A DNA stretch of 64,000 nt from the NCBI GenBank assembly GCA_024644405.1, contig JAHELC010000005.1, positions 62,001 to 126,000 on the forward strand, in the 5' to 3' direction. The translations under genes were made by a program, and so were the position numbers. This DNA comes from Nitrospinaceae bacterium. Its GTDB lineage: Bacteria > Nitrospinota > Nitrospinia > Nitrospinales > Nitrospinaceae. Below the pieces are notes generated by a model. It saw only the letters and a list, made by a program, of their open reading frames with translations. It made no database searches and was not told the origin of the DNA. Below are positions 1 to 64,000 of this stretch, in pieces (within the stretch, counting starts at the first letter, position 1; each line of letters opens with the position of its first letter).

Positions 1-1009
1 CCCAAACGAACTCTTCGCAACGTATCCCCACAATCTTCCGATCAGGAAAAAACCTCTTTAAAAGGGACTCGGCAACGGCATCCTTGCGATGATTGTAAGT
101 GGGAAGCAGGACCGCCCGGTTGCCGATATAAAAATTGGCATAACTGGCGGGTAAGCGCCCTTCGTGGGTGTCGATGCGTCCAGGCATGGGGAGTTTGACC
201 ACATTCAATGGTTTGCCATCGGCATCCCGGAATGACTCAAGAATTTTCAGGTTCTCTTCAAGGCAGGCATGGTTCGGGTCAGATCTGTCATCTTCCCAAG
301 CACACAGCACCGTATCACAATTGACAAAGCGGACCAGGTTGTCGATATGGCCGTCGGTATCGTCACCCTCGATATTACCCTGACACCAGATGATTTCACG
401 GACGCCCAGATAACGCTTCAAATAAATTTCCATCTCGGCTTTGTCGAGTCCGCCGTTCCGGTTGGGATTGAGCAGGCATTGCTCGGTGGTGATACACAGG
501 CCCTGGCCGTTGACTTCGATAGCTCCGCCTTCCAGAACAATCCCGGGCTCGAATCGGGGAATTGCCAATAGATCCATGATGGCACTGCCCACCCGGTCAT
601 CCAGATCCCATTCGTATTTGCCGCCCCAGGAATCGAATTTCCAGAGATTGGCTGCGACCTCCCTTTTGCCGGAGTCCGTTATGCGAACCAGAAAGTTGGG
701 ACCGTAATCACGAATCCAGGAATCATTACTTGGAATCGAATAAATTATTATATTTTGATTGTTTAGGGGGCTACTCTTAATCAGCTTATTTAATTTAAAA
801 GCATCTGATTCCCGGTTCACCAGTAGGTGGACTTTTTCTCCCTGGGCAAGAGTCTTGATGATCTGGACATAGACGGCTTCGATTTTTGCCAAGTCCTGTC
901 CCGGCCAGGTTTCCGGATTATGCGGCCAGGTCAGCCAGGTGGCAGAGTGGGGTTCCCATTCGGCGGGCATGCGGAAGCCGAGGTCAGTGGGATGAGAATC
1001 AGGTTTCAT
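1..1009 (-). CDS. aguA: Agmatine deiminase, C-terminus cut by window edge
   Basis: Agmatine deiminase converts agmatine to N-carbamoylputrescine, the step before AguB in putrescine synthesis from arginine. Reading the minus strand from an ATG at 1007-1009 gives 336 open codons with no stop before the edge. Family features are seen: an early PAEWEPHSATWLTWPHNP stretch, SNDSWIRDYGP, LEGGAIEVNG, and GDDTDGHIDNLVRF carrying the conserved Asp/His of the peptidylarginine-deiminase fold. Members are about 350 aa, so only the extreme C-terminus with the catalytic Cys (GGG.HC.T region) should be missing. The start overlaps the end of the amidase gene by 11 bases, indicating one operon and likely coupled translation. 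Confidence 0.93.
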   Translation of the reverse strand, partial: MKPDSHPTDLGFRMPAEWEPHSATWLTWPHNPETWPGQDLAKIEAVYVQIIKTLAQGEKVHLLVNRESDAFKLNKLIKSSPLNNQNIIIYSIPSNDSWIRDYGPNFLVRITDSGKREVAANLWKFDSWGGKYEWDLDDRVGSAIMDLLAIPRFEPGIVLEGGAIEVNGQGLCITTEQCLLNPNRNGGLDKAEMEIYLKRYLGVREIIWCQGNIEGDDTDGHIDNLVRFVNCDTVLCAWEDDRSDPNHACLEENLKILESFRDADGKPLNVVKLPMPGRIDTHEGRLPASYANFYIGNRAVLLPTYNHRKDAVAESLLKRFFPDRKIVGIRCEEFVW

Positions 1010-1889
1010 TCGGGTCAATGAATAAGCGGGTCATGTTCTGGTAGGCATCGACCCGCCGGTCACGTAGAAAGGGCCAGCCCTGCCGGGTTTCCTCGATCAA
1101 GCCGAGATCGCAATCGGTGACCAGCACTTCCGGTTCCTTTGAAGATGCCTCAACGAGGACTTCACCGAACGGGTCGGACACAAACGAGCGTCCCCAGAAA
1201 TTCAGCTGATCTTCCCGGCCCACGCGGTTGACCACGACGGTAAAGACTCCGTTGGCAATGCTATGGGCTTTTTGAATGGTTTGCCAGGCCTGCGCCTGCT
1301 TTTCGGCAACGGCTTCATCAAATTTTTGGTAACCAATGGCAGTAGGATAAAACAGGATTTGGGCGCCGGACAATGCCGTCAGGCGCGCCGCTTCCGGGAA
1401 CCACTGATCCCAGCAGATTAAAACGCCTATTTTCCCAAAACGGGTGGAAATGGTTTGAAACCCCGTATCTCCGGGCGTGAAATAAAATTTTTCATAAAAA
1501 CCGGGGTCGTCCGGGATATGCATTTTTCGGTAGCGGCCGGCAATGGACCCGTCGGCATCGAGCACCACCGCTGTGTTGTGATAAAGTCCTGTCGATCGCT
1601 TTTCAAACAGCGGTAGTATGAGCACCACGCCCAACTCGGCAGCCAATGGCGACATCGCTTGAGTCGTTGGACCGGGTACTTCTTCCGCCTGATTGAAGTG
1701 TTCATGGTTTTCCGTCTGGCAGAAATAGGGCATTTGGAAAAGTTCCTGCAGGCAGATGATCTGTGCACCTTGACCGGCGGCCTGGCGGATTCCCTGTTCG
1801 GCGGCTTTCCGGTTATCCTCGGCGGCTTCTCCGCAGGCCATTTGGACCAGGCCGATTCTTACAATTTCCCTGTTGGTATTGGAGCTCAT
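999..1889 (-). CDS. aguB: N-carbamoylputrescine amidase
   Basis: This 296-aa protein of the nitrilase superfamily hydrolyses N-carbamoylputrescine to putrescine, CO2 and ammonia in the cytoplasm. The Glu-Lys-Cys triad is visible: Glu in LQELFQMPYF (near residue 49), Lys in YRKMHIPDD (near 122) and Cys in VLICWDQWFPE (near 157). The IPDDPGFYEKFYFTPGD stretch is typical of the plant/bacterial carbamoylputrescine subgroup. It is upstream of and overlaps the agmatine deiminase gene, which fixes the substrate better than the fold alone does. The start is the ATG at 1887-1889, facing an AT-rich divergent region. Confidence 0.93.
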   Translation of the reverse strand: MSSNTNREIVRIGLVQMACGEAAEDNRKAAEQGIRQAAGQGAQIICLQELFQMPYFCQTENHEHFNQAEEVPGPTTQAMSPLAAELGVVLILPLFEKRSTGLYHNTAVVLDADGSIAGRYRKMHIPDDPGFYEKFYFTPGDTGFQTISTRFGKIGVLICWDQWFPEAARLTALSGAQILFYPTAIGYQKFDEAVAEKQAQAWQTIQKAHSIANGVFTVVVNRVGREDQLNFWGRSFVSDPFGEVLVEASSKEPEVLVTDCDLGLIEETRQGWPFLRDRRVDAYQNMTRLFIDPNET

Positions 1890-2052
1890 AATTTAATAAA
1901 ATCATCTAATATCGTTGGATGGAATTGGATTGGGAGTATAGGGGAACTTCAGACTGACGGCAATCGGTTTTCCCTTGTGGATCTTTCGGATTGCGGTGAT
2001 CCCTAAATCAACTTTATGTTATAATTCAATAAGTTATGGCGATTATAAGCCT

Positions 2053-2079
2053 TTGGGAATTGCATCGGGCTGGTATAAT
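2053..2079 (+). promoter_or_regulatory. Candidate promoter upstream of the mfd operon
   Basis: TTGGGA at 2053-2058 and a perfect TATAAT at 2074-2079, 15 bases apart, in the 232-base divergent gap between aguB and the gene at 2122. The short spacer makes it a modest candidate. Nothing else is recognised in that gap. Confidence 0.35.
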
Positions 2080-2121
2080 GGTGTAAAAATTAAGGTTTTA
2101 TCCAATCGGATATGAACGACT

Positions 2122-2496
2122 ATGTGGGTTAAACAGGCATTTCGCGATTATTACAAGCCCAAACTTCGCCGGGAACTGAAGCGCGACCCGACTCAGGAGG
2201 AGTGCGACCAGCGGTTTGAAGAAATTTATAAGGAACTCCGCCTGACCCTGCTTGCCGGGGTTTACGAGGGGGTTTCCCTTTATTTTTATGAGATTGGCCA
2301 GTTCACGCTGGACGAGTTCAATACCTTCCGGGATCGGGCGGAAGAATATATTTTTGAGCGCTTCGGCGGCGGCAATTTCAAGTTGAATTTTTACGAAGGC
2401 GATTCCTTCGTGGTCACCGTCAATTTCAAGCCTGAGGGAGAGCCCAAGTGGCATCATCTGCTCCCTGAGAAAGCCAAACCTTTTGTGAATCCCTAA
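2122..2496 (+). CDS. Conserved-looking hypothetical protein, 124 aa
   Basis: Not recognised. The product is soluble, mixed alpha/beta by composition, rich in Glu/Lys and aromatic residues (YEGVSLYFYEIGQF), with no signal peptide or membrane helix. The ATG has no strong Shine-Dalgarno site. Its stop overlaps the mfd ATG by one base (TAATG, 2494-2498), so it is the first gene of the mfd transcription unit and probably drives coupled translation of mfd. It could be a small partner or regulator of transcription-coupled repair, but only position supports this. Confidence 0.7.
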   Translation: MWVKQAFRDYYKPKLRRELKRDPTQEECDQRFEEIYKELRLTLLAGVYEGVSLYFYEIGQFTLDEFNTFRDRAEEYIFERFGGGNFKLNFYEGDSFVVTVNFKPEGEPKWHHLLPEKAKPFVNP

Positions 2497-5400
2497 TGAA
2501 TTCTCCCACCTCTTCGACGTTGCCCCGGAACGATCTGGAAAACGATCAATGGAGCGAATTGTTGGATTCTCTCAACACACTGGAACGTCCAGTGAATGTA
2601 GAGGGTCTGCCAGGTGCTTCCAAAGCGTATTTACTGGCACAAGCGTGGAAACATTCCAAGCGTCCCCAGGTGGTTATCACGTCGGACCCGACCAGGGGCG
2701 AAACCTGGCTTTCCGATTTACGTTATTTTCTCCGTCATGAAAAAGTGCGGGTCTCCCCTCAGTTTTTCCCGACCTGGGAATTATTGCCCTATGAACCGTT
2801 GTCTCCTTTCAGTGAAGTTTCGGGTGAGCGATTGGCGACTTTGAACGGATTGCTGGAGGACCATTGCCCGATACTGGTGGTGCCCGTGGAAGCGGCTTTA
2901 CAATATCTGATGCCCCGCTCCTCGCTCCGCAACCTGACTTACGATATTCAAAAAGGCCAAACGCTCGATCGCGAAGTGTTTGAAATGTGTCTGGTGGACA
3001 ACGGATACACCCGATCGCATTTGGTGGAGGAACGCGGCCAGTTCAGTTCGCGGGGCGACATTCTGGATGTTTTTCAATCGCATCAATCCCATCCCGTCCG
3101 CATCGAGTTTTTTGGTGACGAGGTCGAATCCATCCGGAAGTTCGAAGTCAGTTCGCAGGTGTCCATTGAAGATTGCGATCAGGTGAAGGTACTGCCGATC
3201 CGGGAATTGTGTCTGACCGAAAAAGATCTGCAGGGAGGTATCGACGCCATCCTGCAATACGGTCGCGACCATGAAGTCAATTCCTCACGCTTCAATGAAC
3301 TGGTGGAAAAGCTTCGGAATTTAAAAAGTTTTTCCGGAATGGAAATGCTGGCCCCTTTCTTTTTTGAGAAAAAGGAAAGCCTCTTCGATTACCTTCCGGA
3401 AAACACTTTAATCGTTCTGGACGACTTGGAGCTATTGAAGGAAAAGTGCGATCAGTTTGAAGAATTGGTTCGTGAGGAATATCAGCGGTGCCTGGACCGG
3501 GGGGATGTTGCCGCCGAGCCCGAACATCTGTACCTCGCCACCCCGGCATTTTTGAAGGAAATCGAGACCCGGCCTCACGCGATTCTCAATACCCTGAAGC
3601 TTACGGAGGATGGAGAAATCTCAAAGCGGTTTCAGGTCAAGCCGATTCCCTCCTTTCAGGGGAAATTCGATCTGTTTGCACATCACGCTGCAGAATGGAT
3701 CGAAAAGGGTTATGACGTTTCAGTGGCCGCGCCGACCAAAGGACATGTCAAACGCATGAATGAGTTGTTGGTGGATAAGGAATTGAACCTCCCGGTTGAA
3801 CTCGGTTTTATCAGCCAGGGATTCCAGTTTCCTGAAATGAATACCGTTTTTGTCGCCGAACATGAAATCTTCGGCCGGACCCATAAACATCGGCATCGCC
3901 GCAAATCACGCTCGACGGTTTTCCAGCGCGGCTTTAAGGATCTGAAGGAAGGCGATTTGCTGGTGCATGTGGATTACGGCATCGGCCAATACACCCGGAC
4001 CAAAGAATTACAGACCGGAATCGGGGGAGGTGAGTTTCTGGAAATATTTTATGCCGACGACCAGAAACTTTACATTCCGATGGATGGATTGTCTTCCATT
4101 CAGAAATATGTGGGAGGGGGAGAAGAGAACCCTCCTCTCAGTCAGCTGGGGGGTACCCAATGGAAGCGCCAAAAGAAAAAGATAAAAGATTCACTGAAAG
4201 AGCTTGCGGGTGAACTGTTGAAAGTTTATGCCTCGCGGGAAATGGCCAAGGGCCATGTGTATTCGAACAATTCAGTACTCATGCAGGATTTTGCGGACTC
4301 TTTCGAATATGTCGAGACCGAAGATCAGCTGAAAGCCATTGAAGATGTCATCGAAGATCTGGAACGCGAGAAACCCATGGACCGGTTGATCTGTGGCGAC
4401 GTGGGTTACGGTAAAACCGAGGTGGCCATGCGAGCGGCGTTCAGTGCCGTGTTGGATAAAAAACAAGTCGCCGTGCTGGTGCCCACTACCATTTTGGCGC
4501 AACAGCATTGGAGTACCTTTCAGGAGCGGTTTCACATGCATCCGGTGCAAGTGGAAATGGTCAGCCGGTTTCGCACTCCCCGCGAGCAAAAAGAGACCCT
4601 CAAGCGCCTGAAAGAAGGGAAAGTGGATATCCTCGTCGGGACCCATCGCTTGCTGTCCAAGGACGTGCAGTTTGCCGACCTGGGATTGGTGATCATTGAT
4701 GAGGAACAGCGGTTCGGGGTCAAACACAAGGAGCGGTTGAAGGAACTGAGAGCTTCGGTAGACGTACTCACCCTGAGTGCCACTCCGATTCCCCGGACCC
4801 TTCACTTTTCATTGATGGGTGTGCGGGATCTGAGCGTTATCGAAACCCCGCCGAGCGACCGTTTATCGATTAAAACCTATGTTCGGAAATTTGACGAGGA
4901 GCTTATTCGGGAAGCCATTCTCCGGGAAAAGGATCGCGGAGGGCAGGTGTACTTCGTACACAACAAGGTTCAAAGCATTCATTCGACCGCGGCAATGCTC
5001 AGAAAGATTGTCCCGGAGGTCACCCTGGGGATTGCTCATGGTCAGCTTCAGGAAAGGATGCTCGAAAAGGTGATGAAGCAATTCATCGAAAAGGAAATCG
5101 ATCTCCTGTTGTGCACCTCCATCATCGAATCGGGACTGGATATACCCTCCGCCAACACGATCATCATAAACCGGGCCGACCAGTTCGGCCTGGCGCAACT
5201 GTATCAGCTGAGGGGCAGGGTGGGGCGGTACAAGCATCAGGCGTATGCCTATCTACTCATTCCGGGGGCGTTGGCCATCAGCGAGGATGCGCGCAAACGT
5301 TTATCCGCCATTGAGGAGATGAGCGATCTGGGTGCCGGTTTCGAATTGGCCGCCCGGGATATGGAAATCCGCGGTACCGGCAACATGCTGGGCCACAACC

Positions 5401-5939
5401 AATCGGGTCATATTTCAGCCATCGGTTTCGATTTGTATTGTAAAATGATGGAAGAGGCCATTCGTGAAATGAAGGGTCAGAAAATCGAGTCCAAAATTGA
5501 ACCCGAAATCAATCTGGAAATCAAAGGTTACATTCCCAGGGATTATGTTTCCGATTTGAATCAAAGGCTGGAAATCTATCGACGATTGCAGCTTCTGGAC
5601 GGGTTTGAAGGGTTGGAGACCCTTAGGGTTGAATTGACGGACCGGTACGGCCAATTCCCGGAAGAGGTGGAAAAACTACTGGTATTGCTGGAAATCAAAT
5701 TATACTGTCAAAGGCTCGATATCTCCAAAATCCAATTGAGACAAGATGAAATCACTTTGACAATCGATTCGTCCACCCGGCTGTTAACTCATAAATTAAT
5801 GGAAATTCTTGATTCAAAAATGCGATTGATTTCTGAATATCATCTGGTGTTGAAAATTAACAATAAAGGGTGGAAAGAGGATTCGGGTTTGATTTGCTCC
5901 TATTTGAAAAAACTGATGAATTGCCTGGGTGAAGATTGA
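2496..5939 (+). CDS. mfd: Transcription-repair coupling factor Mfd
   Basis: Mfd is a DNA translocase that removes RNA polymerase stalled at lesions and recruits UvrA. At 1147 aa it is full length. In order: a UvrB-like N-terminal module (to about residue 330); an RNA-polymerase-interacting CarD-like domain near 480-540 (GDLLVHVDYGIGQY); a RecG-like helicase core with Walker A GDVGYGKTEVA near 633 and Walker B IIDEEQRFGVKH near 735; motif VI LYQLRGRVGRYKHQAYAY near 905; and a C-terminal TRCF domain. It is followed at once by two parvulin-type chaperone genes, so it probably heads or spans a long operon. Confidence 0.98.
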   Translation: MNSPTSSTLPRNDLENDQWSELLDSLNTLERPVNVEGLPGASKAYLLAQAWKHSKRPQVVITSDPTRGETWLSDLRYFLRHEKVRVSPQFFPTWELLPYEPLSPFSEVSGERLATLNGLLEDHCPILVVPVEAALQYLMPRSSLRNLTYDIQKGQTLDREVFEMCLVDNGYTRSHLVEERGQFSSRGDILDVFQSHQSHPVRIEFFGDEVESIRKFEVSSQVSIEDCDQVKVLPIRELCLTEKDLQGGIDAILQYGRDHEVNSSRFNELVEKLRNLKSFSGMEMLAPFFFEKKESLFDYLPENTLIVLDDLELLKEKCDQFEELVREEYQRCLDRGDVAAEPEHLYLATPAFLKEIETRPHAILNTLKLTEDGEISKRFQVKPIPSFQGKFDLFAHHAAEWIEKGYDVSVAAPTKGHVKRMNELLVDKELNLPVELGFISQGFQFPEMNTVFVAEHEIFGRTHKHRHRRKSRSTVFQRGFKDLKEGDLLVHVDYGIGQYTRTKELQTGIGGGEFLEIFYADDQKLYIPMDGLSSIQKYVGGGEENPPLSQLGGTQWKRQKKKIKDSLKELAGELLKVYASREMAKGHVYSNNSVLMQDFADSFEYVETEDQLKAIEDVIEDLEREKPMDRLICGDVGYGKTEVAMRAAFSAVLDKKQVAVLVPTTILAQQHWSTFQERFHMHPVQVEMVSRFRTPREQKETLKRLKEGKVDILVGTHRLLSKDVQFADLGLVIIDEEQRFGVKHKERLKELRASVDVLTLSATPIPRTLHFSLMGVRDLSVIETPPSDRLSIKTYVRKFDEELIREAILREKDRGGQVYFVHNKVQSIHSTAAMLRKIVPEVTLGIAHGQLQERMLEKVMKQFIEKEIDLLLCTSIIESGLDIPSANTIIINRADQFGLAQLYQLRGRVGRYKHQAYAYLLIPGALAISEDARKRLSAIEEMSDLGAGFELAARDMEIRGTGNMLGHNQSGHISAIGFDLYCKMMEEAIREMKGQKIESKIEPEINLEIKGYIPRDYVSDLNQRLEIYRRLQLLDGFEGLETLRVELTDRYGQFPEEVEKLLVLLEIKLYCQRLDISKIQLRQDEITLTIDSSTRLLTHKLMEILDSKMRLISEYHLVLKINNKGWKEDSGLICSYLKKLMNCLGED

Positions 5940-5943
5940 GCTT

Positions 5944-6915
5944 ATGAAAATGGAAAGTTTTAAAATCATCTTTGGGTTGTGCGCGGTTTTATTTCTGGCC
6001 GGTTTGTGTGTGGGGTGCGGTTCCAATGAAACAGAAAGTGTCGATAACAGGGCTGATGTGGTAGCAGTTGTCAACAAGGAGGTCATCACGCGCGAAGAAT
6101 TTCAGAACGAACTGAAATGGTCGAAAAGAAAATACCGGGTTGAAAAATCTGACACTTTGGAACCTAATCAGAGTGTTTGGTTAAAAACCAACGTCCTTAA
6201 TGAATTGATACAGGAAAGCCTGCTTCGTCAGGAAGCTATCCGGCAAGGCGTCAAGGTGTCGTCCGGAGAATTCGAAAAATATTTGGATCAATCGAAGGAA
6301 GGTTACAAAGAAAACACTTTTCAGCGGGCTTTGGATATTGAAGAAATCTCCAGGTCTCAATGGGAAGACAAATTAAAGACCCATCTATTGATCAAAATGT
6401 TGATTGAGGAAGTGATCAATCGCAAGATAGAAATAAAGGAAGAGGAACAATTGGAATATTTCAAGCAGCATATGGAGGAATTTCAAAAAGGCGAACAGGT
6501 GCGTACCCTTCATATTATGGTTGAAACCGAAGATGAGGCGAGAAAAATTTCAAAACTGATCCGTAAGGGGAAATCATTTTCTGAATTAGCCAGGCAACAC
6601 TCGAGGAGCCCGGAAGGAAAGACGGGTGGCGATATGGGTTATTACGAGGCGGGACAAATGCCCAAGTGGTTTGATGATGTTTTCAAGCTCAAAGTCAATA
6701 AAGTGAGCGATATCATTCGGACCCCTTTTGGAGTTCATATCTTCAAGGTTATCGATAAGAAACCGGAACGAAAGATGAGCTTTGAGGAATCCAAAAAACA
6801 AATTCATGCCAAACTGTTGCGCGAAGCCCAGGAGCAGGCGTTTCACAAATGGGTGGAAGAAATCAAAAAGAAATCGGAAATCATCATAAAATATGAAGTC
6901 TTGGAAACAATTTAA
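5944..6915 (+). CDS. Parvulin-type peptidyl-prolyl isomerase lipoprotein (PrsA/SurA-like)
   Basis: Predicted periplasmic folding catalyst of about 323 aa. The N-terminus has a hydrophobic stretch ending in a lipobox-like CVGC-GSN, implying a lipid-anchored protein, although Cys at -3 is atypical. A SurA-N-like helical region (VNKEVITREEFQNEL) precedes one PpiC domain around 195-290 (LHIMVETEDEA...SELARQHSRSP...GGDMGYYEAGQMP...TPFGVHIFKV). An in-frame GTG lies at 5929 inside mfd, but ATG 5944 gives a normal signal. The gene overlaps the next one by 23 bases, and the two are a functional pair for outer-membrane or periplasmic protein folding. Confidence 0.9.
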   Translation: MKMESFKIIFGLCAVLFLAGLCVGCGSNETESVDNRADVVAVVNKEVITREEFQNELKWSKRKYRVEKSDTLEPNQSVWLKTNVLNELIQESLLRQEAIRQGVKVSSGEFEKYLDQSKEGYKENTFQRALDIEEISRSQWEDKLKTHLLIKMLIEEVINRKIEIKEEEQLEYFKQHMEEFQKGEQVRTLHIMVETEDEARKISKLIRKGKSFSELARQHSRSPEGKTGGDMGYYEAGQMPKWFDDVFKLKVNKVSDIIRTPFGVHIFKVIDKKPERKMSFEESKKQIHAKLLREAQEQAFHKWVEEIKKKSEIIIKYEVLETI

Positions 6916-8146
6916 TCCCTGGTTGTGTTGCGGTCTTCTGGGTTTGGTTTGGGCGGTTTTTCCTGTGACTCCGGGATTCGCCAAAACCGTTGACCGCATT
7001 ATTGCCAAAGTGAATGAATCGATCATCACGCAGAGCGAGTTGGAGGAAAGGACCGTTGTGAAGATGATGAGTCTTCAAAAGGGAAATGTGCAACCGATGC
7101 CTTCCAGGCAAGAGGTGATGTATGAAGAATTGAACCGCATGATTGAGGAAAGACTTTTAATTGATGCTGGACGAAAACTGGGATTGAAAGTGGATGAAGA
7201 AAATATAACGAAAGCCATCAATGAAATCAAGCGGACGAACGGGCTTAATGATGGCGATCTGGAAAAGATGCTTCAGGCGGAATCCAAATCCATTGAAGAA
7301 TACAAGGATAAAATACGCGATCAAATACTGATAAGCCGGGTGGTGGGTTATGAAGTCCGCAAGCGTGCAACAGTAAGCAAAGAGGAAGTCGAAAAATATT
7401 ATAACCAGCATCTTAAGGATTACTGGACTCCTGAAAAGCTCCAGTTGCGGCATATTTTGTTTCTGATGAATGACAACCTGTTGGAAGATGATAAGCGTAT
7501 TAAAAGACAAAAAGCTCACCTGGCTTTGAAAAAAATCCGCGCCGGCGAAGATTTTGCTGCTGTGGCAAAAGCGTATTCTGAAGATATTTCCGCAAGTACG
7601 GGTGGAGATTTGGGCCAAATCGAGCGTGGCAAGATGGTTCCTGAATTTGAAAAAGCCGCTTTCCTTCTAAAGAAGGGTGAGGTCAGCGATCTGGTTGAAA
7701 CACCTTATGGGTTGCATATCATCAAAGTCGATAAAATTATTCCAGGTCAGACTCTTCCTTTGGATAAAGTCCGGGTTCAAATCAATAATCGGCTTATGGA
7801 CAAAAAACTGAAAATTGAATATCAGGTGTATCTGTCGGAATTGAGGAAAAATGCATTTATTGAAAATAAAATATCTTCGCTCCCCAAAGTCGTTGTGAAT
7901 AATAGCAAAACCACTTCCCCTGGAAAAACGGTGAAGACTCCTCCCAATCGAGGAGAAGCTTTGGCCGATATTCCGCATTCCCGGAAAAAAAGAACTTCCG
8001 ATCGGCCGTTGACTCGGGAACAGAAGTTTTCCAGGTTTCAAACGTTTGAGGAAAAACTGCGGTACTATAAACAGTTGCGAAACAGCAACAGGATTTCAGA
8101 AGGGGAGTATCAAAGTAAGAAGCAAGAACTTTTAAATCGTTTTTGA
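6893..8146 (+). CDS. surA: SurA-like periplasmic chaperone/PPIase with SHOCT-like tail
   Basis: A 417-aa secreted protein. It has a signal peptide ending near TPGFA-K, a SurA N-terminal domain (VDRIIAKVNESIITQSELEER) and a single PpiC rotamase domain near 185-285 (LRHILFLMNDN...GGDLGQIERGKMVPEF...TPYGLHIIKVDK). E. coli SurA has two rotamase domains; this form has one. The last 35 residues (EEKLRYYKQLRNSNRISEGE...KKQELLNRF) resemble the short SHOCT oligomerisation motif, an unusual addition. It probably escorts outer-membrane proteins to the BAM complex together with the lipoprotein encoded just upstream. Confidence 0.88.
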   Translation: MKSWKQFNPWLCCGLLGLVWAVFPVTPGFAKTVDRIIAKVNESIITQSELEERTVVKMMSLQKGNVQPMPSRQEVMYEELNRMIEERLLIDAGRKLGLKVDEENITKAINEIKRTNGLNDGDLEKMLQAESKSIEEYKDKIRDQILISRVVGYEVRKRATVSKEEVEKYYNQHLKDYWTPEKLQLRHILFLMNDNLLEDDKRIKRQKAHLALKKIRAGEDFAAVAKAYSEDISASTGGDLGQIERGKMVPEFEKAAFLLKKGEVSDLVETPYGLHIIKVDKIIPGQTLPLDKVRVQINNRLMDKKLKIEYQVYLSELRKNAFIENKISSLPKVVVNNSKTTSPGKTVKTPPNRGEALADIPHSRKKRTSDRPLTREQKFSRFQTFEEKLRYYKQLRNSNRISEGEYQSKKQELLNRF

Positions 8147-8230
8147 TTCAATCCTCCTAACTGGCTCTACCCACCTGATTCTGCATCTTCCCTTCTTTGT
8201 TGAATATTATTGCTCTCGGTTGACTCTATA

Positions 8231-9658
8231 ATGGATACCCTGGTCTTAAAAATCAAACAAACTCTTGCGGATCATAAAATGGTCGCAGCAGGTGATATCC
8301 TATTGCTCGGAATTTCCGGCGGGCCGGATTCGGTTGCCTTGTTGCGGGCTTTGTTCGAGTTGAAACAGGAGTTTGGCATTGAGTTGGTAATAGCCCATTT
8401 AAACCACGGAACACGCGGAGAGGAATCTGATCGCGATGCCGGATTTGTAAAGGATTTGGGTGAAACGCTTCAAATTAAAACACTGATTGAAAAAATGGAT
8501 GTGGCGTCACACCAGGCAGCCTTCAAGACTTCATTCCAGGAGACCGCGCGACTTCTGCGTCTGGATTTTTTTCAAAGAGCCATGAGCCAGGTGGTCGCAA
8601 GCAAAATTGCTCTCGGCCATACTTCGGATGATCAGGTGGAAACGGTTTTGATCAATCTGTTGCGCGGCAGTGGCCTTCAGGGAGTTGGAGGGATGAGCCC
8701 CGTCCGTCTTCCCTATATCCGGCCACTGTTTCATTGCTCCCGATCTGAGATTATTGAATTTTTGAAGGAGAAAAAAATCCCTTACTGCAAGGACGCCTCC
8801 AATGATAAAACAGATTATTTGCGCAATCGCATTCGCCTGGAATTGATTCCCTTTTTGCAGGAGAAGTATAACCCCAGGATCAAGGAGAACCTTTTCGATG
8901 CGTCCGGGATCTTCAGGGCCGATAACGATTACCTAAAAACTTTGGAAGATCATGAATTTGAACGTGCCGTTTTAAATTCCGGACTAAGTGAAACGTTGCA
9001 TATGGACATTCCCTATTTTTTGGGGCTGCCTCTTGCTCTCAAACGACGATTGGTCCGGAAAGCGATACAGAGTATTAAGGGGGATCTGAGAAGGATTTCT
9101 TTTTTTCATATCCAGGAAGCGCTCGACCTGTTTGAAAAAGCTCAACAGGGTAAGAGAATCACTTTGCCCGGCTATCTGGAAATCCTGTGTCTGGGGGACC
9201 GCGTGGAATTTAAAAGAATCCAGGAATCCGACTCCAGCATCTTATCTGCTGATGAAAGCGAGGCAATCGATTGGATGAGACCTCTGAATATTCCCGGGGA
9301 AACCCAGGTTGAAAAGGCCGGTCTAACATTGAAAACCGAAATTATTGATACGGTAGAGACCGATTTTTCCGCGGACCAAACCAATCAGGCTTTTCTGGAT
9401 TTTGATAAAACCGGTGAAAAGATAATGGTTCGTTTCTTTCAGGCAGGGGATCGATTGACTCCTCTGGGTATGAAGGGCACCAAAAAATTGAAATCCCTGT
9501 TTATCGATGAAAAGGTGCCCCGGGAAATTCGATCGGCCATCCCCATCTTGACAACCGGAGATAACGATATCATATGGGTATATGGAACGAGGATAGCCGA
9601 TGCCTACCGGGTGACTTCGGATACGAGTAAAATACTGTTTATTAAGGGCTTATCCTAG
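8231..9658 (+). CDS. tilS: tRNA(Ile)-lysidine synthetase TilS
   Basis: TilS adds lysine to C34 of the CAU-anticodon isoleucine tRNA so that it reads AUA. The PP-loop motif ISGGPDS is at residues 28-34 and is followed by ALGHTSDDQVETVLINLLRGSG and the substrate loop YCKDASND. The C-terminal TilS domain is present (RFFQAGDRLTPLGMKG...LFIDEKVP). Length is about 475 aa. A TTG at 8210 would add seven residues, but ATG 8231 is preferred. It is separated from surA by 84 bases. A tRNA with anticodon CAT lies at 50289-50365 in this window. Confidence 0.96.
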   Translation: MDTLVLKIKQTLADHKMVAAGDILLLGISGGPDSVALLRALFELKQEFGIELVIAHLNHGTRGEESDRDAGFVKDLGETLQIKTLIEKMDVASHQAAFKTSFQETARLLRLDFFQRAMSQVVASKIALGHTSDDQVETVLINLLRGSGLQGVGGMSPVRLPYIRPLFHCSRSEIIEFLKEKKIPYCKDASNDKTDYLRNRIRLELIPFLQEKYNPRIKENLFDASGIFRADNDYLKTLEDHEFERAVLNSGLSETLHMDIPYFLGLPLALKRRLVRKAIQSIKGDLRRISFFHIQEALDLFEKAQQGKRITLPGYLEILCLGDRVEFKRIQESDSSILSADESEAIDWMRPLNIPGETQVEKAGLTLKTEIIDTVETDFSADQTNQAFLDFDKTGEKIMVRFFQAGDRLTPLGMKGTKKLKSLFIDEKVPREIRSAIPILTTGDNDIIWVYGTRIADAYRVTSDTSKILFIKGLS

Positions 9659-9773
9659 TTTTTCATGATACAAATGAGTGAAAGAAAGGGCCCCTTGCCC
9701 AGGGAAATATGCTACTATTAGTCAAGATAATCAGAATGTGGGGTTTCCCCAACCGACGATAAAGGAGAAGGTT

Positions 9774-11708
9774 TTGAACCAATTTTATAAAAATTTAGCC
9801 CTTTGGGTCATCATAGCATTCATCCTGCTGGCACTCTTCAGCATGATCAATCAACCAGTCGAGAGCCCCCAAAAAATTTACAGTGATTTCCTGACCATGG
9901 TTGAAAATGGGGAAGTCAGCGAAGTCCAGATACAAGGGGAAAAAGTTAAGGGAAAAGACAGTAAAGGGGCTCCTTTTGAGACGGTCATTCTAAAGGAAGA
10001 CGTTGAGCTCATGAAACTGTTGCGCCAAAAGGGTGTCCGCACGGTAGTGGTTCCCCCCGAAACCACCACCTGGTATACAAACGCCTTCATAACCTGGTTT
10101 CCTCTCATTCTGTTGGTGGGGATTTGGATTTTCTTTATGCGACAGATGCAGTCCGGTGGCGGCAAAGCCCTTTCTTTCGGCAAGAGCAAAGCCCGCCTGA
10201 TGGGCGATAAAAAGAATCAGACCACCTTCAAGGACGTGGCCGGTGCGGATGAAGCCAAAGAAGAGCTTCATGAAATTATCGAATTCCTGAAGGAACCTCA
10301 GAAGTTCAGCAAACTGGGGGGTAAAATTCCCAAGGGTGTTCTGCTGGTGGGTCCTCCGGGTACCGGTAAAACCCTCCTGGCCCGCGCTATTGCGGGAGAA
10401 GCCAATGTTCCTTTTTTCAGCATCAGCGGTTCCGATTTCGTGGAAATGTTCGTCGGTGTGGGTGCTTCCCGCGTGCGCGATTTGTTTGATCAGGGCAAGA
10501 AAAACAGTCCCTGCATTATTTTCATAGACGAGATCGATGCGGTCGGCCGCCACCGGGGAGCCGGTTTAGGCGGAGGCCACGACGAGCGCGAACAGACTCT
10601 GAACCAATTGCTGGTCGAAATGGACGGGTTCGAAAACAATGAAGGTGTCATCCTCATTGCCGCAACCAACCGTCCGGACGTTCTCGATCCCGCCTTGCTC
10701 CGGCCCGGCCGGTTTGACCGGCAGGTGGTCGTTGCCCGGCCAGATATCAAGGGCCGCGAGGGCATTCTGAAAGTCCATACCTCACAGGTTCCCCTGGACG
10801 ATGACGTCGAGTTGAAAACCATTGCCCGCGGAACGCCCGGATTTACCGGCGCCGATCTGGCCAACCTGGTCAACGAGGCCGCTTTGTTGGCTGCGCGGAG
10901 TGAGAAAAAAGTGGTCACCATGATCGACTTCGAAAACGCCAAAGACAAGGTCTTGATGGGCGTCGAGCGGCGGAGCATGGTGATTACGGAAAAAGAAAAG
11001 AAAAACACGGCTTACCATGAAGCGGGTCATGCCCTTGTGGCTTATCTGCTTCCAGGGACCGATCCCCTGCACAAGGTGACCATCATTCCCCGCGGACGGG
11101 CGTTGGGTGTGACCATGCAGCTGCCTGAAGACGACAAGCACACCTATCCCAGACAATACCTGATCAACAACCTGGCGATCATGATGGGCGGGCGTGTGGC
11201 TGAGGAAATTTGCCTTGGCGAAATGACCACGGGCGCCGGCAACGATATCGAGCGTGCCACCGAAACGGCCCGCAAAATGGTTTGCGAGTGGGGCATGAGC
11301 GAAAAAATGGGCCCGCTGACCTATGGCACCAAGGAGGAGCAGGTATTTCTTGGAAAGGATTTTTCATCGCAGAAGAACTTCAGTGACGAAACAGCCAAGC
11401 TGATCGACCTGGAAGTCAAATCTCTGGTTATGGGTGGTTATAATACCGCGGAGGAATTGCTCACCAAAAACCGGGAGTCCCTGGAGAAACTTTCTCTGGC
11501 ACTGCTGGAGCATGAAACTCTGGACTTGAAGGAAATTTCTGAGATTATCGATGGCAAACCGCCGAAATCCGGAGACGATGAGACCCCCAAAGAAGAGCTT
11601 TCTGCAGATGCGGTTCTGAATAAAGAGAAAAAGGGCAAGAAAAAGTCCGGATCCAGGGATGACCCTGAAGGCCTGCTGGGCGGAATGCCTGACCCCTCAC
11701 CCGCATAA
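9774..11708 (+). CDS. ftsH: ATP-dependent zinc metalloprotease FtsH
   Basis: FtsH is a membrane-anchored AAA+ protease that extracts and degrades membrane and regulatory proteins. The start is placed at TTG 9774 because AGGAG lies at 9763-9767, six bases upstream, and this gives 644 aa, the normal length; an open extension to 9678 has no such site. Two membrane helices (about 8-26 and 104-122) flank a small periplasmic domain. Walker [12 protein letters not shown] is near 193, the SRH motif is [19 protein letters not shown], and the zinc site HEAGH is near 415. The tail is highly charged (Glu/Lys). A strong terminator follows at 11744-11782. Confidence 0.97.
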
Positions 11709-11743
11709 AGCATGCTTTCTCTCTTCGCCTAAAGTAATTGCAA

Positions 11744-11782
11744 AGCTCCACCCCTGATGGAATCGGGAGTGGGGCTTTTTTT
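11744..11782 (+). terminator. Rho-independent terminator after ftsH
   Basis: AGCTCCAC (11744-11751) pairs with GTGGGGCT (11769-11776) including one G-T pair, and seven T residues end at 11782. It lies 36 bases past the ftsH stop and before folP, so it closes the mfd-to-ftsH region. Confidence 0.85.
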
Positions 11783-11805
11783 ATCCCAACCTGATCGGGT
11801 TCGCA

Positions 11806-12642
11806 ATGCCTTCTTCAACAGACCGCAAAGACGGTTTTGAGCCTCCCAGGATCATGGGCATCATCAACCTGTCTCCCGATTCATTTTATCCGGGCAGCCG
11901 GGTACCGACGGTGGCCGGGGCTATGAAAGCGGCTGAAAGCATGATTGAGGAAGGGGCTGATTATCTGGATGTCGGCGCAGAATCTTCCCGTCCCGGTGCC
12001 AAGCCCATATCCGAAGAAGAAGAATTGTCCCTCATTCTTCCAGTCATTTCACGATTGTGTCAGAGCTTTTCGGTGCCTGTTTCAGTCGATACCTATAAAC
12101 CGGGTGTTGCTCAGAAGGTCTTGGAAGAGGGAGTCTCCATCATCAATGACATTACCGGGCTCCGGACACCGAGAATGGCTCCAATCATTGCCGAATTTGG
12201 CGCGGGAGTCGTTATCATGCATATGTCCGGTTCTCCCGAAAATATGCAGGAAGATATCCATTACGATGATTGTATAGGCGATATCAAAAAATTTTTGGAG
12301 CAGGGTATTCGAACGGCAGAAGAGGCGGGTATTGCCCCAGATCGTATTTGGGTGGACCCTGGAATCGGATTCGGCAAAAAGGTCAAACACAATCTGGAGA
12401 TCCTGGCGAATCTGGATGCTTTTGCGGAATTGAAAAAACCTCTGTTGCTGGGCACGTCCCGCAAATCGTTTATCGGGAAAATTCTGGACTTGCCGGCTTC
12501 CGAACGCTTGGAGGGCTCTCTGGCCACGGCCGTGATTGGGATGATCAAGGGCGCGCAGATTTTACGGGTGCATGATGTTCAGGAAACCTACCGCGCTGTC
12601 AAAATTGCGAGTGAGATATTAAAATTTCAAAATGAAAAATAA
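11806..12642 (+). CDS. folP: Dihydropteroate synthase
   Basis: FolP condenses p-aminobenzoate with hydroxymethyl-dihydropterin diphosphate to make dihydropteroate for folate. The 278-aa TIM barrel shows the family signatures MGIINLSPDSF near residue 17, DVGAESSRPGA near 57, the DTYKP and NDITG pterin-binding strands, and GTSRKSFIGK near 217 for diphosphate binding. It follows the ftsH terminator, so it probably starts a new unit with pdxJ, whose start it overlaps by 11 bases. The folate-related metF and glyA genes are elsewhere in the window. Confidence 0.96.
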   Translation: MPSSTDRKDGFEPPRIMGIINLSPDSFYPGSRVPTVAGAMKAAESMIEEGADYLDVGAESSRPGAKPISEEEELSLILPVISRLCQSFSVPVSVDTYKPGVAQKVLEEGVSIINDITGLRTPRMAPIIAEFGAGVVIMHMSGSPENMQEDIHYDDCIGDIKKFLEQGIRTAEEAGIAPDRIWVDPGIGFGKKVKHNLEILANLDAFAELKKPLLLGTSRKSFIGKILDLPASERLEGSLATAVIGMIKGAQILRVHDVQETYRAVKIASEILKFQNEK

Positions 12643-13378
12643 GATTCGTTTGTTTGTGAATGTAGATCATGTCGCCACTCTCCGGGAGGCCCGAAAAACG
12701 GTGGAACCCGATCCTCTGACGGCTGCTCTCCTGGCTGAAAAAGCCGGGGCCGATGGTATCACCGTGCATTTGCGTGAAGACCGCCGTCATATTCAGGATA
12801 ATGATCTATCCCGCATTCGCGAAAAAATTCATACCGTGCTCAATCTGGAAATGGCGGCAGTCGAAGAGATGGTTCAGATCGCCCTTAAGACCAAACCTTA
12901 CCAGGTATCCCTGGTACCCGAAAAACGGCAGGAAATCACCACCGAGGGGGGATTGGATGTCGTTTCCCAGATAGTGCATCTGAAAAAAATCAGGGAGCAG
13001 ATTCAGCCGAAGGGGATTCGTTTCAGTCTGTTTGTCGGCCCCGATCTCCGGCAGATCGATGCGTGCCGGGAGGTGGGAGCGGAGAGTATCGAAATCAATA
13101 CGGGATTGTATACCGAGTTGAGGGACGAGGCCGCTGTCCAGCAGGAACTGGAGAAGATAAAAAATTCAGCACGCCACGCCGCGAAACTGGGCTTGCGTGT
13201 ATTTGCGGGCCATGGACTCACCGATGAAAACGTGGGTGCCATTGCCGCCATTCCGGAAATCGAGGAATTGAACATCGGTCACAGCCTGGTGTCCCGCTCC
13301 GTTTATTTCGGTTTGGAGCAGGCAGTAAAAAATATGAAGCAGGCCATTCAGAAGGGAATCGCTCAGCGGCCTCACTGA
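12632..13378 (+). CDS. pdxJ: Pyridoxine 5'-phosphate synthase
   Basis: PdxJ closes the pyridoxine ring from 3-amino-2-oxopropyl phosphate and 1-deoxyxylulose 5-phosphate in DXP-dependent vitamin B6 synthesis. At 248 aa it has the typical motifs NVDHVATLREAR near the N-terminus, ADGITVHLREDRRHI, VSLVPEKRQEITTEGGLD and the C-terminal LNIGHSLVSRSVYFGLEQAV. Its start codon lies inside folP (11-base overlap), which indicates coupled translation. No terminator was seen after its stop. Confidence 0.97.
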   Translation: MKNKIRLFVNVDHVATLREARKTVEPDPLTAALLAEKAGADGITVHLREDRRHIQDNDLSRIREKIHTVLNLEMAAVEEMVQIALKTKPYQVSLVPEKRQEITTEGGLDVVSQIVHLKKIREQIQPKGIRFSLFVGPDLRQIDACREVGAESIEINTGLYTELRDEAAVQQELEKIKNSARHAAKLGLRVFAGHGLTDENVGAIAAIPEIEELNIGHSLVSRSVYFGLEQAVKNMKQAIQKGIAQRPH

Positions 13379-13404
13379 CGCAAGGTATTTCCAGGCTGGA
13401 ATGG

Positions 13405-13433
13405 TTGACTTGCTGCGGCAATTTCTTCATAAT
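13405..13433 (+). promoter_or_regulatory. Promoter of the gap-tpiA-secG operon
   Basis: TTGACT at 13405-13410 and CATAAT at 13428-13433 with an ideal 17-base spacer, in the 195-base gap between pdxJ and gap. It predicts a leader of about 130 bases before the gap start. Confidence 0.6.
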
Positions 13434-13564
13434 TCTGCTCCTTCCAGTTTCCAGGATTTCTGGTTGAGGTCTCGTCAAAAATTCCATTGAACCGACCGGT
13501 GTTTAAAGAGAAAATGAACCGCTCAGTGTTGTATATCCAAGATGTTGCAGACAATAGGTGTTAA

Positions 13565-14590
<1,026 letters not shown>

Positions 14591-14612
14591 ATAAATTAAA
14601 TTAAAGTAATAT

Positions 14613-15368
14613 ATGAGAAAGATGCTCGTTGCCGGGAACTGGAAAATGAACAAAACCGTCCCGGAATCCCTGGAATTGATCCATGCTTTGATGGGGAAGT
14701 TAAACGATTCCTGTCCTGTGGAAGTGGTATTGATTCCTCCTTTCACGGCTTTGTATCCAGCGGCGGAGGCCTTGCGCGGGAGCCGTATTCAACTGGGGGC
14801 TCAAAATATTTCTCACTTGTCGAAGGGAGCAGTGACCGGGGAGATCTCCGGCACCCTGCTGATCTCGGTGGGATGCCGGTACGTGCTCGTCGGCCACTCT
14901 GAACGGCGAAACCTGTTTCAGGAAGATGATGCGATGATCAATCAGAAACTGAAAACCGCTTTGTCGGAAGGCCTCTATCCTATTTTGTGTGTGGGCGAGT
15001 CCTGGGAAGAACGGGAGGCCGGCAAGACGGAGAACATCATCGGCCATCAATTGAAAGCCGGTTTGGACGGTCTGACTCAAATGGAAATGAGAAAAATGAC
15101 CCTGGCCTACGAGCCGGTCTGGGCCATCGGTAGCGGAAAAAACGCGCAACCGGAACAGGTCCAGGAAATCCATGAAGCGATCCGCAATAATTTGAGCTCT
15201 CAGTATGAGCCAGCAGTGGCTAAAGACATCAGGATTGTTTACGGCGGCAGCGTGACTCCCGAAAACTGCTCTAACCTGATGGCGCAACCGGACGTCGACG
15301 GCGCGTTGGTCGGTGGGGCCAGTTTGGATGCCGATTCGTTTTATGCTATTATTAACGCCATTAAATAA
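14613..15368 (+). CDS. tpiA: Triosephosphate isomerase
   Basis: TpiA interconverts dihydroxyacetone phosphate and glyceraldehyde 3-phosphate. The 251-aa protein carries the N-terminal NWKMNK with the catalytic Lys, His in VGHSERR near residue 95, the catalytic Glu in AYEPVWAIGSGKNA near 167 (with loop 6), and the phosphate-binding YGGSV near 210. It lies between gap and secG in a tight plus-strand cluster, with gaps of 22 and 20 bases, and is probably expressed from the gap promoter. Confidence 0.98.
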   Translation: MRKMLVAGNWKMNKTVPESLELIHALMGKLNDSCPVEVVLIPPFTALYPAAEALRGSRIQLGAQNISHLSKGAVTGEISGTLLISVGCRYVLVGHSERRNLFQEDDAMINQKLKTALSEGLYPILCVGESWEEREAGKTENIIGHQLKAGLDGLTQMEMRKMTLAYEPVWAIGSGKNAQPEQVQEIHEAIRNNLSSQYEPAVAKDIRIVYGGSVTPENCSNLMAQPDVDGALVGGASLDADSFYAIINAIK

Positions 15369-15388
15369 TCGATTTTCGGAGGATAAGG

Positions 15389-15703
15389 GTGCATACCTTT
15401 CTTAGCGTTCTGCATGTGATCGTTGGATTATTCCTGATACTTGTGGTGTTATTGCAGGCGGGAAAAGGGGCCGCTATGGGGGCTTCTTTGGGTTCTGCCG
15501 GCAGTCAAGCCATGTTCGGGAGTAGTGGAGCGGGTAATTTCCTCACCAAGCTCACCACCGGAGCGGCGATTATTTTTATGGTCACTTCATTAAGCCTGGC
15601 AGTCGTTTCCAGCAAGACGGATCAGGATTCTGTCATCACAGACGTGGAAGAAACAACCGAACAGAGCCCTCCCGCAGCCAAAGAAGAACTACCCAAAGAA
15701 TAA
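15389..15703 (+). CDS. secG: Protein-export membrane protein SecG
   Basis: SecG is the small auxiliary subunit of the SecYEG translocon. At 104 aa it has two membrane helices (about 3-23 and 52-72) separated by the conserved glycine-rich loop QAGKGAAMGASLGSAGSQAMFG, quoted here as its two halves QAGKGAAMGASL and GSAGSQAMFG. The C-terminus is acidic and probably disordered. The start is a GTG behind GGAGGA. The tpiA-secG-tRNA-Leu order is common in proteobacteria, and the tRNA follows 13 bases after the stop. Confidence 0.95.
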   Translation: MHTFLSVLHVIVGLFLILVVLLQAGKGAAMGASLGSAGSQAMFGSSGAGNFLTKLTTGAAIIFMVTSLSLAVVSSKTDQDSVITDVEETTEQSPPAAKEELPKE

Positions 15704-15716
15704 TTTTTATTAATAT

Positions 15717-15801
15717 GCCGATGTGGTGGAACTGGTAGACACGTGCGCTTGAGGGGCGTATGGGGCAACCCGTGGGAGTTCGACTCTCCCCATCGGCACC
15801 A
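15717..15801 (+). tRNA. tRNA-Leu (anticodon GAG)
   Basis: The acceptor strands GCCGATG (15717-15723) and CATCGGC (15791-15797) pair perfectly, the discriminator is A, and CCA is encoded (15799-15801). The anticodon loop TTGAGGG gives GAG, reading CUC/CUU. The 85-base length reflects the long variable arm of a class II tRNA, and the T-loop is GTTCGAC-like. It probably shares a transcript with secG. Confidence 0.95.
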
Positions 15802-15825
15802 ATTTCCTTCAGGGTTCCTCCCACC

Positions 15826-16182
15826 ATGCAGGCGACCAGCTTAGCCGAGATTTTTTCCCATCCCAGTTTCCTCACCATCTTAGCCACAATTCTGATAGTC
15901 ATTGCCAACATCATGATTGGCGTCAGCATGCTCCCCAAGGACATCCGTCAGAAGCGGTACAAACTTCACCGCGCTGTTTATGGAGCAGTTCTGGTTTCCC
16001 TGGGTGTATTCCTGGTCGTCACGCATCGGCTGTTGGGCAATTCCGCATTCAATTATTTTGTCATGGCATATTTTTTGACCGTCATTCCTCTCAGCCGTAA
16101 ATGGAATGTCACCGCCCATGCCATCATCGCTTCCGTCGGTCTGGTCCTGTTGGTTGGGGTCGCCGCCTTCAGCATTTTATAG
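15826..16182 (+). CDS. Small integral membrane protein, unknown function
   Basis: The product is about 118 aa from ATG 15826. A longer reading from 15760 would run through the tRNA-Leu gene and is rejected. Four hydrophobic helices are evident (about 10-35, 46-70, 75-95 and 97-118), with His residues near the helix ends (LHRAVYG, VTHRLLG, TAHAIIA). Such His placement would suit a b-type haem protein of the b561/DUF4079 kind, but this is only a possibility. It precedes the flavoprotein and bc-complex genes on the same strand, so a role in respiration is conceivable. Confidence 0.7.
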
Positions 16183-16195
16183 AACGAAACATCCA

Positions 16196-16225
16196 TTGCC
16201 TAATCTCCGGCGAATGTGCTGTAAT
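16196..16225 (+). promoter_or_regulatory. Weak candidate promoter before the flavoprotein gene
   Basis: TTGCCT at 16196-16201 and TGTAAT at 16220-16225, 18 bases apart, ending 38 bases before the ATG at 16264. It is a weak match to consensus. Confidence 0.28.
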
Positions 16226-16263
16226 GAGCTCATAACAACCCAATCGTATCGAAAGCAAGTCTC

Positions 16264-17595
16264 ATGAAGGAATTCGATGTTGTCGTTATTGGCGCTGGGA
16301 CCGCGGGAGTTGCCGCGGCCCATTCTGCCGTGGACCAGGGCGCTCGCGTCGGACTTGTCGAGTCCAACCGACCGGGAGGGCATTCCCTGTATAGGGGACA
16401 ATTGCCCCTTCAGGTCATGTATGAAGGGACAGGAGTTTCTGGTAAACCGCTTTCCTTTGAAAGTCTCGTTCAGGCGGTGGATGAAAAAGCCGGAGAAATC
16501 TCAAAAAAAATTGAGGCGCGTCTCAAAAACTCCGGGGTGGAGTATCTGAAAGGCGAGGGCGCTTTTGCAGGAAACGGTCAGGTGAGGGTGCGTCAGGGTG
16601 AAGATTCATCGATACTCAAATCCGGAAAGATTATCATCGCCACCGGATCCTTACCCAAACCAGTCGCCAAAATTCCTTTTGACGAGCAATCTATATTTCA
16701 TAGTGACCGTCTTCTGGATTGGAAAGAAGTGCCCACCTCCCTGGTGGTCGTGGGCGGCGACAAAACCGGACTGGAAGCCGCCACCCTGTTCAAACTTCTG
16801 GGGATCAAGGTTTTTCTGGTGGATGAAAACCATCGCTTGATCCATGACAAGGACCCCGATTTGATCACCGCTTTGGAAGCATATTTCAAACAACAGAAAA
16901 TCAAAACTCTGCTCGGCAAGAAGATCATTTCCATTTTCAAAGATGCTGAGAAGATAGACATCACCCTGGACGGAGGAGTCAAGTTCTCGACCGAAAAGGT
17001 TCTGGTATCGGGGGAACGTCTGGGAAATACGGCAGACCTGGGTTTGGACGGTTTGGGTATTGAAATGGGCCTCAACCAGGAAATCTGGGTGAATGAGAAT
17101 ATGGAAACTTCGTTACCCGGTGTCTTTGCCGTCGGGAGCGTGACCGGGCGGTCGCGTTCCCTGCAAATCTCCAAAGAAGAGGGGCGGGTGGCCGGTATTA
17201 ATGCCGCCGGAGGGAGTGAACCCCTTGATCGGGATCAGATTCCCTTTTGCCTCCAGACACAACCTGAATTCGCGAGTATCGGTTGTCTCAGTGGAGAAGC
17301 TCATTACAAGGGGTACCGGGCGGTGGAAGGACGCTATGATTTTCCTGGCACCGATGGTTCCAATAACCAGGAGGGAGGTTTCTGCAAAATCGTCGCCGAC
17401 CGGGAATCAAAGCGGATTATTGGCGCTCAAATTTTCGGGGCTCAGGCCACGGAAGCCATCACTCGGTTGCAACCGGACATTAGAGAGGGGGTGCCCGTAA
17501 AAAAACTGGCGCAAAACAATGAGCTCACCCCGTACTTGAAACCCCTAATTTCGGCGGCCCAAAAATGCGTGCAAGCGCTGTCTGCCCGGCGTTAA
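16264..17595 (+). CDS. Lipoamide-dehydrogenase-fold flavoprotein lacking redox cysteines
   Basis: A 443-aa two-dinucleotide-binding flavoprotein. FAD site: VVVIGAGTAGVAAA (7-20). NAD(P) site: VVVGGDKTGLEAATL near 160. Second FAD motif: GVFAVGSVTGRSR near 281. A C-terminal dimerisation domain is present. Active family members carry GGTCLNVGCIPSK with two redox Cys; here the same place reads GGHSLYRGQLPLQ, with neither Cys. The His-Glu dyad of HPTLSE is also not kept (NNELTPYLKP). It cannot be a normal dihydrolipoamide dehydrogenase, mercuric reductase or glutathione reductase. It lies 146 bases before the Rieske/cytochrome b genes, so it may be an electron-transfer partner or a structural remnant. 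Confidence 0.85.
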   Translation: MKEFDVVVIGAGTAGVAAAHSAVDQGARVGLVESNRPGGHSLYRGQLPLQVMYEGTGVSGKPLSFESLVQAVDEKAGEISKKIEARLKNSGVEYLKGEGAFAGNGQVRVRQGEDSSILKSGKIIIATGSLPKPVAKIPFDEQSIFHSDRLLDWKEVPTSLVVVGGDKTGLEAATLFKLLGIKVFLVDENHRLIHDKDPDLITALEAYFKQQKIKTLLGKKIISIFKDAEKIDITLDGGVKFSTEKVLVSGERLGNTADLGLDGLGIEMGLNQEIWVNENMETSLPGVFAVGSVTGRSRSLQISKEEGRVAGINAAGGSEPLDRDQIPFCLQTQPEFASIGCLSGEAHYKGYRAVEGRYDFPGTDGSNNQEGGFCKIVADRESKRIIGAQIFGAQATEAITRLQPDIREGVPVKKLAQNNELTPYLKPLISAAQKCVQALSARR

Positions 17596-17623
17596 TTCAA
17601 GGTTTTAGCGGAAAGATCAAGCC

Positions 17624-17651
17624 TTGACTCGATTTTCTAATTGTGTTAAAA
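17624..17651 (+). promoter_or_regulatory. Candidate promoter of the cytochrome bc gene cluster
   Basis: TTGACT at 17624-17629 and TTAAAA at 17646-17651, 16 bases apart, in the 146-base gap before the Rieske gene. The leader would be about 85 bases. Confidence 0.42.
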
Positions 17652-17741
17652 ACCTTCCTCTGCTGACGGGAAACCCCGGAGTGACCCGCAACGCGATCTT
17701 CCATAACAGAGTTTCCGCAAGCTATTGAATTATATACTTTT

Positions 17742-18302
17742 ATGAGTGAAGAAAAAGAGAAGGAAAAACCAGCCGCAACCGCACCCAAAGCAAAGGGCAA
17801 AAAGGACGAGGCACCGGATACTCTTTGGTCACGTCGTGACTTTTTCTCCCTTGCCGGCTGGGGCGCTTTCATGGCCTCCCTGGGGTTATCGTCCCTGTAT
17901 TTTTTGAGGCTCTTGTTTCCCCGGGTGTTGTTCGAGCCTTCTCCCAAGTTTAAAGCCGGAAACCCGGAAGACTATACGGTCGGGGAAGTCAGCACGAAAT
18001 GGGTGAGTGACCAGCGGGTGTGGGTGGTTCGGGAGGAAGAGCAGCTCTACGCCATTTTGGCGCGGTGCACCCATTTGGGATGCACTCCGCTTTGGTTGAA
18101 AAGTGAAGGCAAGTACAAATGCCCCTGCCATGGCAGCGGTTTTACCATGGACGGCATGAACTTTGAAGGCCCGGCACCCCGGCCTTTGGAACGGTTGAAA
18201 GTGGAGATCGGGCCGGACGGTCAGATCCTTGTCGATAAAAGTAAGAAATTCCTTTTTGAAAAGGGAGAATGGGGCAAGCCCGGCTCGTTTCTACGAGTCT
18301 GA
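17742..18302 (+). CDS. Rieske iron-sulfur protein of a bc-type complex
   Basis: The protein carries a [2Fe-2S] cluster that takes the first electron from quinol. At 186 aa it has a charged N-terminus, a Tat-like SRRDFFSL (residues 30-37) followed by a membrane anchor (about 36-60), and the Rieske ligands C109-T-H111 with C114 and C127-P-C129-H130. C114 and C129 would form the family disulfide. The SRRDF motif and a folded cofactor protein point to Tat export; tatC is at 53989. It is first in the order Rieske, cytochrome b, subunit IV-like, multihaem c. Confidence 0.95.
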   Translation: MSEEKEKEKPAATAPKAKGKKDEAPDTLWSRRDFFSLAGWGAFMASLGLSSLYFLRLLFPRVLFEPSPKFKAGNPEDYTVGEVSTKWVSDQRVWVVREEEQLYAILARCTHLGCTPLWLKSEGKYKCPCHGSGFTMDGMNFEGPAPRPLERLKVEIGPDGQILVDKSKKFLFEKGEWGKPGSFLRV

Positions 18303-18353
18303 CTTCCCTGCATTCAGTTTATTTATTAAGACCCGTTTACGGAGGTTTTTGTT

Positions 18354-19184
18354 TTGGCCAACAAGCCTAAAATTCCAAATGTAGCCGAGATCATGGCAGA
18401 CATCAAAAGCGGCAAGATGTGGAAAGATCTAGCCAAGAAGTTTACTGAATCTCAGGTATGGACTTCTTCTTTCCGGCATGGCTACGCGGACACACCCCGT
18501 AACCGGGTTTTGCAGATTGCCAGTAACGTCTGGCTGCATTTGCATCCGGTAAAAATTCACCGTCATGCGCTTCGGATAAAATTCACCTGGTGCATGGGCG
18601 GAATCACGTTTCTGCTGTTTTTGTCCACGGTGGTTACCGGCGTGATTCTGATGTTCTATTACCGGCCGGTGGGCGAATACGCCTACTTTGATATGAAATA
18701 CCTGCAGTACGACGTGCCTTTTGGAATGTTGATGCGGAACATGCATCGATGGGCGGCTCATGCCATGGTGATCACTGTCTGGCTTCACATGTTCCGTGTA
18801 TTTTTAACGGGTTCCTATAAACCGCCGCGCGAATTCAACTGGGTGATTGGCGTGTTTCTGGTTACTTTTACGTTGTTGCTGAGTTTTACCGGTTACCTGC
18901 TTCCCTGGGACCAGCTGGCCATGTGGGCGGTAACCGTGGGTACCAATATGGCCCGCGGGACTCCCTTTTTGGGACACGAAGGACCGTTTCAGGAATATGT
19001 GCCACTCATCAGTCCCCGGTACGATGCGCGTTCCATGCTGTTGGGAGGGAGTCTGGTAGGACCTCCGGCCTTGTTGCGGTTTTATGTCCTGCATTGTATT
19101 TTTATCCCGCTGGTCGCGGGGGCCTTGATGATCGTCCATTTCTGGAGAATCAGAAAAGACGGTGGGATTTCCGGCCCCCTTTAA
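18354..19184 (+). CDS. Cytochrome b, N-terminal (b6-type) subunit
   Basis: This membrane subunit binds two b haems for the Q cycle. The 276-aa protein has His ligands at 131 and 145 (13 residues between) and at 247 and 262 (14 between). The 14-residue spacing in the fourth helix, together with the ending [11 protein letters not shown], is characteristic of cytochrome b6 rather than mitochondrial cytochrome b. Four membrane helices are visible, with [11 protein letters not shown] near 177-187. The N-terminal 70 residues form an unusually long cytoplasmic extension. The start is TTG 18354 with GGAGGT eight bases upstream, encoding MANKPKIP. Confidence 0.95.
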
Positions 19185-19230
19185 TCAATCGTAGTTGGGT
19201 ATCCAGCTTATATAAGGAATCGTTCTGATT

Positions 19231-19986
19231 ATGGCCACCGCCGTTAAAAAAAAGGTCACTGAGGATTTACCGGAGAAGGTTCATGTCTGGCCTTACCTGG
19301 TGCGTCTCGAATTTTTATGCGCGCTGATTGTTATAGTCGGCCTGACTGTATGGTCGATTGTGATCGATGCGCCCCTGGAAGAAGCGGCGAATCCCACCAA
19401 AACCCCCAATCCCTCCAAGGCTCCCTGGTATTTTCTGGGCCTCCAGGACATTCTCGTTTATTTCGATCCCTGGTTTGCCGGTGTTATTGCGCCGGTACTG
19501 ATCATTGTCGGGTTGATGCTGATTCCCTATCTCGATGTCAACCCCAAGGGCAATGGCTACTACACCTACACCGAACGGAAATTGGCAATTTGGGTTTATT
19601 CTTTCGGGTTCCTCGTCTTATGGATCGCCCTCATTATCATGGGCGTGTTTCTGCGCGGGCCCGGATGGAATTTGTTCATGCCCTGGCAATACTGGGATCC
19701 ACATAAAGTGGTGGCGCTGGTCAATGTCGATCTGCCCTATGCGTTCGGATTTCGTGATTACTGGAATTCCGCACTGTTTGGGGGCGCCGTAGTTCTCGGG
19801 TATTTTGGCCTGGGGACGGGTGCGTATTTTTTCCTGGAGCGCAAAGCCATCAAGAATGTGGGTTTTCTCCGAATGTTTTTGAAGATCAATTTACTGCTGA
19901 TCATGGCGGGTATGGTGATCAAGATCACACTCCGGCTGGCATTCAACATCAAATATATCTTAGTCACACCCTGGTTTAATATCTGA
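19231..19986 (+). CDS. Cytochrome b C-terminal subunit (subunit IV-like, extended)
   Basis: This 251-aa protein completes the split cytochrome b. Five hydrophobic helices are evident, two more than chloroplast-type subunit IV. The quinol-oxidation loop reads KAPWYFLGLQ (near 64-73), so the Glu of the classical PEWY motif is Pro, a variant I associate with bacterial b6-like complexes. A conserved-looking segment GPGWNLFMPWQYWDPH joins helices 3 and 4. It starts at the ATG at 19231, 46 bases after the first cytochrome b gene, and is followed after 13 bases by the multihaem cytochrome gene. Confidence 0.92.
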   Translation: MATAVKKKVTEDLPEKVHVWPYLVRLEFLCALIVIVGLTVWSIVIDAPLEEAANPTKTPNPSKAPWYFLGLQDILVYFDPWFAGVIAPVLIIVGLMLIPYLDVNPKGNGYYTYTERKLAIWVYSFGFLVLWIALIIMGVFLRGPGWNLFMPWQYWDPHKVVALVNVDLPYAFGFRDYWNSALFGGAVVLGYFGLGTGAYFFLERKAIKNVGFLRMFLKINLLLIMAGMVIKITLRLAFNIKYILVTPWFNI

Positions 19987-19999
19987 GATCTAAAATCAC

Positions 20000-22699
20000 A
20001 TGACAGAAGATCCAAATCGAAAAGAAGGGGAGTTTGACGAGACGACTTCGTACAGCTTTCTTTATTTCCTGACTGCCGGAGCTACATTGTTTGTCACCCT
20101 GTGGGCGTTCTGGGATGATGAGTACACCCGTCGCGGGTACAAGGAGTTCCAGGATATTTACTATAAAGAGCAGTACAACCGGACGGAAGCCGAATATAAA
20201 GAACTTACCCAGAAAATTCAGGCGAAAGAACAGGAAATTACCGCCGCCATTGCCTCGGAAGAGGAGAAGCTGAGTAACAACAGCGAATATGAACAACTGG
20301 CAGACGCCGCTTTGGAAGCGCAATTCAGCCTGGCGGATGTGATCGAGGAACAAAAATTCGCCAAGAGCCGGTTGGATGAATATTACTATTATTACAAAAA
20401 GGCCATGCACGAAGGCAAGAACTTCGAGGTCCAACTGGCCAAAGTCCATGATACCGAAAAAGAAATTAAAGATTATGATCCGATCATTGCAGAGGCGAAG
20501 CGCAAAAGAGATGAGGCGGAGGAAAAGCTACTCAAATTTAAAGCGAAAAAAGAAAACCTGGAGAAGGAATACGCCAAGCTGATCAGCGACAAGCAGATTC
20601 TTGAAGGAAGGATGGATTATTATAAACCGCTTCCTTTTTTCTGGCGTGCCGCGGAAATTTTACAAACCGTAATTCCGTCTTACGGCAAAAACAACTTTCA
20701 GGAAATTACTTATAAAGTTGACCGGTGCCAGACGTGCCATATCGCCTACGATGATCCCTATTACGAAAAACATGAACAGCCGCTCAAGACACATCCCGAC
20801 TTAGATATTTATATCAAAAAGCACGATCCCCTGGCCACAGGTTGTACCTGGTGCCATAAGGGGCAGGGTTCCGCCACGGCTCCGACCGAGGATGCACATG
20901 GTTCACATCATGAAATGGATCAATCCACAGGGATCAACGAACCGATTCTTCTGGGCAACCTGATGCAGGCGAATTGTCGGAACTGCCATGCCCCCCAGGT
21001 CGAACTGGAAGGAGCTCCGATACTGTCCAAGGGTAAAAAATTGTTTATCAAACTGGGCTGCCATGGCTGTCACCTGGTGGATGGTTACCAGAAAGAACGC
21101 AAAGTAGGGCCCAGCCTGCTTCGTATTGCCTCCAAGGTGGATCCGAGCTGGATGGTCCGCTGGGTCAAGAAACCCAAAAATTATCTGCCCAAAACCCGCA
21201 TGCCGTTTTTCAATCTGAATGACAAGGACACCCTGGCCATTTCCGCATATCTCTGGAATATGTCCGAAAAAGATTACCAGGTTGCCGAAAAATACCAGGG
21301 TGGAGATACCGCCAAGGGCAAGAAACTGTTTGAAACGGTCGGATGCCAGGCCTGCCACAAAGTCAACGGCAATGGCGAGCTGTTTGGTCCCGATTTGACC
21401 CGCATCGGCCAAAAGGTAACCCCGGATTGGCTGGTCAGCTGGATCAAAAACCCGGATGAATACAATCCCAAAAGTACCATGCCGAATCTGCGGCTGACGC
21501 TGGAGCAAGCTTCGGATATTACGGCTTACCTGTTGCAATTTGACCAGAGGCGGCCGCAGGAAGGAGTGGCGGAACGACTCAATAATCCCGAGATGGTCAA
21601 ACTGGGCGAGACCCTGGTACGTCGCCGGGGGTGTTTCGCCTGTCACGATATCAAGGGCATGGAAAAAGAAGGCCGCATCGCCCCGGAGCTGACCGCCTTC
21701 GGCAACAAGCAGGTGCGCGAACTGGAGTTTGGCGACTCTCACATACCCCACACCTGGGAGTCCTGGGCGCGCACCAAACTGAAAAATCCCAATGCCTACC
21801 GCACCGAACGAATTCTGGACAAGATGCCTAATTTCGAACTTGATACGGACGAGGTCGAAGCGCTGTTGGTCCTGCTCAAGGGATTTAACGGTGTAAAAAT
21901 TCCGGAGCAGTATCAGAAGAATTATAGCGAAAAGGAATTGACCCTCGAAAAGGGACGACGGATAATCGCCCGTTACAATTGCCGCGGATGCCACGTGGTG
22001 GAGCGCACCGGCGGCCATATCCAGGAGTATCTGTCCTCGAAAACGCAGTACCCGCCGCCCCTGGAGTTGGGGGATTATCACGTGGGCGAACGCCTGAAAG
22101 GGTCGTGGCTGTTTTCGTTCCTGAAAAAACCGACTCCGGTGAGGACCTGGATGAAAGTCCGTATGCCGACGTTTTTCTTCACCGATAAGGAGGTTCGGGA
22201 TTTAACCGCGTACTTCGAAGCGATGTCGCCGAACGATATCCCCTATGAGACCGACGTTCACATCAAAAAGAACAAAAACAGCATTCAGACCGGGGTTAAA
22301 ATCGTCAATTACATGGACTGCGGAAAATGCCATGACGACGGCGCCAAGGGTATCGATTTCTCCATTGCCGCCCAGAGGTTGAAGCAGGCCTGGATTCCAA
22401 AATGGCTCAAGGATACCCGGGAACTGATTCCGTGGACCCTGATGCCCAACCACTGGACTAAAAAAGAGGGAAAATACAAGGTACCCACCAAATTCAGCGA
22501 TCTTCGGGAATTTGAAGGGGGAAATATTGATTCCCAGATTCAGCATATCGGAGATTTGATCCTCTCCTACAATACCGCTGAAGGCATTGATTTTGATGCT
22601 TCTCTTGGAGGAGGCGGCGGTGAAGAAGAGGAAGAAGATGGAGAAGAGGGCGCCGCCGCGGATGAAGAAGAGGAAGACGAGGACGAGGACGATGAGTAG
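20000..22699 (+). CDS. Membrane-anchored eight-haem cytochrome c with coiled coil and acidic tail
   Basis: An 899-aa protein taking the place of cytochrome c1/f in the bc-type complex. One N-terminal membrane anchor (about 14-34) is followed by a long Glu/Lys-rich predicted coiled coil (about 45-205). Eight CxxCH haem sites start at residues 243, 282, 326, 354, 449, 545, 661 and 774. Several sit in repeated cytochrome c modules with a downstream Met (RMPFF, TMPNL, KMPNF, RMPTF, LMPNH) as possible sixth ligands. The last 30 residues are almost all Glu/Asp. The size, haem number and coiled coil are far from standard c1. It probably conducts electrons from the Rieske protein to soluble carriers or an oxidase. 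Confidence 0.93.
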   Translation: MTEDPNRKEGEFDETTSYSFLYFLTAGATLFVTLWAFWDDEYTRRGYKEFQDIYYKEQYNRTEAEYKELTQKIQAKEQEITAAIASEEEKLSNNSEYEQLADAALEAQFSLADVIEEQKFAKSRLDEYYYYYKKAMHEGKNFEVQLAKVHDTEKEIKDYDPIIAEAKRKRDEAEEKLLKFKAKKENLEKEYAKLISDKQILEGRMDYYKPLPFFWRAAEILQTVIPSYGKNNFQEITYKVDRCQTCHIAYDDPYYEKHEQPLKTHPDLDIYIKKHDPLATGCTWCHKGQGSATAPTEDAHGSHHEMDQSTGINEPILLGNLMQANCRNCHAPQVELEGAPILSKGKKLFIKLGCHGCHLVDGYQKERKVGPSLLRIASKVDPSWMVRWVKKPKNYLPKTRMPFFNLNDKDTLAISAYLWNMSEKDYQVAEKYQGGDTAKGKKLFETVGCQACHKVNGNGELFGPDLTRIGQKVTPDWLVSWIKNPDEYNPKSTMPNLRLTLEQASDITAYLLQFDQRRPQEGVAERLNNPEMVKLGETLVRRRGCFACHDIKGMEKEGRIAPELTAFGNKQVRELEFGDSHIPHTWESWARTKLKNPNAYRTERILDKMPNFELDTDEVEALLVLLKGFNGVKIPEQYQKNYSEKELTLEKGRRIIARYNCRGCHVVERTGGHIQEYLSSKTQYPPPLELGDYHVGERLKGSWLFSFLKKPTPVRTWMKVRMPTFFFTDKEVRDLTAYFEAMSPNDIPYETDVHIKKNKNSIQTGVKIVNYMDCGKCHDDGAKGIDFSIAAQRLKQAWIPKWLKDTRELIPWTLMPNHWTKKEGKYKVPTKFSDLREFEGGNIDSQIQHIGDLILSYNTAEGIDFDASLGGGGGEEEEEDGEEGAAADEEEEDEDEDDE

Positions 22700-22775
22700 A
22701 ATTTCAAGGTAGCTCTTGGGATCAAAAATAGTGTAAAGTAAGAACTGAAATATTTTATCTTAAAAGGATTGAAAC

Positions 22776-22958
22776 ATGGAAAACTCAGGACTCGAAAATT
22801 TTCTTATTATTGCTTTGAAACCTGACAATATGCCGATTGGCGCCATGTTGGGAATTGTAGCGTTCTGGTTTTGGGTGGCGATTGTTCAAATGGTCAAGCA
22901 CGATCGCCTGATCAAAAACGGTAAGAAAGATAAAGTCTACGATGAAATGATCAAATAA
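22776..22958 (+). CDS. Small single-pass membrane protein, 60 aa
   Basis: Not recognised as a family. It has one membrane helix (about 22-40, MLGIVAFWFWVAIVQMV) and a basic tail (KHDRLIKNGKKDK). AAAGGA precedes the ATG. It lies 76 bases after the eight-haem cytochrome, and its stop directly abuts the GTG of the next gene, so the two are probably coupled. A small accessory subunit of the bc complex is a reasonable guess from position and topology. Confidence 0.7.
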   Translation: MENSGLENFLIIALKPDNMPIGAMLGIVAFWFWVAIVQMVKHDRLIKNGKKDKVYDEMIK

Positions 22959-23453
22959 GTGGGCCTCTTTATCATCGCATTTATTGCCTTCGCTATTGGG
23001 ATCGTCCTGATCCTCCTTTTGAAAAACGTCTCTCCGCCCCCTCCCCAGGAACTGATTCAATTCGACAATCCCGGAGATAAACCCGCCTACCTGTTAGACC
23101 GTGAAGCGTTTAAGGAAAAGTGTTTGGAGTTTCTCGGCAAATTCGATCTTGAGTACAAGCATTCGATTTGGGCCAACGAACACGAACTGGAAATCGACAT
23201 GCTCGATGAAACCCCGGTGGTCGGGGGTAAGTACCTGGCTCTGTGTATTTTCGAACCTCTGCACCAGCAGGTCGACCTCTTCAAGGTGAAGGGTTTTCTC
23301 GATTCGGTTAAAGGCGAGGGCGCTGCACGGGGAATCGTGATCACCACCGGATATTTTTCCAATGACGCTCAGAAGGCCATTGAGGAAGATCCCGTCGAAT
23401 TGGTCAATGTGGTTTCTTTCCTGAATTATTTGAAGAAGTTTGATATTTATTAA
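22959..23453 (+). CDS. Membrane-anchored protein with Mrr/restriction-endonuclease-like fold
   Basis: The product is 164 aa from a GTG that follows the previous stop without a gap. It has an N-terminal membrane helix (2-24), a Pro-rich linker, then a domain resembling the Mrr catalytic domain. The late part, VKGFLDSVKGEGAARG then IVITTGYFSNDAQKAIEE, is close to the pattern of that family. The active-site D...QxK is not intact: the Asp region (ELEIDMLDE) is followed by KYLALCIF where QCK is expected, so nuclease activity is doubtful. Its place after respiratory genes suggests a membrane role rather than DNA restriction. The fold is assigned by eye. Confidence 0.6.
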   Translation: MGLFIIAFIAFAIGIVLILLLKNVSPPPPQELIQFDNPGDKPAYLLDREAFKEKCLEFLGKFDLEYKHSIWANEHELEIDMLDETPVVGGKYLALCIFEPLHQQVDLFKVKGFLDSVKGEGAARGIVITTGYFSNDAQKAIEEDPVELVNVVSFLNYLKKFDIY

Positions 23454-23538
23454 GCCCTTCCATTTCCCTGCCCACTTAAAATATTGCCCGGGCTTCCCTT
23501 ATTTCCTCCCGCCGGCTTTGTGATATACTGATAACCTT

Positions 23539-24423
23539 ATGAAAATTAAGGCTATATTAGAAAAAGTGCGTCCCTCGTTTTCCTTTGAATTCTTTCCTCC
23601 CAAAAACAGTGAGGGGTTTGAGCAATTGTTCACCACTATAGGACAATTGGAATCCTGCCAACCGACGTATGTTTCTGTTACATTCGGCGCCGGAGGCAGC
23701 ACCCGGACCCAAACCATCGATCTGGTCGGCCGCATTAAAAATGAAATCGGTCTGGAGTCAATGGCTCACTTGACCTGCGTGGGAAGCAGCCGGGAGGAAC
23801 TTCGCTCGATTCTGGATACGCTTCAGGAGCAAGGAATCCAAAATGTTTTGGCTTTAAGGGGGGACCCCCCGCAGGGCCACGAGAAATTTGAAAAGCCTGA
23901 AAACGGGTTTGCCTACGCCAACGAATTGGTTGAATTCATTCGAAAGCATTATGATTTCTGTATTGGTGTCGCCGGCTATCCGGAAGGCCATATCGAATGT
24001 CCTGACAAAAAAGCTGATTTGGAAAATTTGAAGAGAAAAGTGGATGCCGGAGCGGATTTCATTGTCACCCAATTGTTTTTCGATAACCGCTTTTATTTTG
24101 ATTTTATGGACCGGGCGCAAAAAATCGGAATCAAGATTCCGATTATTCCCGGGATCATGCCTGTATTAAATTTCAAGCAGACCCAGCGGTTTACAAAAAT
24201 GTGCGGGTCCACGATACCGGCAGTACTTATGAAACAACTGGAGTCATCTCAAGACGAACCGGAAACGGTTCGGAAAATAGGCATTGAACATGCCACACTC
24301 CAATGCGAACTCTTACTTCAGGAAGAAGCACCCGGCATTCATTTTTATACCTTGAACCGCTCGAATGCCACTTTGAAAATTCTGGAAAGCTTGAGAAACT
24401 TATCGGATAAAATCGGTGACTGA
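23539..24423 (+). CDS. metF: Methylenetetrahydrofolate reductase
   Basis: The FAD enzyme reduces 5,10-methylene-THF to 5-methyl-THF for methionine synthesis, or works in reverse in folate-based C1 routes. The 294-aa TIM barrel starts with the signature FSFEFFPPKN (Glu active site), followed by YVSVTFGAGGSTR, LALRGDPPQG, AGYPEGHIE, and DFIVTQLFFDN with IPGIMPV. A TATACT lies 10 bases before the ATG without a good -35 box. It is monocistronic or leads into the SUMF1/LRR pair 21 bases downstream. Confidence 0.97.
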   Translation: MKIKAILEKVRPSFSFEFFPPKNSEGFEQLFTTIGQLESCQPTYVSVTFGAGGSTRTQTIDLVGRIKNEIGLESMAHLTCVGSSREELRSILDTLQEQGIQNVLALRGDPPQGHEKFEKPENGFAYANELVEFIRKHYDFCIGVAGYPEGHIECPDKKADLENLKRKVDAGADFIVTQLFFDNRFYFDFMDRAQKIGIKIPIIPGIMPVLNFKQTQRFTKMCGSTIPAVLMKQLESSQDEPETVRKIGIEHATLQCELLLQEEAPGIHFYTLNRSNATLKILESLRNLSDKIGD

Positions 24424-24444
24424 TAATCGAGCTTTCGTCCGTCT

Positions 24445-25206
24445 ATGCAAATACTACTAGCGGCTTTGCTGATAACGATGTCTGGCGCTGCCCCTGTTGC
24501 GGCTCAAACCGGATCTGCGCGATCGCCTGTGGGTAATGAAGTGGGCCGGAACATGGTCCTGATTCCTGCGGGAAAATTTCAAAGAGGCTGTGATTCATTG
24601 GGACCGGAACACGGCGCGCCGGCGCATCCGGTGTACCTGGATGCGTTTATGATTGATATCTATGAAGTCACCAATGAACGCCTGGAAAAAGTCATGCCCG
24701 ACCATAAACTGCGGCGGAGCATGTCGTCTCACTGCGATAACTGCCCGGTCACTAAAATCACCTGGTACGAAGCGGCGGACTACTGTCACTTGATCGGCAA
24801 AGCCCTTCCCAGTGAGGCCCAATGGGAAAAGGCCACCGGGGCTGCCAGCGGATGCGAGTTTCCCTGGGGTCCGGAATTTGATCCGAAAAAGAAACAGGCT
24901 CGCGGCGGTTTGAAATTGAAAGACAAGGCCAGCCCGGTCGGCAGTTATCCTCCCAATAAATTCGGAATATACGATATGGGAGGCAATGTCTGGGAATGGG
25001 TTGCAGATTGGTACTCACCCCAGTATTATTTTCTGGAACCGCTTTATAATCCCCGAGGACCTTCCCGGGGGGTAATGAAAGTCCGGCGCGGCGGTGCCTG
25101 GTCGGACAGCATCAAAGCGATGAAATCCGGATACCGGGATTGGAGTTATCCTTTTTCCAGAAGTTACAGCGATATCGGTTTTCGCTGTGCCATCAATCTC
25201 AAATAA
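24445..25206 (+). CDS. Secreted SUMF1/FGE-fold protein, probably not a formylglycine generator
   Basis: A 253-aa protein with an N-terminal signal peptide (about 1-20, ending VAA-Q). The formylglycine-generating-enzyme fold shows in VLIPAGKFQRGCD, DAFMIDIYEVTNE, ITWYEAADYCHLIGKALPSE, MGGNVWEWVADWY, VRRGGAW and the ending GFRCA. The copper-binding Cys pair of genuine sulfatase-modifying enzymes, expected shortly before GFRCA, is absent, so a binding or structural role is more likely. Four Cys in its first half (RGCD, SHCDNCP, DYCH) may form disulfides. It precedes the LRR gene by two bases, and a paralogue is at 30567-31322. Confidence 0.85.
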   Translation: MQILLAALLITMSGAAPVAAQTGSARSPVGNEVGRNMVLIPAGKFQRGCDSLGPEHGAPAHPVYLDAFMIDIYEVTNERLEKVMPDHKLRRSMSSHCDNCPVTKITWYEAADYCHLIGKALPSEAQWEKATGAASGCEFPWGPEFDPKKKQARGGLKLKDKASPVGSYPPNKFGIYDMGGNVWEWVADWYSPQYYFLEPLYNPRGPSRGVMKVRRGGAWSDSIKAMKSGYRDWSYPFSRSYSDIGFRCAINLK

Positions 25207-25208
25207 TT

Positions 25209-25940
25209 ATGATCACACCGACCAAAATGGAATATATCAACCGCCTGGTGGCGGAATGTCTCTCGGAGGATGGGGACTCGCTGGAAATGAAAGGCCGGTT
25301 CATCGGGGACGAAGGCTTGGAAGCTCTAATGCTTGCGGATAAACTGGAGGATATCGAAAATCTGGACCTTTCCAAAAACAAAATCACCCACCGGGGCATA
25401 CCGTACCTGGTCCAATCGGAGCGGCTGGTCAAACTCAAGCGGCTGTATATTGGAGAAAACCAAATTGGCAACAAGGGCATCGTTTCCTTATCACAAGCCC
25501 CGTTCATTCCCAATCTAGTGCACATGGATGTGAGGTTCAACCATATTGGGCCGGATGGCGGGATGGCCCTGGCCCAGGGACCGTTCAAGAAAATTCAGGT
25601 ATTCATCGTGCAGGACAACCCGATCGGCGACGAAGCGCTGAAAGCAATGGCCCTGAACCCAGGATTCATGCACGTCCGGAAACTCAATATCTACCGGGCC
25701 GGGATCACCGATCAGGGAGTCAAGACGCTGGCCAAGTCGAAGGTGTTCAAGAAGTTAAAGCATCTTAATCTGGCGCGCAATATTCTGCGCGTCGATGCGG
25801 CGCTGGCTTTGGCCAATACCAAAACCCTCCTCAATGTCGAAACACTTTTAATGTTTGATACGTTTATCGGCGACCAGGGGGTGGACGCCCTCCTCAAGTC
25901 CGAAGGTCTTTCCAAACTCAAAACACTCCGCCTAACTTAA
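25209..25940 (+). CDS. Leucine-rich repeat (RNI-like) protein
   Basis: The product is 243 aa from ATG 25209; the open extension upstream lies inside the preceding gene. It consists of about seven LRR units of roughly 24-28 residues with the pattern L..L.L..N.I.D.G...LA.S, as in ribonuclease-inhibitor-like repeats (IENLDLSKNKITHRGIP, LKRLYIGENQIGNKGI, LKHLNLARNILR). No signal peptide is seen, so it is probably cytoplasmic and a protein-binding scaffold. It is coupled to the SUMF1-fold gene (two-base gap). A longer relative with an acidic tail is at 46889-48094. The partner is unknown. Confidence 0.85.
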   Translation: MITPTKMEYINRLVAECLSEDGDSLEMKGRFIGDEGLEALMLADKLEDIENLDLSKNKITHRGIPYLVQSERLVKLKRLYIGENQIGNKGIVSLSQAPFIPNLVHMDVRFNHIGPDGGMALAQGPFKKIQVFIVQDNPIGDEALKAMALNPGFMHVRKLNIYRAGITDQGVKTLAKSKVFKKLKHLNLARNILRVDAALALANTKTLLNVETLLMFDTFIGDQGVDALLKSEGLSKLKTLRLT

Positions 25941-25950
25941 CACTGCACCA

Positions 25951-26649
25951 TTATCTGGAATATCGTTCTTCCAGCCAGGGGTCGGCGGAATTGGAATAGC
26001 CGCGTTGTTCCCAGAAACCCAGCTCGTCTTCTTCGCGGAAGATGATTTCGCCGATCCATTTGGCTCCCTTCCACGCGTACAGTTGGGGAGTGATCATGCG
26101 CACCGGGCCGCCATGCTGTTTTTCGAGAGGCTTGCCTTCCCACTGGTGAACCAGCAGGACGTCATACTTCATGGCTTCTTCCAGGGGCAGGTTGGTGGAG
26201 TAGCCGTCGAAGGCCTTGATGTAAACAAACTTCGCCTCGGGTTGGACCTGGCAATAATCGGCGATGTCCGAGAAACGGACGCCCGCCCAATGATTGTCCA
26301 AACGACTCCAGGTGGTGACACAATGAAAATCGGAAACATCCTCAACCTGGGGAAATTTCATAAAGTGCTGCCAATTGAACATTTCAGGATTTTCAACCAA
26401 ACCGGAAATGGTGAGACTCCATTGGTCCAGCGGAATCTCCGGTTGAACGCCCAGGTCCAACACCGGCCATTTGCCGGTAGCGGTCTGACCGGGGGGAATT
26501 TGAGGCATGCCATCCCGGTTCAAGGGGCCTTCACCCATGGGCGCATCTCCGTCCCAGGATTTCTTTTCGGCCAATGATCTTTTGTATTGAATCATTGCCT
26601 CGCGGGATTTAATCCGCCGGATGTTGGGATTGGGTTTTGGAATATTCAT
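25951..26649 (-). CDS. Sulfite-oxidase-fold molybdopterin protein
   Basis: A 232-aa protein with the oxidoreductase molybdopterin-binding domain of the sulfite oxidase/MsrP family. The molybdenum-ligating Cys is C110 in DFHCVTTWS. Other conserved parts are WSLTISGLVENP, the substrate-side YIKAFDGYSTNLP and the C-terminal GGPVRMITPQLYAWKGAKWIGEI. It lacks a recognisable Tat signal and the haem domain of sulfite oxidase, so it is probably cytoplasmic with unknown substrate. Its start overlaps the end of the divergent pgk gene by four bases (ATGA), so both are made from one transcript. Confidence 0.88.
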   Translation of the reverse strand: MNIPKPNPNIRRIKSREAMIQYKRSLAEKKSWDGDAPMGEGPLNRDGMPQIPPGQTATGKWPVLDLGVQPEIPLDQWSLTISGLVENPEMFNWQHFMKFPQVEDVSDFHCVTTWSRLDNHWAGVRFSDIADYCQVQPEAKFVYIKAFDGYSTNLPLEEAMKYDVLLVHQWEGKPLEKQHGGPVRMITPQLYAWKGAKWIGEIIFREEDELGFWEQRGYSNSADPWLEERYSR

Positions 26650-28214
26650 TGCGATGAAGTCGTTTCCAGTAGTATTGCCGTTCCCGGAAGATAGGATTCA
26701 ACCGGAGACTTCCCATCGTCTTTCAGGTATTCCTCCAAAAATTCAAGCGCCGCGCCACCCCCTGTGGAAACGAAGAAGTTGGAGGAAAAATAGTTGAAGA
26801 GGGTGTATGTATCGTCAACATTGAAATCGATGGAGATCAAATCCGGGTTGATGGGTCGGTTCAACTGCTGCACCACCTGTTTGCGTATCAGGTTTTTGAG
26901 TTCCTCAATATTGATCTTGTTTAAAATAGCCGCAGAATCCCCTCCGCCAATGACCACGGAAAGGTCGGGGTCTACAATTGCCGCGGCAAACAGAACCTGG
27001 GCCAGTTTGACCGAGCCTTCGGCATAGTGATCGCACTTGGGGTGATCATAGGCACCCAGGGGCCCGTTCCAGAACACCTGCTTGATCTTTCCTTTTTGCA
27101 GGATATTTTTGGAGTAATTGACGATTGTTTTCGGTCCCAGGTCCAGCTGAAAATCCCGTGAAAAGTCAGGCTCCGACTGGATGGTATACTCGGTTTCGAA
27201 ATAATCCCGGGTAATTTTGAAATCATCGGGAAAAATGATCTGGACGTTTTTATCCTGCGCCAGGGTCAGAATTTCATGGGCCAGTTTAATTTCATTGAGC
27301 AAATCATGGCATTCTTCCTCACTCTTGTTTTCGTACAATTTCGTGGGGATATCCTTCAGGGATAGGGAATCAATGATCTTTTCAAATTTTCGACCCAGAA
27401 GAAAAGCGTTCACCATCCGGCCGCCGATAAAGATTAGCTTGATTTTTGACTCTACAAACTGCTTTAATATACCGATTTTGTCTGCGATTTTGGCTCCCCC
27501 GGCAATCAGGGCAGTTTGTTCCGGATGGTCGAGCACACGCTTACCCAATTGTCCCAGCTGGATAATCTCTTCATGAAGCAAGCTTCCTGCAACCGCCAGC
27601 TTACCGGCCTTGCGCATGATTTGAGGCAGGAACTTGATACTTTTGGTGACCCGGTGACTGCATCCAAAAGCGCAATTGATAAAAACGTCAGAAATTTTGC
27701 CCAATTCCTCAATAAATTCCTGGCGATAGGTCTCCGGATTGCGAGGGTCCAGCAAATACCGGAGGTTGGGCAAAAACTTGATTCCGCCCGCTGGCAACTG
27801 GTGGTTGAAGCAGATTTCCAGGGAATTTTTAAAGTTGGAGTCGGTAATTTCCGGCGGAAAAATAGTGTAGGTATCGCCGTATAGTTTTCGGATTAGGGTG
27901 TCAAAATGAGAGCAGACAAACTGGATATTGAAAATACCGTCCCACCCATGGTGGTCCAGCTTTTTGTGGGGACGTCCCAAGTGGGAACCGATAACGATTC
28001 GGCAGTTCCCCTCAGTCAACTCATGAATTCTTTTAAAGGTCAGATCCAGGAAACGTCGAATGCGGGTATCGTCGCCGACGCGATACCCCTTGGGGGTCGA
28101 AACGAGCGGGACATTGAAATCAACGCGAATGAAAATGGTTTTGTTGATCAGGTCTTCTGGACGCAAATCTTCCAATCGAGGCAATCTTAATTGATTTTCC
28201 GAAATGGCATCCAT
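26646..28214 (-). CDS. pgk: Divergent, enlarged phosphoglycerate kinase
   Basis: A 522-aa member of the PGK family, over 100 residues longer than usual. Family motifs are recognisable: FIRVDFNVP (29-36), SHLGRP (77-82), DTRIRRFLD, IAGGAKIADKIGIL (near 238), DLGPKT, FWNGPLGAYDH, GGGDSAA and STGGGAALEFLEE. Extra sequence lies near 280-345 and as about 30 added residues between GGGDSAA and STGGGAA. The highly conserved NDAFG is NCAFG here (Asp to Cys at 181). It may still make ATP and 3-phosphoglycerate, since no pgk sits in the gap-tpiA operon, or it may be a specialised paralogue. It is translationally coupled to the sulfite-oxidase-fold gene. Confidence 0.88.
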   Translation of the reverse strand: MDAISENQLRLPRLEDLRPEDLINKTIFIRVDFNVPLVSTPKGYRVGDDTRIRRFLDLTFKRIHELTEGNCRIVIGSHLGRPHKKLDHHGWDGIFNIQFVCSHFDTLIRKLYGDTYTIFPPEITDSNFKNSLEICFNHQLPAGGIKFLPNLRYLLDPRNPETYRQEFIEELGKISDVFINCAFGCSHRVTKSIKFLPQIMRKAGKLAVAGSLLHEEIIQLGQLGKRVLDHPEQTALIAGGAKIADKIGILKQFVESKIKLIFIGGRMVNAFLLGRKFEKIIDSLSLKDIPTKLYENKSEEECHDLLNEIKLAHEILTLAQDKNVQIIFPDDFKITRDYFETEYTIQSEPDFSRDFQLDLGPKTIVNYSKNILQKGKIKQVFWNGPLGAYDHPKCDHYAEGSVKLAQVLFAAAIVDPDLSVVIGGGDSAAILNKINIEELKNLIRKQVVQQLNRPINPDLISIDFNVDDTYTLFNYFSSNFFVSTGGGAALEFLEEYLKDDGKSPVESYLPGTAILLETTSSQ

Positions 28215-28395
28215 CGCGCTTAAAGGATAGCAACAAAAACAATAAGTTAAATATTAAATATTAGTGTAAAATATTAACTTAAAAGGAACAAGGTTCATTG
28301 CGCAGTCAACTTTAGTTATTAAAATAACATGACTTTCCGGATTTTGAAATTTAAAGTTTTGATTTATCATGACAACCGGGTGCAATGGGTAGGCT

Positions 28396-28412
28396 TTGCC
28401 GCCAGGCGGCAA
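28396..28412. promoter_or_regulatory. Perfect palindrome in the RNase E/G leader
   Basis: TTGCCGCC-A-GGCGGCAA, 22 bases before the RNase E/G ATG. As RNA it would fold as a G/C-rich hairpin just ahead of the AAAGG ribosome-binding site. It may act in mRNA stability or autoregulation. The rest of the 219-base gap is very AT-rich, and no clear -35/-10 pair was found. Confidence 0.45.
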
Positions 28413-28433
28413 TAGAGAAAGGCCAAACAGAAT

Positions 28434-30533
28434 ATGTCGAAAATAAACAGGAAACTGCTGATCAACGTGGACCAGCCGGAAGAATGCCGGGCCGTGGTGA
28501 TCGAAAACGGCAAGCTTGATGAGATTATTGTAGAACACTCTTCCCAGGAATTGGTTAAAGGCAATATTTACCTGGGGGTCGTGACCCGGGTTGAACCCTC
28601 CATCGAAGCCGCCTTTGTGGATATTGGCAAGAAAAAGTACGGTTTTCTTCCATTCAAAGATGTTTTGCCGGAATCCTACCTGCAAACGGGTGAGAGAAAA
28701 GCCAGAACCCGAATCCAGGATGTCATGGTGCGGGGACAAAGATTGCTGGTGCAAGTCGTCAAGGAAAGCCGCGACGCCAAAGGCCCTTCGCTAACCAACG
28801 CAGTGACCATTCCCGGGCGATTCCTGGTGTTGATGGTTTCCAGTGATTCCAGCGGAATTTCCCGGAAAATCGAAGATGAGTCGGAGCGAAAAAAAATCAA
28901 GCAACTGATGTCTGATTTGGGCGTTCCGGCCAGCATGGGGGTGATTATCCGAACTGCCGGCGTGGGCCGGACCAAAACCGAACTTCAAAAGGATATCCAG
29001 GCCTTGCTTAAAATCTGGGAAACCATCGAACAGCAATTCGGAGACCCGGATACCAAGGCGCCCAGTCTTTTATATGAAGGACCGGATATGGTGGTGCGTA
29101 CTGTGCGGGATCATTTCTCCAATGATATGACGGAAGTCCTCGTTGACAGTAAGGAGTCTTTTGATGCCCTTAATGAATTCATGAAGCTGGTGATGCCCAG
29201 GATGCGTAACCGCATCAAGTTTTATCAGGATACCAAGCCGCTTTTCTCTCAGTACAACGTTGAAGAACAAATTGAAAGTATTTACAAACGCAGGGTTGAA
29301 TTACCCTCCGGCGGCTCGATTGTGATTGACGTGGGTGAGGCGATGGTCTCGATCGACGTCAACTCCGGAAGAACCACCGGCGCCAGCGCACTGGAGGAAA
29401 CGGCGATCAAAACCAACCTGGAGGCCGCTGAGGAGATTACCCGGCAACTCCGGTTGCGTGACTTGGGGGGATTGATCGTTATCGATTTTATCGATATGTT
29501 TCAAAAGAAAAACAAGGCCCTGTTGGAAAAACAGGTGAAGCTGAGCTGCAAGCGGGACAGAGCGAGGGTCAATATTTCCAGGATTTCACGGTTTGGACTT
29601 CTGGAAATGTCGCGACAACGTTTAGCCCCACCCGTTAAGGAAGGATTTTTTTCGAATTGTCAGCATTGCGGAGGAACGGGTCATGTCAAAACCGACAGCT
29701 CGGCCGCTTTAAGTGTAATCCGAAAAATCCAGGAACATCTGTCTGCGGGAAATGTGAAAGTTTTGCAGGTCAGGATTTCCACGCAGGTGGCCAGTTATCT
29801 ATTAAATAACAAAATGAAAAGTCTGCTCGAGCTGGAAGAAAAGAACGGGGTTGATATTCTCTTTGAAAGCCAGGATTACTTTCCCTTTGAAAACTTTTCA
29901 TTTACTGTGCTGGAACGTAAAAAAGAAGAGGATAAGGTCATCGAGCAAAAATCCAGTATTCAAAGAGATTTGAAACCGGAAGGAGAAGAAGCCCAAGAAG
30001 AAAAGAGTGACAAGCGCAGTCGAGGTCGCCGACCGTCGTCCGGCCGGGGACGTGGGCGTAGACCTTCTTCAGCCGCACGCGAACGTAAAAAGGAAGAAGA
30101 AAAAACCACTGGGCAGGAAACCAGTATTCAAAAAGACCTGAAACCGGAGGGAACAGCTGGCAAGGAAGGAGAGGGTGAGAAAGACAGTCGTGTTCGCCGA
30201 CCGTCGTCCGGACGAGGCCGGGGTCGCAGACCCGGCGGCCGACCCGGAACAAAAAGGCCTGCGCGTTCCCCAAGAAACAGGGCCCGGAACACGTCGCGAA
30301 CCCAGACGGGTGCTTCACCGGGAGCTCAGAATAAATCAAGTTCCGCTGATTCTCCCAGAGGGAATACCACCTTGGCAAAGGATTCCGGTGACGAGACTCC
30401 ACCCCCTCAATCCCAGTCGAAGCCAGAAACGGAATCGACTGAAGAGCGGCAACCCATGGAAAACGTCTCCCGGTTACATGAAATGTTTGTAAAAAATCAG
30501 CCTCCTTTTGGCCCCGGTCCTAATCGGAAATGA
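28434..30533 (+). CDS. Ribonuclease E/G family endoribonuclease
   Basis: A single-strand endoribonuclease for rRNA maturation and mRNA decay. The 699-aa protein has an S1-type RNA-binding domain (about 40-125), then the DNase I-like catalytic domain with metal ligands D308 (VSIDVNSGR) and D351 (IDFIDMF). These are spaced 43 residues apart, as are D303 and D346 of E. coli RNase E. A zinc-link-like CQHCGGTG follows near 408. After about residue 490 comes a basic, low-complexity tail of two 56-residue repeats (RRPSSGRGRGRRP), then a Pro/Ser/Thr-rich end. The tail is probably disordered and RNA- or protein-binding. rne versus rng cannot be decided from the sequence alone. Confidence 0.94.
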   Translation: MSKINRKLLINVDQPEECRAVVIENGKLDEIIVEHSSQELVKGNIYLGVVTRVEPSIEAAFVDIGKKKYGFLPFKDVLPESYLQTGERKARTRIQDVMVRGQRLLVQVVKESRDAKGPSLTNAVTIPGRFLVLMVSSDSSGISRKIEDESERKKIKQLMSDLGVPASMGVIIRTAGVGRTKTELQKDIQALLKIWETIEQQFGDPDTKAPSLLYEGPDMVVRTVRDHFSNDMTEVLVDSKESFDALNEFMKLVMPRMRNRIKFYQDTKPLFSQYNVEEQIESIYKRRVELPSGGSIVIDVGEAMVSIDVNSGRTTGASALEETAIKTNLEAAEEITRQLRLRDLGGLIVIDFIDMFQKKNKALLEKQVKLSCKRDRARVNISRISRFGLLEMSRQRLAPPVKEGFFSNCQHCGGTGHVKTDSSAALSVIRKIQEHLSAGNVKVLQVRISTQVASYLLNNKMKSLLELEEKNGVDILFESQDYFPFENFSFTVLERKKEEDKVIEQKSSIQRDLKPEGEEAQEEKSDKRSRGRRPSSGRGRGRRPSSAARERKKEEEKTTGQETSIQKDLKPEGTAGKEGEGEKDSRVRRPSSGRGRGRRPGGRPGTKRPARSPRNRARNTSRTQTGASPGAQNKSSSADSPRGNTTLAKDSGDETPPPQSQSKPETESTEERQPMENVSRLHEMFVKNQPPFGPGPNRK
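29913..30232 (+). repeat. In-gene tandem duplication, 168-base period
   Basis: Within the RNase E/G gene, GAACGTAAAAA at 29913 recurs at 30081, CGCCGACCGTCGTCCGG at 30027 recurs at 30195, and AGACC near 30060 recurs near 30228. The offset is 168 bases throughout, with no insertions or deletions, encoding two 56-residue units (ERKKEE...SSIQRDLKPEG...RRPSSGRGRGRRP). The second copy is nearly complete (1.9 copies). Confidence 0.88.
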
Positions 30534-30566
30534 CGGATCCGGAAAAACAAGGCACGGTCTGAAGAT

Positions 30567-31322
30567 TCAGGAATTGGATTTTGAAGACGGGGAGGCGGAC
30601 CGGGCGCATCGAAATCCCGTATCCCATGATCTCATTTGGGGAGGAGCGAAATTCCGGTAGGGAAGGAGTGCAAACTCTTTCAAAAATCCATGCTCTCTTT
30701 TATTGATGGCGCCACCCCGGATCACTTTATATTTTTTCCCGAAGTTGGGGTCCTTGAAAGAAGAGCCTTGATAGGGTTGATACCAGCTGGCGGTCCATTC
30801 GGATACATTGCCATTTAAATCGTATACCCCGAACTCGCTGAAGTCCCGTGTTTGTTTGCCGGGGGGTTGTACGGTTTTGCCGAAGTTGGCGTTTTCCCGC
30901 TTGAATTCATTTCCCCAGACGTACAGGTTTCCTTCCAGACCTCGCGCGGCTTTTTCCCATTCGGATTCCGTGGGTAATCGTTTACCCAACCATAAGCAAT
31001 AGGCGTCCGCTTCAAACCAGGAAACACCCTGAACCGGGTGGGTGAGGCGGCCTTCGGAATACCGGGCCTGGGGTTTGAAGCTTAAAAACTCCCCGTAACT
31101 GACCTCATGGATATCCATATAAAATGCCTTCACATTGATTTCCTGCTGAGGCTGGGCATTTTTGCTGGAAGTGCGGTCTGAAATAAATGAAGGGACTTCT
31201 GCAGAAGGATTCAGGCCCAGAGTGAATGGACCGGCCGGAATCAAAACCATATCGGTTTCCTGTTCGATGGGTTCGGCGCAGGCCGAGCACGCAACCAGGA
31301 GCAGGAGTATCAGCCGTTTCAA
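30567..31322 (-). CDS. SUMF1/FGE-fold lipoprotein
   Basis: A 251-aa protein with a short signal and lipobox (LVAC or CSAC around residues 9-15), so it is probably lipid-anchored in the periplasm. The fold is clear: VLIPAGPFTLGLN, FYMDIHEVSYGEFL, VQGVSWFEADAYCLWLGKRLPTESEWEKAARG, YDLNGNVSEWTASWY, VIRGG and TGFRCARS. The active-site Cys pair of formylglycine-generating enzymes is missing. It is a paralogue of 24445-25206. Its start overlaps the stop of the upstream HmuY-like gene by four bases, so the two form an operon. It faces the RNase E/G gene convergently with a 33-base gap. Confidence 0.88.
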   Translation of the reverse strand: MKRLILLLLVACSACAEPIEQETDMVLIPAGPFTLGLNPSAEVPSFISDRTSSKNAQPQQEINVKAFYMDIHEVSYGEFLSFKPQARYSEGRLTHPVQGVSWFEADAYCLWLGKRLPTESEWEKAARGLEGNLYVWGNEFKRENANFGKTVQPPGKQTRDFSEFGVYDLNGNVSEWTASWYQPYQGSSFKDPNFGKKYKVIRGGAINKREHGFLKEFALLPYRNFAPPQMRSWDTGFRCARSASPSSKSNS

Positions 31323-32035
31323 GGAGCGACCTGTGCTGTTTGTTGCAGGGTGGGAGCAGGTGGTTTTGAAACTGGAAAAGTTTGTTCGCCGGGAGGGATG
31401 TGAGTGTATTCAACCGTCAGGCATGCGGCTTCATCCCGGGGACACATTGAGGTTTTGCATTCGCTTTCCGGCTGCTGACAATAATAATTTAAAATTCTCA
31501 TTTTGAGCAGGCCGTCCCCGGTTTTAACAATATAAACATTTCTTTTTGATTCGATATTGTGGGTGCGAGTGCGGTACAGGTACCAGTCCACGATGGCGGG
31601 GTTGTTGACATTTCCCCAAGAGCGAACATCCGACACAAACGTGACTTCAGGGATCCGGACCACCGAATTGAAATCCACCGGACCCAGATTGGCGATGGCC
31701 ACTTTACCCTGAGGATGGGTGATCCCGCCATTGGAAATGATTTTGGTGCGTTGAAAGCCGAGGTCCCAGTCCTGGCGATTCATCAAATCCTGTTCTGTTT
31801 CCGGATCGGAGATTTGAAAGGTTTGCTGGGTTGAGAAATCCACCAAAGTCCATTGTTCCTTGGACTGGGCATTGACTTTCAGCACGGGATTATGGGTTTC
31901 ATATGACTTGTGGCGTATGGGGGGAAGCGGCTCATTCCCGAAATCATCGACATTGTCCCCCATATAATTCATGGTCACATTCAAAAGCAGGGTAGCCCCG
32001 AGCAACATCGCGAAAATTTTAAGGGTGCTGTTCAT
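31319..32035 (-). CDS. HmuY-like secreted protein
   Basis: A 238-aa protein with an N-terminal hydrophobic signal or anchor (about 5-22). The core shows features I associate with the HmuY family: WTLVDFSTQQTFQ, the DWDLGFQRTKI strand, and a late YIVKTGDGLLKMRILNYY strand. HmuY proteins bind haem or coat beta-barrel partners; no haem ligand is evident here. Four Cys occur near the C-terminus (YYCQQPESECKTSMCPRDEAAC), which may be disulfide-linked, followed by a Pro/Gln-rich tail. It is operonic with the downstream SUMF1-fold lipoprotein. The family call is moderate. Confidence 0.65.
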   Translation of the reverse strand: MNSTLKIFAMLLGATLLLNVTMNYMGDNVDDFGNEPLPPIRHKSYETHNPVLKVNAQSKEQWTLVDFSTQQTFQISDPETEQDLMNRQDWDLGFQRTKIISNGGITHPQGKVAIANLGPVDFNSVVRIPEVTFVSDVRSWGNVNNPAIVDWYLYRTRTHNIESKRNVYIVKTGDGLLKMRILNYYCQQPESECKTSMCPRDEAACLTVEYTHIPPGEQTFPVSKPPAPTLQQTAQVAP

Positions 32036-32210
32036 GGCGTCATTTTATCAAAGGAACCGCCGATTGTTGCAAATTATAGCTTCTTAACGATTTAAAAATC
32101 AGACGTCTTCAAGACCTATGGAACGGGGAAGTTTAACCTTTTTTCCGTGGGCGGGGTTGGATATAATGATGAAGCAACGTATTGTTTATTAATGCAATTA
32201 TAGGTTTTAA

Positions 32211-32837
32211 ATGACCCAGGATCGTCATTTTGCATTCAAAAAGGCCCAAGTCGAGGGTTTTGTGAAGAAGGAATTCCAGCGTTATTTTGGAAGGGGAGGC
32301 CGGATATCCATCCGAAAGCGCCAGCGATTCATGGAGCGCATCACCAAAAAAGTCGGGAAAAAGTTCGGCAAGGATATCCTGTGCCTGATCGATTTCACCA
32401 AGCAGGGTTTTGTATCTCTGGTGTCTCCTGCCCATACGGAGTCAACCGATAAAGGCAAGCTGTTCAATTCCTTTACCCATCCCCAGGTGACCTACACCTC
32501 CCACTGTGTGGAGCGTTTCAGTGAACGTACGCAGACGACGGACAACTGTATCATTACTCTGGATTCCTATCTCGACGAAGCGTTATTGACGTATGGCCTG
32601 CATGAAGGATATCTGGTATGCTCTCAGGGGTTGTTCGCTTATGTGATAGAGGATGACCGACTGGTGATCAAAACCTATATCAACTTTGAGCTTCTGTCGG
32701 ATGACCAGATCCGCAAGTATTACACGCATGACATGGCCGCTTTTCTGACGCCCGACATGATATCTGAAGATGCGGATGCCAGTGACATTATTTTAATGGA
32801 TGAACTGCCCCACGAAGACCCGGATAAGCGGGCTTGA
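32211..32837 (+). CDS. Hypothetical protein, 208 aa
   Basis: Not recognised. It is soluble, with a basic N-terminal third (KKAQVEGFVKKEFQRYFGRG, IRKRQRFMERITKKVGKKFG) and an acidic C-terminal end. A central stretch TYTSHCVERFSERTQT followed by GYLVCSQGLFAYVIEDDRLVIKTYI suggests a small beta-rich domain. A TATAAT lies at 32162-32167, without a clear -35. It precedes ftsE by 65 bases on the same strand, but no functional link is evident. Confidence 0.7.
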   Translation: MTQDRHFAFKKAQVEGFVKKEFQRYFGRGGRISIRKRQRFMERITKKVGKKFGKDILCLIDFTKQGFVSLVSPAHTESTDKGKLFNSFTHPQVTYTSHCVERFSERTQTTDNCIITLDSYLDEALLTYGLHEGYLVCSQGLFAYVIEDDRLVIKTYINFELLSDDQIRKYYTHDMAAFLTPDMISEDADASDIILMDELPHEDPDKRA

Positions 32838-32902
32838 TTGCGGTGGTTGTCTTGAATATTTGATTTGATCCATTCATTGAGTTCCCCATTTCCTGGATTG
32901 CA

Positions 32903-33568
32903 ATGATCCAGCTATACAACGTTTACAAATCCTACAATAACACTCCCGCTTTGGTGGATGTCTCTTTCATTATCAAGAAAGGGGCCTTCGTTTTCGTCAC
33001 CGGTCCCAGCGGCGCCGGAAAGTCCACATTGCTGAAATTGCTGTACCGTTGGGAGAGGTACGACAGGGGCCAGGTTCTGGTTAACGGGATCAATGTCGGC
33101 AAACTCAAATTCAATAAACTCTGGCAATTGCGGCGCCATATCGGAGTGATCTTTCAGGATTACAAATTACTTCCGGGAAAAACCATCCTTGAAAATGTCG
33201 CCTTCGCCCTTGAAATTGTCGGCGCAGAAAAAAAAATCATACGTTATAAAGCCTGGGAAGCTCTCAAGGATGTGGGGCTCTCGCATAGAAAAGATGCCTA
33301 TCCCCTGGAACTCTCCGGGGGAGAGCAGCAGCGTGTGGCCATCGCCCGGGCGTTGGTGAACAATCCCAAGATTTTACTCGCCGATGAACCGACGGGAAAC
33401 CTGGATCCGGAAATGGCCAGCGAAATTCTGCATTTGTTTGAAAAAGCCAATCAAGAAGGGACCACGGTTGTTTTTGCGACCCACAGTCAGAATATTTTGC
33501 GGGAAGGCGACCATGCCGTGATCACATTGAAGCGCGGTAAAGTTGCAGACACTCGGATTGTGGCCTGA
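32903..33568 (+). CDS. ftsE: Cell-division ATP-binding protein FtsE
   Basis: FtsE is the ATPase of the FtsEX complex, which regulates peptidoglycan hydrolases at the septum. The 221-aa ABC ATPase shows Walker [13 protein letters not shown] near 36, the Q-loop [13 protein letters not shown] typical of FtsE, the signature [15 protein letters not shown] near 138 and Walker [13 protein letters not shown] near 158. It is followed after eight bases by ftsX and then the envC-like activator. Confidence 0.96.
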
Positions 33569-33576
33569 TTGCAAAA

Positions 33577-34470
33577 ATGAGAATTCTTAAAACAACCTTC
33601 ATCAACATCAAATCCAACAAGCAATTATTCTTTGCCTCGGTAGGTACCATCACCATCGCTCTTTCCATTTTGGGACTTTTTCTGTTCGTCTATGTCAATC
33701 TGAATTCGGTTCTTTCTTTCTGGAACGAACAGGTTCAGTTGATTGTTTATCTGGACGATGAGATTTCCAACAGTGAAAAAAGGCGGCTGGAGAAACTTTT
33801 TTCTTCCAATCCAGAAATCGTCTCGTTTGACTTTGTTTCCAGGGAAAAGGCCTGGGACAAATTTCAATCCATGTTCTCCGAAAAATCCTCATTTCTCAAA
33901 GGGATGGGGTTCAACCCGTTGCCCGCATCCTACAATCTGAAAATTAAGCCTTCACCGGAAAGGTTGAATACAATTCAAACTTTGGCGAGGAAGCTGAATC
34001 GGCAAACCAGCGTGGAGTCGGTGGAATACGGGGAAGAGTGGATCAGCCGGTTTGAGACATTCATGATTTTAATGCGGGTTTTCCTGTTTGCGCTGGGTGC
34101 TCTGCTGTGCCTCGGGTCTGTACTTATTATTTCCAATACCGTCAAGCTTTCCGTTTTATCAAGAAAAAATGAAATTGAATTGATGTTGTTAACGGGCGCC
34201 ACTCCCGGATTTATCAGGTTTCCGTTTTACCTGGAAGGTATTTTTCATGGTGTGCTCGGTGCCGTTGTTTCGCTCAGCTTGATGAAGGGGATTCATTTAT
34301 ACCTGGTGAGCCGATTCCAGGGTTCCATCGAGACCTTTGGCCGGGGTATGGACTTTCAGTTTATATCTCTGCCTTTTATCATGATTATTCTGCTGGCCAG
34401 TATTTTGATGGGCTGGTTGGGAAGTTATTTGTCTCTCCAGCAGTTTTTGGGAACCTATAAAAAATTATGA
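33577..34470 (+). CDS. ftsX: Cell-division protein FtsX
   Basis: FtsX is the membrane subunit of FtsEX. The 297-aa protein has four membrane helices (about 20-42, 165-190, 217-240 and 265-287) and a periplasmic domain between helices 1 and 2 that in E. coli recruits EnvC. Family features are EQVQLIVYLDD, a SREKAWDKF segment, and LPASYNLKIKP. Its stop overlaps the start of the envC-like gene (34467-34470), which fits direct functional coupling. Confidence 0.95.
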   Translation: MRILKTTFINIKSNKQLFFASVGTITIALSILGLFLFVYVNLNSVLSFWNEQVQLIVYLDDEISNSEKRRLEKLFSSNPEIVSFDFVSREKAWDKFQSMFSEKSSFLKGMGFNPLPASYNLKIKPSPERLNTIQTLARKLNRQTSVESVEYGEEWISRFETFMILMRVFLFALGALLCLGSVLIISNTVKLSVLSRKNEIELMLLTGATPGFIRFPFYLEGIFHGVLGAVVSLSLMKGIHLYLVSRFQGSIETFGRGMDFQFISLPFIMIILLASILMGWLGSYLSLQQFLGTYKKL

Positions 34471-35654
34471 ATTTGCGAAGAGTCTCAATTTTATTTCTAA
34501 TCGTTGCTTTCAGCTGGACAGGTTCCGTTTATTCAAAGGATCCTTCAGAAGAGGAAATTGAAAAATTGATTCAGGATGAAAAAACCGAACTGGAAAACCT
34601 GAAGGAGAAAATTAAAAAACAGGCCCAGGAAATTTCTACCATGGGTGAAAAGGAATCCAGGATTCTAAAGACTCTTGAAACTCTGGACAACAAGAAAAAA
34701 GTCCGGGAAAGGGAATTGCAGATTTATCGATGGAACAGCAAGATCAATAAAAATCAATTGGATAAGCTGTCCCAAAAAATAAAAATCACGGAAAGGCAGT
34801 TGACCCGCCAGAAAAGCATGCTGGGCAAGCGCCTTCGTGTTTTGTACAAGGAAGGGAAGATGTTTCCCGTCAAAGTCCTTTTCTCTGCAGAAGATTATAA
34901 CGACCTGATTCAAAAAGTGAAGTATATGGAACTCCTCATGACTCATGATTCCCGTATTTTTGAAAATTATCAAGAACGGTGGCAGCAATTTAAAGAGGAG
35001 GAAAGAAAATTATTTGAAGCCAAAGAAAAGCTGATTCAGTTTGAAACTGCCGCGCTCCAGAAAAAAAACGAAATCGAAAAGGAGAAGAGAAACAAGTCAA
35101 AATTTTTGAAAACGATTAAAAACAAAAAGGTTTATTTTATCCAGACACGGAAGGAAATGCTGAAGGCTTCCGAAAATCTCAACCGATTGATTGCCAAGCT
35201 CGAGCAGAAAAAGATTTCAGGCCAGGGACTGAGTTTTGTCGACAGGAAGGGTCATCTGATTTTTCCTGTGAATGGAAAAATTCTGAATCGGTTTGGCAGG
35301 GTGCGTGACAAGCGATTTCAGTCCTATATCATCAATAACGGATTGAACCTGAAAGTTAAGAAAGGCACAAAAGTGCATCCCGTGTTCCAGGGGACCGTTT
35401 TGTTTGCCGGTTCCCTTGAGGGCTACGGCAATTTGATCATCCTGGGCCATGGCGACAAGTACCACTCCCTTTACGGCCATTTGGACAAGATATTGGTTCA
35501 AACCGGAGATTATGTGTATGAGGACCGAGCCATTGGCTTGTCCGGGGACAGCGGTTCCCTGGTTGGGGAAACCCTGTATCTGGAGCTTCGTCATGAGGGC
35601 AAACCCATCGATCCGGCCCCCTGGTTGCAGGTCGCCAAAAGAAAGCGAAACTAA
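34467..35654 (+). CDS. envC: EnvC-like murein hydrolase activator (degenerate LytM)
   Basis: A 395-aa secreted protein with a signal peptide (about 1-23), a long coiled coil (about 25-250) and a C-terminal LytM/M23 domain (about 265-390). In active LytM peptidases the zinc is held by an HxGxDI-type segment; here the same place reads INNGLNL, so the His and Asp ligands are both Asn. Later motifs remain (GHGDKYHSLYGHL, LYLELRHEGKPIDPAPWL). This matches EnvC, an activator of amidases rather than an enzyme. The ftsE-ftsX-envC order supports control of septal wall splitting. Confidence 0.93.
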   Translation: MNLRRVSILFLIVAFSWTGSVYSKDPSEEEIEKLIQDEKTELENLKEKIKKQAQEISTMGEKESRILKTLETLDNKKKVRERELQIYRWNSKINKNQLDKLSQKIKITERQLTRQKSMLGKRLRVLYKEGKMFPVKVLFSAEDYNDLIQKVKYMELLMTHDSRIFENYQERWQQFKEEERKLFEAKEKLIQFETAALQKKNEIEKEKRNKSKFLKTIKNKKVYFIQTRKEMLKASENLNRLIAKLEQKKISGQGLSFVDRKGHLIFPVNGKILNRFGRVRDKRFQSYIINNGLNLKVKKGTKVHPVFQGTVLFAGSLEGYGNLIILGHGDKYHSLYGHLDKILVQTGDYVYEDRAIGLSGDSGSLVGETLYLELRHEGKPIDPAPWLQVAKRKRN

Positions 35655-35697
35655 ATCATAAAACCTGAAAAAATTGCGGTATAATTTTAAGTAAATA

Positions 35698-37188
35698 ATG
35701 CCTATTTTCATTCCTTTTGATTGGAGAATTATCTTGAGTTTTTACACAATTTCTTTTCGCAATTTTCAAACCTTCTCCTTTAGAGCCATTGCCGCGGTGC
35801 TTTTAATCGGCTTGTTGGTTGCTGGAAGCGGACTGAGTCCGGTTTGGGCACAGGGTGCGGGCGAAGATTCCAAAGAGTCCACTGCAGATTCCTATGAAAA
35901 ACTCAAAACGTTTTCGGAAATTCTTTCGTTGCTCGAAGCAAACTATGTGGAACGGGTGGATGCCAGCGACCTGATCGATGGCGCCATCCGGGGAATGCTG
36001 AAAACACTCGATCCGCATACATCGTATCTTCCGCCCGAAGCTTTTAAGCAGATGAAAGTGGAAACTTCCGGACGCTTCGGAGGTTTGGGAATCGAAATTA
36101 CCATTCAAAAAGGAATTTTGACGGTTGTGACCCCGATCGAAGATACTCCCGCATATAAAGCCGGCGTCAAGTCAGGCGACCGAATCATCAAGATCGAAGA
36201 TGAGTCGACATTGGATATGACCTTGTCCGATGCTGTGGAGCGGTTGAGAGGCAAGATCGGCACCGAAGTCGACATTACGATTTTCCGCGAAGGAATGGAA
36301 GAACCGTTTGAAGTAACCCTGGTTCGCGCCAATATTCAGGTCAAAAGCGTAAAAAGCAAAATTTACGAAGGCAGTATTGGTTATGTGAGAATCAGGAGCT
36401 TTACCAAAACCACCAGCCGCGATTTGGACAAGGTGCTGGATGAATTTCGAGGAAAACAAGTTAAAAAACTGGTTTTGGACTTGCGCAACAATCCCGGAGG
36501 CCTGTTGAACCAGGCCGTGGAAGTGTCGGATCGCTTTCTCAGGCCCGAAAACCTGATCGTGTATACCCAGGGGAGAACCGAAGAACAGAATATGAGGTTC
36601 ACCACGCACGATCGCGTTGATCGGGTGGCTTATCCCATGATTATTATCGTTAATGGCGGAAGCGCCAGCGCTTCTGAAATCGTTGCGGGTGCGCTTCAGG
36701 ATTCCAACCGCGCCATTATCCTCGGAACCCAGACTTTCGGCAAGGGATCTGTGCAAACGATTATCCCTCTCAGTGACGGCTCCGCTTTGCGATTGACGAC
36801 TGCCCGGTATTACACGCCCAGCGGACGGGTCATACAGGAAAACGGGATCATTCCCGACATCACGGTGGAAGTTCCTGTCGTCTCTACAAAAACAGATGAA
36901 GAGAGCGATAAGAGTGATGAAGAGGTCAACAAGGAAAAAGTTAAAATGCGGAAGTTCCTCCGTGAAAAAGATCTGAAAAAACATCTCAAAGGCAAGAAAA
37001 GCTTCGGCGAAGAAGAAATCAAGTCGAAGACTAGAAAGAAATCCGAAGAAGAATTGAAAAAAGAAGAACTCATGGCCTCCTTGAAAGAAGATCTGGAAAA
37101 AGATATCCAGTTGAAAGAAGCGATTGCCCTCCTCAAGGGATGGTCAGTGATGAGTAAAGTATTCAGTGACGACTCGGCAAAAAATTAG
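35698..37188 (+). CDS. ctpA: Carboxyl-terminal processing protease (S41, CtpA)
   Basis: A periplasmic S41 serine protease of 496 aa. The signal sequence ends near SPVWA-Q. A PDZ domain lies near 125-200 (GGLGIEITIQKGILTV, KAGVKSGDRIIKI). The catalytic Ser is in NGGSASASEIVAG near 323 and the Lys in TFGKGSVQT near 348. The last 100 residues are highly charged Lys/Glu, possibly for oligomerisation. Following FtsEX-EnvC, it is likely to turn over cell-wall hydrolases or their activators. A TATAAT lies at 35680-35685, 13 bases before the ATG. Confidence 0.95.
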   Translation: MPIFIPFDWRIILSFYTISFRNFQTFSFRAIAAVLLIGLLVAGSGLSPVWAQGAGEDSKESTADSYEKLKTFSEILSLLEANYVERVDASDLIDGAIRGMLKTLDPHTSYLPPEAFKQMKVETSGRFGGLGIEITIQKGILTVVTPIEDTPAYKAGVKSGDRIIKIEDESTLDMTLSDAVERLRGKIGTEVDITIFREGMEEPFEVTLVRANIQVKSVKSKIYEGSIGYVRIRSFTKTTSRDLDKVLDEFRGKQVKKLVLDLRNNPGGLLNQAVEVSDRFLRPENLIVYTQGRTEEQNMRFTTHDRVDRVAYPMIIIVNGGSASASEIVAGALQDSNRAIILGTQTFGKGSVQTIIPLSDGSALRLTTARYYTPSGRVIQENGIIPDITVEVPVVSTKTDEESDKSDEEVNKEKVKMRKFLREKDLKKHLKGKKSFGEEEIKSKTRKKSEEELKKEELMASLKEDLEKDIQLKEAIALLKGWSVMSKVFSDDSAKN

Positions 37189-37214
37189 GTACCTTTATCA
37201 GTTCATATACATTT

Positions 37215-37256
37215 CCAGTGGGCGAAGGCCGGTGGGGCAATCCGGCGCCCACCTGG
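37215..37256. other. G/C-rich hairpin between ctpA and tsaD
   Basis: CCAG-TGGGCG pairs with CGCCCA-CCTGG, with an inner GCCGG/CCGGC stem. A loose T-containing stretch follows (GTTGTCTTATCC). It may be a terminator, or a processing site, in the 117-base gap. Confidence 0.4.
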
Positions 37257-37305
37257 GTTGTCTTATCCCTTCCTGATGTTTAACCTCCTAACTTTTTAAT
37301 TTGCC

Positions 37306-38310
37306 ATGCTGGTTTTGGGAATTGAAACGTCCTGTGACGAAACGGCGGCGGCGGTCCTGGAAGATGGAACTTCCCTGCGTTCCAATGTGATCGCATCTCA
37401 AGATGAGATCCATTCCCAATTTGGCGGAATCGTCCCGGAACTGGCCGGCCGTTCCCATGTCGAACGTATCCACCTCATCATACAAAGGGCGCTCAGGGAT
37501 GCGGGCGTTCAGTTGAATGATATCGATCTCATCGCCGCCACCGAGGGTCCCGGCCTGGTGGTGTCCCTACTGGTGGGTTTGAACACCGCCAAGGCACTGG
37601 CTTATTCTCTGAAGATCCCGGTCATCGGCATCAACCATCTGGAAGGGCACGTTTTGGCCATCTTTTTACAACAGAAAGTGGAATTCCCTTTCCTGGCTTT
37701 GATCGTTTCCGGCGGACACACAGACTTGTGCCGGGTCAACGGGTTCGGGCAATACCGCATACTCGGCCGCACCCGAGATGACGCCGCTGGAGAATCGTTT
37801 GATAAAGTCGCCAAGATGCTCGGCCTCGGTTATCCCGGCGGGCCCATTATCGAAAAAAAAGCGAGACAGGGCAATACCGAAACTTACGACTTTCCACGCG
37901 CCTGGCTGGAAAAAGATTCTCTCGATTTCAGTTTCAGCGGATTGAAAACTTCCGTCCGCAACACCTTGTCGAAACATCAAAACGGATCGTCCCTGGCCGA
38001 AGAAGACATCGCGGCCGGTTTCCAGAAGGCCGTCGTGGATGTGCTGGTCCGCAAAACCCTTTCGGCCTGCAGGCAGGAATCGCTGAAGCGCATCGTCGTT
38101 ACAGGTGGCGTCGCCGCCAACGGTTATCTCAGAGACCGCATGACCGACGCTGCGCGCCAGGAGGGGATCGAAGTGTTCGTTCCCAAGCCGGTCTTGTGTA
38201 CGGATAATGCCGCGATGATCGCCTGCGCCGGCTATTACCGTTCACAGCATTGTCCTGACTCTGAAAGTGATCCGTTTTCGCTGGATGCTCATCCCAATTT
38301 GCCCTTTTAA
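37306..38310 (+). CDS. tsaD: tRNA N6-adenosine threonylcarbamoyltransferase TsaD
   Basis: TsaD transfers threonylcarbamoyl to A37 of ANN-decoding tRNAs. The 334-aa ASKHA-fold protein starts with VLGIETSCDETAAAV and carries the iron-binding His residues in INHLEGH near 111-115, VSGGHTDL, and VTGGVAANGYLRDRM near 268. The C-terminal PVLCTDNAAMIACAGYYR is diagnostic. It lies in the same direction as ctpA and 14 bases before the OleD-like gene. Confidence 0.98.
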   Translation: MLVLGIETSCDETAAAVLEDGTSLRSNVIASQDEIHSQFGGIVPELAGRSHVERIHLIIQRALRDAGVQLNDIDLIAATEGPGLVVSLLVGLNTAKALAYSLKIPVIGINHLEGHVLAIFLQQKVEFPFLALIVSGGHTDLCRVNGFGQYRILGRTRDDAAGESFDKVAKMLGLGYPGGPIIEKKARQGNTETYDFPRAWLEKDSLDFSFSGLKTSVRNTLSKHQNGSSLAEEDIAAGFQKAVVDVLVRKTLSACRQESLKRIVVTGGVAANGYLRDRMTDAARQEGIEVFVPKPVLCTDNAAMIACAGYYRSQHCPDSESDPFSLDAHPNLPF

Positions 38311-38324
38311 CGGATGATCGTCTT

Positions 38325-39323
38325 ATGAATGTACTGGTTACCGGCGGTGGCGGATTTCTGGGAAGTCATCTCGCCTGCCGGTTGCATTCCATGGGTCATC
38401 AAGTTTCGGTGTTGGGACGCCGCCGGTATCCCGACCTTCCACAGAATATTATCCAGGTGCAAGCCGATCTGCGTGACCCGAAAGCCGTCTCCCAGGCCTG
38501 CCGGCAGCAGGACTCGGTGTTCCATGCCGCAGCCCTGCCGGGAATTTGGGGAACGAAAAAGGATTTCTTTCAGACCAATGTGGACGGCACCCGCCATGTG
38601 ATTGAGGGGTGCCTCGAACACGGGGTCCGAAAACTGGTGTTCACCAGCTCACCCAGTGTGATTTATAACCAGACCGATATGGAAAATGTGGACGAGTCCA
38701 CTCCCTATCCCACCGACTACATGTCCGATTATCCAAGAACCAAGGCGTTGGCGGAGCAGAGGGTTATCGCCGCCAACGGTCGGCAGGGTCTGCTGACCGT
38801 TTCTTTGCGGCCGCATTTGATCTGGGGCCCCGGCGACCCCCATCTGGTCCCCAGAATCATCGACCGCGCCAAAAAGGGTCAACTGGTCCGGGTAGGGGAG
38901 GGAACCAACCGGGTAGATATCATTTATATCGATAATGCGGTGGAGGGCCATATCCTCGCCTGGCAGGCGCTGGAGCCCGGCTCTCCCGTGGCCGGAAAGT
39001 GTTACTTCCTGAGCGACGGCGAACCGGTGGTCCTGTGGGACTGGATCAACCGATTGCTGGCCTCCCTCGGGATCAAACCGGTGACGAAGAGTATTTCCTA
39101 CGGCATGGCGAGGTATCTGGGAGGGTTTCTGGAAGGTATCTATCGTGCATTCAGACTCGCCGGAGAGCCGCGGATGACCCGTTTCCTTGCCGGACAGTTG
39201 GCGACCTCTCACTACTTTGACATTAGCCGTGCCAGGAAGGATTTAAAATACAAGGTCAGGGTTTCCCCTGAAGAAGGGATGAAACGCCTGCTCAAGTCGC
39301 TTCAGGTTCCCCTAGAAGGTTGA
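38325..39323 (+). CDS. NAD(P)-dependent short-chain reductase, 3beta-HSD/OleD-like
   Basis: A 332-aa extended short-chain dehydrogenase. N-terminal VTGGGGFLGSHLA binds NAD(P), and the catalytic S...YxxxK is seen in FTSSPSVIYN and DYPRTKALAEQ. The combination of FHAAALPGIWG, KLVFTSSPSVIYN and VDESTPYP is close to OleD, the 2-alkyl-3-oxoalkanoate reductase of head-to-head hydrocarbon synthesis, and to sterol 3beta-dehydrogenases. No oleA, oleB or oleC gene is in this window, so the substrate is open. Its last 32 bases overlap larB on the opposite strand. Confidence 0.87.
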   Translation: MNVLVTGGGGFLGSHLACRLHSMGHQVSVLGRRRYPDLPQNIIQVQADLRDPKAVSQACRQQDSVFHAAALPGIWGTKKDFFQTNVDGTRHVIEGCLEHGVRKLVFTSSPSVIYNQTDMENVDESTPYPTDYMSDYPRTKALAEQRVIAANGRQGLLTVSLRPHLIWGPGDPHLVPRIIDRAKKGQLVRVGEGTNRVDIIYIDNAVEGHILAWQALEPGSPVAGKCYFLSDGEPVVLWDWINRLLASLGIKPVTKSISYGMARYLGGFLEGIYRAFRLAGEPRMTRFLAGQLATSHYFDISRARKDLKYKVRVSPEEGMKRLLKSLQVPLEG

Positions 39324-40059
39324 TGCGGTGAGCCAGGCAACCGGCGCCGAATCCATTCTCGATGTTGACCACCGAGACGCCCGGCGCACAGGAATTGAGC
39401 ATGGTCAGCAAGGCGGCCAGTCCCTCAAATGCGGCCCCATAGCCGACCCGGGTGGGGACGGCGATGATCGGGCATTCGACCAGCCCGCCGACGACGCTGG
39501 CCAGGGCGCCATCCATTCCCGCCACCACGATAATCACCCGTGCCTCCCGTAACCGGTCCATTTTATCCAGAAGCCGGTGAATCCCCGCCACGCCGACGTC
39601 ATAGGCGGTTTCGACCCGGCTCCCGAGGAGTCCGGCGGTGGTCACGGCCTCCTCGGCAATCGGGATATCCGAAGTTCCGGCAGTGAGGACTAAAATATGG
39701 CCGGCTTTTTTCTGCTGCGGTTTTCTCTGGAGAATCAGGGTCCGGCCCTCCGGATGGTAACGCGCCTGGGAGGGGAGGTCGGATTGTATTTGCCGGTGCA
39801 CGTCCGGAGCCAGACGGGTTGCCAGGATATCGGTATCGGCCTGATCCATTTTACGAATGAGGGTTAAAATTTGATCCGGAGTTTTGCCCTCACAATAAAT
39901 CACCTCGGGCATGCCGTTACGGAGCGACCGGTGATGGTCCACCTGCGCAAATCCCAAATCCTCGTAAGGCAGATTTTTTAAGCGCTCGTAAGCTTCTTGC
40001 GGCTCAATTTTTTTTTCGTATAACTCCTGGATCAATTGCTGCAGGGACTCTCGATTCAT
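39292..40059 (-). CDS. larB: Nickel-pincer cofactor biosynthesis protein LarB
   Basis: LarB carboxylates and hydrolyses nicotinic acid adenine dinucleotide to pyridinium-3,5-biscarboxylic acid mononucleotide, the first step to the nickel-pincer nucleotide. At 255 aa it has a PurE-like C-terminal domain with LTAGTSDIPIAEEA near 130, VVAGMDGALASVVGGLV near 183, VPTRVGYGAAFEGLAALL and NIENGFGAG. Its ATG overlaps the gpsA stop by four bases. larC is at 51564-52748, about 12 kb away on the other strand. Confidence 0.95.
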   Translation of the reverse strand: MNRESLQQLIQELYEKKIEPQEAYERLKNLPYEDLGFAQVDHHRSLRNGMPEVIYCEGKTPDQILTLIRKMDQADTDILATRLAPDVHRQIQSDLPSQARYHPEGRTLILQRKPQQKKAGHILVLTAGTSDIPIAEEAVTTAGLLGSRVETAYDVGVAGIHRLLDKMDRLREARVIIVVAGMDGALASVVGGLVECPIIAVPTRVGYGAAFEGLAALLTMLNSCAPGVSVVNIENGFGAGCLAHRINLLGEPEAT

Positions 40060-41084
40060 TCCAACCCTTTGATTCCGGTAAATTCGGACGAGATTTCGAC
40101 GTTCATCACATCCTGCAGAGCTTGTTGCGGGGATTTCCCTTCATGAAGAACGTGATAGGTTTCCTCAATAATGGACGCTTGAATATCAAATTTGTTTTTA
40201 AGTTGGTATGCGGAAGTGACGGTGCGTATTCCTTCGGCCACCATTTTCATGCTGGCGGTAATTTCCGCTAGTTTCATGCCCTGGCCCAGCTTCAACCCCA
40301 CCGTCCGGTTTCGGCTGAGATCGCCGGTGCAGGTGAGCACCAGGTCGCCCATTCCGGATAGTCCGGAGAACGTTTCCGGCTTCGCTCCCATGGCAGTTCC
40401 GATCCGGATAATTTCCACCAACCCGCGGTTGATCAATGCCGCTCTGGGATTAAAACCCAGCTGCAGTCCGTCGGCGATTCCAGTGGCAATAGCGATCACG
40501 TTCTTGAGTGCCCCGCCGATTTCCACTCCCATCAAATCGTTGCTGGTGAAGACTTTCAGTTTATCCGTGCCAAAAATAGCCTGCACTTTTTCAGTGGTTT
40601 CCTGTCTGTCAGCAGCCGCTACAATCGCTGAGGGAATTCCCTGGGCGACTTCCCTGGCAAACGTCGGACCCGACAGGGTCGCCAAAGAATGGACGTGAGG
40701 AATGACCTCCTGGATGACTTTATGAATTGGAAGGAGTGAATCGTTCTCGATTCCCTTGCTGGCATTGATGATCAAACAATCGGGATCGATCAATGTCTTC
40801 ACAGTATTGAGGGTCGACCGCAAGACATGGGTAGGCACCACCACCAGAAGGATTTTTTTATTCGCTACCACTTCCTGCAATGAGTGGGAGGGATGGATGG
40901 TCTCTGGAATTGAAAATCCCGGCAGATAAACCCGGTTTTCTCTTTCCTGATTCATCACGTCGCAGAGATCTTTTTCATAGACCCAAAGGTCGACTGAATG
41001 ACCCTTAGCGGCCAGCAAAATGGAGAGAGCTGTTCCCCAGCTCCCGGCACCAATGACACCGATCGTTAAAGAAGGATTTACCAT
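40056..41084 (-). CDS. gpsA: Glycerol-3-phosphate dehydrogenase [NAD(P)+]
   Basis: GpsA reduces dihydroxyacetone phosphate to sn-glycerol 3-phosphate for phospholipid synthesis. The 342-aa protein begins with IGVIGAGSWGTALSILLA, then has NASKGIEND, LSGPTFAREVA, the catalytic Lys in GGALKNVIAIATGI near 195 and SGMGDLVLTCTG. It is first in a two-gene minus-strand unit with larB (ATGA overlap) and is divergent from the TPR gene across 182 bases. Confidence 0.97.
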   Translation of the reverse strand: MVNPSLTIGVIGAGSWGTALSILLAAKGHSVDLWVYEKDLCDVMNQERENRVYLPGFSIPETIHPSHSLQEVVANKKILLVVVPTHVLRSTLNTVKTLIDPDCLIINASKGIENDSLLPIHKVIQEVIPHVHSLATLSGPTFAREVAQGIPSAIVAAADRQETTEKVQAIFGTDKLKVFTSNDLMGVEIGGALKNVIAIATGIADGLQLGFNPRAALINRGLVEIIRIGTAMGAKPETFSGLSGMGDLVLTCTGDLSRNRTVGLKLGQGMKLAEITASMKMVAEGIRTVTSAYQLKNKFDIQASIIEETYHVLHEGKSPQQALQDVMNVEISSEFTGIKGLE

Positions 41085-41230
41085 AGAGTTTCAACAAAAA
41101 TATAATTCAGGGTTTATTCGTAAAAATCCGGATATCCGCTCCTGATTCCATTTTACCTGAAACGGGAGGGGAAAACGGGCTTGTTATGGCAAAAACTTTG
41201 TGATTAAATCAAATAACCTTAAAAAACGGT

Positions 41231-41258
41231 TTGTTCTGCTCCTACTTCAAATTATAAT
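41231..41258 (+). promoter_or_regulatory. Candidate promoter placed for a near-leaderless transcript
   Basis: TTGTTC at 41231-41236 and TATAAT at 41253-41258, 16 bases apart. Transcription would begin at about 41264-41267, at or next to the ATG of the TPR gene at 41267. No other motif is seen in the 182-base divergent gap. Confidence 0.42.
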
Positions 41259-41266
41259 CCACAATA

Positions 41267-41947
41267 ATGGCTCAAGAAACCAAATTAAAAAGAAAAGACC
41301 TGAAAGAACCGGATCAATTTCTGGTGGCGAGCAATGAATTTCTTGAGTTTTTGACTCGCCACAAATCTATGCTGGTCAGCTTGTTGGTCGGGATACTGGT
41401 AATCGCGGGTGGAATCTTTTTTATAGCTCAACAGAAAAGTTCCGAAAGCTTGAAAATGGAATCCCTTTATTTTCAAATGACCCAGCTGGCGGAAGACCCA
41501 AAGGAGCTCACCGGAGAACAGTTGATTTCCGAATTGAAGTCTATTTTTGAGCAGTTGGAGGAAGGGGATCAGAAAACAAGGGCCCGACTGTTGCTGGGAG
41601 ATGTCCACTATCAAAATAAACATTACGATGACGCTCTTTCCTCGTTTAAAATAGTATTGGATACAGCGCAGCCGGGAACGCTGAATTTTTATATGGCCCA
41701 ATCCGGTATGGCTCATTCGTATGAAGGTAAAAAAGATTTCAAGAATGCCATAGCTCATTACAAAGAAATTATTGATCATCCGGGGGAGTCCCCGCTGTTT
41801 TATACCTATCTTGGATTGGCGCGGTGTTATGAGTTGGTACAGGATCCCCAGAACGCTCTATTGATTCTGCGTGAAATGCAAATCAAATTTCCCAAACATG
41901 CCGGCCTGGAGAAAGTGAATACCTCTCTCAATCGTTTGGAAGGCTAG
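41267..41947 (+). CDS. YfgM-like membrane-anchored TPR protein
   Basis: A 226-aa protein with a cytoplasmic N-terminus, one membrane helix (about 37-57, MLVSLLVGILVIAGGIFFIA) and a periplasmic region of about four tetratricopeptide-like repeats (RARLLLGDVHYQNKHYDDAL, MAHSYEGKKDFKNAIAHYKE, LGLARCYELVQDPQNALLIL). The topology matches YfgM/Tol-associated TPR proteins, which work with periplasmic chaperones at the translocon. It precedes a BepA-like protease gene by 23 bases, echoing the yfgM/bepA functional link in E. coli. Confidence 0.82.
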   Translation: MAQETKLKRKDLKEPDQFLVASNEFLEFLTRHKSMLVSLLVGILVIAGGIFFIAQQKSSESLKMESLYFQMTQLAEDPKELTGEQLISELKSIFEQLEEGDQKTRARLLLGDVHYQNKHYDDALSSFKIVLDTAQPGTLNFYMAQSGMAHSYEGKKDFKNAIAHYKEIIDHPGESPLFYTYLGLARCYELVQDPQNALLILREMQIKFPKHAGLEKVNTSLNRLEG

Positions 41948-41970
41948 GCATCATTTCATGAGCTCTCTTT

Positions 41971-43056
41971 ATGAGGCTATTTTTTAAACCCAGGGTTCGC
42001 ATCGCCTGTTTGCTTTTTCTCCTTTCAGGTTTGATTTTTCTGCTCCTTCCTTCTCCTTCCTTCTCCGTTCCGTTCATCAGCAAGGAAACCGAATTGGCCA
42101 TGGGCCAGGAGGCGGATAAACAAGTTATTGCTCAGTTTGGATTGTATGAGGACAAAGTCCTTCAATTGTACGTAAATGATATCGGCCAAAAACTGGTGTC
42201 CGAATTATCGGACAAGGAATTCAATAAATACTTTTTTAAAGTCGTGGACAGTTCGGAAATTAATGCGTTTGCTTTGCCGGGTGGATATATCTATGTCACG
42301 CGGGGAATTTTGGCCACGATCAACAACGAGGCTGAGCTGGCCGGAATCCTGGGGCATGAAATCGGCCATGTCACCCAGCACCATGGCGCCAAACAAATTG
42401 TTCGGGCGATCGGAGCCCAGATACTCGCCATTGGGGGGGCCATCGCGAGTCCCAAGAATGCGGGAGAATGGCTGATGGTCAGTACCCAAATGTTCAACCA
42501 GATCAACCTGGGATATGGACGCGATGCAGAATTGGAATCCGATGCGCATGGCCTGTTGTCGGCCTATCAGGCGGGATATGATCCGCGCAGTATGGTCGAT
42601 TTTTTAAAGGGTTTGCGCCAACAGGAAATGATGTCCGGTCAGTCCTATCACAGTTTTCAGTCCACCCACCCGGACACCAAGGAGCGGGTGATTAAAACCG
42701 GCAGTTTGTCCGAGTCCATTATCAATCGTGCCGACAAACCGGTTACGAAAAACCGAAAAGAATATTTGAACCATATTCAGGGTTTGTCCTTTGGCGGAAA
42801 AAAACACCGGGGAGACAGAAGGAATTACAAGAAAAAACATATCGATGTTTATGAAGTCCGCCCTGGCGATACCTTCAAGAGCATCGCTATCAGGGAATTG
42901 GGAGATGAACGGGAGGACTTGACGATTGCGGTCATGAATGGAAAACGCCTGGAAGATTCCGTGAAACCCGGTGAATTTTTAAAACTGGTGCGGCCAGGAC
43001 CCTATCGCAAAGATACCATTCTCGAGATACGTCCCGATATCGATACATCGCAATGA
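41971..43056 (+). CDS. BepA-like M48 metalloprotease with LysM-like C-terminus
   Basis: A 361-aa periplasmic zinc protease. It has an N-terminal signal or anchor (about 8-30), then an M48 catalytic domain with HEIGHVTQHHG near 128-138 (HExxH) and the third ligand Glu in ELESDAHG near 188. BepA proteins degrade stalled outer-membrane proteins at the BAM complex. E. coli BepA ends in TPR repeats; here the C-terminus is a LysM-like fold (VYEVRPGDTFKSIAIRELG...NGKRLEDSVKPGEFLKLV) that may bind peptidoglycan. It is co-directional with the YfgM-like gene. Confidence 0.9.
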   Translation: MRLFFKPRVRIACLLFLLSGLIFLLLPSPSFSVPFISKETELAMGQEADKQVIAQFGLYEDKVLQLYVNDIGQKLVSELSDKEFNKYFFKVVDSSEINAFALPGGYIYVTRGILATINNEAELAGILGHEIGHVTQHHGAKQIVRAIGAQILAIGGAIASPKNAGEWLMVSTQMFNQINLGYGRDAELESDAHGLLSAYQAGYDPRSMVDFLKGLRQQEMMSGQSYHSFQSTHPDTKERVIKTGSLSESIINRADKPVTKNRKEYLNHIQGLSFGGKKHRGDRRNYKKKHIDVYEVRPGDTFKSIAIRELGDEREDLTIAVMNGKRLEDSVKPGEFLKLVRPGPYRKDTILEIRPDIDTSQ

Positions 43057-43069
43057 ATTAAAACGTACA

Positions 43070-43264
43070 ATGGCTAAGATTATGGAATTGGATAAAACCA
43101 CATCAGTCCATTTGACCGCCAATGGGGAGATGTGTAACCGGCTGGCCCGCGGGACCCGGATTATCCCGGTCGGGAGAAAAGGGGACTGGATTAAAATTAC
43201 CTGGAGAAAAGGCAAAAAAAAAGGCTGGATTTTTTTTCCAAATCCTAGTATTAAAATCACCTGA
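43070..43264 (+). CDS. Small SH3-like protein, 64 aa
   Basis: A short beta-rich protein resembling a single bacterial SH3 domain: VHLTANGEMCNRLARGTRI, then VGRKGDWIKITWRKGKKKGWIF. It has no signal peptide of its own. It starts 13 bases after the M48/LysM gene. It may be a separate subunit related to the cell-wall-binding end of the protease, or a split domain of it. No classical Shine-Dalgarno site precedes the ATG. Confidence 0.6.
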   Translation: MAKIMELDKTTSVHLTANGEMCNRLARGTRIIPVGRKGDWIKITWRKGKKKGWIFFPNPSIKIT

Positions 43265-43306
43265 ATTGCAGGATTCCTCTTTAGAGATTATTTTTTCAGG
43301 TGCGTT

Positions 43307-43495
43307 ATGACGGACTCAAGTGTTGACAATCTGGATGACGAAGAATTGTTGATGTATTACGAATCAACCAAGAAACTGTTGGAAAGCAAGTTGAAGGAAG
43401 GCGACTCCCAAAACGGGAAAGTCGGGGTTCTTCAGCAAAAACTGACGTACATCGAAGATGAATTGAAATCGAGAAGCCTTTGGGAAGCCGAATAG
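43307..43495 (+). CDS. Small charged hypothetical protein, 62 aa
   Basis: Not recognised. It is acidic and helical (DDEELLMYYESTKKLLESKL, VLQQKLTYIEDELKSR), possibly a short coiled-coil protein. It has a weak ribosome-binding site. It is last in the plus-strand run that starts at 41267 and converges on the aconitase terminator. Confidence 0.55.
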   Translation: MTDSSVDNLDDEELLMYYESTKKLLESKLKEGDSQNGKVGVLQQKLTYIEDELKSRSLWEAE

Positions 43496-43525
43496 TTTTC
43501 CCGAATAACCTGCCCGCGCATTTTT

Positions 43526-43562
43526 AAATAAAAAAACGGGCAGGCCTTTCAGCCTGCCCGTT
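43526..43562 (-). terminator. Rho-independent terminator of aconitase
   Basis: A perfect 10-base-pair stem, ACGGGCAGGC (43536-43545) with GCCTGCCCGT (43552-43561), and a six-base loop. Read on the minus strand it is followed by seven T residues (complement of 43530-43536). It ends the aconitase transcript and may also slow plus-strand transcription. Confidence 0.88.
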
Positions 43563-43587
43563 GTCTGATGCCCCAAAATTCTATATA

Positions 43588-45837
43588 TCAAACGTTTGCT
43601 TTTTGTCCCCCCACGTAATTCAGAGCGGAACCTGCATAGAACCATTCAATTTCACCTTCGTTCAAACTGTGGTTCAATTGGATTTTTTCCGTTGAGCCGT
43701 CTTCGTGCGTTACGGTCATGGTCACTGCTTGACCGGGTTTGAGTTGATCCAGCCCTTCAAGGGAAATGGAATCTTTCTGCTGGATTTTCTCATAATCATC
43801 CTTGTTCGCAAAGGTGAACGGCAGAAGGCCCTGTTTCTTGAGGTTCGCCTCAAAAATGCGGGCAAAGGATTTGGCGACAACCGCCCGGCCGCCCATATGG
43901 CGCGGCTCCATGGCGGCATGCTCGCGGCTCGAACCCTCACCAATGTTTTCATCGGCGAAGACGACCCATCCCTGACCATGGTCTTTGTAATATCGGGCGA
44001 TTTTGTTCAACTCGTCGGTTTCACCCGTCATCAGGTTGTTCCCTTTGCCGGTTTCATCGAAGTAGGAGTTGGCCGCGCCCAGGAACAGGTTGTTGCTGAT
44101 ATTGTCCAGGTGACCGCGGTATTTCAACCACGGACCCGCTTGCGAGATATGGTCGGTGGTGCATTTCCCCGCCGCCTTGAACAACACCTTGAGGTTTTTA
44201 TAATCCGTCACCGGATCCTGCTTCGGGAACGGTTCCAGGAAGGACAACCGTTCGCTTTTGGGATCGATGACGACCTCTCCGGACATTGACGGAGCCATGT
44301 ATCCGCTGTCCTTGGTGGCGTATCCCTGGTTTGGATAAATCTCCCCGGTGGGCGGCTCAAACTTGAAATTGCCGATTGAGTCGGTCATCGGATTGAACTT
44401 CATGCTGCCTCCGAAGGCCATGGCGACCACGACTTCCGGACTGCTGATGAAACTCAACGTTTCCGCGCTGCCGTCATTCCTTTTGGCAAAATTCCGGTTG
44501 TAAGAACTGATGATGCTGTTGGGCTCACCTTTTTTGACATCCTCCCGCTTCCATTGACCGATACAGGGTCCGCAGGCATTGGCCAGCACGGTGCCTCCAA
44601 CATCTTCAAAATCTTTCAAAATTCCGTCCCGGCTGATTGTTTCGAAAATCCTTTCGGAACCGGGAGTCACCAGAAATTTGGATTTTGCCTTCAAGCCTGC
44701 CTTTTTGGCCTGTCGGGCCAGGCTGACGGCGCGGGTCAGGTCTTCATAACTGGAATTGGTACAGGACCCGATCAATGCGGCCGACAGTTTTTCCGGATAG
44801 CTGTTTGAGTCGACATCGGAGGCCATCTGAGAAATGGGACGTCCCAGGTCGGGAGTGTGCGGTCCGACAATATGAGGCTCCAGGGTGGACAGGTCGATTT
44901 CATGAACTTCATCGTAGTACGACTCAGGATTTTTCTCGGTCTCCGGATCGGATACCAGGTGCTCGGCGTATTTTTTACAGAGATCGGCCACGGCATCGCG
45001 TTCCGTTTTGCGGAGGTAGACGTCCATGCTCTCGTCATAACCGAAAGTTGAAGTGGTCGCACCGATTTCCGCCCCCATATTGGTGACGGTGCCTTTGCTG
45101 GTGGCGCTGAGGGAACGTGCACCTTCACCAAAATACTCCAGAATTTTTCCGGTGCCGCCTTTAACCGTCAGCATGGTGGCCACCTTCAGGATGATATCCT
45201 TGGAGGCGGTCCAGCCGTTCAGTTTGCCGGTCAGTTTGATCCCGACCAGTTTCGGCATGCGGGTCACGAACTTCTGGCCGGTCATGACATCCACCGCATC
45301 GGCTCCGCCGACCCCGATGGCGATGGTCCCCATACCGCCGGCATTAGGAGTATGGGAGTCGGTACCGATGATCATGGTTCCGGGAACTGCGTAATTCTCG
45401 AACACCACCTGGTGAATAATACCGGAACCGGGTTTCCAGAATCCCATTCCATACTTCATGGAAGCGGACTGGAGAAAATCATAAACTTCCTTGTTGGTTT
45501 CAATCGCGGCTTTGAGATCCGCAGAGGAGCCGGTATAAGCCTGGATCAGATGGTCGCAATGCACCGATGTGGGAACGGCGACCTGGGGCATTTGAGCGGA
45601 CATGAACTGCAAAATGGCCATCTGCGCGGTGGCATCCTGCATGGCTACCCGGTCCGCATTCAAATAGATATCGGATTTTCCGCGTTCCAGTTTGGAAAAG
45701 TCAGTCCCTTCATCCATATGGGAATAAAGAATTTTTTCCACAATTGTCAGTTTACGGCCCAGATTGCTGCGGGCGGCGCTCAAGGATTTCTCCATGGATT
45801 GAAACAATTTTTCAATAGGCGCTGGATCCAGTAACAT
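43588..45837 (-). CDS. Aconitate hydratase, mitochondrial type
   Basis: Aconitase interconverts citrate and isocitrate in the oxidative or reductive TCA cycle using a [4Fe-4S] cluster. The 749-aa protein has the cluster Cys residues in GSCTNSSYEDL near 360 and ANACGPCIGQW near 425, VGTDSHT-type IIGTDSHTPNAGG near 152, and the swivel-domain GKCTTDHISQAGPWLKYRG and GEGSSREHAA. The size, and the WLKYRGHLDNISNN run, are those of the mitochondrial/Bacteroidetes type and not the 890-aa AcnA or AcnB of E. coli. AAGGAG precedes the ATG, and a strong terminator follows. Confidence 0.95.
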   Translation of the reverse strand: MLLDPAPIEKLFQSMEKSLSAARSNLGRKLTIVEKILYSHMDEGTDFSKLERGKSDIYLNADRVAMQDATAQMAILQFMSAQMPQVAVPTSVHCDHLIQAYTGSSADLKAAIETNKEVYDFLQSASMKYGMGFWKPGSGIIHQVVFENYAVPGTMIIGTDSHTPNAGGMGTIAIGVGGADAVDVMTGQKFVTRMPKLVGIKLTGKLNGWTASKDIILKVATMLTVKGGTGKILEYFGEGARSLSATSKGTVTNMGAEIGATTSTFGYDESMDVYLRKTERDAVADLCKKYAEHLVSDPETEKNPESYYDEVHEIDLSTLEPHIVGPHTPDLGRPISQMASDVDSNSYPEKLSAALIGSCTNSSYEDLTRAVSLARQAKKAGLKAKSKFLVTPGSERIFETISRDGILKDFEDVGGTVLANACGPCIGQWKREDVKKGEPNSIISSYNRNFAKRNDGSAETLSFISSPEVVVAMAFGGSMKFNPMTDSIGNFKFEPPTGEIYPNQGYATKDSGYMAPSMSGEVVIDPKSERLSFLEPFPKQDPVTDYKNLKVLFKAAGKCTTDHISQAGPWLKYRGHLDNISNNLFLGAANSYFDETGKGNNLMTGETDELNKIARYYKDHGQGWVVFADENIGEGSSREHAAMEPRHMGGRAVVAKSFARIFEANLKKQGLLPFTFANKDDYEKIQQKDSISLEGLDQLKPGQAVTMTVTHEDGSTEKIQLNHSLNEGEIEWFYAGSALNYVGGQKANV

Positions 45838-46065
45838 TGAACACTCTCCTTACACGATTAGATTTTTTGTTGATATAATGGCCCCCAAAACACTGGAAAC
45901 CAAACACAGGTTGGGGAAGTTTGAATTTCGGGTCAAATTTGAAAGGCCTGATTTTGCCACGAAACTATTGAAAATTCAATCATTTTAAAGACAAGCATAT
46001 TCTTTCCATTTTCCATTTAACTTCAATTATTTTATATAGTTAACGATAATTTAATAAGGTTGATT

Positions 46066-46839
46066 ATGAGTTCTGTTTTTGATTCCTCTCAATTCAATTC
46101 CAACCTGTTTTTTCCACGACCCGACCGATTGGCGCCTCCGGAGGGCTCCGATGAAATTTTTGTCGAGGTGGAACCGGAGGTTAAAGTCCATATTCGACGT
46201 TATCCTTCACCCGGTGCCCGGTTCAGCCTGCTGTACTTTCACGGTAATGGAGAGATTGCCTCGGATTACGATGAGATCTCCAAGGCTTTTGCCTATCTGG
46301 GTGGAGAGTTTGTGGTCTGCGATTACCGGGGATATGGCCGGAGCGGGGGTCAACCGACATTGAGGACAGTCCTCGAGGACGCCCACAAGGTTTATCAATC
46401 CTTGAAAAAGGACGGCAAGTTGCAGAATAAACTGTGCGTCATGGGCCGGTCTTTGGGAAGCGCCCCGGCGATCGAGCTGTGTTCGCATTATCCGGAGATC
46501 GATTGCTGTATCATCGAGAGCGGCTATGCCGATCCCATCCCGCTGGTGGAGCGGCGGGGATTGCGCATCAACAACACCACTCCGGAAGAAAATGCCCTGT
46601 TCAACAACAGTCAGAAAATCAAAAAAGTGACCTGTCCTTTGCTGATCATGCACGGTCGAGATGATATATTGATTTATCCCAATGAGGCGGAATTGAATTT
46701 CCAGCAGGCCGGGTCGGAATCCAAGGTTCTGCAGATACTGGAAGGGGTAGGGCACAACGATATTCTCATGGCCCCGGACAACGGTTATTTTAACTGCCTG
46801 CAACGTTTTTTTGATAAGGTGCTGAATTCGGTAAAATAA
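46066..46839 (+). CDS. Alpha/beta hydrolase of the serine-hydrolase family
   Basis: A 257-aa cytoplasmic protein. The oxyanion region is LLYFHGNGEIASDYDEI, the nucleophile elbow MGRSLGSAPAIEL (Ser near 126) follows CDYRGYGRSGG, and the acid and His lie in MHGRDDILIYP and GVGHNDIL. The closest known types are ABHD13/17-like depalmitoylases and small esterases; the substrate is unknown. ATG 46066 is preferred over TTG 46060, with AAGG just upstream. It is divergent from aconitase across about 230 bases. Confidence 0.88.
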   Translation: MSSVFDSSQFNSNLFFPRPDRLAPPEGSDEIFVEVEPEVKVHIRRYPSPGARFSLLYFHGNGEIASDYDEISKAFAYLGGEFVVCDYRGYGRSGGQPTLRTVLEDAHKVYQSLKKDGKLQNKLCVMGRSLGSAPAIELCSHYPEIDCCIIESGYADPIPLVERRGLRINNTTPEENALFNNSQKIKKVTCPLLIMHGRDDILIYPNEAELNFQQAGSESKVLQILEGVGHNDILMAPDNGYFNCLQRFFDKVLNSVK

Positions 46840-46888
46840 AGATGAAAAAAAGGCGGAAATCCTCCGTTATCGATAGTTTGGAGATCTG

Positions 46889-48094
46889 ATGAGCAAGATG
46901 GCCAAAAAGTTTTACAACATTGAAGGAATCATTCGAAACGGTTTCAAATTGAGCCGTAACTATGAAGCCCTGGATTTCAACTTCACCAAACTGGGAGATG
47001 CGGGGGTTGCGGCCCTGGCGAAATCCAAGTCGGTCCGTCGGCTGAAACGGCTGATCATTCCGGTGCAAAAGCTGGGACCGGAAAGCGCAAAGGCGATTGC
47101 CGAGTCGGAAAATCTTTCCAATCTTGAGTACCTCAAATTGTATAGAAATAATATTGGGGATGAGGGAGTCGGGTTTTTTTCCGATTCAAAAAATCTATCC
47201 AAACTGAAATCATTACGCCTGGCCTGGAATGAAATTTCCCACAAGGGAGCGCAAAGCATAGCTGATTCCGAAAATTTCCAGTCCCTGACCAGCCTGGTGC
47301 TTTCCCAAAACAAGCTGGGCGATGAAGGGGTTAAGTATCTGGCGGAAAGCACGAACCTCATCAATCTCGAATTACTGGACCTCAAAAAAAACGGCATTAC
47401 CGACGAAGGAGCCCTGGTGCTGGCTAAGAGTCCGAACTTCGTTCACCTTCAAAGCATTGATTTGACTGAAAACGAATTGACCGAGAAGGGTAAGGAAGCG
47501 ATCGCTGGATTCCTGATTCTTAACCTGATCCGCAAACGCTTGAGCGAAGATGGCGAAGTGCTGGATCTGAGCAAGCTGAATCTCGGCGACATGCAGATAA
47601 AAATTATTTCCGAATATGAGGGACTGAAAGATCTTAAAAAATTGTATCTGGAGCTCAATTATATTTCCGCGGCCGGCGCCGGTTTTCTTGCCCAATCCCC
47701 ACATCTAAAAAACCTGACCCTGCTTTCTCTGGACCGCAACCAGATCGGCGACGAAGGGGTGCAATCGATCGTTCAATCAGAAAATTTCGCCAACCTGGAA
47801 ACACTCATGATCGAGAACAATGAGATCACCAATGAGGGTTTGCTGGCTATTGCGGAATCAGAGCTGATGTCCAATCTCCTCAAGCTGTATATCGAGGGCA
47901 ACTCTTATGACGATGAAGGTTGGGAGGCTTTGAGGGATTCAGAGTTTCTCCAGGACTTGGAATACCCCGTATTCGACCGGGAAGAAGAGGAAGTGGAAGA
48001 AGAATACGAGGACGAGGAAGAATTCGAAGATATCGAGGAAGAAGAGGAAGTGGAAGAAGAAGAAATCATCGAAGACGACGAATACACTCAGTAG
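46889..48094 (+). CDS. Leucine-rich repeat (RNI-like) protein with polyacidic tail
   Basis: A 401-aa protein. Residues about 15-350 form roughly thirteen LRR units of about 24 residues with the pattern L..L.L..N.I.DEG...LA.S.N, as in ribonuclease-inhibitor-like proteins. Units repeat DEGV/DEGA with high regularity (LGDAGVAALAKS, IGDEGVGFFSDS, LGDEGVKYLAES, ITDEGALVLAKS, IGDEGVQSIVQS). The last 45 residues are almost entirely Glu/Asp. It is a relative of 25209-25940. No signal peptide is seen. It is probably a cytoplasmic protein-binding scaffold, and the acidic tail resembles that of the eight-haem cytochrome. Confidence 0.88.
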   Translation: MSKMAKKFYNIEGIIRNGFKLSRNYEALDFNFTKLGDAGVAALAKSKSVRRLKRLIIPVQKLGPESAKAIAESENLSNLEYLKLYRNNIGDEGVGFFSDSKNLSKLKSLRLAWNEISHKGAQSIADSENFQSLTSLVLSQNKLGDEGVKYLAESTNLINLELLDLKKNGITDEGALVLAKSPNFVHLQSIDLTENELTEKGKEAIAGFLILNLIRKRLSEDGEVLDLSKLNLGDMQIKIISEYEGLKDLKKLYLELNYISAAGAGFLAQSPHLKNLTLLSLDRNQIGDEGVQSIVQSENFANLETLMIENNEITNEGLLAIAESELMSNLLKLYIEGNSYDDEGWEALRDSEFLQDLEYPVFDREEEEVEEEYEDEEEFEDIEEEEEVEEEEIIEDDEYTQ

Positions 48095-48120
48095 AAGTTT
48101 TTCGCTTGTTTACAAGACCC

Positions 48121-48660
48121 TTACCATGAAGTGACCCACAGCTCTTTTGAAGGCCGCATTTTAAATATTTCACCCACCCGTTTGGCAAATTCCTCAGGGG
48201 TGTACGATTTGTTGTAATCGTTGGCTTCGTACCGGAAGGGATTCCAGGAAAGCACCAACCGTTCGATGAACATTTCATCCAGGGGCACGTGGGTTATTTT
48301 TTTGATGACCCCGGTATCGGAGTCCACCAGGATGGCCGCCATGGTGCATTCCTCCTTGGCATAAAGCGCTTCGCAGAATCCCGGCGCCTCTTTTTCCATC
48401 TGTGTGGGATTGCAGGGGGCTTCCATAATCCAGTCCTCACTGCCAATGGCAAAAATGGGGATGGAGGGGAACTCGGATTCCGCCACCAGTTTGGCGCGCC
48501 ATTTGCCTCCCCAGGCTTCCACCTGTTGGTTGGAAGGGCTGGGAATTGCCCCAATCAACAACATGTCGCCATTGGGGGAGAAGGACAAGCCGCCGCCGGT
48601 GCCCTGCACTTGAACAGGGCATGTTTTTCCTACTTCAAACGCAATATTTTTTTCCGTCAT
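48121..48660 (-). CDS. Hypothetical protein, 179 aa
   Basis: Not recognised. It is a soluble protein with early Gly/Pro-rich turns (GTGGGLSFSPNGDMLLIGAI), conserved-looking aromatic stretches (VEAWGGKWRAKL, FAIGSEDWIMEAPCNP) and four Cys. The C-terminal half is helical (YTPEEFAKRVGEIFKMRP). No signal peptide or membrane helix is present. It is convergent with the LRR gene across 26 bases and divergent from the MBL-fold gene. Confidence 0.7.
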   Translation of the reverse strand: MTEKNIAFEVGKTCPVQVQGTGGGLSFSPNGDMLLIGAIPSPSNQQVEAWGGKWRAKLVAESEFPSIPIFAIGSEDWIMEAPCNPTQMEKEAPGFCEALYAKEECTMAAILVDSDTGVIKKITHVPLDEMFIERLVLSWNPFRYEANDYNKSYTPEEFAKRVGEIFKMRPSKELWVTSW

Positions 48661-48761
48661 GGTTCTTGATCCATAATGTGGTTACAAGGGGAGGTGACCC
48701 GCTATTTTCTAAAAATCCCATCACTTCTGTCAATACTTTAACATGGGCCCCGGAAATGACC

Positions 48762-48790
48762 TTGAGATCAGGCTTCGCTTCGGTTATGCT
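48762..48790 (+). promoter_or_regulatory. Candidate promoter of the MBL-fold hydrolase gene
   Basis: TTGAGA at 48762-48767 and TATGCT at 48785-48790, 17 bases apart, giving a leader of about 40 bases to the ATG at 48838. Confidence 0.5.
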
Positions 48791-48837
48791 AGCGCGTCTT
48801 CTCTGGGGAGAGAACATATAAACATAAAAACAGTATT

Positions 48838-50235
48838 ATGAAAACCACATTAATCGGTCACGCCTGCCTTTTGTTCGAGTCCCGGGAAACCACCCTGCTA
48901 TCGGATCCTTGTCTGTTCAGCCTGCACTTTGAGGAGCTCAACTACTACTTTCCGAGAGTTGAAATCCACCGGGATAAATTTCCCCGGCCGGATGCCGTTT
49001 ATCTTTCCCATCGTCATCAGGACCATTTTGACATCCGCACCCTGGCGTATTTGCCAAAAGATCTGCAAATACTGTGTCCGGATGACCCGTTGATGCTGGA
49101 ATGCCTGAAGGAGCTGGAATACACCGATGTCACCGTGGTGAAGGATTTCGAAGCGGTCCAGGTCAAAAACCTGACCCTGATACCCACGCCTTCGTTAAAC
49201 CAGGACTATTATCCGGAACATGGCTTGATCGTTCAGGATGGGGAAGTCAATGTCTGGAACCAGGTGGACACGGTCGTTTCTCCAGAGATTATAAAATACA
49301 TTCATCGAATCTGCGGCCAGGTGGATTTTGCACATGTCCGGTATGAGCCGTTGCTGGAGCAGAATTTCACCTACAACAAGGGCTCCGTCCTGCCGTTCGA
49401 TGAATACAGTTCGTTTCTCAAGGTGGCCGGCGCGTTATCACCGAAATTCGCGGTGCCCGGTTCGGCGGGCGAGCACTTTTATGACCGCGCGGAGTTTCTC
49501 AATCATTTTGTATTTCCTGCGACCCAGGAGCAATTCATTGGAGACCTGGAGGCGTTCTCGCCGGAGATCGGTTCCAGCACGTTTTACCCGGGCGACGTCG
49601 CGGAGATCAGTTCTGGGGAAGCCCGGATTCACCGCCAACATACCGATCTGGTCACCCGACTGGAAGATGAAGATTTTCGGGTAGCCTTCAACCCGGTTTA
49701 TGAAGTGCCGCGCATCCGCACACTGACCGAAGATCACGGACAGCGGGCCAAAGAAAACGAGGCGGTTACCCAGTTCATCGAAGGCGGCGCCCTTTTGGAC
49801 AAGTTGAGCCAGTTAGAGGTGATGGAGGCGTTCCGGCATTGGGGTATCGGCTATCGTCTGGAAGTGTTCGGCAAGGACAGCTCGGATATATGGAGTATCG
49901 ACTTCAGCAAGGACCCGGTAGTACAGAAAGGATATTTTGGGACCGTCAATCTATACGAGGGAATCGGCTATTCAGAGCTGTATCGATTGATTGCGGGCGA
50001 GACCAATTGGGATTTTGTAGGCGCTTCCGGGCAGTACCGGACGTTCCACAATATTTACCGGGTGACCCGGGGGAATTTCGAGTTCTATCCCCAGGAGAAA
50101 AAATTTCCGCAACCGCTAACGGAAGTGTTCCCGGCAGACCGGGAAATGGACCGCGAAAAATACCTGAAGGACGTTCGCCGCTGGAAAGGGCAGTTTGATA
50201 AGGCGGGCCCGGCCAAAATGTTTGATAATAATTGA
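48838..50235 (+). CDS. Metallo-beta-lactamase-fold hydrolase (UlaG-like)
   Basis: A 465-aa protein. The N-terminal MBL domain has LIGHACLLFES and the metal motif H58-R-H60-Q-D62-H63 in YLSHRHQDHFD, as in the UlaG/lactonase-like branch. Further metal-ligand positions are possibly His in FAHVRYEPL and the later acidic segments. The C-terminal half (from about 300) is an additional domain with no identifiable motif (RHWGIGYRLEVFGKDSSDIW, DFVGASGQYRTFHNIYR). The substrate is unknown. Its stop codon overlaps the -35 box of the following tRNA promoter. Confidence 0.82.
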   Translation: MKTTLIGHACLLFESRETTLLSDPCLFSLHFEELNYYFPRVEIHRDKFPRPDAVYLSHRHQDHFDIRTLAYLPKDLQILCPDDPLMLECLKELEYTDVTVVKDFEAVQVKNLTLIPTPSLNQDYYPEHGLIVQDGEVNVWNQVDTVVSPEIIKYIHRICGQVDFAHVRYEPLLEQNFTYNKGSVLPFDEYSSFLKVAGALSPKFAVPGSAGEHFYDRAEFLNHFVFPATQEQFIGDLEAFSPEIGSSTFYPGDVAEISSGEARIHRQHTDLVTRLEDEDFRVAFNPVYEVPRIRTLTEDHGQRAKENEAVTQFIEGGALLDKLSQLEVMEAFRHWGIGYRLEVFGKDSSDIWSIDFSKDPVVQKGYFGTVNLYEGIGYSELYRLIAGETNWDFVGASGQYRTFHNIYRVTRGNFEFYPQEKKFPQPLTEVFPADREMDREKYLKDVRRWKGQFDKAGPAKMFDNN

Positions 50236-50260
50236 CAGGTCTTGTTGAACTCAGTAAACT
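50232..50260 (+). promoter_or_regulatory. Promoter of the tRNA with anticodon CAT
   Basis: A perfect TTGACA at 50232-50237 and TAAACT at 50255-50260 with a 17-base spacer. The predicted start at about 50267 is 22 bases before the tRNA. The -35 box overlaps the stop codon of the MBL-fold gene. Confidence 0.72.
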
Positions 50261-50288
50261 TCAACACTTACACCGAAATCGCACCTAA

Positions 50289-50365
50289 GGCGGTATAGCT
50301 CAGCTGGTTAGAGCGCACGGCTCATATCCGTGGTGTCCGGGGTTCAAGTCCCTGTACCGCCACCA
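50289..50365 (+). tRNA. tRNA-Met or tRNA-Ile2 (anticodon CAT)
   Basis: Acceptor GGCGGTA (50289-50295) pairs with TACCGCC (50355-50361), followed by discriminator A and encoded CCA (50363-50365). D-arm AGCTCAGCTGGTTAGAGC. Anticodon stem CACGG/CCGTG with loop CTCATAT gives CAT. T-arm GGGGTTCAAGTCCC. The overall sequence is closer to elongator tRNA-Met as I know it, but a CAT tRNA lysidinylated by TilS (Ile2) cannot be excluded. It is not the initiator type because the acceptor has a normal 1-72 pair. Confidence 0.92.
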
Positions 50366-50370
50366 CTTTC

Positions 50371-50404
50371 AGGACTTGGATTATTTGATCCAAGTCCTTT
50401 TTTT
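50371..50404 (+). terminator. Rho-independent terminator after the CAT tRNA
   Basis: A perfect 10-base-pair stem, GGACTTGGAT (50372-50381) with ATCCAAGTCC (50388-50397), six-base loop, then seven T residues (50398-50404). The tRNA is therefore a single-gene transcript. Confidence 0.93.
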
Positions 50405-50406
50405 AT

Positions 50407-51051
50407 TTAGAAGAACCAATAACGAATACCGAATCGGACTTCGTGCGCACTGATATCCGAATTCTCTACCAAACCCGGCGCATTGGAAAGTGTTAACTCG
50501 GCATCCGTGATCGTATCGAAATAACGGTATTCTGCAGTCAGAGAAAAGTTTTCTGTAACATTGACGGCGGCGCCTGCTATGAGTTGATAGGAGTACACCT
50601 CATCGTTATCATCCACCACCACCGTGCCGTCCAACTGCTTCAAGTTCAGGGAAAGCGTGCCGTACCCTACTCCCAGACCGGCATAGGGCGACACCACTCC
50701 AAAAAAATCCATTTCGTAATACCCGTTCAAGAAAATCTGTGCCGTATTCAAACTGCCGTCGGCCCCCTGCTGTGTGCCCCCCTGTTCGAATTTGTCGTTG
50801 GGGTTGTAGCGATAAACCGCTTCGACTTCCGCCCGCAGACTGCCGAACTTTGCTCCCACAGCCAAGGCGGCATTGACGCCATTTTGAGTATTCAACTCAA
50901 AATTGTTGGCGGGAGTGGTGCCATCCTGATTGTCCGAAGTGGGCTGGGTGTTGAATCCGGCTTGAAGTGCAAAGTATAACGTATCGGCCTGCGCCGGTGC
51001 GCTGATGAACAAGATCAACAAAACAAAAAATCCATAAATAGTTTTTTTCAT
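50407..51051 (-). CDS. Outer-membrane beta-barrel protein
   Basis: About 214 aa from ATG 51049-51051, which gives a normal signal peptide (KKTIYGFFVLLILFISAPAQA-D); the open extension upstream adds 12 residues and is unlikely. The mature protein is an alternating polar/aromatic beta-barrel (LYFALQAGFN, AEVEAVYRYNPND, YYEMDFFGVVSPYAGLGVGYG, FSLTAEYRYFDT) and ends in VRFGIRYWFF. A final Phe is the outer-membrane assembly signature. It resembles OmpW/OmpA-barrel small porins of unknown substrate. It is divergent from the bfd-like gene, sharing the region with the Fur-box-like site. Confidence 0.88.
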   Translation of the reverse strand: MKKTIYGFFVLLILFISAPAQADTLYFALQAGFNTQPTSDNQDGTTPANNFELNTQNGVNAALAVGAKFGSLRAEVEAVYRYNPNDKFEQGGTQQGADGSLNTAQIFLNGYYEMDFFGVVSPYAGLGVGYGTLSLNLKQLDGTVVVDDNDEVYSYQLIAGAAVNVTENFSLTAEYRYFDTITDAELTLSNAPGLVENSDISAHEVRFGIRYWFF

Positions 51052-51170
51052 AAGGCCCCTTGAGAGCGGTCGCTCCAAATTATTCAAAAATTTATTAATT
51101 CCTTCATATACAATAAGTTAAGGGAGTACCGATATTTTGTCAACCGGCACGCTGGTGCCCTAGTTGATGG

Positions 51171-51198
51171 TTGACAAATAAGTGCCCTTTACTAAAAT
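51171..51198 (+). promoter_or_regulatory. Promoter of the bfd-like gene
   Basis: TTGACA at 51171-51176 and TAAAAT at 51193-51198, 16 bases apart. The -10 box overlaps the Fur-box-like palindrome at 51195-51215, which is the right place for repression. Confidence 0.68.
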
Positions 51199-51215
51199 GA
51201 GAACTATTCTCATTT
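51195..51215. promoter_or_regulatory. Fur-box-like operator
   Basis: AAATGAGAA-CTA-TTCTCATTT is a perfect 9-3-9 inverted repeat. Its core AATGAGAA...TTCTCATT matches the Fur recognition pattern (TGAGAAT.ATTCTCA type). It covers the -10 box and start region of the bfd-like gene, so Fe(II)-Fur should block that promoter. It lies 144 bases from the divergent porin start. Confidence 0.72.
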
Positions 51216-51249
51216 ACACGAATATCGGCTTTTAATCGGACAACACTCA

Positions 51250-51531
51250 ATGGATTCACCTCCCAACGCAGATGAAGAAATCATCTGCCAATGCTTTCAG
51301 GTTTCAGACAAAACCATCAAGGCGCATATCAAAAATGAAAACCTCAAGGATATTGAGCAGGTCACTGCGGCTTGTGGTGCCGGGGGAGGGTGCCAATCGT
51401 GCCACATGCTGATTCAATTGTTCATCGATCAGCAACATCATCCTGAAAAGCCCCCTGAACCCGCAAATGACGACAAGGCAGGTGGCGTAAAAAAACGCGG
51501 AATTTTCAGCAAGCTGTTCCAACGCTATTAA
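51250..51531 (+). CDS. Bacterioferritin-associated ferredoxin-like [2Fe-2S] protein
   Basis: A 93-aa protein. The BFD-like domain has C13-Q-C15 and C48-Q-S-C51 as ligands, spaced as in Bfd, which reduces and releases iron from bacterioferritin. An extra C42 lies in ACGAGGG. The C-terminal 30 residues are Pro-rich, then basic (KKRGIFSKLFQRY), an extension not present in E. coli Bfd. The overlapping Fur-box-like operator supports iron-starvation control. No bacterioferritin gene is in the window, so a NifU/NirB-type scaffold role for this domain is an alternative. Confidence 0.88.
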   Translation: MDSPPNADEEIICQCFQVSDKTIKAHIKNENLKDIEQVTAACGAGGGCQSCHMLIQLFIDQQHHPEKPPEPANDDKAGGVKKRGIFSKLFQRY

Positions 51532-51563
51532 TTTTCCTTCCCACCCGTATCCATGGGAAATTT

Positions 51564-52748
51564 ATGAAAATCGCTTACTTTGATTGTCATTCAGGTATCA
51601 GCGGAGACATGGTACTGGGTGCCCTTGTCGATGCCGGAGTGAAGCTCCAAACCATTCGCACAGGGCTGGCTTCTCTGGGACTCAAGGGTTATGAATTGAA
51701 ATCCCGGCGAGTCAAGCGGGGTCTGTTCGGGGGCACCAAAGTTGATGTCGACGTATCCGCCAAAGCGCATACCCATTCCCGAACCTTTACCGATATTGAA
51801 CAACTGCTAAAGCGCTCCAAGCTTCCCAAGTCGGTCATCGAGGATTCCCTTGAAATTTTTCTGAGGCTGGGCAAAGCCGAGGCTAGGGTGCACCGCACCC
51901 GCATCGATAAAGTTCATTTTCACGAAGTTGGGGCGGTCGACTCGATTGTCGATATTGTCGGCGGAGTCATTGGAATGCAGGAACTCAGCGTCCACCAGGT
52001 TCTGGCGTCGCCGTTGAATACAGGGGAGGGCACGGTGAAATGCGATCACGGAGTTCTTCCGGTACCGGCGCCGGCCACCCTGGAGTTACTGAAAGGCATT
52101 CCCTGCTACTCAAACGGAATTCCGTATGAGTTGACCACACCCACCGGCGCGGCCATGATCGGGTTTTGGGCTGAGGCCTTTCAATCTCTGCCCCTGATGA
52201 AGATTCAAAAATCCGGTTACGGCGCGGGGAGCCATGTCATCAAGGAGCACGCCAACTTATTAAGGATCATTGTAGGTGAAGGGGAAAGCAAGGGCGGCAA
52301 CAAAGTCGTGCTGGTGGAAACCAATATCGACGACATGAATCCGGAGTTCTACGATCATATTATGGACCAGCTGTTTTCTGCCGGTGCTTTGGATGTATTT
52401 TATACGTCCGTGATGATGAAGAAGAACCGTCCCGCCGTCAAAATTTCCGTGTTGGCTCCGCCCGCCAAACAGGAAGCCGTGTCGCACATCCTGCTGACCG
52501 AAACCTCCACCTTCGGCATCCGTTCCACTGAAATGGACCGGATCGTGCTGGACCGGCAATCCATGGAGGTGCAAACTCCTTTTGGCAAGGTGGCGGTAAA
52601 GGTGGGAAGCCTGGACGGTCAGGTGATGCATTTCTCGCCGGAATACGAAAACTGCAAACAGATCGCCCGGAAAAAAAAGATCCCCGTTAAAACGGTTTAC
52701 GATTCGGTATTGAGATTGGCGGAAAAGAAATTAACAGGCGGGTATTGA
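51564..52748 (+). CDS. larC: Nickel-pincer cofactor biosynthesis protein LarC
   Basis: LarC inserts nickel into the pyridinium bis-thiocarboxylic acid mononucleotide in a CTP-dependent reaction. The single 394-aa frame covers both LarC1 and LarC2 regions: YFDCHSGISGDMVLGALVDAG at the start (quoted as YFDCHSGISGDM and VLGALVDAG), VHFHEVGAVDSIVDIVG near 115, ANTP-like PVPAPATLELLKG, LTTPTGAAMI, and NIDDMNPEFYDHIMDQLF near 255. In some lactobacilli the two halves are joined by a frameshift; no frameshift is needed here. It starts 32 bases after the bfd-like gene. larB is at 39292-40059. Confidence 0.95.
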   Translation: MKIAYFDCHSGISGDMVLGALVDAGVKLQTIRTGLASLGLKGYELKSRRVKRGLFGGTKVDVDVSAKAHTHSRTFTDIEQLLKRSKLPKSVIEDSLEIFLRLGKAEARVHRTRIDKVHFHEVGAVDSIVDIVGGVIGMQELSVHQVLASPLNTGEGTVKCDHGVLPVPAPATLELLKGIPCYSNGIPYELTTPTGAAMIGFWAEAFQSLPLMKIQKSGYGAGSHVIKEHANLLRIIVGEGESKGGNKVVLVETNIDDMNPEFYDHIMDQLFSAGALDVFYTSVMMKKNRPAVKISVLAPPAKQEAVSHILLTETSTFGIRSTEMDRIVLDRQSMEVQTPFGKVAVKVGSLDGQVMHFSPEYENCKQIARKKKIPVKTVYDSVLRLAEKKLTGGY

Positions 52749-52766
52749 GGGCGGAGAGAGGAGGGA

Positions 52767-53045
52767 CTACACGCCCAGTTTTTTGAGGCACTCTTCATAA
52801 TGCTTTTGATACATGATGTCCCACTCGGGGGTGCCTTCGCGGACTTTTTTCTCTTTATAAGAGGCGATGATTTTACGGGCTTCGGTGTCAGCTTTTTCAT
52901 CCAGCTTCAGTTCTTCCGTCATGACGCGTGTGATTTCCAGTCGCACGTCATTCAGGTCCATCTTGTAGTCCAGCTCTTCCCGGTTTTCGAAATCGTTGAC
53001 GATCAGGCTGCTGATGTGGTTGATTTTATCTCGGCTCAATTTCAT
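52767..53045 (-). CDS. DUF507 family protein
   Basis: A 92-aa acidic/basic helical protein of the DUF507 family, whose function is unknown. It shows RDKINHISSLIVNDFEN, VRLEITRVMTEELKLDEKADTEARKII, and the C-terminal GTPEWDIMYQKHYEECLKK. It lies next to a second DUF507 gene (nine-base gap) in the same direction, an arrangement often seen for this family. Convergent with larC. Confidence 0.88.
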   Translation of the reverse strand: MKLSRDKINHISSLIVNDFENREELDYKMDLNDVRLEITRVMTEELKLDEKADTEARKIIASYKEKKVREGTPEWDIMYQKHYEECLKKLGV

Positions 53046-53054
53046 GATAGTTCT

Positions 53055-53336
53055 TTATAGGATGAGACCCCGTTCGCGCGCCAGTTTGCTTTTCACCATT
53101 TGGAAAACCCGGCCGTAGTCCATCATATCCCGTTCATATTCCTTGGTGCGGGATTCGATGAGCAGCCTGACTTCTTCATTCAATTGGTCTTCAATCATCA
53201 AATCCTCGGTAATGACCTCGTTCACGATGGCCTCCAGCTTTTCAGGACGGTCTTCCCAGATAAGGAAATCTCCATCAATCAGGGCGCTCGCGACTTTTTT
53301 GGCTATACGATCAATCAGTTCTTTTTGAATTCTCAT
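53055..53336 (-). CDS. DUF507 family protein, second copy
   Basis: A 93-aa paralogue of the preceding entry: LIDRIAKKVASALIDGDFLIW, then VNEVITEDLMIEDQLNEEVRLLIE and the C-terminal MVKSKLARERGLIL. The pairing suggests a heteromeric complex, but function is unknown for the family. It lies 30 bases downstream of tRNA-Gly on the same strand. Confidence 0.88.
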   Translation of the reverse strand: MRIQKELIDRIAKKVASALIDGDFLIWEDRPEKLEAIVNEVITEDLMIEDQLNEEVRLLIESRTKEYERDMMDYGRVFQMVKSKLARERGLIL

Positions 53337-53365
53337 CGAAAATTTTTCTATGCGTTAATTTGGAG

Positions 53366-53438
53366 AGCGGGAGACGGGGTTCGAACCCGCGACATTCAGC
53401 TTGGGAAGCTGACACTCTACCAACTGAGCTACTCCCGC
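53366..53438 (-). tRNA. tRNA-Gly (anticodon CCC)
   Basis: On the minus strand, GCGGGAG (53438-53432) pairs with CTCCCGC (53373-53367), with discriminator T and no encoded CCA directly attached. The anticodon stem TCAGC/GCTGA holds the loop TTCCCAA, giving CCC and reading GGG. The T-arm is CGGGTTCGAACCCCG-like. It is transcribed with the 59-aa gene before it and the DUF507 pair after it. Confidence 0.94.
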
Positions 53439-53450
53439 ATCGTTCACAGG

Positions 53451-53630
53451 TTAACCCTTCCCCAGAATCATAATCAGGTAATCCGAGGAGGTTTGAATTT
53501 CCAAAATTTCCAAACCCTCGCCGCGGATTTTCTGGATGGCTTTGTCCACCATTTTTTCGATGGCTTCGGCGCTCTCTTCATTGATATTGATGGCCTTGAC
53601 CCCGGTGATTTTCTTCCCATCCGAACTCAT
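53451..53630 (-). CDS. Small hypothetical protein, 59 aa
   Basis: A gene just under 60 codons. Reading from ATG at 53628-53630 gives 59 residues beginning MSSDGKKITGVKAININ and ending LEIQTSSDYLIMILGKG. The middle is helical (EESAEAIEKMVDKAIQKI), followed by two short beta strands. Codon use resembles that of its neighbours. It is not recognised as a family. Its place just before tRNA-Gly and the DUF507 pair on the same strand suggests one transcription unit. The start has no strong Shine-Dalgarno site. Confidence 0.6.
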   Translation of the reverse strand: MSSDGKKITGVKAININEESAEAIEKMVDKAIQKIRGEGLEILEIQTSSDYLIMILGKG

Positions 53631-53824
53631 TCGCTACGCCTCGCTGTGGTCTAATCGATTGAAATTAAAGGATATTTATAAATCAGACCGTATTTGAAGA
53701 AAAAAATCGACCGCCCCCCTGTTAGCCGAGGCATTATCTAACATTTCAAAAGCTTAATCAAATATTATAATATCCTGGAATTCACCCGTTAAGTCAGGGG
53801 AGCCTTGAACAATCCAAACCGGTA
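53631..53824. other. Intergenic region before tatC
   Basis: Together with the sites listed next, the gap from 53631 to 53988 holds 358 bases without a convincing protein gene. Very AT-rich stretches near 53640-53700 and 53760-53780 should carry the divergent promoter for the minus-strand 59-aa gene/tRNA unit, but no clear -35/-10 pair was found there. Confidence 0.4.
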
Positions 53825-53853
53825 TTGAAATCAAACGGGTATTTGAGTAATAT
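53825..53853 (+). promoter_or_regulatory. Candidate promoter of tatC
   Basis: TTGAAA at 53825-53830 and TAATAT at 53848-53853 with a 17-base spacer. It predicts a leader of about 130 bases before tatC that contains the hairpin at 53945-53967. Confidence 0.52.
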
Positions 53854-53944
53854 GAGGCACCGCATGAAAATAAGGCTTTGAGTCAGGAATACTTCGATCT
53901 CACTGTTGTTTTTTGCAGAACTTTTAAATGATACAAACTTCCTC

Positions 53945-53967
53945 AAGGCCCTTTTTAGAAGGGCCTT
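53945..53967 (+). promoter_or_regulatory. Leader hairpin before tatC
   Basis: AAGGCCCTT pairs perfectly with AAGGGCCTT across a five-base loop, ending 21 bases before the tatC ATG. No T-run follows, so it is not a standard terminator. A 15-codon open frame (53928-53975) runs through it. Confidence 0.45.
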
Positions 53968-53988
53968 GTGTTTAACCGAAAACGTTGA

Positions 53989-54849
53989 ATGGCCACGCAT
54001 TTAAAATTCACCGAAAAAGTCCCCATCTCCTCCCACCTGATTGAGTTGAAAAACAGGATGATCAAGGTCGCCATTGTGTTGGCCATTTTCTTTGGTGTCT
54101 GTTTTTATTTCAAGGACTTCCTGCTTTTCTGGCTGGAGGACCCCCTGCCTTCCAAATACAAGGGCAATCTCATTTTCATCAGCCCCACGGAACCTTTTTT
54201 CGCGCATATGAAAGTGTCCTTTATGGGGGCTCTTTTTATTTCCATGCCGTACATTCTCTATCACATCTGGTTTTTTATCTCTCCCGGGCTCAAGGTCAAG
54301 GAGAAAAAGATCACCATGATGTTTGTTTTTTTCGGGACTATTTTTTTCGTGTTCGGTGGGGTGTTCTGTTATTTTCTGGTACTGCCGCTCGGTCTCAAAT
54401 TCCTGATAGGTTATGGGATTGAGTGGTATCATTTTCAGCTCACGATTCAACTGTACTTCAATTTTGTGGTGAAGCTGATCCTGGCGTTCGCTTTTGCCTT
54501 CCAGACACCGTTGATCATGGTGTTGCTGACCAAATTTGGAATCATCAACACCATTAAAATGCGGATGTACCGCAAGTGGGCCTTCCTGGGATCTTTTGCA
54601 TTGGCTGCGGTCCTCACGCCTCCCGATATCATTACCCAGGTTCTACTCGGACTTCCCCTTTACGGTCTTTATGAATTCGGTGTTTTGGTGTCCGCGTTTT
54701 TTGAAGACCCAAAACAGAGAGCGCAGGTGATCAAGCAAATGCAACTGCAAAGAGAAATGAAGCAGGCCAAAAAAGAAGCGGCAATGAAAGCCTCCAGCAT
54801 CAAGAAAAAAATCAAGAAGACCGTCAAGCCCAAAACCAAGGCTGGCTGA
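53989..54849 (+). CDS. tatC: Twin-arginine translocase subunit TatC
   Basis: TatC is the receptor subunit for Tat signal peptides in the cytoplasmic membrane. The 286-aa protein has six membrane helices and the family signatures HLIELKNRM at the N-terminus (the usual HL.ELR.R), PTEPFFAHMKVSF near 65, MPYILYHIWFFISPGL near 85 and QTPLIMVLLTKFG near 183. A long Lys-rich C-terminal tail (about 240-286) is unusual. The Rieske protein at 17742-18302, with its SRRDF motif, is a likely client. tatA/B genes are not in the window. Confidence 0.96.
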   Translation: MATHLKFTEKVPISSHLIELKNRMIKVAIVLAIFFGVCFYFKDFLLFWLEDPLPSKYKGNLIFISPTEPFFAHMKVSFMGALFISMPYILYHIWFFISPGLKVKEKKITMMFVFFGTIFFVFGGVFCYFLVLPLGLKFLIGYGIEWYHFQLTIQLYFNFVVKLILAFAFAFQTPLIMVLLTKFGIINTIKMRMYRKWAFLGSFALAAVLTPPDIITQVLLGLPLYGLYEFGVLVSAFFEDPKQRAQVIKQMQLQREMKQAKKEAAMKASSIKKKIKKTVKPKTKAG

Positions 54850-54868
54850 TGTTCCTTCCCGCCAATCC

Positions 54869-55564
54869 CTAGAATAAAAATCCCAACAAGGTAAATACTT
54901 TCGGATAGTGGTGTGCCAGCATCCAGCCTGCGATGTGGCAGGCGATCTGGAACGCCAGGGGAGCCACCAGCGACCCGGTGAGGTAATAAAACGATGAGGC
55001 CATGAGTCCGAGTAAAAACATTCCCAATTGAAGATCAAAGTGAACCAGTACAAATACCAGCCCCCCCAGGTATATGGCGAGCGCCGGTTTGTATTTGCGA
55101 ATCAGCGCCTGGAGAAAGTAACCTGTTAAAAATCCCTGCTCCGCGAAGGAAATCAAAACGGCCGATCCCATAAAAACAGCAAAGCCGGATTTTTCTTGTG
55201 ATCCCTCGGAAAGTCTTTGGTCGGCCCCAGAAAACAATTCAGTTTGTCCCATACCGGTCGCATCAATCAAATGATCGAACACAGGAACCATCCCCACCAG
55301 CAAGCCCCCTGCCAGGCATCCCAGCATCAGATTTTGTTTCCAATGTTCTAAATGGAAACCCAATCGTTGCCACGACGCCTGGCGGGTAAGAATAAGAATC
55401 ATCACCGCCAATCCGAAATAAGCCGGATAGATAACAGGGGCCCATTGTTGAGCCTGCGGAAAAAGGATGTGAGCCGCTGGAAACAGCACGCAGAAGTAAA
55501 CCGCAAGGAACCCTGCCGGTCCCTTCAATCCCCATGTTCCCTTAAAATCGGTTTGCTTAAACAT
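54869..55564 (-). CDS. CPBP/CAAX-protease-like membrane protein, degenerate
   Basis: A 231-aa protein with about seven membrane helices. The layout resembles the CPBP (Abi) glutamic-protease family, with an AEQGFLTGYFLQAL stretch in place of the EExxxR motif and VLVHFDLQLGMFLLGL in place of the later His motif. Only one Glu of the EE pair remains and the Arg is Thr/Gly, so proteolytic activity is doubtful. A third conserved region (FQIACHIAGWMLAHH) is near the end. It is convergent with tatC, 19 bases apart. Confidence 0.65.
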   Translation of the reverse strand: MFKQTDFKGTWGLKGPAGFLAVYFCVLFPAAHILFPQAQQWAPVIYPAYFGLAVMILILTRQASWQRLGFHLEHWKQNLMLGCLAGGLLVGMVPVFDHLIDATGMGQTELFSGADQRLSEGSQEKSGFAVFMGSAVLISFAEQGFLTGYFLQALIRKYKPALAIYLGGLVFVLVHFDLQLGMFLLGLMASSFYYLTGSLVAPLAFQIACHIAGWMLAHHYPKVFTLLGFLF

Positions 55565-55677
55565 CCACGCTCATGAATTCGGATTGATACAAAGGGTCGT
55601 TTTACGGCAACCCCAAATCCTTTTCGTGATATTATACTCGGCTTTAACACACCGGAAAGTCAATAGGAGGCTGTATC

Positions 55678-56562
55678 GTGGAAGTCAACATATCCGCCTG
55701 GCGGGATCAAGGTCTGTCGGATAGCGAAATCAAAAAGAAAATTGTTCTCTCCAAGCATAATATGGTGAACAGTAATCTGAGCGAAGCCCGCATCCAGGGA
55801 GCCAACCTTTCGCAGGGAAATTTCATGCGCGCCATCATGCGGAATGCGGATCTCACGGAGGTCGATTTCCGGGGAGCCGACATGATGGGGACTCTTTTTG
55901 AAGGCAGTAATTTGACCGGTGCCCTGTTCACCGGGAACCATATGACCCAGACGGTGTTCGATGAAGCCCGGCTCGACCGGGCCAACCTGAGCGGAGCCAA
56001 TCTGGCCAACTCCGTTTTCAAGTGGGCTAAATTGACAGGTACCGTTTTCACCAAAGCTGTCATGACCCAGGTGGTGCTTACCGGCACCGAAATGGATCAG
56101 GTCAATTTTATCAAGAGCGACCTGACCCATGCCGGTTTGCGTGAAGCCGTGATCAAAGGCACGCAATTTAATTTCTCCAAATGCACACGAGCGGATTTCC
56201 GCGAAACGGAGATCGAAGGAAGTGATTTTTCACAGGCCAATCTCAGTCAGGTCGACTTCAGGGTGGCCACAATTTCCCGAACTCGTTTCAACGGCACCAA
56301 CATCAGCCAGTCCAATTTCACCAGCGCGGAATTGGATGAAGTCGATTTCACAGACAGTAACCTGGATCAGGTGGATTTTACCGACGCGGAGTTAAAGGGA
56401 GTGATCTTTAAGGGAGCCCAATTGACCGGCGCGAATCTCGAGTCGATTCTCAATCTTTCCCCTGAACAGATCAATTCCGCCAAAATCGATAAATTCACCA
56501 AACTCCCGCCCCATCTGGAAGTGGTCTGGGAAGGCAAAAAGTTTGAATGCAGAATTCGGTAG
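55678..56562 (+). CDS. Pentapeptide-repeat protein
   Basis: A 294-aa protein from GTG 55678 with AGGAGG seven bases upstream. After a short N-terminal segment (ISAWRDQGLSDSEIKKKIV) come about 40 pentapeptide units of the A(D/N)LxX type (ADLTEVDFRGADMMG, ANLSGANLANSVF, ADFRETEIEGSDFSQ, VDFTDSNLDQVDF), which form a right-handed quadrilateral beta-helix. It has no signal or membrane helix, so it is probably cytoplasmic. Some relatives protect gyrase from quinolones, but nothing in the sequence identifies the partner here. A hairpin follows at 56609-56631. Confidence 0.93.
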   Translation: MEVNISAWRDQGLSDSEIKKKIVLSKHNMVNSNLSEARIQGANLSQGNFMRAIMRNADLTEVDFRGADMMGTLFEGSNLTGALFTGNHMTQTVFDEARLDRANLSGANLANSVFKWAKLTGTVFTKAVMTQVVLTGTEMDQVNFIKSDLTHAGLREAVIKGTQFNFSKCTRADFRETEIEGSDFSQANLSQVDFRVATISRTRFNGTNISQSNFTSAELDEVDFTDSNLDQVDFTDAELKGVIFKGAQLTGANLESILNLSPEQINSAKIDKFTKLPPHLEVVWEGKKFECRIR

Positions 56563-56608
56563 CAGCCCCAAACCTATATTATCCCTTTTTATTCAAATAC
56601 TTACTTTA

Positions 56609-56631
56609 AAGCTCCTTAAACTTTGGAGCTT
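56609..56631 (+). other. Hairpin after the pentapeptide-repeat gene
   Basis: AAGCTCC (56609-56615) pairs with GGAGCTT (56625-56631) across a nine-base loop. There is no T-run on the plus strand, so termination is uncertain. Confidence 0.35.
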
Positions 56632-56691
56632 CCTCCGCAGGCGGTAAGAAATTTTCTTTGGGAAATGTGATCGTCCGGGGTCCGGGCAGAG

Positions 56692-56720
56692 TTGACAAGC
56701 TTCAGGGTTTTTTCTACTAT
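56692..56720 (+). promoter_or_regulatory. Promoter of the small-ORF/rpiB/glyA unit
   Basis: A perfect TTGACA at 56692-56697 and TACTAT at 56715-56720 with a 17-base spacer. Transcription would begin near 56727, about 15 bases before the start of the 58-codon frame at 56742 and 184 before rpiB. Confidence 0.68.
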
Positions 56721-56741
56721 CCATAGCGGAGAGCCTATTCC

Positions 56742-56918
56742 ATGGAATCCTGGCCCGTAGAATCGGCATCGGGCGCTCAAGGACACTTCCCATTTAAGAA
56801 ATTCTTTTCCAGACTTGAGGCCATTCATCTCAAAATTCCTCTCACGTTTATTCGAATTGACGGTGATCTGAACCATACGATGATTACCCGGTACAGGAAC
56901 AAAAAAATACATGAATAG
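56742..56918 (+). CDS. Small upstream ORF, 58 codons, overlapping rpiB
   Basis: A frame of 58 codons (MESWPVESASGAQGHF at the start, then FKKFFSRLEAIHLKIPLTF, ending [12 protein letters not shown]). GGAGAG at 56728-56733 is eight bases before the ATG, and a consensus promoter is just upstream. The stop lies inside the rpiB start region (ATGAATAG, eight-base overlap), while rpiB itself has only a poor ribosome-binding site. It may be a real small protein or a leader that couples translation to rpiB. It is not recognised as a family. Confidence 0.42.
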   Translation: MESWPVESASGAQGHFPFKKFFSRLEAIHLKIPLTFIRIDGDLNHTMITRYRNKKIHE

Positions 56919-57390
56919 AGATATAAAGATTGGCAAAATTGTTATTGCCTCCGATCATGCAGGCTTTGAGTTGAAAGAAAGTATCAAAGAGTGCCTGAAA
57001 GCCGACGGCATCCCGATCGAAGACTTTGGACCGGGCAATTCCGACCGGGTAGATTACCCTGATTACGGCACCAAGGTGGCTAAGGCGGTTTCGGACGATG
57101 AAAACCTGAACGGGATCGTGATTTGCGGAACCGGCATCGGTATGTCCATCGTGGTCAACCGGTTTCCTAAAGTCCGGGGCACATTGTGCGCGGATGTCTA
57201 CACCGCCAAACTTTGCCGGCAGCACAACGACTCCAATGTCCTGATTCTCGGGGGCCGCGTGGTGGGCAAGGGATTGGCCTATGAAATCGTCAATACCTGG
57301 CTGAAAACCCCGTTTGAAGGGGGACGCCACAGCGATCGCCTGAAAAAAATTGATCATATCGAAAACATGTTAACCAAGGGAGAACTGTAA
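56911..57390 (+). CDS. rpiB: Ribose-5-phosphate isomerase B
   Basis: RpiB interconverts ribose 5-phosphate and ribulose 5-phosphate in the pentose phosphate or Calvin-type pathway. The 159-aa protein shows [12 protein letters not shown], the phosphate-binding region [14 protein letters not shown], the catalytic Cys in [11 protein letters not shown] near 73, and [19 protein letters not shown] with His. It starts at ATG 56911 without a good Shine-Dalgarno site (AGGA is 12 bases away) and overlaps the small upstream frame. It is followed after one base by glyA, a frequent pairing. Confidence 0.95.
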
Positions 57391-57391
57391 A

Positions 57392-58645
57392 TTGTCACTC
57401 TTATCAGATTTCGATCCGGATATTTCTAATGCCATCAAGGGAGAGATCGAACGGGAAAACTTTACCTTGGAAATGATCGCTTCCGAAAACTTCGTCAGTC
57501 CCCAGGTGCTGGAAGCCCTGGGATCGGTGATGACCAACAAATATGCCGAAGGGTATCCCAACAAACGTTACTATGGCGGGTGCCGTTATGTCGACGTGGC
57601 CGAGCAGTTGGCCATCGACCGGGCCAAGCAGATCTTCGAGGCAGAGCATGCCAACGTGCAACCGCATTCCGGTTCGCAGGCCAATATGGCGGTCTATCAT
57701 GCGGCCCTGCAACACGGCGATACGATTCTCGGCATGAACCTGTCGCATGGCGGCCACCTCACCCATGGTTCGCCGGTAAATTTTTCCGGTTACAGCTACA
57801 AGGTCTTCCAGTACGGGCTTCACAAGGACACTGAATTGATCGATTACGATGAAGTCGAACGTTTGGCCAAGGAACACAAACCGAAGATGATCGTGGTCGG
57901 CGCCAGCGCCTATCCGCGCGTCATTGACGCCAAACGGTTTCGCGACATAGCCGATGAAGTCGGCGCAAAAATCATGACGGATATCGCTCATCCCGCAGGC
58001 CTGATCGCGGCGAAATTGTATCCCTCGCCGGTACCGTATTCGGAGTTCGTCACCACCACCACGCACAAAACCCTGCGCGGCCCGCGCGGCGGCATGATTC
58101 TCTGCCGGCAGGAATTCGCCAAAGAAGTGAACAAAAAAATATTTCCCGGTATCCAGGGCGGACCGCTCATGCACGTGATCGCCGCCAAAGCGGTGGCGTT
58201 CAAAGAAGTGCTCGAACCTAATTTCGTCGAGTATCAAAAGCAGGTCATCAAAAACGCGCAATGCCTGGCGGCCTTTCTCAAGGACAACGGTTATAAAGTG
58301 GTCAGTGGCGGCACGGACACCCACTTGATGCTGGTCGATCTAACGCCCCAGGACATCACCGGCAAAGCCGCTGAAGAAGCACTTGATCTGGCCGGCATCA
58401 CCGTCAACAAAAATACCGTGCCCTTCGAAACCCGGAGTCCCTTCGTCACTTCCGGTATCCGGATCGGTACTCCCGCTCTCACCACCCGCGGCATGAAAGA
58501 GAAAGAGATGAAGCAGATCGGGGAAATGATCATCGGCGTATTGGAACGGATCGAGGACAAGGAATTCATCGAGCAAACCCGCCTGAAGGTACGGGAATTG
58601 TGCGAACAGTTTCCCTTTCACATGGAAATGGCCGATAAATACTGA
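57392..58645 (+). CDS. glyA: Serine hydroxymethyltransferase
   Basis: GlyA is a PLP enzyme that interconverts serine and glycine while making 5,10-methylene-THF. At 417 aa it has [24 protein letters not shown] quoted in part as [32 protein letters not shown], the PLP Lys in [14 protein letters not shown] near 227, and [16 protein letters not shown]. The start is TTG 57392 with AAGGGAG nine bases upstream; no in-frame ATG lies close by. It sits between rpiB and nrdR in a tight cluster. Confidence 0.97.
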
Positions 58646-58651
58646 TCCCCT

Positions 58652-59113
58652 ATGAAATGTCCCAGTTGCTCGAACATGGAAAACAAGGTGGTCGACTCCC
58701 GCACCAATCGGGATGGCGACCTGACCCGCCGCCGCCGCGAATGCCTGAACTGTGGCGAACGGTTCACCACTTATGAGCGTATTGAAAAAACGCCTTTGCT
58801 CATCGTCAAGCAGGACGGGCGACGGGAGGAATTCAATCGCAACAAGATTCTGTCAGGAGTGCAGAAGGCCTGCCAGAAACGTCCGGTCAGTGCCGAGCAG
58901 ATGGAAAACCTGGTCGACGGCATAGAACGGTATTTCCAGGAAGCCGGCGAGAAGGAAATATCCGCAGTGACGGTGGGCGAAAAAGTAGTCAAGGAACTGT
59001 ACAATCTGGACAGTGTCGCCTACGTTCGGTTTGCTTCCGTTTACCGCGATTTCAAGGACGTCAACGAATTCATGGCGGAACTCAAAGGAATCATCAAAAA
59101 TAAAGATAATTGA
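58652..59113 (+). CDS. nrdR: Transcriptional repressor NrdR
   Basis: NrdR represses ribonucleotide reductase genes in response to bound ATP/dATP. The 153-aa protein has a zinc ribbon with C3-P-S-C6 and C31-L-N-C34 ([16 protein letters not shown]), the family signature [23 protein letters not shown], and an ATP-cone domain from about residue 45 ([19 protein letters not shown]). It starts six bases after glyA. No NrdR box was recognised in the window. Confidence 0.96.
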
Positions 59114-59204
59114 GCCAGAGCCGCTCTGCGTAGAATCCTGCCCTTCATCCAATTCTTAACCGCACCTAACTTATTCAATTCTAAGCTCTTTCCTTCCTAA
59201 GTCG

Positions 59205-59233
59205 TTGAATATCTAAGGTTAAAGTGATAGCAT
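59205..59233 (+). promoter_or_regulatory. Candidate promoter of the haem genes
   Basis: TTGAAT at 59205-59210 and TAGCAT at 59228-59233, 17 bases apart, 38 bases before the ccsA-like start. The rest of the 158-base gap after nrdR has no recognised feature. Confidence 0.42.
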
Positions 59234-59271
59234 AACCCGTCGTTTAACCGCATACCGTTTATTGAAAATCG

Positions 59272-60063
59272 ATGAAAATCATCACCTTTAATATTGCGAT
59301 GATCAGCTATCTGCTGGCCTCGTTGGAATATTTTATTTATCTCGTTTATCGGAAACCGGGAGTATCCACACTGGCAACCGCGACGGTGGTGGTTGGGCTG
59401 TTATCGCATACGGCGATCATCGGACTGCGTTCCCAGGAAACGGGGCATGGCCCCTACACCACTTCCTTTGAAGTGGCTATTTTTCTGTCGTGGCTGGTGG
59501 TGGTCGTTTATTGCTTCACCCACTGGAGATACAAGATCAAGGACCTGGGATCGTTCGTCATCCCGGTGGCCTTTTTGATCCTGCTGTACGCCACTTTTTT
59601 GTCGAAGGAGATTGTCAATTTCCCGGAATCGGAATTCAGGATTTTGTTGACTCTGCACCGGACATTATCCATTATCGGATTTGCCGCTTTTGCCATTGCG
59701 TTTGGGCTTGGGGTCATGTATTTAATTCAGGAAAAACAGGTTAAATCGAAAAAACTCGGCATGATGTATTTTCGCATGCCTTCGCTGGAGTCTTTGGATA
59801 ATCTGACCTACAAGGCGGTGGCGGTCGGTTTTCCCCTGTTCACATTGGGATTTTTGACCGGGTCCATCTGGAATATCAAGATGAGCCAGTCGTCTTTATT
59901 TTCCTGGGAATTGGTTAAAATCTGGCCGCTGGTCATTGGCTGGATATTGTACGGCCTGGTATTTTTTGGACGGTACCGGATGGGATGGCGTGGTAAAAAA
60001 GTCGCCCAGGGGTCGGTGATCGGCTTCGTCACTGTTATAATAAGCATCATTTTACACGTTTGA
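59272..60063 (+). CDS. CcsA/HemX-like cytochrome c assembly membrane protein
   Basis: A 263-aa protein with about eight membrane helices, of the CcsA/HemX family (cytochrome c maturation or haem handling). The WWD-like segment is replaced by weaker aromatic residues; His residues occur at helix ends (LLSHTAIIG, YCFTHWRY, LTLHRTLSI). It is immediately before hemA (stop two bases upstream of the hemA ATG), the common ccsA/hemX-hemA order, so haem delivery or control of GlutR levels is likely. A multihaem cytochrome at 20000 would need such assembly. Confidence 0.87.
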   Translation: MKIITFNIAMISYLLASLEYFIYLVYRKPGVSTLATATVVVGLLSHTAIIGLRSQETGHGPYTTSFEVAIFLSWLVVVVYCFTHWRYKIKDLGSFVIPVAFLILLYATFLSKEIVNFPESEFRILLTLHRTLSIIGFAAFAIAFGLGVMYLIQEKQVKSKKLGMMYFRMPSLESLDNLTYKAVAVGFPLFTLGFLTGSIWNIKMSQSSLFSWELVKIWPLVIGWILYGLVFFGRYRMGWRGKKVAQGSVIGFVTVIISIILHV

Positions 60064-60065
60064 TT

Positions 60066-61340
60066 ATGGCTGAATCCAATCTTGTCATTGTAGGAGTCAA
60101 CCACAAAACCACGCCAGTGGAATTGCGGGAGAAACTCGCCTTCACCAAGGGGAACATCGAGGAGTCGACGGAAAAGCTCTGCGGTTTTCCGGAAGTCGAT
60201 GAGAACCTCATTATTTCGACCTGCAACCGGGTGGAAATCTACGCCCGCGTCAATGATGTCGACCGGGGAATCGATCGCCTGAAAAAGTTCATCTGCGAAT
60301 TCCACATGATTCCCTACAATCTGCTGGACAAGCATTTTTACGCCTTCCAGGAAGAGGAAACAGTGCAACATCTGTTCCGGGTTTCTGCCAGCCTCGATTC
60401 GATGGTGGTCGGGGAATCGCAGATTCTGGGACAGGTGAAGGACGCCTACAGCCTGGCCAAATCCCTGCAGACCACCGGCCTGATCCTGAACCAGCTATTC
60501 GAAAAAGCTTTCAACGTGGCCAAAAAAATTCGGGAGGAAACCGGTATTAACGAAAGCGCGGTTTCCATCAGTTCGGCGGCGGTTGAGCTGGCCCGGAAAA
60601 TCTTCGAGGATCTGGAGAGTCATACCGTCATGCTGGTCGGCACCGGAGAGATGGCGGAACTGGCGGCCAAGCATCTTATTTCCTATGGCGTCAAAACCGT
60701 GTATGTCGCCAGCCGGACATATGAGCGGGCGACAACTCTGGCGAAAACCCTGAATGGCAGTGCACTGGATTTCGAGCATTTTAAAACCGAGTTGCACAAG
60801 GCCGACATCGTCATCAGTTCCACCGCTTCACCCAAATTTATTATCAATAAAGAAATCGTTCAGTCGGCCATTCATCAACGCAATAACCGGCCCATGTTTT
60901 TTATCGATATCGCTGTGCCCCGTGACATCGAACCGGAGGTGAACGATCTTGAAAACGTCTATTTGTATGATATCGATGATCTGCAAAGTGTGGTGAATGC
61001 CAACCTCCAGGAACGGGAAAAAGAAGCGGAAGTGGCCATGGGGATCATTCGGACGGAAGTCAGCAAATTCAATAATTGGGTGGAGTCGCTGGATGCCATA
61101 CCGACCATCGTTGAATTGAGAAAACGCGCGGAAGCGGTCCGGATGCAGGAAATCGAAAAAACCCTCAAGAAAATGACGCATCTCTCGGACGAAGACAAAA
61201 ACAACCTTCATCAAATGACTTCATCCATTATCAATAAAATCCTGCACAAACCCACCGTCAACCTCAAGAAGAAAACACAAACCACCGAAGGCCGGACTTA
61301 CCTGAAGGCCATCCGCGACTTGTTTCACCTGGACGATTGA
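60066..61340 (+). CDS. hemA: Glutamyl-tRNA reductase
   Basis: HemA reduces glutamyl-tRNA to glutamate-1-semialdehyde, the first committed step of C5 tetrapyrrole synthesis. It is 424 aa from ATG 60066; the TTG at 60060 is rejected. The signatures are GVNHKTTPVELREKLAF at the start, the catalytic Cys in ISTCNRVEIYA near 48, FRVSASLDSMVVGESQILGQV, the NADPH motif LVGTGEMAELAAKHL near 190 and IDIAVPRDIEPEV. It precedes hemC without a gap. Confidence 0.97.
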   Translation: MAESNLVIVGVNHKTTPVELREKLAFTKGNIEESTEKLCGFPEVDENLIISTCNRVEIYARVNDVDRGIDRLKKFICEFHMIPYNLLDKHFYAFQEEETVQHLFRVSASLDSMVVGESQILGQVKDAYSLAKSLQTTGLILNQLFEKAFNVAKKIREETGINESAVSISSAAVELARKIFEDLESHTVMLVGTGEMAELAAKHLISYGVKTVYVASRTYERATTLAKTLNGSALDFEHFKTELHKADIVISSTASPKFIINKEIVQSAIHQRNNRPMFFIDIAVPRDIEPEVNDLENVYLYDIDDLQSVVNANLQEREKEAEVAMGIIRTEVSKFNNWVESLDAIPTIVELRKRAEAVRMQEIEKTLKKMTHLSDEDKNNLHQMTSSIINKILHKPTVNLKKKTQTTEGRTYLKAIRDLFHLDD

Positions 61341-62282
61341 ATGTCTGATATTTTTTCCGTCAGCAAGGTCACCATTGGCACGCGCGGGAGTCCCTTGGCT
61401 CTCTGGCAGGCACACTGGATCAAATCTCAATTGGAATCCGTCCATGATGATTTGACCGTCGAGTTGGTCAAAATCAAAACTTCCGGCGACAAGATTCAGG
61501 ATGTTCCCCTCGCGAAAGTGGGAGGCAAGGGACTGTTCACCAAGGAAATCGAGGAGAGCCTGTTGCGCTACGAAACCGATATTGCGGTTCACAGCATGAA
61601 GGACGTGCCGGTAAAATTCCCTCCCAGTCTGACTCTGTCGGTGGTCACCGAGCGGCAAGATCCGCGCGATGTTTTGGTTTCCAGGAAAAATTTGAAACTG
61701 GATGATCTCCCGAAAGGCGCCAAAGTCGGCACCGGCAGTTTCCGCAGAACCACCCAGCTCCTGAATTACCGTCCGGACCTGGAAGTGGTTCCCATGCGCG
61801 GCAATGTCCAGACTCGACTGAACAAACTTGAATCAGAAGGATTGGATGCTATCCTCCTCGCCGCCGCAGGATTGATCCGCCTGGAAATGGGGGACCACAT
61901 CACGGAATTCATCGAACCCGAAATCATGCTGCCGGGAGGCGGGCAGGGGGCCGTCGGCATTGAATCCCGCAAGGAAGACCTCGGTGTCATGAATCGTATC
62001 TACCCGTTGGACCATGAGGAGTCGCATCGCGCCCTGGAAGCGGAGCGCGGTTTTTTAACCCGCCTGGAAGGCGGTTGTCAGGTGCCGATCGGTGTCTATG
62101 CAACCATTGAAGGAGAGAGCATACGACTCCGGGGATTGGTCGGAAGTCTGGACGGCAAGCGGGTGCTCAAAGCGGAACAGACCGGTTCCACTGAGGATCC
62201 TGAGGGACTAGGATTTCAGCTGGCCGGGGAAATTCTGGAAATGGGCGCGGACAAAATATTGAAGGAAGTTTACGGAACTTAA
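61341..62282 (+). CDS. hemC: Porphobilinogen deaminase
   Basis: HemC links four porphobilinogens to hydroxymethylbilane using a dipyrromethane cofactor. At 313 aa it has IGTRGSPLALWQAHWI, KIQDVPLAKVGGKGLFTKE with the catalytic region, HSMKDVPVKFP, TGSFRRTTQLL, RGNVQTRLNKL, GQGAVGIE and the cofactor-attaching Cys in LEGGCQVPIGVY near 241. It starts directly after the hemA stop and ends in a hairpin that overlaps its stop codon. hemB and hemL are not in the window. Confidence 0.97.
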   Translation: MSDIFSVSKVTIGTRGSPLALWQAHWIKSQLESVHDDLTVELVKIKTSGDKIQDVPLAKVGGKGLFTKEIEESLLRYETDIAVHSMKDVPVKFPPSLTLSVVTERQDPRDVLVSRKNLKLDDLPKGAKVGTGSFRRTTQLLNYRPDLEVVPMRGNVQTRLNKLESEGLDAILLAAAGLIRLEMGDHITEFIEPEIMLPGGGQGAVGIESRKEDLGVMNRIYPLDHEESHRALEAERGFLTRLEGGCQVPIGVYATIEGESIRLRGLVGSLDGKRVLKAEQTGSTEDPEGLGFQLAGEILEMGADKILKEVYGT

Positions 62283-62305
62283 GGTATTACCTTAAGTTAT
62301 TTTAT
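62276..62305 (+). terminator. Terminator of the haem operon
   Basis: AACTTAAGGT (62276-62285) pairs perfectly with ACCTTAAGTT (62289-62298) across a three-base loop, followed by a T-rich TTTTATTT. The hemC stop codon (62280-62282) lies in the stem. It separates hemC from the convergent dehydrogenase gene. Confidence 0.58.
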
Positions 62306-63574
62306 TTAAAGCCAAATATCTCCAGGTTGTTCCAGCCGTTCCTCTGCCAGTTGTTGCGCTTCTTCACGGAAGATACGATCGCTATCTTTTGAGTCACACA
62401 ACCGGTCCATCAAAGTCCGGATGTTACTGGAGACGGTGTTGTAGATCAGCTGGTCCGTATAGGTTTTTCCATCTTTTCCCTGCGCAAGAACCCGCTCTCG
62501 GTAGGACCCATCCATCGTCATTTTGAGTTCCACCGCGCATCCCATCACTCCACCGACATTGACGATAAAATCCGAATAGGAAACGATGCTACGGCGGTTT
62601 TGCAAATAGTATTCGGTCATTTTATTGCTGGGAGTGTTGGCCCCCTGAAAAATTTTCCGGCATTGAATGCGATCGGCATTGCGGGCGGTGATGGCATCGG
62701 GCCGGGCAGCGGGAACCAGAATGTCGCAGGGCGCTTCCAACAGCCAGTCAATCTGATCCGGGCCAAAACGTTTTTCCACTTTGCCGGAATAATTGGATAG
62801 GCCACCGGGCTGGCGGCGGACCGAATTCAACGCCTCAACATCCAACCCGCGCGAATGCCATAACGCGCCATGAATGTCGGACGCCCCGGTGATCACCGCT
62901 CCGACATCGCTGAGCTTGGAAGCGGTCACCGAACCGACGTTGCCATATCCCTGGATGACCACCCGGGCACCCTTGAGTTTAAATTCAGGTTCCAACTCCT
63001 CGACCGTGCGGACCGCTGCAAACAAACTGTGGGCGGTCAGGCCCCATTCATCGATGGGGATGCCGCCTTTGTCGGGAGGACGCGAGGCTCCGCCGCGCAA
63101 ATGCTGACAGGTGCCCAGCCGGTTGGAAAAATATTCATAGATTTGCTGGATGTCGGTTTCATCGGTTCCCATGTCCGGTGCCGGGATATAGTCCTCGATT
63201 GCAAATAAGGCCTCAGCATAAATGCCGATCAAATCCCGCTTCATGCCGGGATTCATCGCCATCATCACCGGGTCGCACACGATACCCGCCTTGCCACCGC
63301 CGAAGGGTAAATTGGCGGCGCTGTTTTTCAGAGTCATTGCCCGTGCCAGGCGGCGCACTTCACCGAGGGTGACATCCGGTGCCATGCGGATACCGCCGAG
63401 ACCGGGGCCCCGCCGGGTATCGTCGACCACCACAAATCCCCAGAGGGTTCCGGTCGCCGGGTCGACCACGCGTATCAATTGTTCTGCAGCGCGATCATCG
63501 GACGCAGGAAACCGGTTTGTTTCGTCCCTGGCGTCACACGGCTCGAGTGCAAGTTTCTTTGGGAGAGGGGTCAC
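62306..63574 (-). CDS. Glu/Leu/Phe/Val dehydrogenase, glutamate-dehydrogenase-like
   Basis: A 422-aa amino-acid dehydrogenase. The N-terminal catalytic domain shows GPGLGGIRMAPDVTLGEV, the Lys in NLPFGGGKAGIV near 95 and PAPDMGTDETDIQQIYEYF near 130. The Rossmann domain shows VVIQGYGNVGSVTASKL near 213 and the C-terminal FQGANTPSN. Length and motifs fit glutamate dehydrogenase, which links 2-oxoglutarate and ammonia, but leucine-type dehydrogenases share the fold and substrate choice is not settled. It begins 16 bases after the preceding minus-strand gene and ends at the hemC terminator. Confidence 0.9.
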   Translation of the reverse strand: MTPLPKKLALEPCDARDETNRFPASDDRAAEQLIRVVDPATGTLWGFVVVDDTRRGPGLGGIRMAPDVTLGEVRRLARAMTLKNSAANLPFGGGKAGIVCDPVMMAMNPGMKRDLIGIYAEALFAIEDYIPAPDMGTDETDIQQIYEYFSNRLGTCQHLRGGASRPPDKGGIPIDEWGLTAHSLFAAVRTVEELEPEFKLKGARVVIQGYGNVGSVTASKLSDVGAVITGASDIHGALWHSRGLDVEALNSVRRQPGGLSNYSGKVEKRFGPDQIDWLLEAPCDILVPAARPDAITARNADRIQCRKIFQGANTPSNKMTEYYLQNRRSIVSYSDFIVNVGGVMGCAVELKMTMDGSYRERVLAQGKDGKTYTDQLIYNTVSSNIRTLMDRLCDSKDSDRIFREEAQQLAEERLEQPGDIWL

Positions 63575-63590
63575 AGTTAGGATTTTCTGA

Positions 63591-64000
63591 TTACTTCAGT
63601 TTTTTGACATCCGCGATCCACGGTTCGTGCCTTTTGCCGTAGTTCAAAGTCACCTGGTAACGCGGCTCCAGGTCTGAAAGAGGTTTGTCCCTGGGCAGGT
63701 AAGTCTTGGTATGGGTCTTTATATCAGAAATGAAAAAGGAGCGATAGTCGCTGTTTACATGAATATCCGCGATGGAAACTTCACGGACCCAGCCGCTCAA
63801 ATAAGGTTTTTTCGGGGATTTGGGCGGGCCTTTTTTTCTGGGTATGTAATTCATCGAAATATCAAACACGGCTGGTGTAATAATGTATTTGATTTTGTCG
63901 GGATATTTCTCTCTCAATGCCTGGGGGTCTTGTCCTGCATCGATAGCGAACAGACGACTTTGGGTGACTGAGGTCTGTTGGATGTGTTTGATATCGTTTT
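63591..64000 (-). CDS. C-terminal part of an unknown protein, cut by window edge
   Basis: A minus-strand frame is open from the window edge to a stop at 63591-63593, giving at least 135 residues. The sequence is not recognised. It is basic, with possible beta strands (KIKYIITPAVFDISMNYIPR, VREVSIADIHVNSDYRSFFI, YQVTLNYGKRHEPWIADVKK). A TTG in frame at 63917 is not a convincing start because the frame stays open upstream. Its C-terminus precedes the dehydrogenase gene by 16 bases, which suggests co-transcription. Confidence 0.65.
   Translation of the reverse strand, partial: NDIKHIQQTSVTQSRLFAIDAGQDPQALREKYPDKIKYIITPAVFDISMNYIPRKKGPPKSPKKPYLSGWVREVSIADIHVNSDYRSFFISDIKTHTKTYLPRDKPLSDLEPRYQVTLNYGKRHEPWIADVKKLK

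Follow-up and report, generated by a model that had tools for sequence, protein, structure and literature searches.

Does the oversized phosphoglycerate kinase (PGK) gene that lies away from the glycolytic operon of a Nitrospinaceae bacterium encode the only PGK of this organism, remodelled and moved, or a specialised kinase that coexists with a standard one elsewhere in the genome? Both answers had been put forward in a sequence-only reading of the 64,000-nucleotide stretch of contig JAHELC010000005.1 (assembly GCA_024644405.1) that carries the gene, and which we refer to as the window.

The enlarged pgk and its surroundings

The pgk gene (26646–28214, minus strand) is an intact open reading frame with an ATG start and a TGA stop, and its product of 522 aa is indeed long against the usual length of about 390–415 aa from which the question started (the canonical PGKs that we compared have 387–419 aa). 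The protein matches PF00162 with 206 bits (gathering score 27; E-value 1.2e-60) over residues 21–494 and is the sole match to this family in the genome. It scores 170.6 bits against the NCBIfam equivalog for the bifunctional PGK/TIM protein (NF010569; cut-off 883), with the PGK part only. Compared with relatives at 85–90% identity, Ka is 0.05–0.10 and Ks is 0.8 or more (about 0.9), and Ka/Ks is about 0.06 versus the relatives in the genus; Ka far below Ks among close relatives points to purifying selection.

As had been read from the sequence, the operon in which a pgk would be looked for has none: gap (13574–14590, plus strand), the only GAPDH gene in the genome, is followed directly by tpiA (14613–15368, plus strand). 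We compared this arrangement across the phylum, using a sample of 77 Nitrospinota genomes in which families f1–f4 make up the order Nitrospinales, f5 and f6 are neighbouring families of the same class, and f7–f9 are sister families, also of the same class. The gene pgk lies between gap and tpi in all eight f7–f9 loci, whereas gap adjoins tpi without pgk in the window and in 7/7 genomes examined from the clade with the enlarged form (f1, f2, f3, f5 and f6). This contrast indicates that pgk was lost from the operon in the clade, which depends instead on a remodelled gene at another locus.

A ribonuclease G-like gene, rng (28434–30533, plus strand; named from sequence), is the divergent neighbour of pgk, and is found divergently beside the enlarged pgk in most Nitrospinales members with enough flanking sequence; it is farther off or not seen in some f3 and f4 loci, and in f5 and f6 it was not found next to pgk. 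On the other side, a gene for a molybdopterin-binding oxidoreductase-domain protein (25951–26649, minus strand; PF00174) shares an ATGA overlap with pgk. The overlap, noted earlier as a coupling to a sulfite-oxidase-fold gene, is real, but the link it implied is weak: the two genes overlap only in the closest relatives of the window (L032–L034, L036 and L068), and the molybdopterin-domain gene is absent beside pgk in L035 and farther away in L042. We therefore rejected a functional link between the two proteins as specific to one lineage (the genus of the window and near relatives). Two similar-looking open reading frames resembling formylglycine-generating enzymes (again named from sequence) flank the pgk region at 24445–25206 (plus strand) and 30567–31322 (minus strand), and the latter is conserved near rng in relatives.

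Copy number and distribution

A second pgk had been proposed as the thing to look for in the complete genome, and the genome-wide search (2.98 Mb in 40 contigs, 95.8% complete) returned one PGK and one GAPDH. Given the pattern across the clade, it is unlikely that a second PGK was missed at this completeness. The enlarged PGK, with Cys for Asp in its NDAFG motif, was found in 54 of the 77 Nitrospinota genomes (E below 1e-70), all of them in f1–f4, f5 or f6, and every full-length PGK found in Nitrospinales is of the enlarged form. Eight genomes of f7–f9 carry a canonical PGK (about 397 aa, 515–535 bits). The Nitrospinales members without a PGK match are mostly 57–85% complete, and weak PGK matches below the cut-off were seen in G015 and G036. 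The latter (C96), a 94% complete member, has no full PGK and only its sub-cutoff match, probably because of an assembly gap. Most of the named relatives, at 58–90% identity, are MAGs of Nitrospina or Nitrospinaceae (from a single-protein query, which returned close relatives only). In the open-licence literature searched we found no paper that describes the enlarged form in Nitrospinota.

Only the two f6 genomes hold additional PGK-like genes. In G062, a second protein of 432 aa (L077:1444–2739, minus strand) keeps NDAFG and has lost the His-Arg pair that binds 3-phosphoglycerate (3PG); it has relatives outside the phylum in G416 and G464. Proteins of this type are PF00162 members like the enlarged PGK, and L077 also has LPN in place of LEN, but they differ from it in keeping NDAFG, in their length (432–436 aa), in their position elsewhere in the tree and, for L077, in lacking the His-Arg 3PG residues. 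In G063, a further PGK-like open reading frame of ~548 aa (L082:4733–6376, plus strand) has Ser at the position of the NDAFG Asp; other frames on this contig resemble pyruvate kinase and glycogen phosphorylase by sequence, and the PGK-like frame may be foreign, G063 being 6% contaminated.

These two different genes are what speaks for a specialised PGK-like kinase alongside a standard PGK encoded at another locus. Within the order, this proposal is contradicted: apart from the sub-cutoff matches in G015 and G036, there is no second PGK in the window genome or in Nitrospinales, and the f6 extras are themselves non-canonical, L077 being without the 3PG-site pair. We regard coexistence as very improbable. 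The other proposal, that the only PGK was remodelled and moved, is supported by the single PGK, by the same form across the order, and by the loss of pgk from the gap–tpiA operon relative to the sister families.

Active site and predicted structure

The enlarged PGK shares 25–38% identity with canonical bacterial PGKs and, by alignment, about 128 of its residues are insertions or extensions relative to them, in agreement with the large inserts first reported. The largest, of 39 aa, lies near the C-terminus between the GGGDSAA helix and STGGGA (residues 439–477; 26784–26900, minus strand), and the AlphaFold2 model, built on an 18-sequence alignment, places helices at 436–448 and 466–475 in this region. 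Two C-domain inserts (residues 279–288 and 298–306; 27297–27380, minus strand) are mostly helical in the model. The model has a pLDDT of 82 and a pTM of 0.82, with low confidence at 80–94, 186–190 and the C-terminus, two of these three parts being in substrate-site loops. Its fold is the two-domain PGK fold: among the 50 PDB matches listed, all are PGKs (best E-value 9e-24 and, by target length, TM values reaching 0.82), and the model matches the fold of canonical bacterial PGKs, for which there are structures such as those from T. maritima (1vpe) and G. stearothermophilus (1php), and with which the published 3PG, Mg-nucleotide and hinge residues are shared. The top structural match is the T. 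brucei PGK (13pk). Trypanosomatid PGKA, with its 80-aa N-terminal insertion (PMC7729029), is likewise a PGK that owes its size to sequence inserted inside the fold; there the addition forms a single block in the N-terminal half, whereas the window PGK has many inserts, the largest near the C-terminus, and altered active-site motifs as well. The inserts would be structural or regulatory.

The 3PG-site residues D32, N34, R51, H78, R81, R152 and R188 are present and all fixed across the clade; R51 is the counterpart of R38, which we take to be a residue of the 3PG basic patch. Ligands of 3PG and nucleotide were listed from PMC7729029, and under the ligand numbering D23, N25, H62, R65, R122 and R170 those for 3PG are kept in the enlarged PGK. 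Present too are the Mg-nucleotide ligands K242 and K246 (for the Lys of GGxK), N383 (N316), G423–D426 (GGGD) and S427, and the Glu positions of helix 7 are retained. Of the published ligands of 3PG, nucleotide and Mg2+ that we checked, all are therefore retained except the ribose-contact Glu, which is Asp, so that the substrate and nucleotide loops are kept as the first reading had it.

Seven positions differ in a near-fixed manner between 24 enlarged and 23 canonical sequences, including Pro for Glu at 149, Cys for Asp at 181, Ala for Val at 388 and Asp for Glu at 390. Pro149 (codon 27768–27770, minus strand) replaces the Glu of LEN(L/V)RF (P in 24/24 enlarged, E in 23/23 canonical), which gives LPN for LEN. 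Residues 388 and 390 align with the Bacillus-type residues 321 and 323, located beside the adenine and in contact with the ribose (PMC7729029). Asp390 (codon 27045–27047, minus strand) stands in place of the ribose-contact Glu (D in 24/24 versus E in 23/23); the paper that gives the position calls residue 323 Asp, and the canonical sequences aligned here carry Glu. The change from Glu to Asp at this contact is chemically conservative and a soft criterion.

Cys181 (codon 27672–27674, minus strand) replaces the Asp of NDAFG, which corresponds to human D164 by the motif and by the mutagenic primer of PMC3279470 that reads through it. The column holds Asp in 17/17 and 23/23 canonical sequences in two comparisons and Cys in 26/26 enlarged ones, so an alignment slip, the error that could have produced the reported NCAFG, is ruled out. 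The Asp is conserved but is no ligand, and Cys181 is the mark of a variant rather than of a non-member. A metal or disulfide site formed by C181 and C185 was considered and dropped, C185 not being conserved.

In human PGK1, D164 is at the end of an N-domain strand and contacts the backbone of helix 7 residues 188–190, and in the D164V mutant kcat falls nearly 20-fold, the Km for 3PG rises about six-fold and the protein is less stable (PMC3279470). This severe impairment, together with the fixed replacements in NDAFG, in LEN and at the ribose contact, would fit a protein that has lost PGK activity and has taken another role (regulatory, or as a different kinase), the cell then making 1,3-BPG by another route or doing without it. 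By analogy, the human mutant argues against activity, but its substitution is Val rather than Cys and is set in different surroundings: ahead of helix 7, the enlarged form has a four-residue insert (201–204), and the helix starts with LLxEE versus (L/M)xKE in canonical PGKs. The remodelled segment before helix 7, together with the change from LEN to LPN, may take over the role of the NDAFG Asp in holding the start of this interdomain helix. Against a loss of activity stand the retained ligands, the purifying selection on the gene, and a clade that has no other PGK yet keeps its GAPDH; we consider such a loss very improbable. The single GAPDH needs a PGK partner, which supports the enlarged PGK as the working enzyme.

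Origin, function and meaning

In a quick tree, the enlarged PGKs form one branch (support 100) on a stem of 2.38 changes per column, and the f5 and f6 sequences fall outside those of Nitrospinales within it, as expected under vertical descent. How the form arose is a separate matter. The length of the stem, the location outside the gap–tpi operon and the identities (on average 28.9% to canonical Nitrospinota PGKs versus 31.2% to other bacterial PGKs, hence no closer to those of the own phylum) favour horizontal transfer from an unsampled lineage, with displacement of the native operon copy. On the other hand, a tree that joins the enlarged and the canonical Nitrospinota PGKs is not rejected by the AU test (p = 0.128), and no donor was found with the A1 profile in roughly 900 genomes outside the phylum (samples of about 310, 145, 100 and 391, which may overlap, the last without a positive control), save two contaminant contigs, nor in plasmids (searched with the window protein P0001) or viral contigs (A1 profile). 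The two contigs are in MAGs labelled Opitutia (L060) and Neomarinimicrobiota (L058), and we ascribe them to binning contamination because both genomes also hold a canonical PGK. Low-scoring outside PGKs (G418, G556, G464 and others) were rejected as relatives (at most 159 bits with A1 versus 643–937 for the clade). We give transfer slightly less than an even chance; it concerns the origin only and is compatible with the enlarged PGK being the working enzyme. A further reading combines two steps: the ancestor of this nitrite-oxidising clade had its native enzyme replaced by a PGK of an unsampled donor, and the modified nucleotide pocket of the newcomer (Ala for Val, Asp for Glu, and the inserts) alters nucleotide preference or regulation for a mainly gluconeogenic role. 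This combination seems to us unlikely.

Whichever the origin, we hold with good confidence that the enlarged PGK is the sole and most likely active PGK of this organism and of a clade made up of Nitrospinales, which are marine nitrite-oxidising bacteria, and the neighbouring families f5 and f6. Their common ancestor would have lost the ordinary pgk from its gap–pgk–tpiA operon and come to depend on a PGK gene at another locus, enlarged and strongly altered, which has been inherited vertically since. The enzyme would catalyse 3PG + ATP <-> 1,3-BPG + ADP, mostly in the gluconeogenic direction because CO2 fixation in these bacteria runs through the reductive TCA cycle. All genes of gluconeogenesis, together with glycogen storage, are reported in the N. 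gracilis genome paper (PMC3578206), and the reductive TCA cycle and gluconeogenesis are conserved in the phylum, to which the same source assigns the most abundant nitrite oxidisers known from the sea (PMC10839748).

Judged from the sequences, then, the ordinary PGK reaction is most likely carried out here by an unusual variant found throughout the clade. Few central enzymes are as conserved as PGK, and a clade that lives on a strongly remodelled PGK, its operon copy lost, offers an experiment of nature on which of the conserved positions are truly needed. The NDAFG Asp is a case in point: a mutation at this position cripples the human enzyme, yet here evolution seems to have arrived at a working protein that accommodates the change to Cys.

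Follow-up and report, generated by a model that had tools for sequence, protein, structure and literature searches.

The window considered here, a 64-kb stretch of a Nitrospinaceae genome, contains a perfect palindrome lying across the promoter of a gene for a small bfd-like ferredoxin. The question it raises is whether this palindrome is an operator, which regulator would occupy it, and what the gene behind it would do. The features on which the answer depends are the following, in window coordinates.

51171-51176, plus strand: -35 hexamer TTGACA, invariant across six aligned family-f1 sequences
51193-51198, plus strand: -10 hexamer TAAAAT, whose last four bases are the first four of the palindrome
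51195-51215, no strand: candidate Fur box, the perfect 9-3-9 palindrome AAATGAGAA-CTA-TTCTCATTT
51198-51212: 7-1-7 core of the palindrome, TGAGAACTATTCTCA
51250-51531, plus strand: bfd-like gene, 93-aa [2Fe-2S] protein (Fer2_BFD, Pfam E 3.1e-15), the likely regulated gene
51564-52748, plus strand: larC (nickel-pincer cofactor protein), 32 bp downstream of bfd (TIGR00299 and NF052512 above cut-off)
50407-51051, minus strand: divergent outer-membrane beta-barrel gene (PF13505, E 1.6e-16), outside the conserved regulatory unit
50289-50365, plus strand: tRNA-Met (CAT), part of the conserved gene row but outside the switch (ARAGORN on L020, coordinates converted)

The sequence-only reading had described TTGACA and TAAAAT separated by 16 nt, with a 9-3-9 palindrome overlapping the -10 box, and this description is correct to the base. 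Fur operators of the 7-1-7 type are inverted repeats with a consensus close to TGATAAT-N-ATTATCA, and the window site, TGAGAAC-T-ATTCTCA, differs by one mismatch from the 7-1-7 pattern TGAKAATNATTMTCA. Its position is also that of a Fur operator, as the palindrome lies over the promoter and overlaps the -10, and a box occupied there would be expected to block RNA polymerase. The promoter scored 11/12 and was the sole match between 50900 and 51600, where 1.1 matches are expected by chance, so that the promoter match alone is no evidence and was left unused. Similarly, the window holds two perfect 9-3-9 palindromes against 0-2 per shuffle in 20 shuffles, a count within the shuffle range, and the site taken alone is therefore only suggestive; AATGAGAANNNTTCTCATT occurs once exactly and once with three mismatches, with 0.52 occurrences expected in all. 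When six family-f1 sequences were aligned, the -35 and parts of the palindrome formed the main runs of invariant columns. The second perfect palindrome, ACTTAAGGT-ATT-ACCTTAAGT at 62277-62297, lies across the stop codon of a frame that looks hemC-like by eye (61341-62282). T-rich sequence comes next, and the palindrome may be a terminator. The evidence that goes beyond chance, all of it drawn from sequence comparison, is the genome-wide count of sites and, above all, the presence of a box upstream of 38 of the 46 homologs.

A genome without any fur homologue had been named beforehand as speaking against a Fur site, and this is not what was found: the source assembly (2.98 Mb in 40 contigs, 96% complete and 3.5% contaminated) carries four Fur-family genes (PF01475 over cut-off), two of them Fur-like. 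The best matches of these two proteins, encoded on C31 and C16, are solved ferric uptake regulators (E 1.8e-35 and 1.8e-26), and both retain HHDH and C-x2-C. The C18 protein has its top score as PerR, and the C11 and C18 genes, which lie on short contigs, may be contamination. The genome scan with the palindrome that the sequence-only reading had proposed returned 18 sites within three mismatches of AATGAGAANNNTTCTCATT, compared with 6 for the reversed pattern, and the 7-1-7 pattern gave 46 sites with at most two mismatches, compared with 12 for its reverse. Nine sites have at most one mismatch to the 7-1-7 pattern, and seven of them stand before iron genes:

one site before the Ftr1-cytochrome c gene, C31
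one site before the bacterioferritin pair, C32
three sites at the C16 bacterioferritin and the small Cys-rich frame behind it
one site before the fur gene of C16, separated from it by a small frame
one site before the bfd-like gene of the window

The remaining two look like chance: one lies inside a frame that by eye is glycosyltransferase-like (C36), and the other in a stretch that by eye resembles a palindromic repeat (C34). The small C16 Cys-rich frame, queried without its first 17 residues, has no Pfam match. Beyond the source genome, Fur was detected in 55 of 61 genomes, including all 28 of good quality; the boxed genomes without a Fur match (G009, G020 and G048) are all less than 90% complete.

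Homologs of bfd were found in 46 of the 61 genomes, one per genome; the records of close relatives are named mostly as Nitrospinaceae, Nitrospina sp., Nitrospinae or Nitrospinota, with a few under other phyla. Each upstream region, comprising 200 bp before the match and the first 30 bases of the match, was scored against AATGAKAATNATTMTCATT at 18 positions. A box of at least 14/18 was observed in 38 of the 46 regions (at least 15 in 36), and all 38 sites lie wholly 5' of the bfd match. Of 9,200 shuffled versions of the 200-bp stretches, 2.5% reached 14, which predicts 1.1 of 46, figures that overstate the certainty and are not a probability because the consensus was written after the source-genome sites had been seen and the genomes, all from a single order, are not independent samples. 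Downstream of bfd, the 46 stretches reached a maximum score of 13. By genus, the box is present in all sampled members of 11 of the 15 genera, in 10 of 12 members of one, and in none of three. The 38 sites, which were themselves picked with the consensus, all have TGA, TT and CA, while the T that stands between TT and CA is present in 37; as in 7-1-7 Fur boxes, TGAKAAT-N-ATTMTCA reads through most of them. In 27 of the 38 boxed regions a TAnnnT hexamer adjoins or overlaps the box, compared with 24% after shuffling of the 5' flank, and 26 of these 27 also have a -35 of at least 4/6; the other 11 show no TAnnnT at the box. The flanks diverge while the box persists. Taken together with the Fur genes and the best sites lying at iron genes, the retention of the box at the promoter gives strong support to the Fur operator that the sequence-only reading proposed, and 51195-51215 is very probably a Fur box.

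Eight homologs have no box scoring at least 14:

G008, G010 and G011 (genus g2, 0 of 3 boxed)
G031 and G042 (g13, 0 of 2 boxed)
G024 and G035 (g4, 10 of 12 boxed)
G013 (f3g5, 0 of 1 boxed)

Loss of Fur was rejected as the cause, since the Fur gene is kept in all eight of these genomes. In G008, G010 and G024 the tRNA-Met ends about 45-61 bp before the likely bfd start codon (hand count), which leaves little room for a separate promoter, and bfd may be reached there by read-through from the tRNA-Met promoter. The tRNA-Met is found in 22 of the 46 bfd loci. A further Nitrospina record (L165) has a box score of 12. The 36 NifU-like loci L190-L225 scored at most 13, a weak control because the NifU-like match lies inside a longer gene and its 'upstream' is coding. 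Two contigs filed under KSB1 and Marinimicrobia (L170 and L188) carry a Nitrospinota-type bfd with a box score of 15 and are likely mis-binned.

The company of iron genes extends beyond bfd. Ftr1-cytochrome c matches were found in 61 of 61 genomes, strong in 54 though some are in pieces; in the other seven (G006, G009, G020, G037, G045, G053 and G056) the best match is weak and probably the cytochrome part alone. In the source genome the gene (L143:1750-3894, plus strand, C31) encodes an Ftr1 iron permease with a fused cytochrome c domain, and a PepSY/BNR-repeat protein follows it. Within 350 bp upstream of ftr1, a box of at least 15 was observed in 23 of the 28 relatives scored, against 0.6% in shuffles; the 28 come from 30 fetched loci, two partial matches without a gene start (L231 and L255) having been left out, and 31 further genomes were unscored. 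The five ftr1 genes without a box all belong to genus g9 (0 of 5 scored). In four g9 genomes (G019, G048, G059 and G060) ftr1 lies directly behind a boxed bfd, and in the fifth, G057, the two genes are convergent on one contig about 4.5 kb apart. A g9 ftr1 without a box of its own, behind a boxed bfd, links bfd to iron uptake whatever the annotation says, and points to the bfd box as the functional one for g9 ftr1 where the two adjoin. In G042, on the other hand, bfd is box-less and ftr1 boxed. For bacterioferritin, 15 of the 30 loci scored (out of 45 listed matches) reach 14 within 300 bp upstream, against 2.1% in shuffles, and many of these sites are degenerate in the middle of the box.

Several other explanations of the site were considered against this evidence. 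That the palindrome arose by chance, or forms a hairpin in the transcript, without regulatory use would agree with the number of palindromes in the window, but a box kept in 38 of 46 homologous upstream regions amid diverging flanks, together with the same motif at other iron genes, makes this hardly credible. The Irr box of Alphaproteobacteria resembles the 9-3-9 layout with an AGAA-NNN-TTCT core, and with four Fur-family genes in the genome, one of them best as PerR, another member of the family (Irr, PerR or Zur) might bind the site in answer to haem, peroxide or zinc rather than iron. However, the sites elsewhere in the genome and in the homologs are plain Fur boxes, such as AATGATAATCATTATCAAT and AATGATAATTATTATCAAT, and the linked genes are iron genes. 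The C31 and C16 proteins score far higher as Fur than as Irr; indeed C31, C16 and C18, the three of the four Fur-family proteins that were scanned, fall far below the Irr cut-offs and are higher as Fur or PerR. The C18 and C11 genes stand on short contigs of an assembly with 3.5% contamination. The Irr-box reading, which the AGAA-N3-TTCT core had prompted, was set aside on the strength of the plain Fur boxes and Fur-like proteins, and control by any of these other regulators is very unlikely.

It had also been suggested that bfd and the divergent beta-barrel gene may answer to one and the same box, and the two do share an intergenic region in four genomes of genus g1 (G000, G001, G004 and G007), the only ones in which an ortholog of the barrel gene stands beside bfd. 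Against this, 143 bp separate the box from the barrel start codon in the window, and in G002 an N-terminally truncated barrel remnant (residues 139-214, or 130-214 by tblastn) with a stop ends at an intact box. Over the fetched extent of the remaining 41 bfd loci tblastn found no barrel, and upstream of 25 barrel paralogs 24 regions score at most 13 and one scores 14. A conserved minus-strand TTGACA was noticed by eye in the alignment at 51143-51138; there is no good -10 at 16-18 nt from it, so no barrel promoter is claimed. The barrel gene was set aside as a co-regulated partner on synteny, the G002 remnant and the paralogs without the box pattern; shared control is unsupported and, in our judgement, decidedly improbable.

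The domain of this protein is clear (PF04324, Fer2_BFD, 56.7 bits against a cut-off of 26), and the cysteines C13, C15, C48 and C51 (C-x-C, C-x2-C) are invariant in 23 aligned sequences (alignment A2, 23 of the 46 bfd proteins). An AlphaFold model made from this 23-row alignment has a mean pLDDT of 73.9, with 82-94 per ten-residue block over residues 11-60, and Foldseek matches it with confidence to P. aeruginosa Bfd alone (prob 1.00 and a by-target TM of 0.77, although E is 0.14). The predicted fold and the cluster motif C-x-C ... C-x2-C are those of the Bfd in the iron-releasing P. aeruginosa Bfd/BfrB pair (PMC10281387, PMC12261321, PMC13136788; PDB 4e6k, 6e6r). In contrast to P. aeruginosa Bfd, the Nitrospinota protein has a further invariant cysteine, C42, near the second cysteine pair, and the proteins mostly go without the Y2/L5 anchors; their bacterioferritin partner is putative. 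By NCBIfam the protein scores 48.5 bits as NifU, 32.5 as NirB and 16.2 as Bfd, none over cut-off, and the Bfd equivalog cut-off is 75. It is a small stand-alone protein, unlike NifU, and matches only the middle of the NifU model (132-202 of 290), the part with the [2Fe-2S] domain. The label 'bfd-like' given by the sequence-only reading holds for domain and fold; the bacterioferritin partner is only putative, and NifU is the better match by sequence.

Y2 and L5 are among the residues through which Pseudomonas Bfd docks on bacterioferritin (PMC12261321, PMC13136788). The window protein lacks both anchors, having I and Q at these positions. In the 23 aligned proteins the Y2 position is taken by I, V, L or T, or in L027 and L028 alone by Y, and the L5 position by Q, K or N; among all 46 only G044 has L there. 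In Brucella Bfd (PMC13136788) L2 and S5 replace Y2 and L5. Together with the L of G044 this indicates that the anchors can vary, and missing anchors make a bacterioferritin partner less likely but by no means impossible.

It is accordingly worth asking whether the ferredoxin is instead a stand-alone protein of the NifU-middle-domain type, used for Fe-S assembly or for reduction of imported iron without any bacterioferritin partner, and placed under Fur because iron shortage calls for it. The order of the NCBIfam scores and the substitutions at the Y2/L5 positions agree with this, as do the nearest proteins outside Nitrospinota, those inspected among 36 loci being NifU-like by eye, and the gene adjoins an iron permease gene in four g9 genomes. 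A ferritin match was found in 36 of the 46 bfd-bearing genomes and none in the other 10, of which three (G007, G015 and G042) are at least 90% complete. On the opposite side stand the single confident fold match of the model, which is to Bfd, the variability of the anchors, and a bacterioferritin of this genome that keeps the haem Met and has Fur sites of its own. We regard the NifU-type role as a possibility to be held tentatively. A broader proposal, that in Nitrospinota a Fur-controlled stand-alone NifU-type [2Fe-2S] protein is a general ferric-iron reductant that partners the Ftr1-cytochrome c permease no less than bacterioferritin, seems rather doubtful to us. If it were true, bfd and ftr1 of g9 would form one Fur-controlled transcription unit in four of the five genomes, and the g9 ferredoxin would be an import-side iron ferredoxin and not one for release from storage; ferritin is undetectable in four of the five bfd-bearing g9 genomes.

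What is observed directly is the sequence of the site, the extent to which it is conserved, the presence of Fur genes and the association with iron genes. The best explanation of these observations, which we consider very likely on sequence grounds, is that 51195-51215 is a Fur operator on the -10 of a sigma-70-type promoter, through which Fur with iron represses the ferredoxin gene. Under iron-replete conditions, Fur carrying its metal, most probably the C31 protein and perhaps the C16 paralog too, would bind 51195-51215 and exclude RNA polymerase, and the gene for the bfd-like [2Fe-2S] ferredoxin, probably with larC, would be silent. When iron is short, Fur would be released and the ferredoxin made, which would then probably donate electrons for reducing ferric iron, from storage or from uptake, to the usable ferrous form. 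The step that involves bacterioferritin is the weakest, as the anchors are mostly absent and 10 of 46 genomes have no ferritin match.

Members of Nitrospinota are marine nitrite oxidisers with an iron-demanding way of life. No paper on a Nitrospinota Fur regulon was found among the literature matches listed. A Fur switch on bfd is already known in other bacteria, and the present case places it in Nitrospinota. As described in PMC6922518, Pseudomonas pseudoalcaligenes has a Fur-repressed bfd with an upstream Fur box and bfr elsewhere in the genome, both as here, and bfd rises 16-fold in its fur mutant; PMC9368920 likewise gives bfd expression in Gluconacetobacter as higher without iron. The Nitrospinota gene differs from that of P. 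pseudoalcaligenes in its NifU-like sequence with a basic C-terminal tail and in its neighbour, which is larC or, in four g9 genomes, the Ftr1 permease gene. Together, the motif and the genes at which it is conserved (bfd, ftr1-cytochrome c and bacterioferritin) provide a testable starting set for recognising iron stress of these bacteria in metatranscriptomes.

With regard to the genes downstream, larC follows bfd in 39 of the 46 loci, and no terminator-like site was found between 50900 and 51600, where 0.6 would be expected. The two genes are probably co-transcribed, which would likely bring larC under Fur control. No LarA (PF09861) was found in the source genome, which is 96% complete, so the nickel-pincer cofactor may serve another enzyme. 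A conserved 181-aa gene stands behind bfd in 25 of the 46 loci, ahead of larC where larC is present; its protein has no Pfam match and is a candidate for an iron-linked family. In the source genome this gene (L017:765-1307, minus strand) is divergent to a bacterioferritin pair with a Fur box.

The source genome has three bacterioferritins. The paralog pair, at L017:1768-2331 and 2385-2831 (plus strand, C32 at about 41866-42930), lies behind a textbook Fur box and, judged by eye, is apparently without most of the iron- and haem-binding residues. Where Bfr has the iron- or haem-binding residues E18, E51, M52, H54 and H130, the first copy has L, A, L, N and R and the second Q, S, L, H and Q. An apparently empty Bfr made under iron shortage would be odd. 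The third bacterioferritin (L141:3038-3505, minus strand, C16) keeps E18, E51, M52, H54, E94 and E127, also by eye, and has Cys in place of H130.
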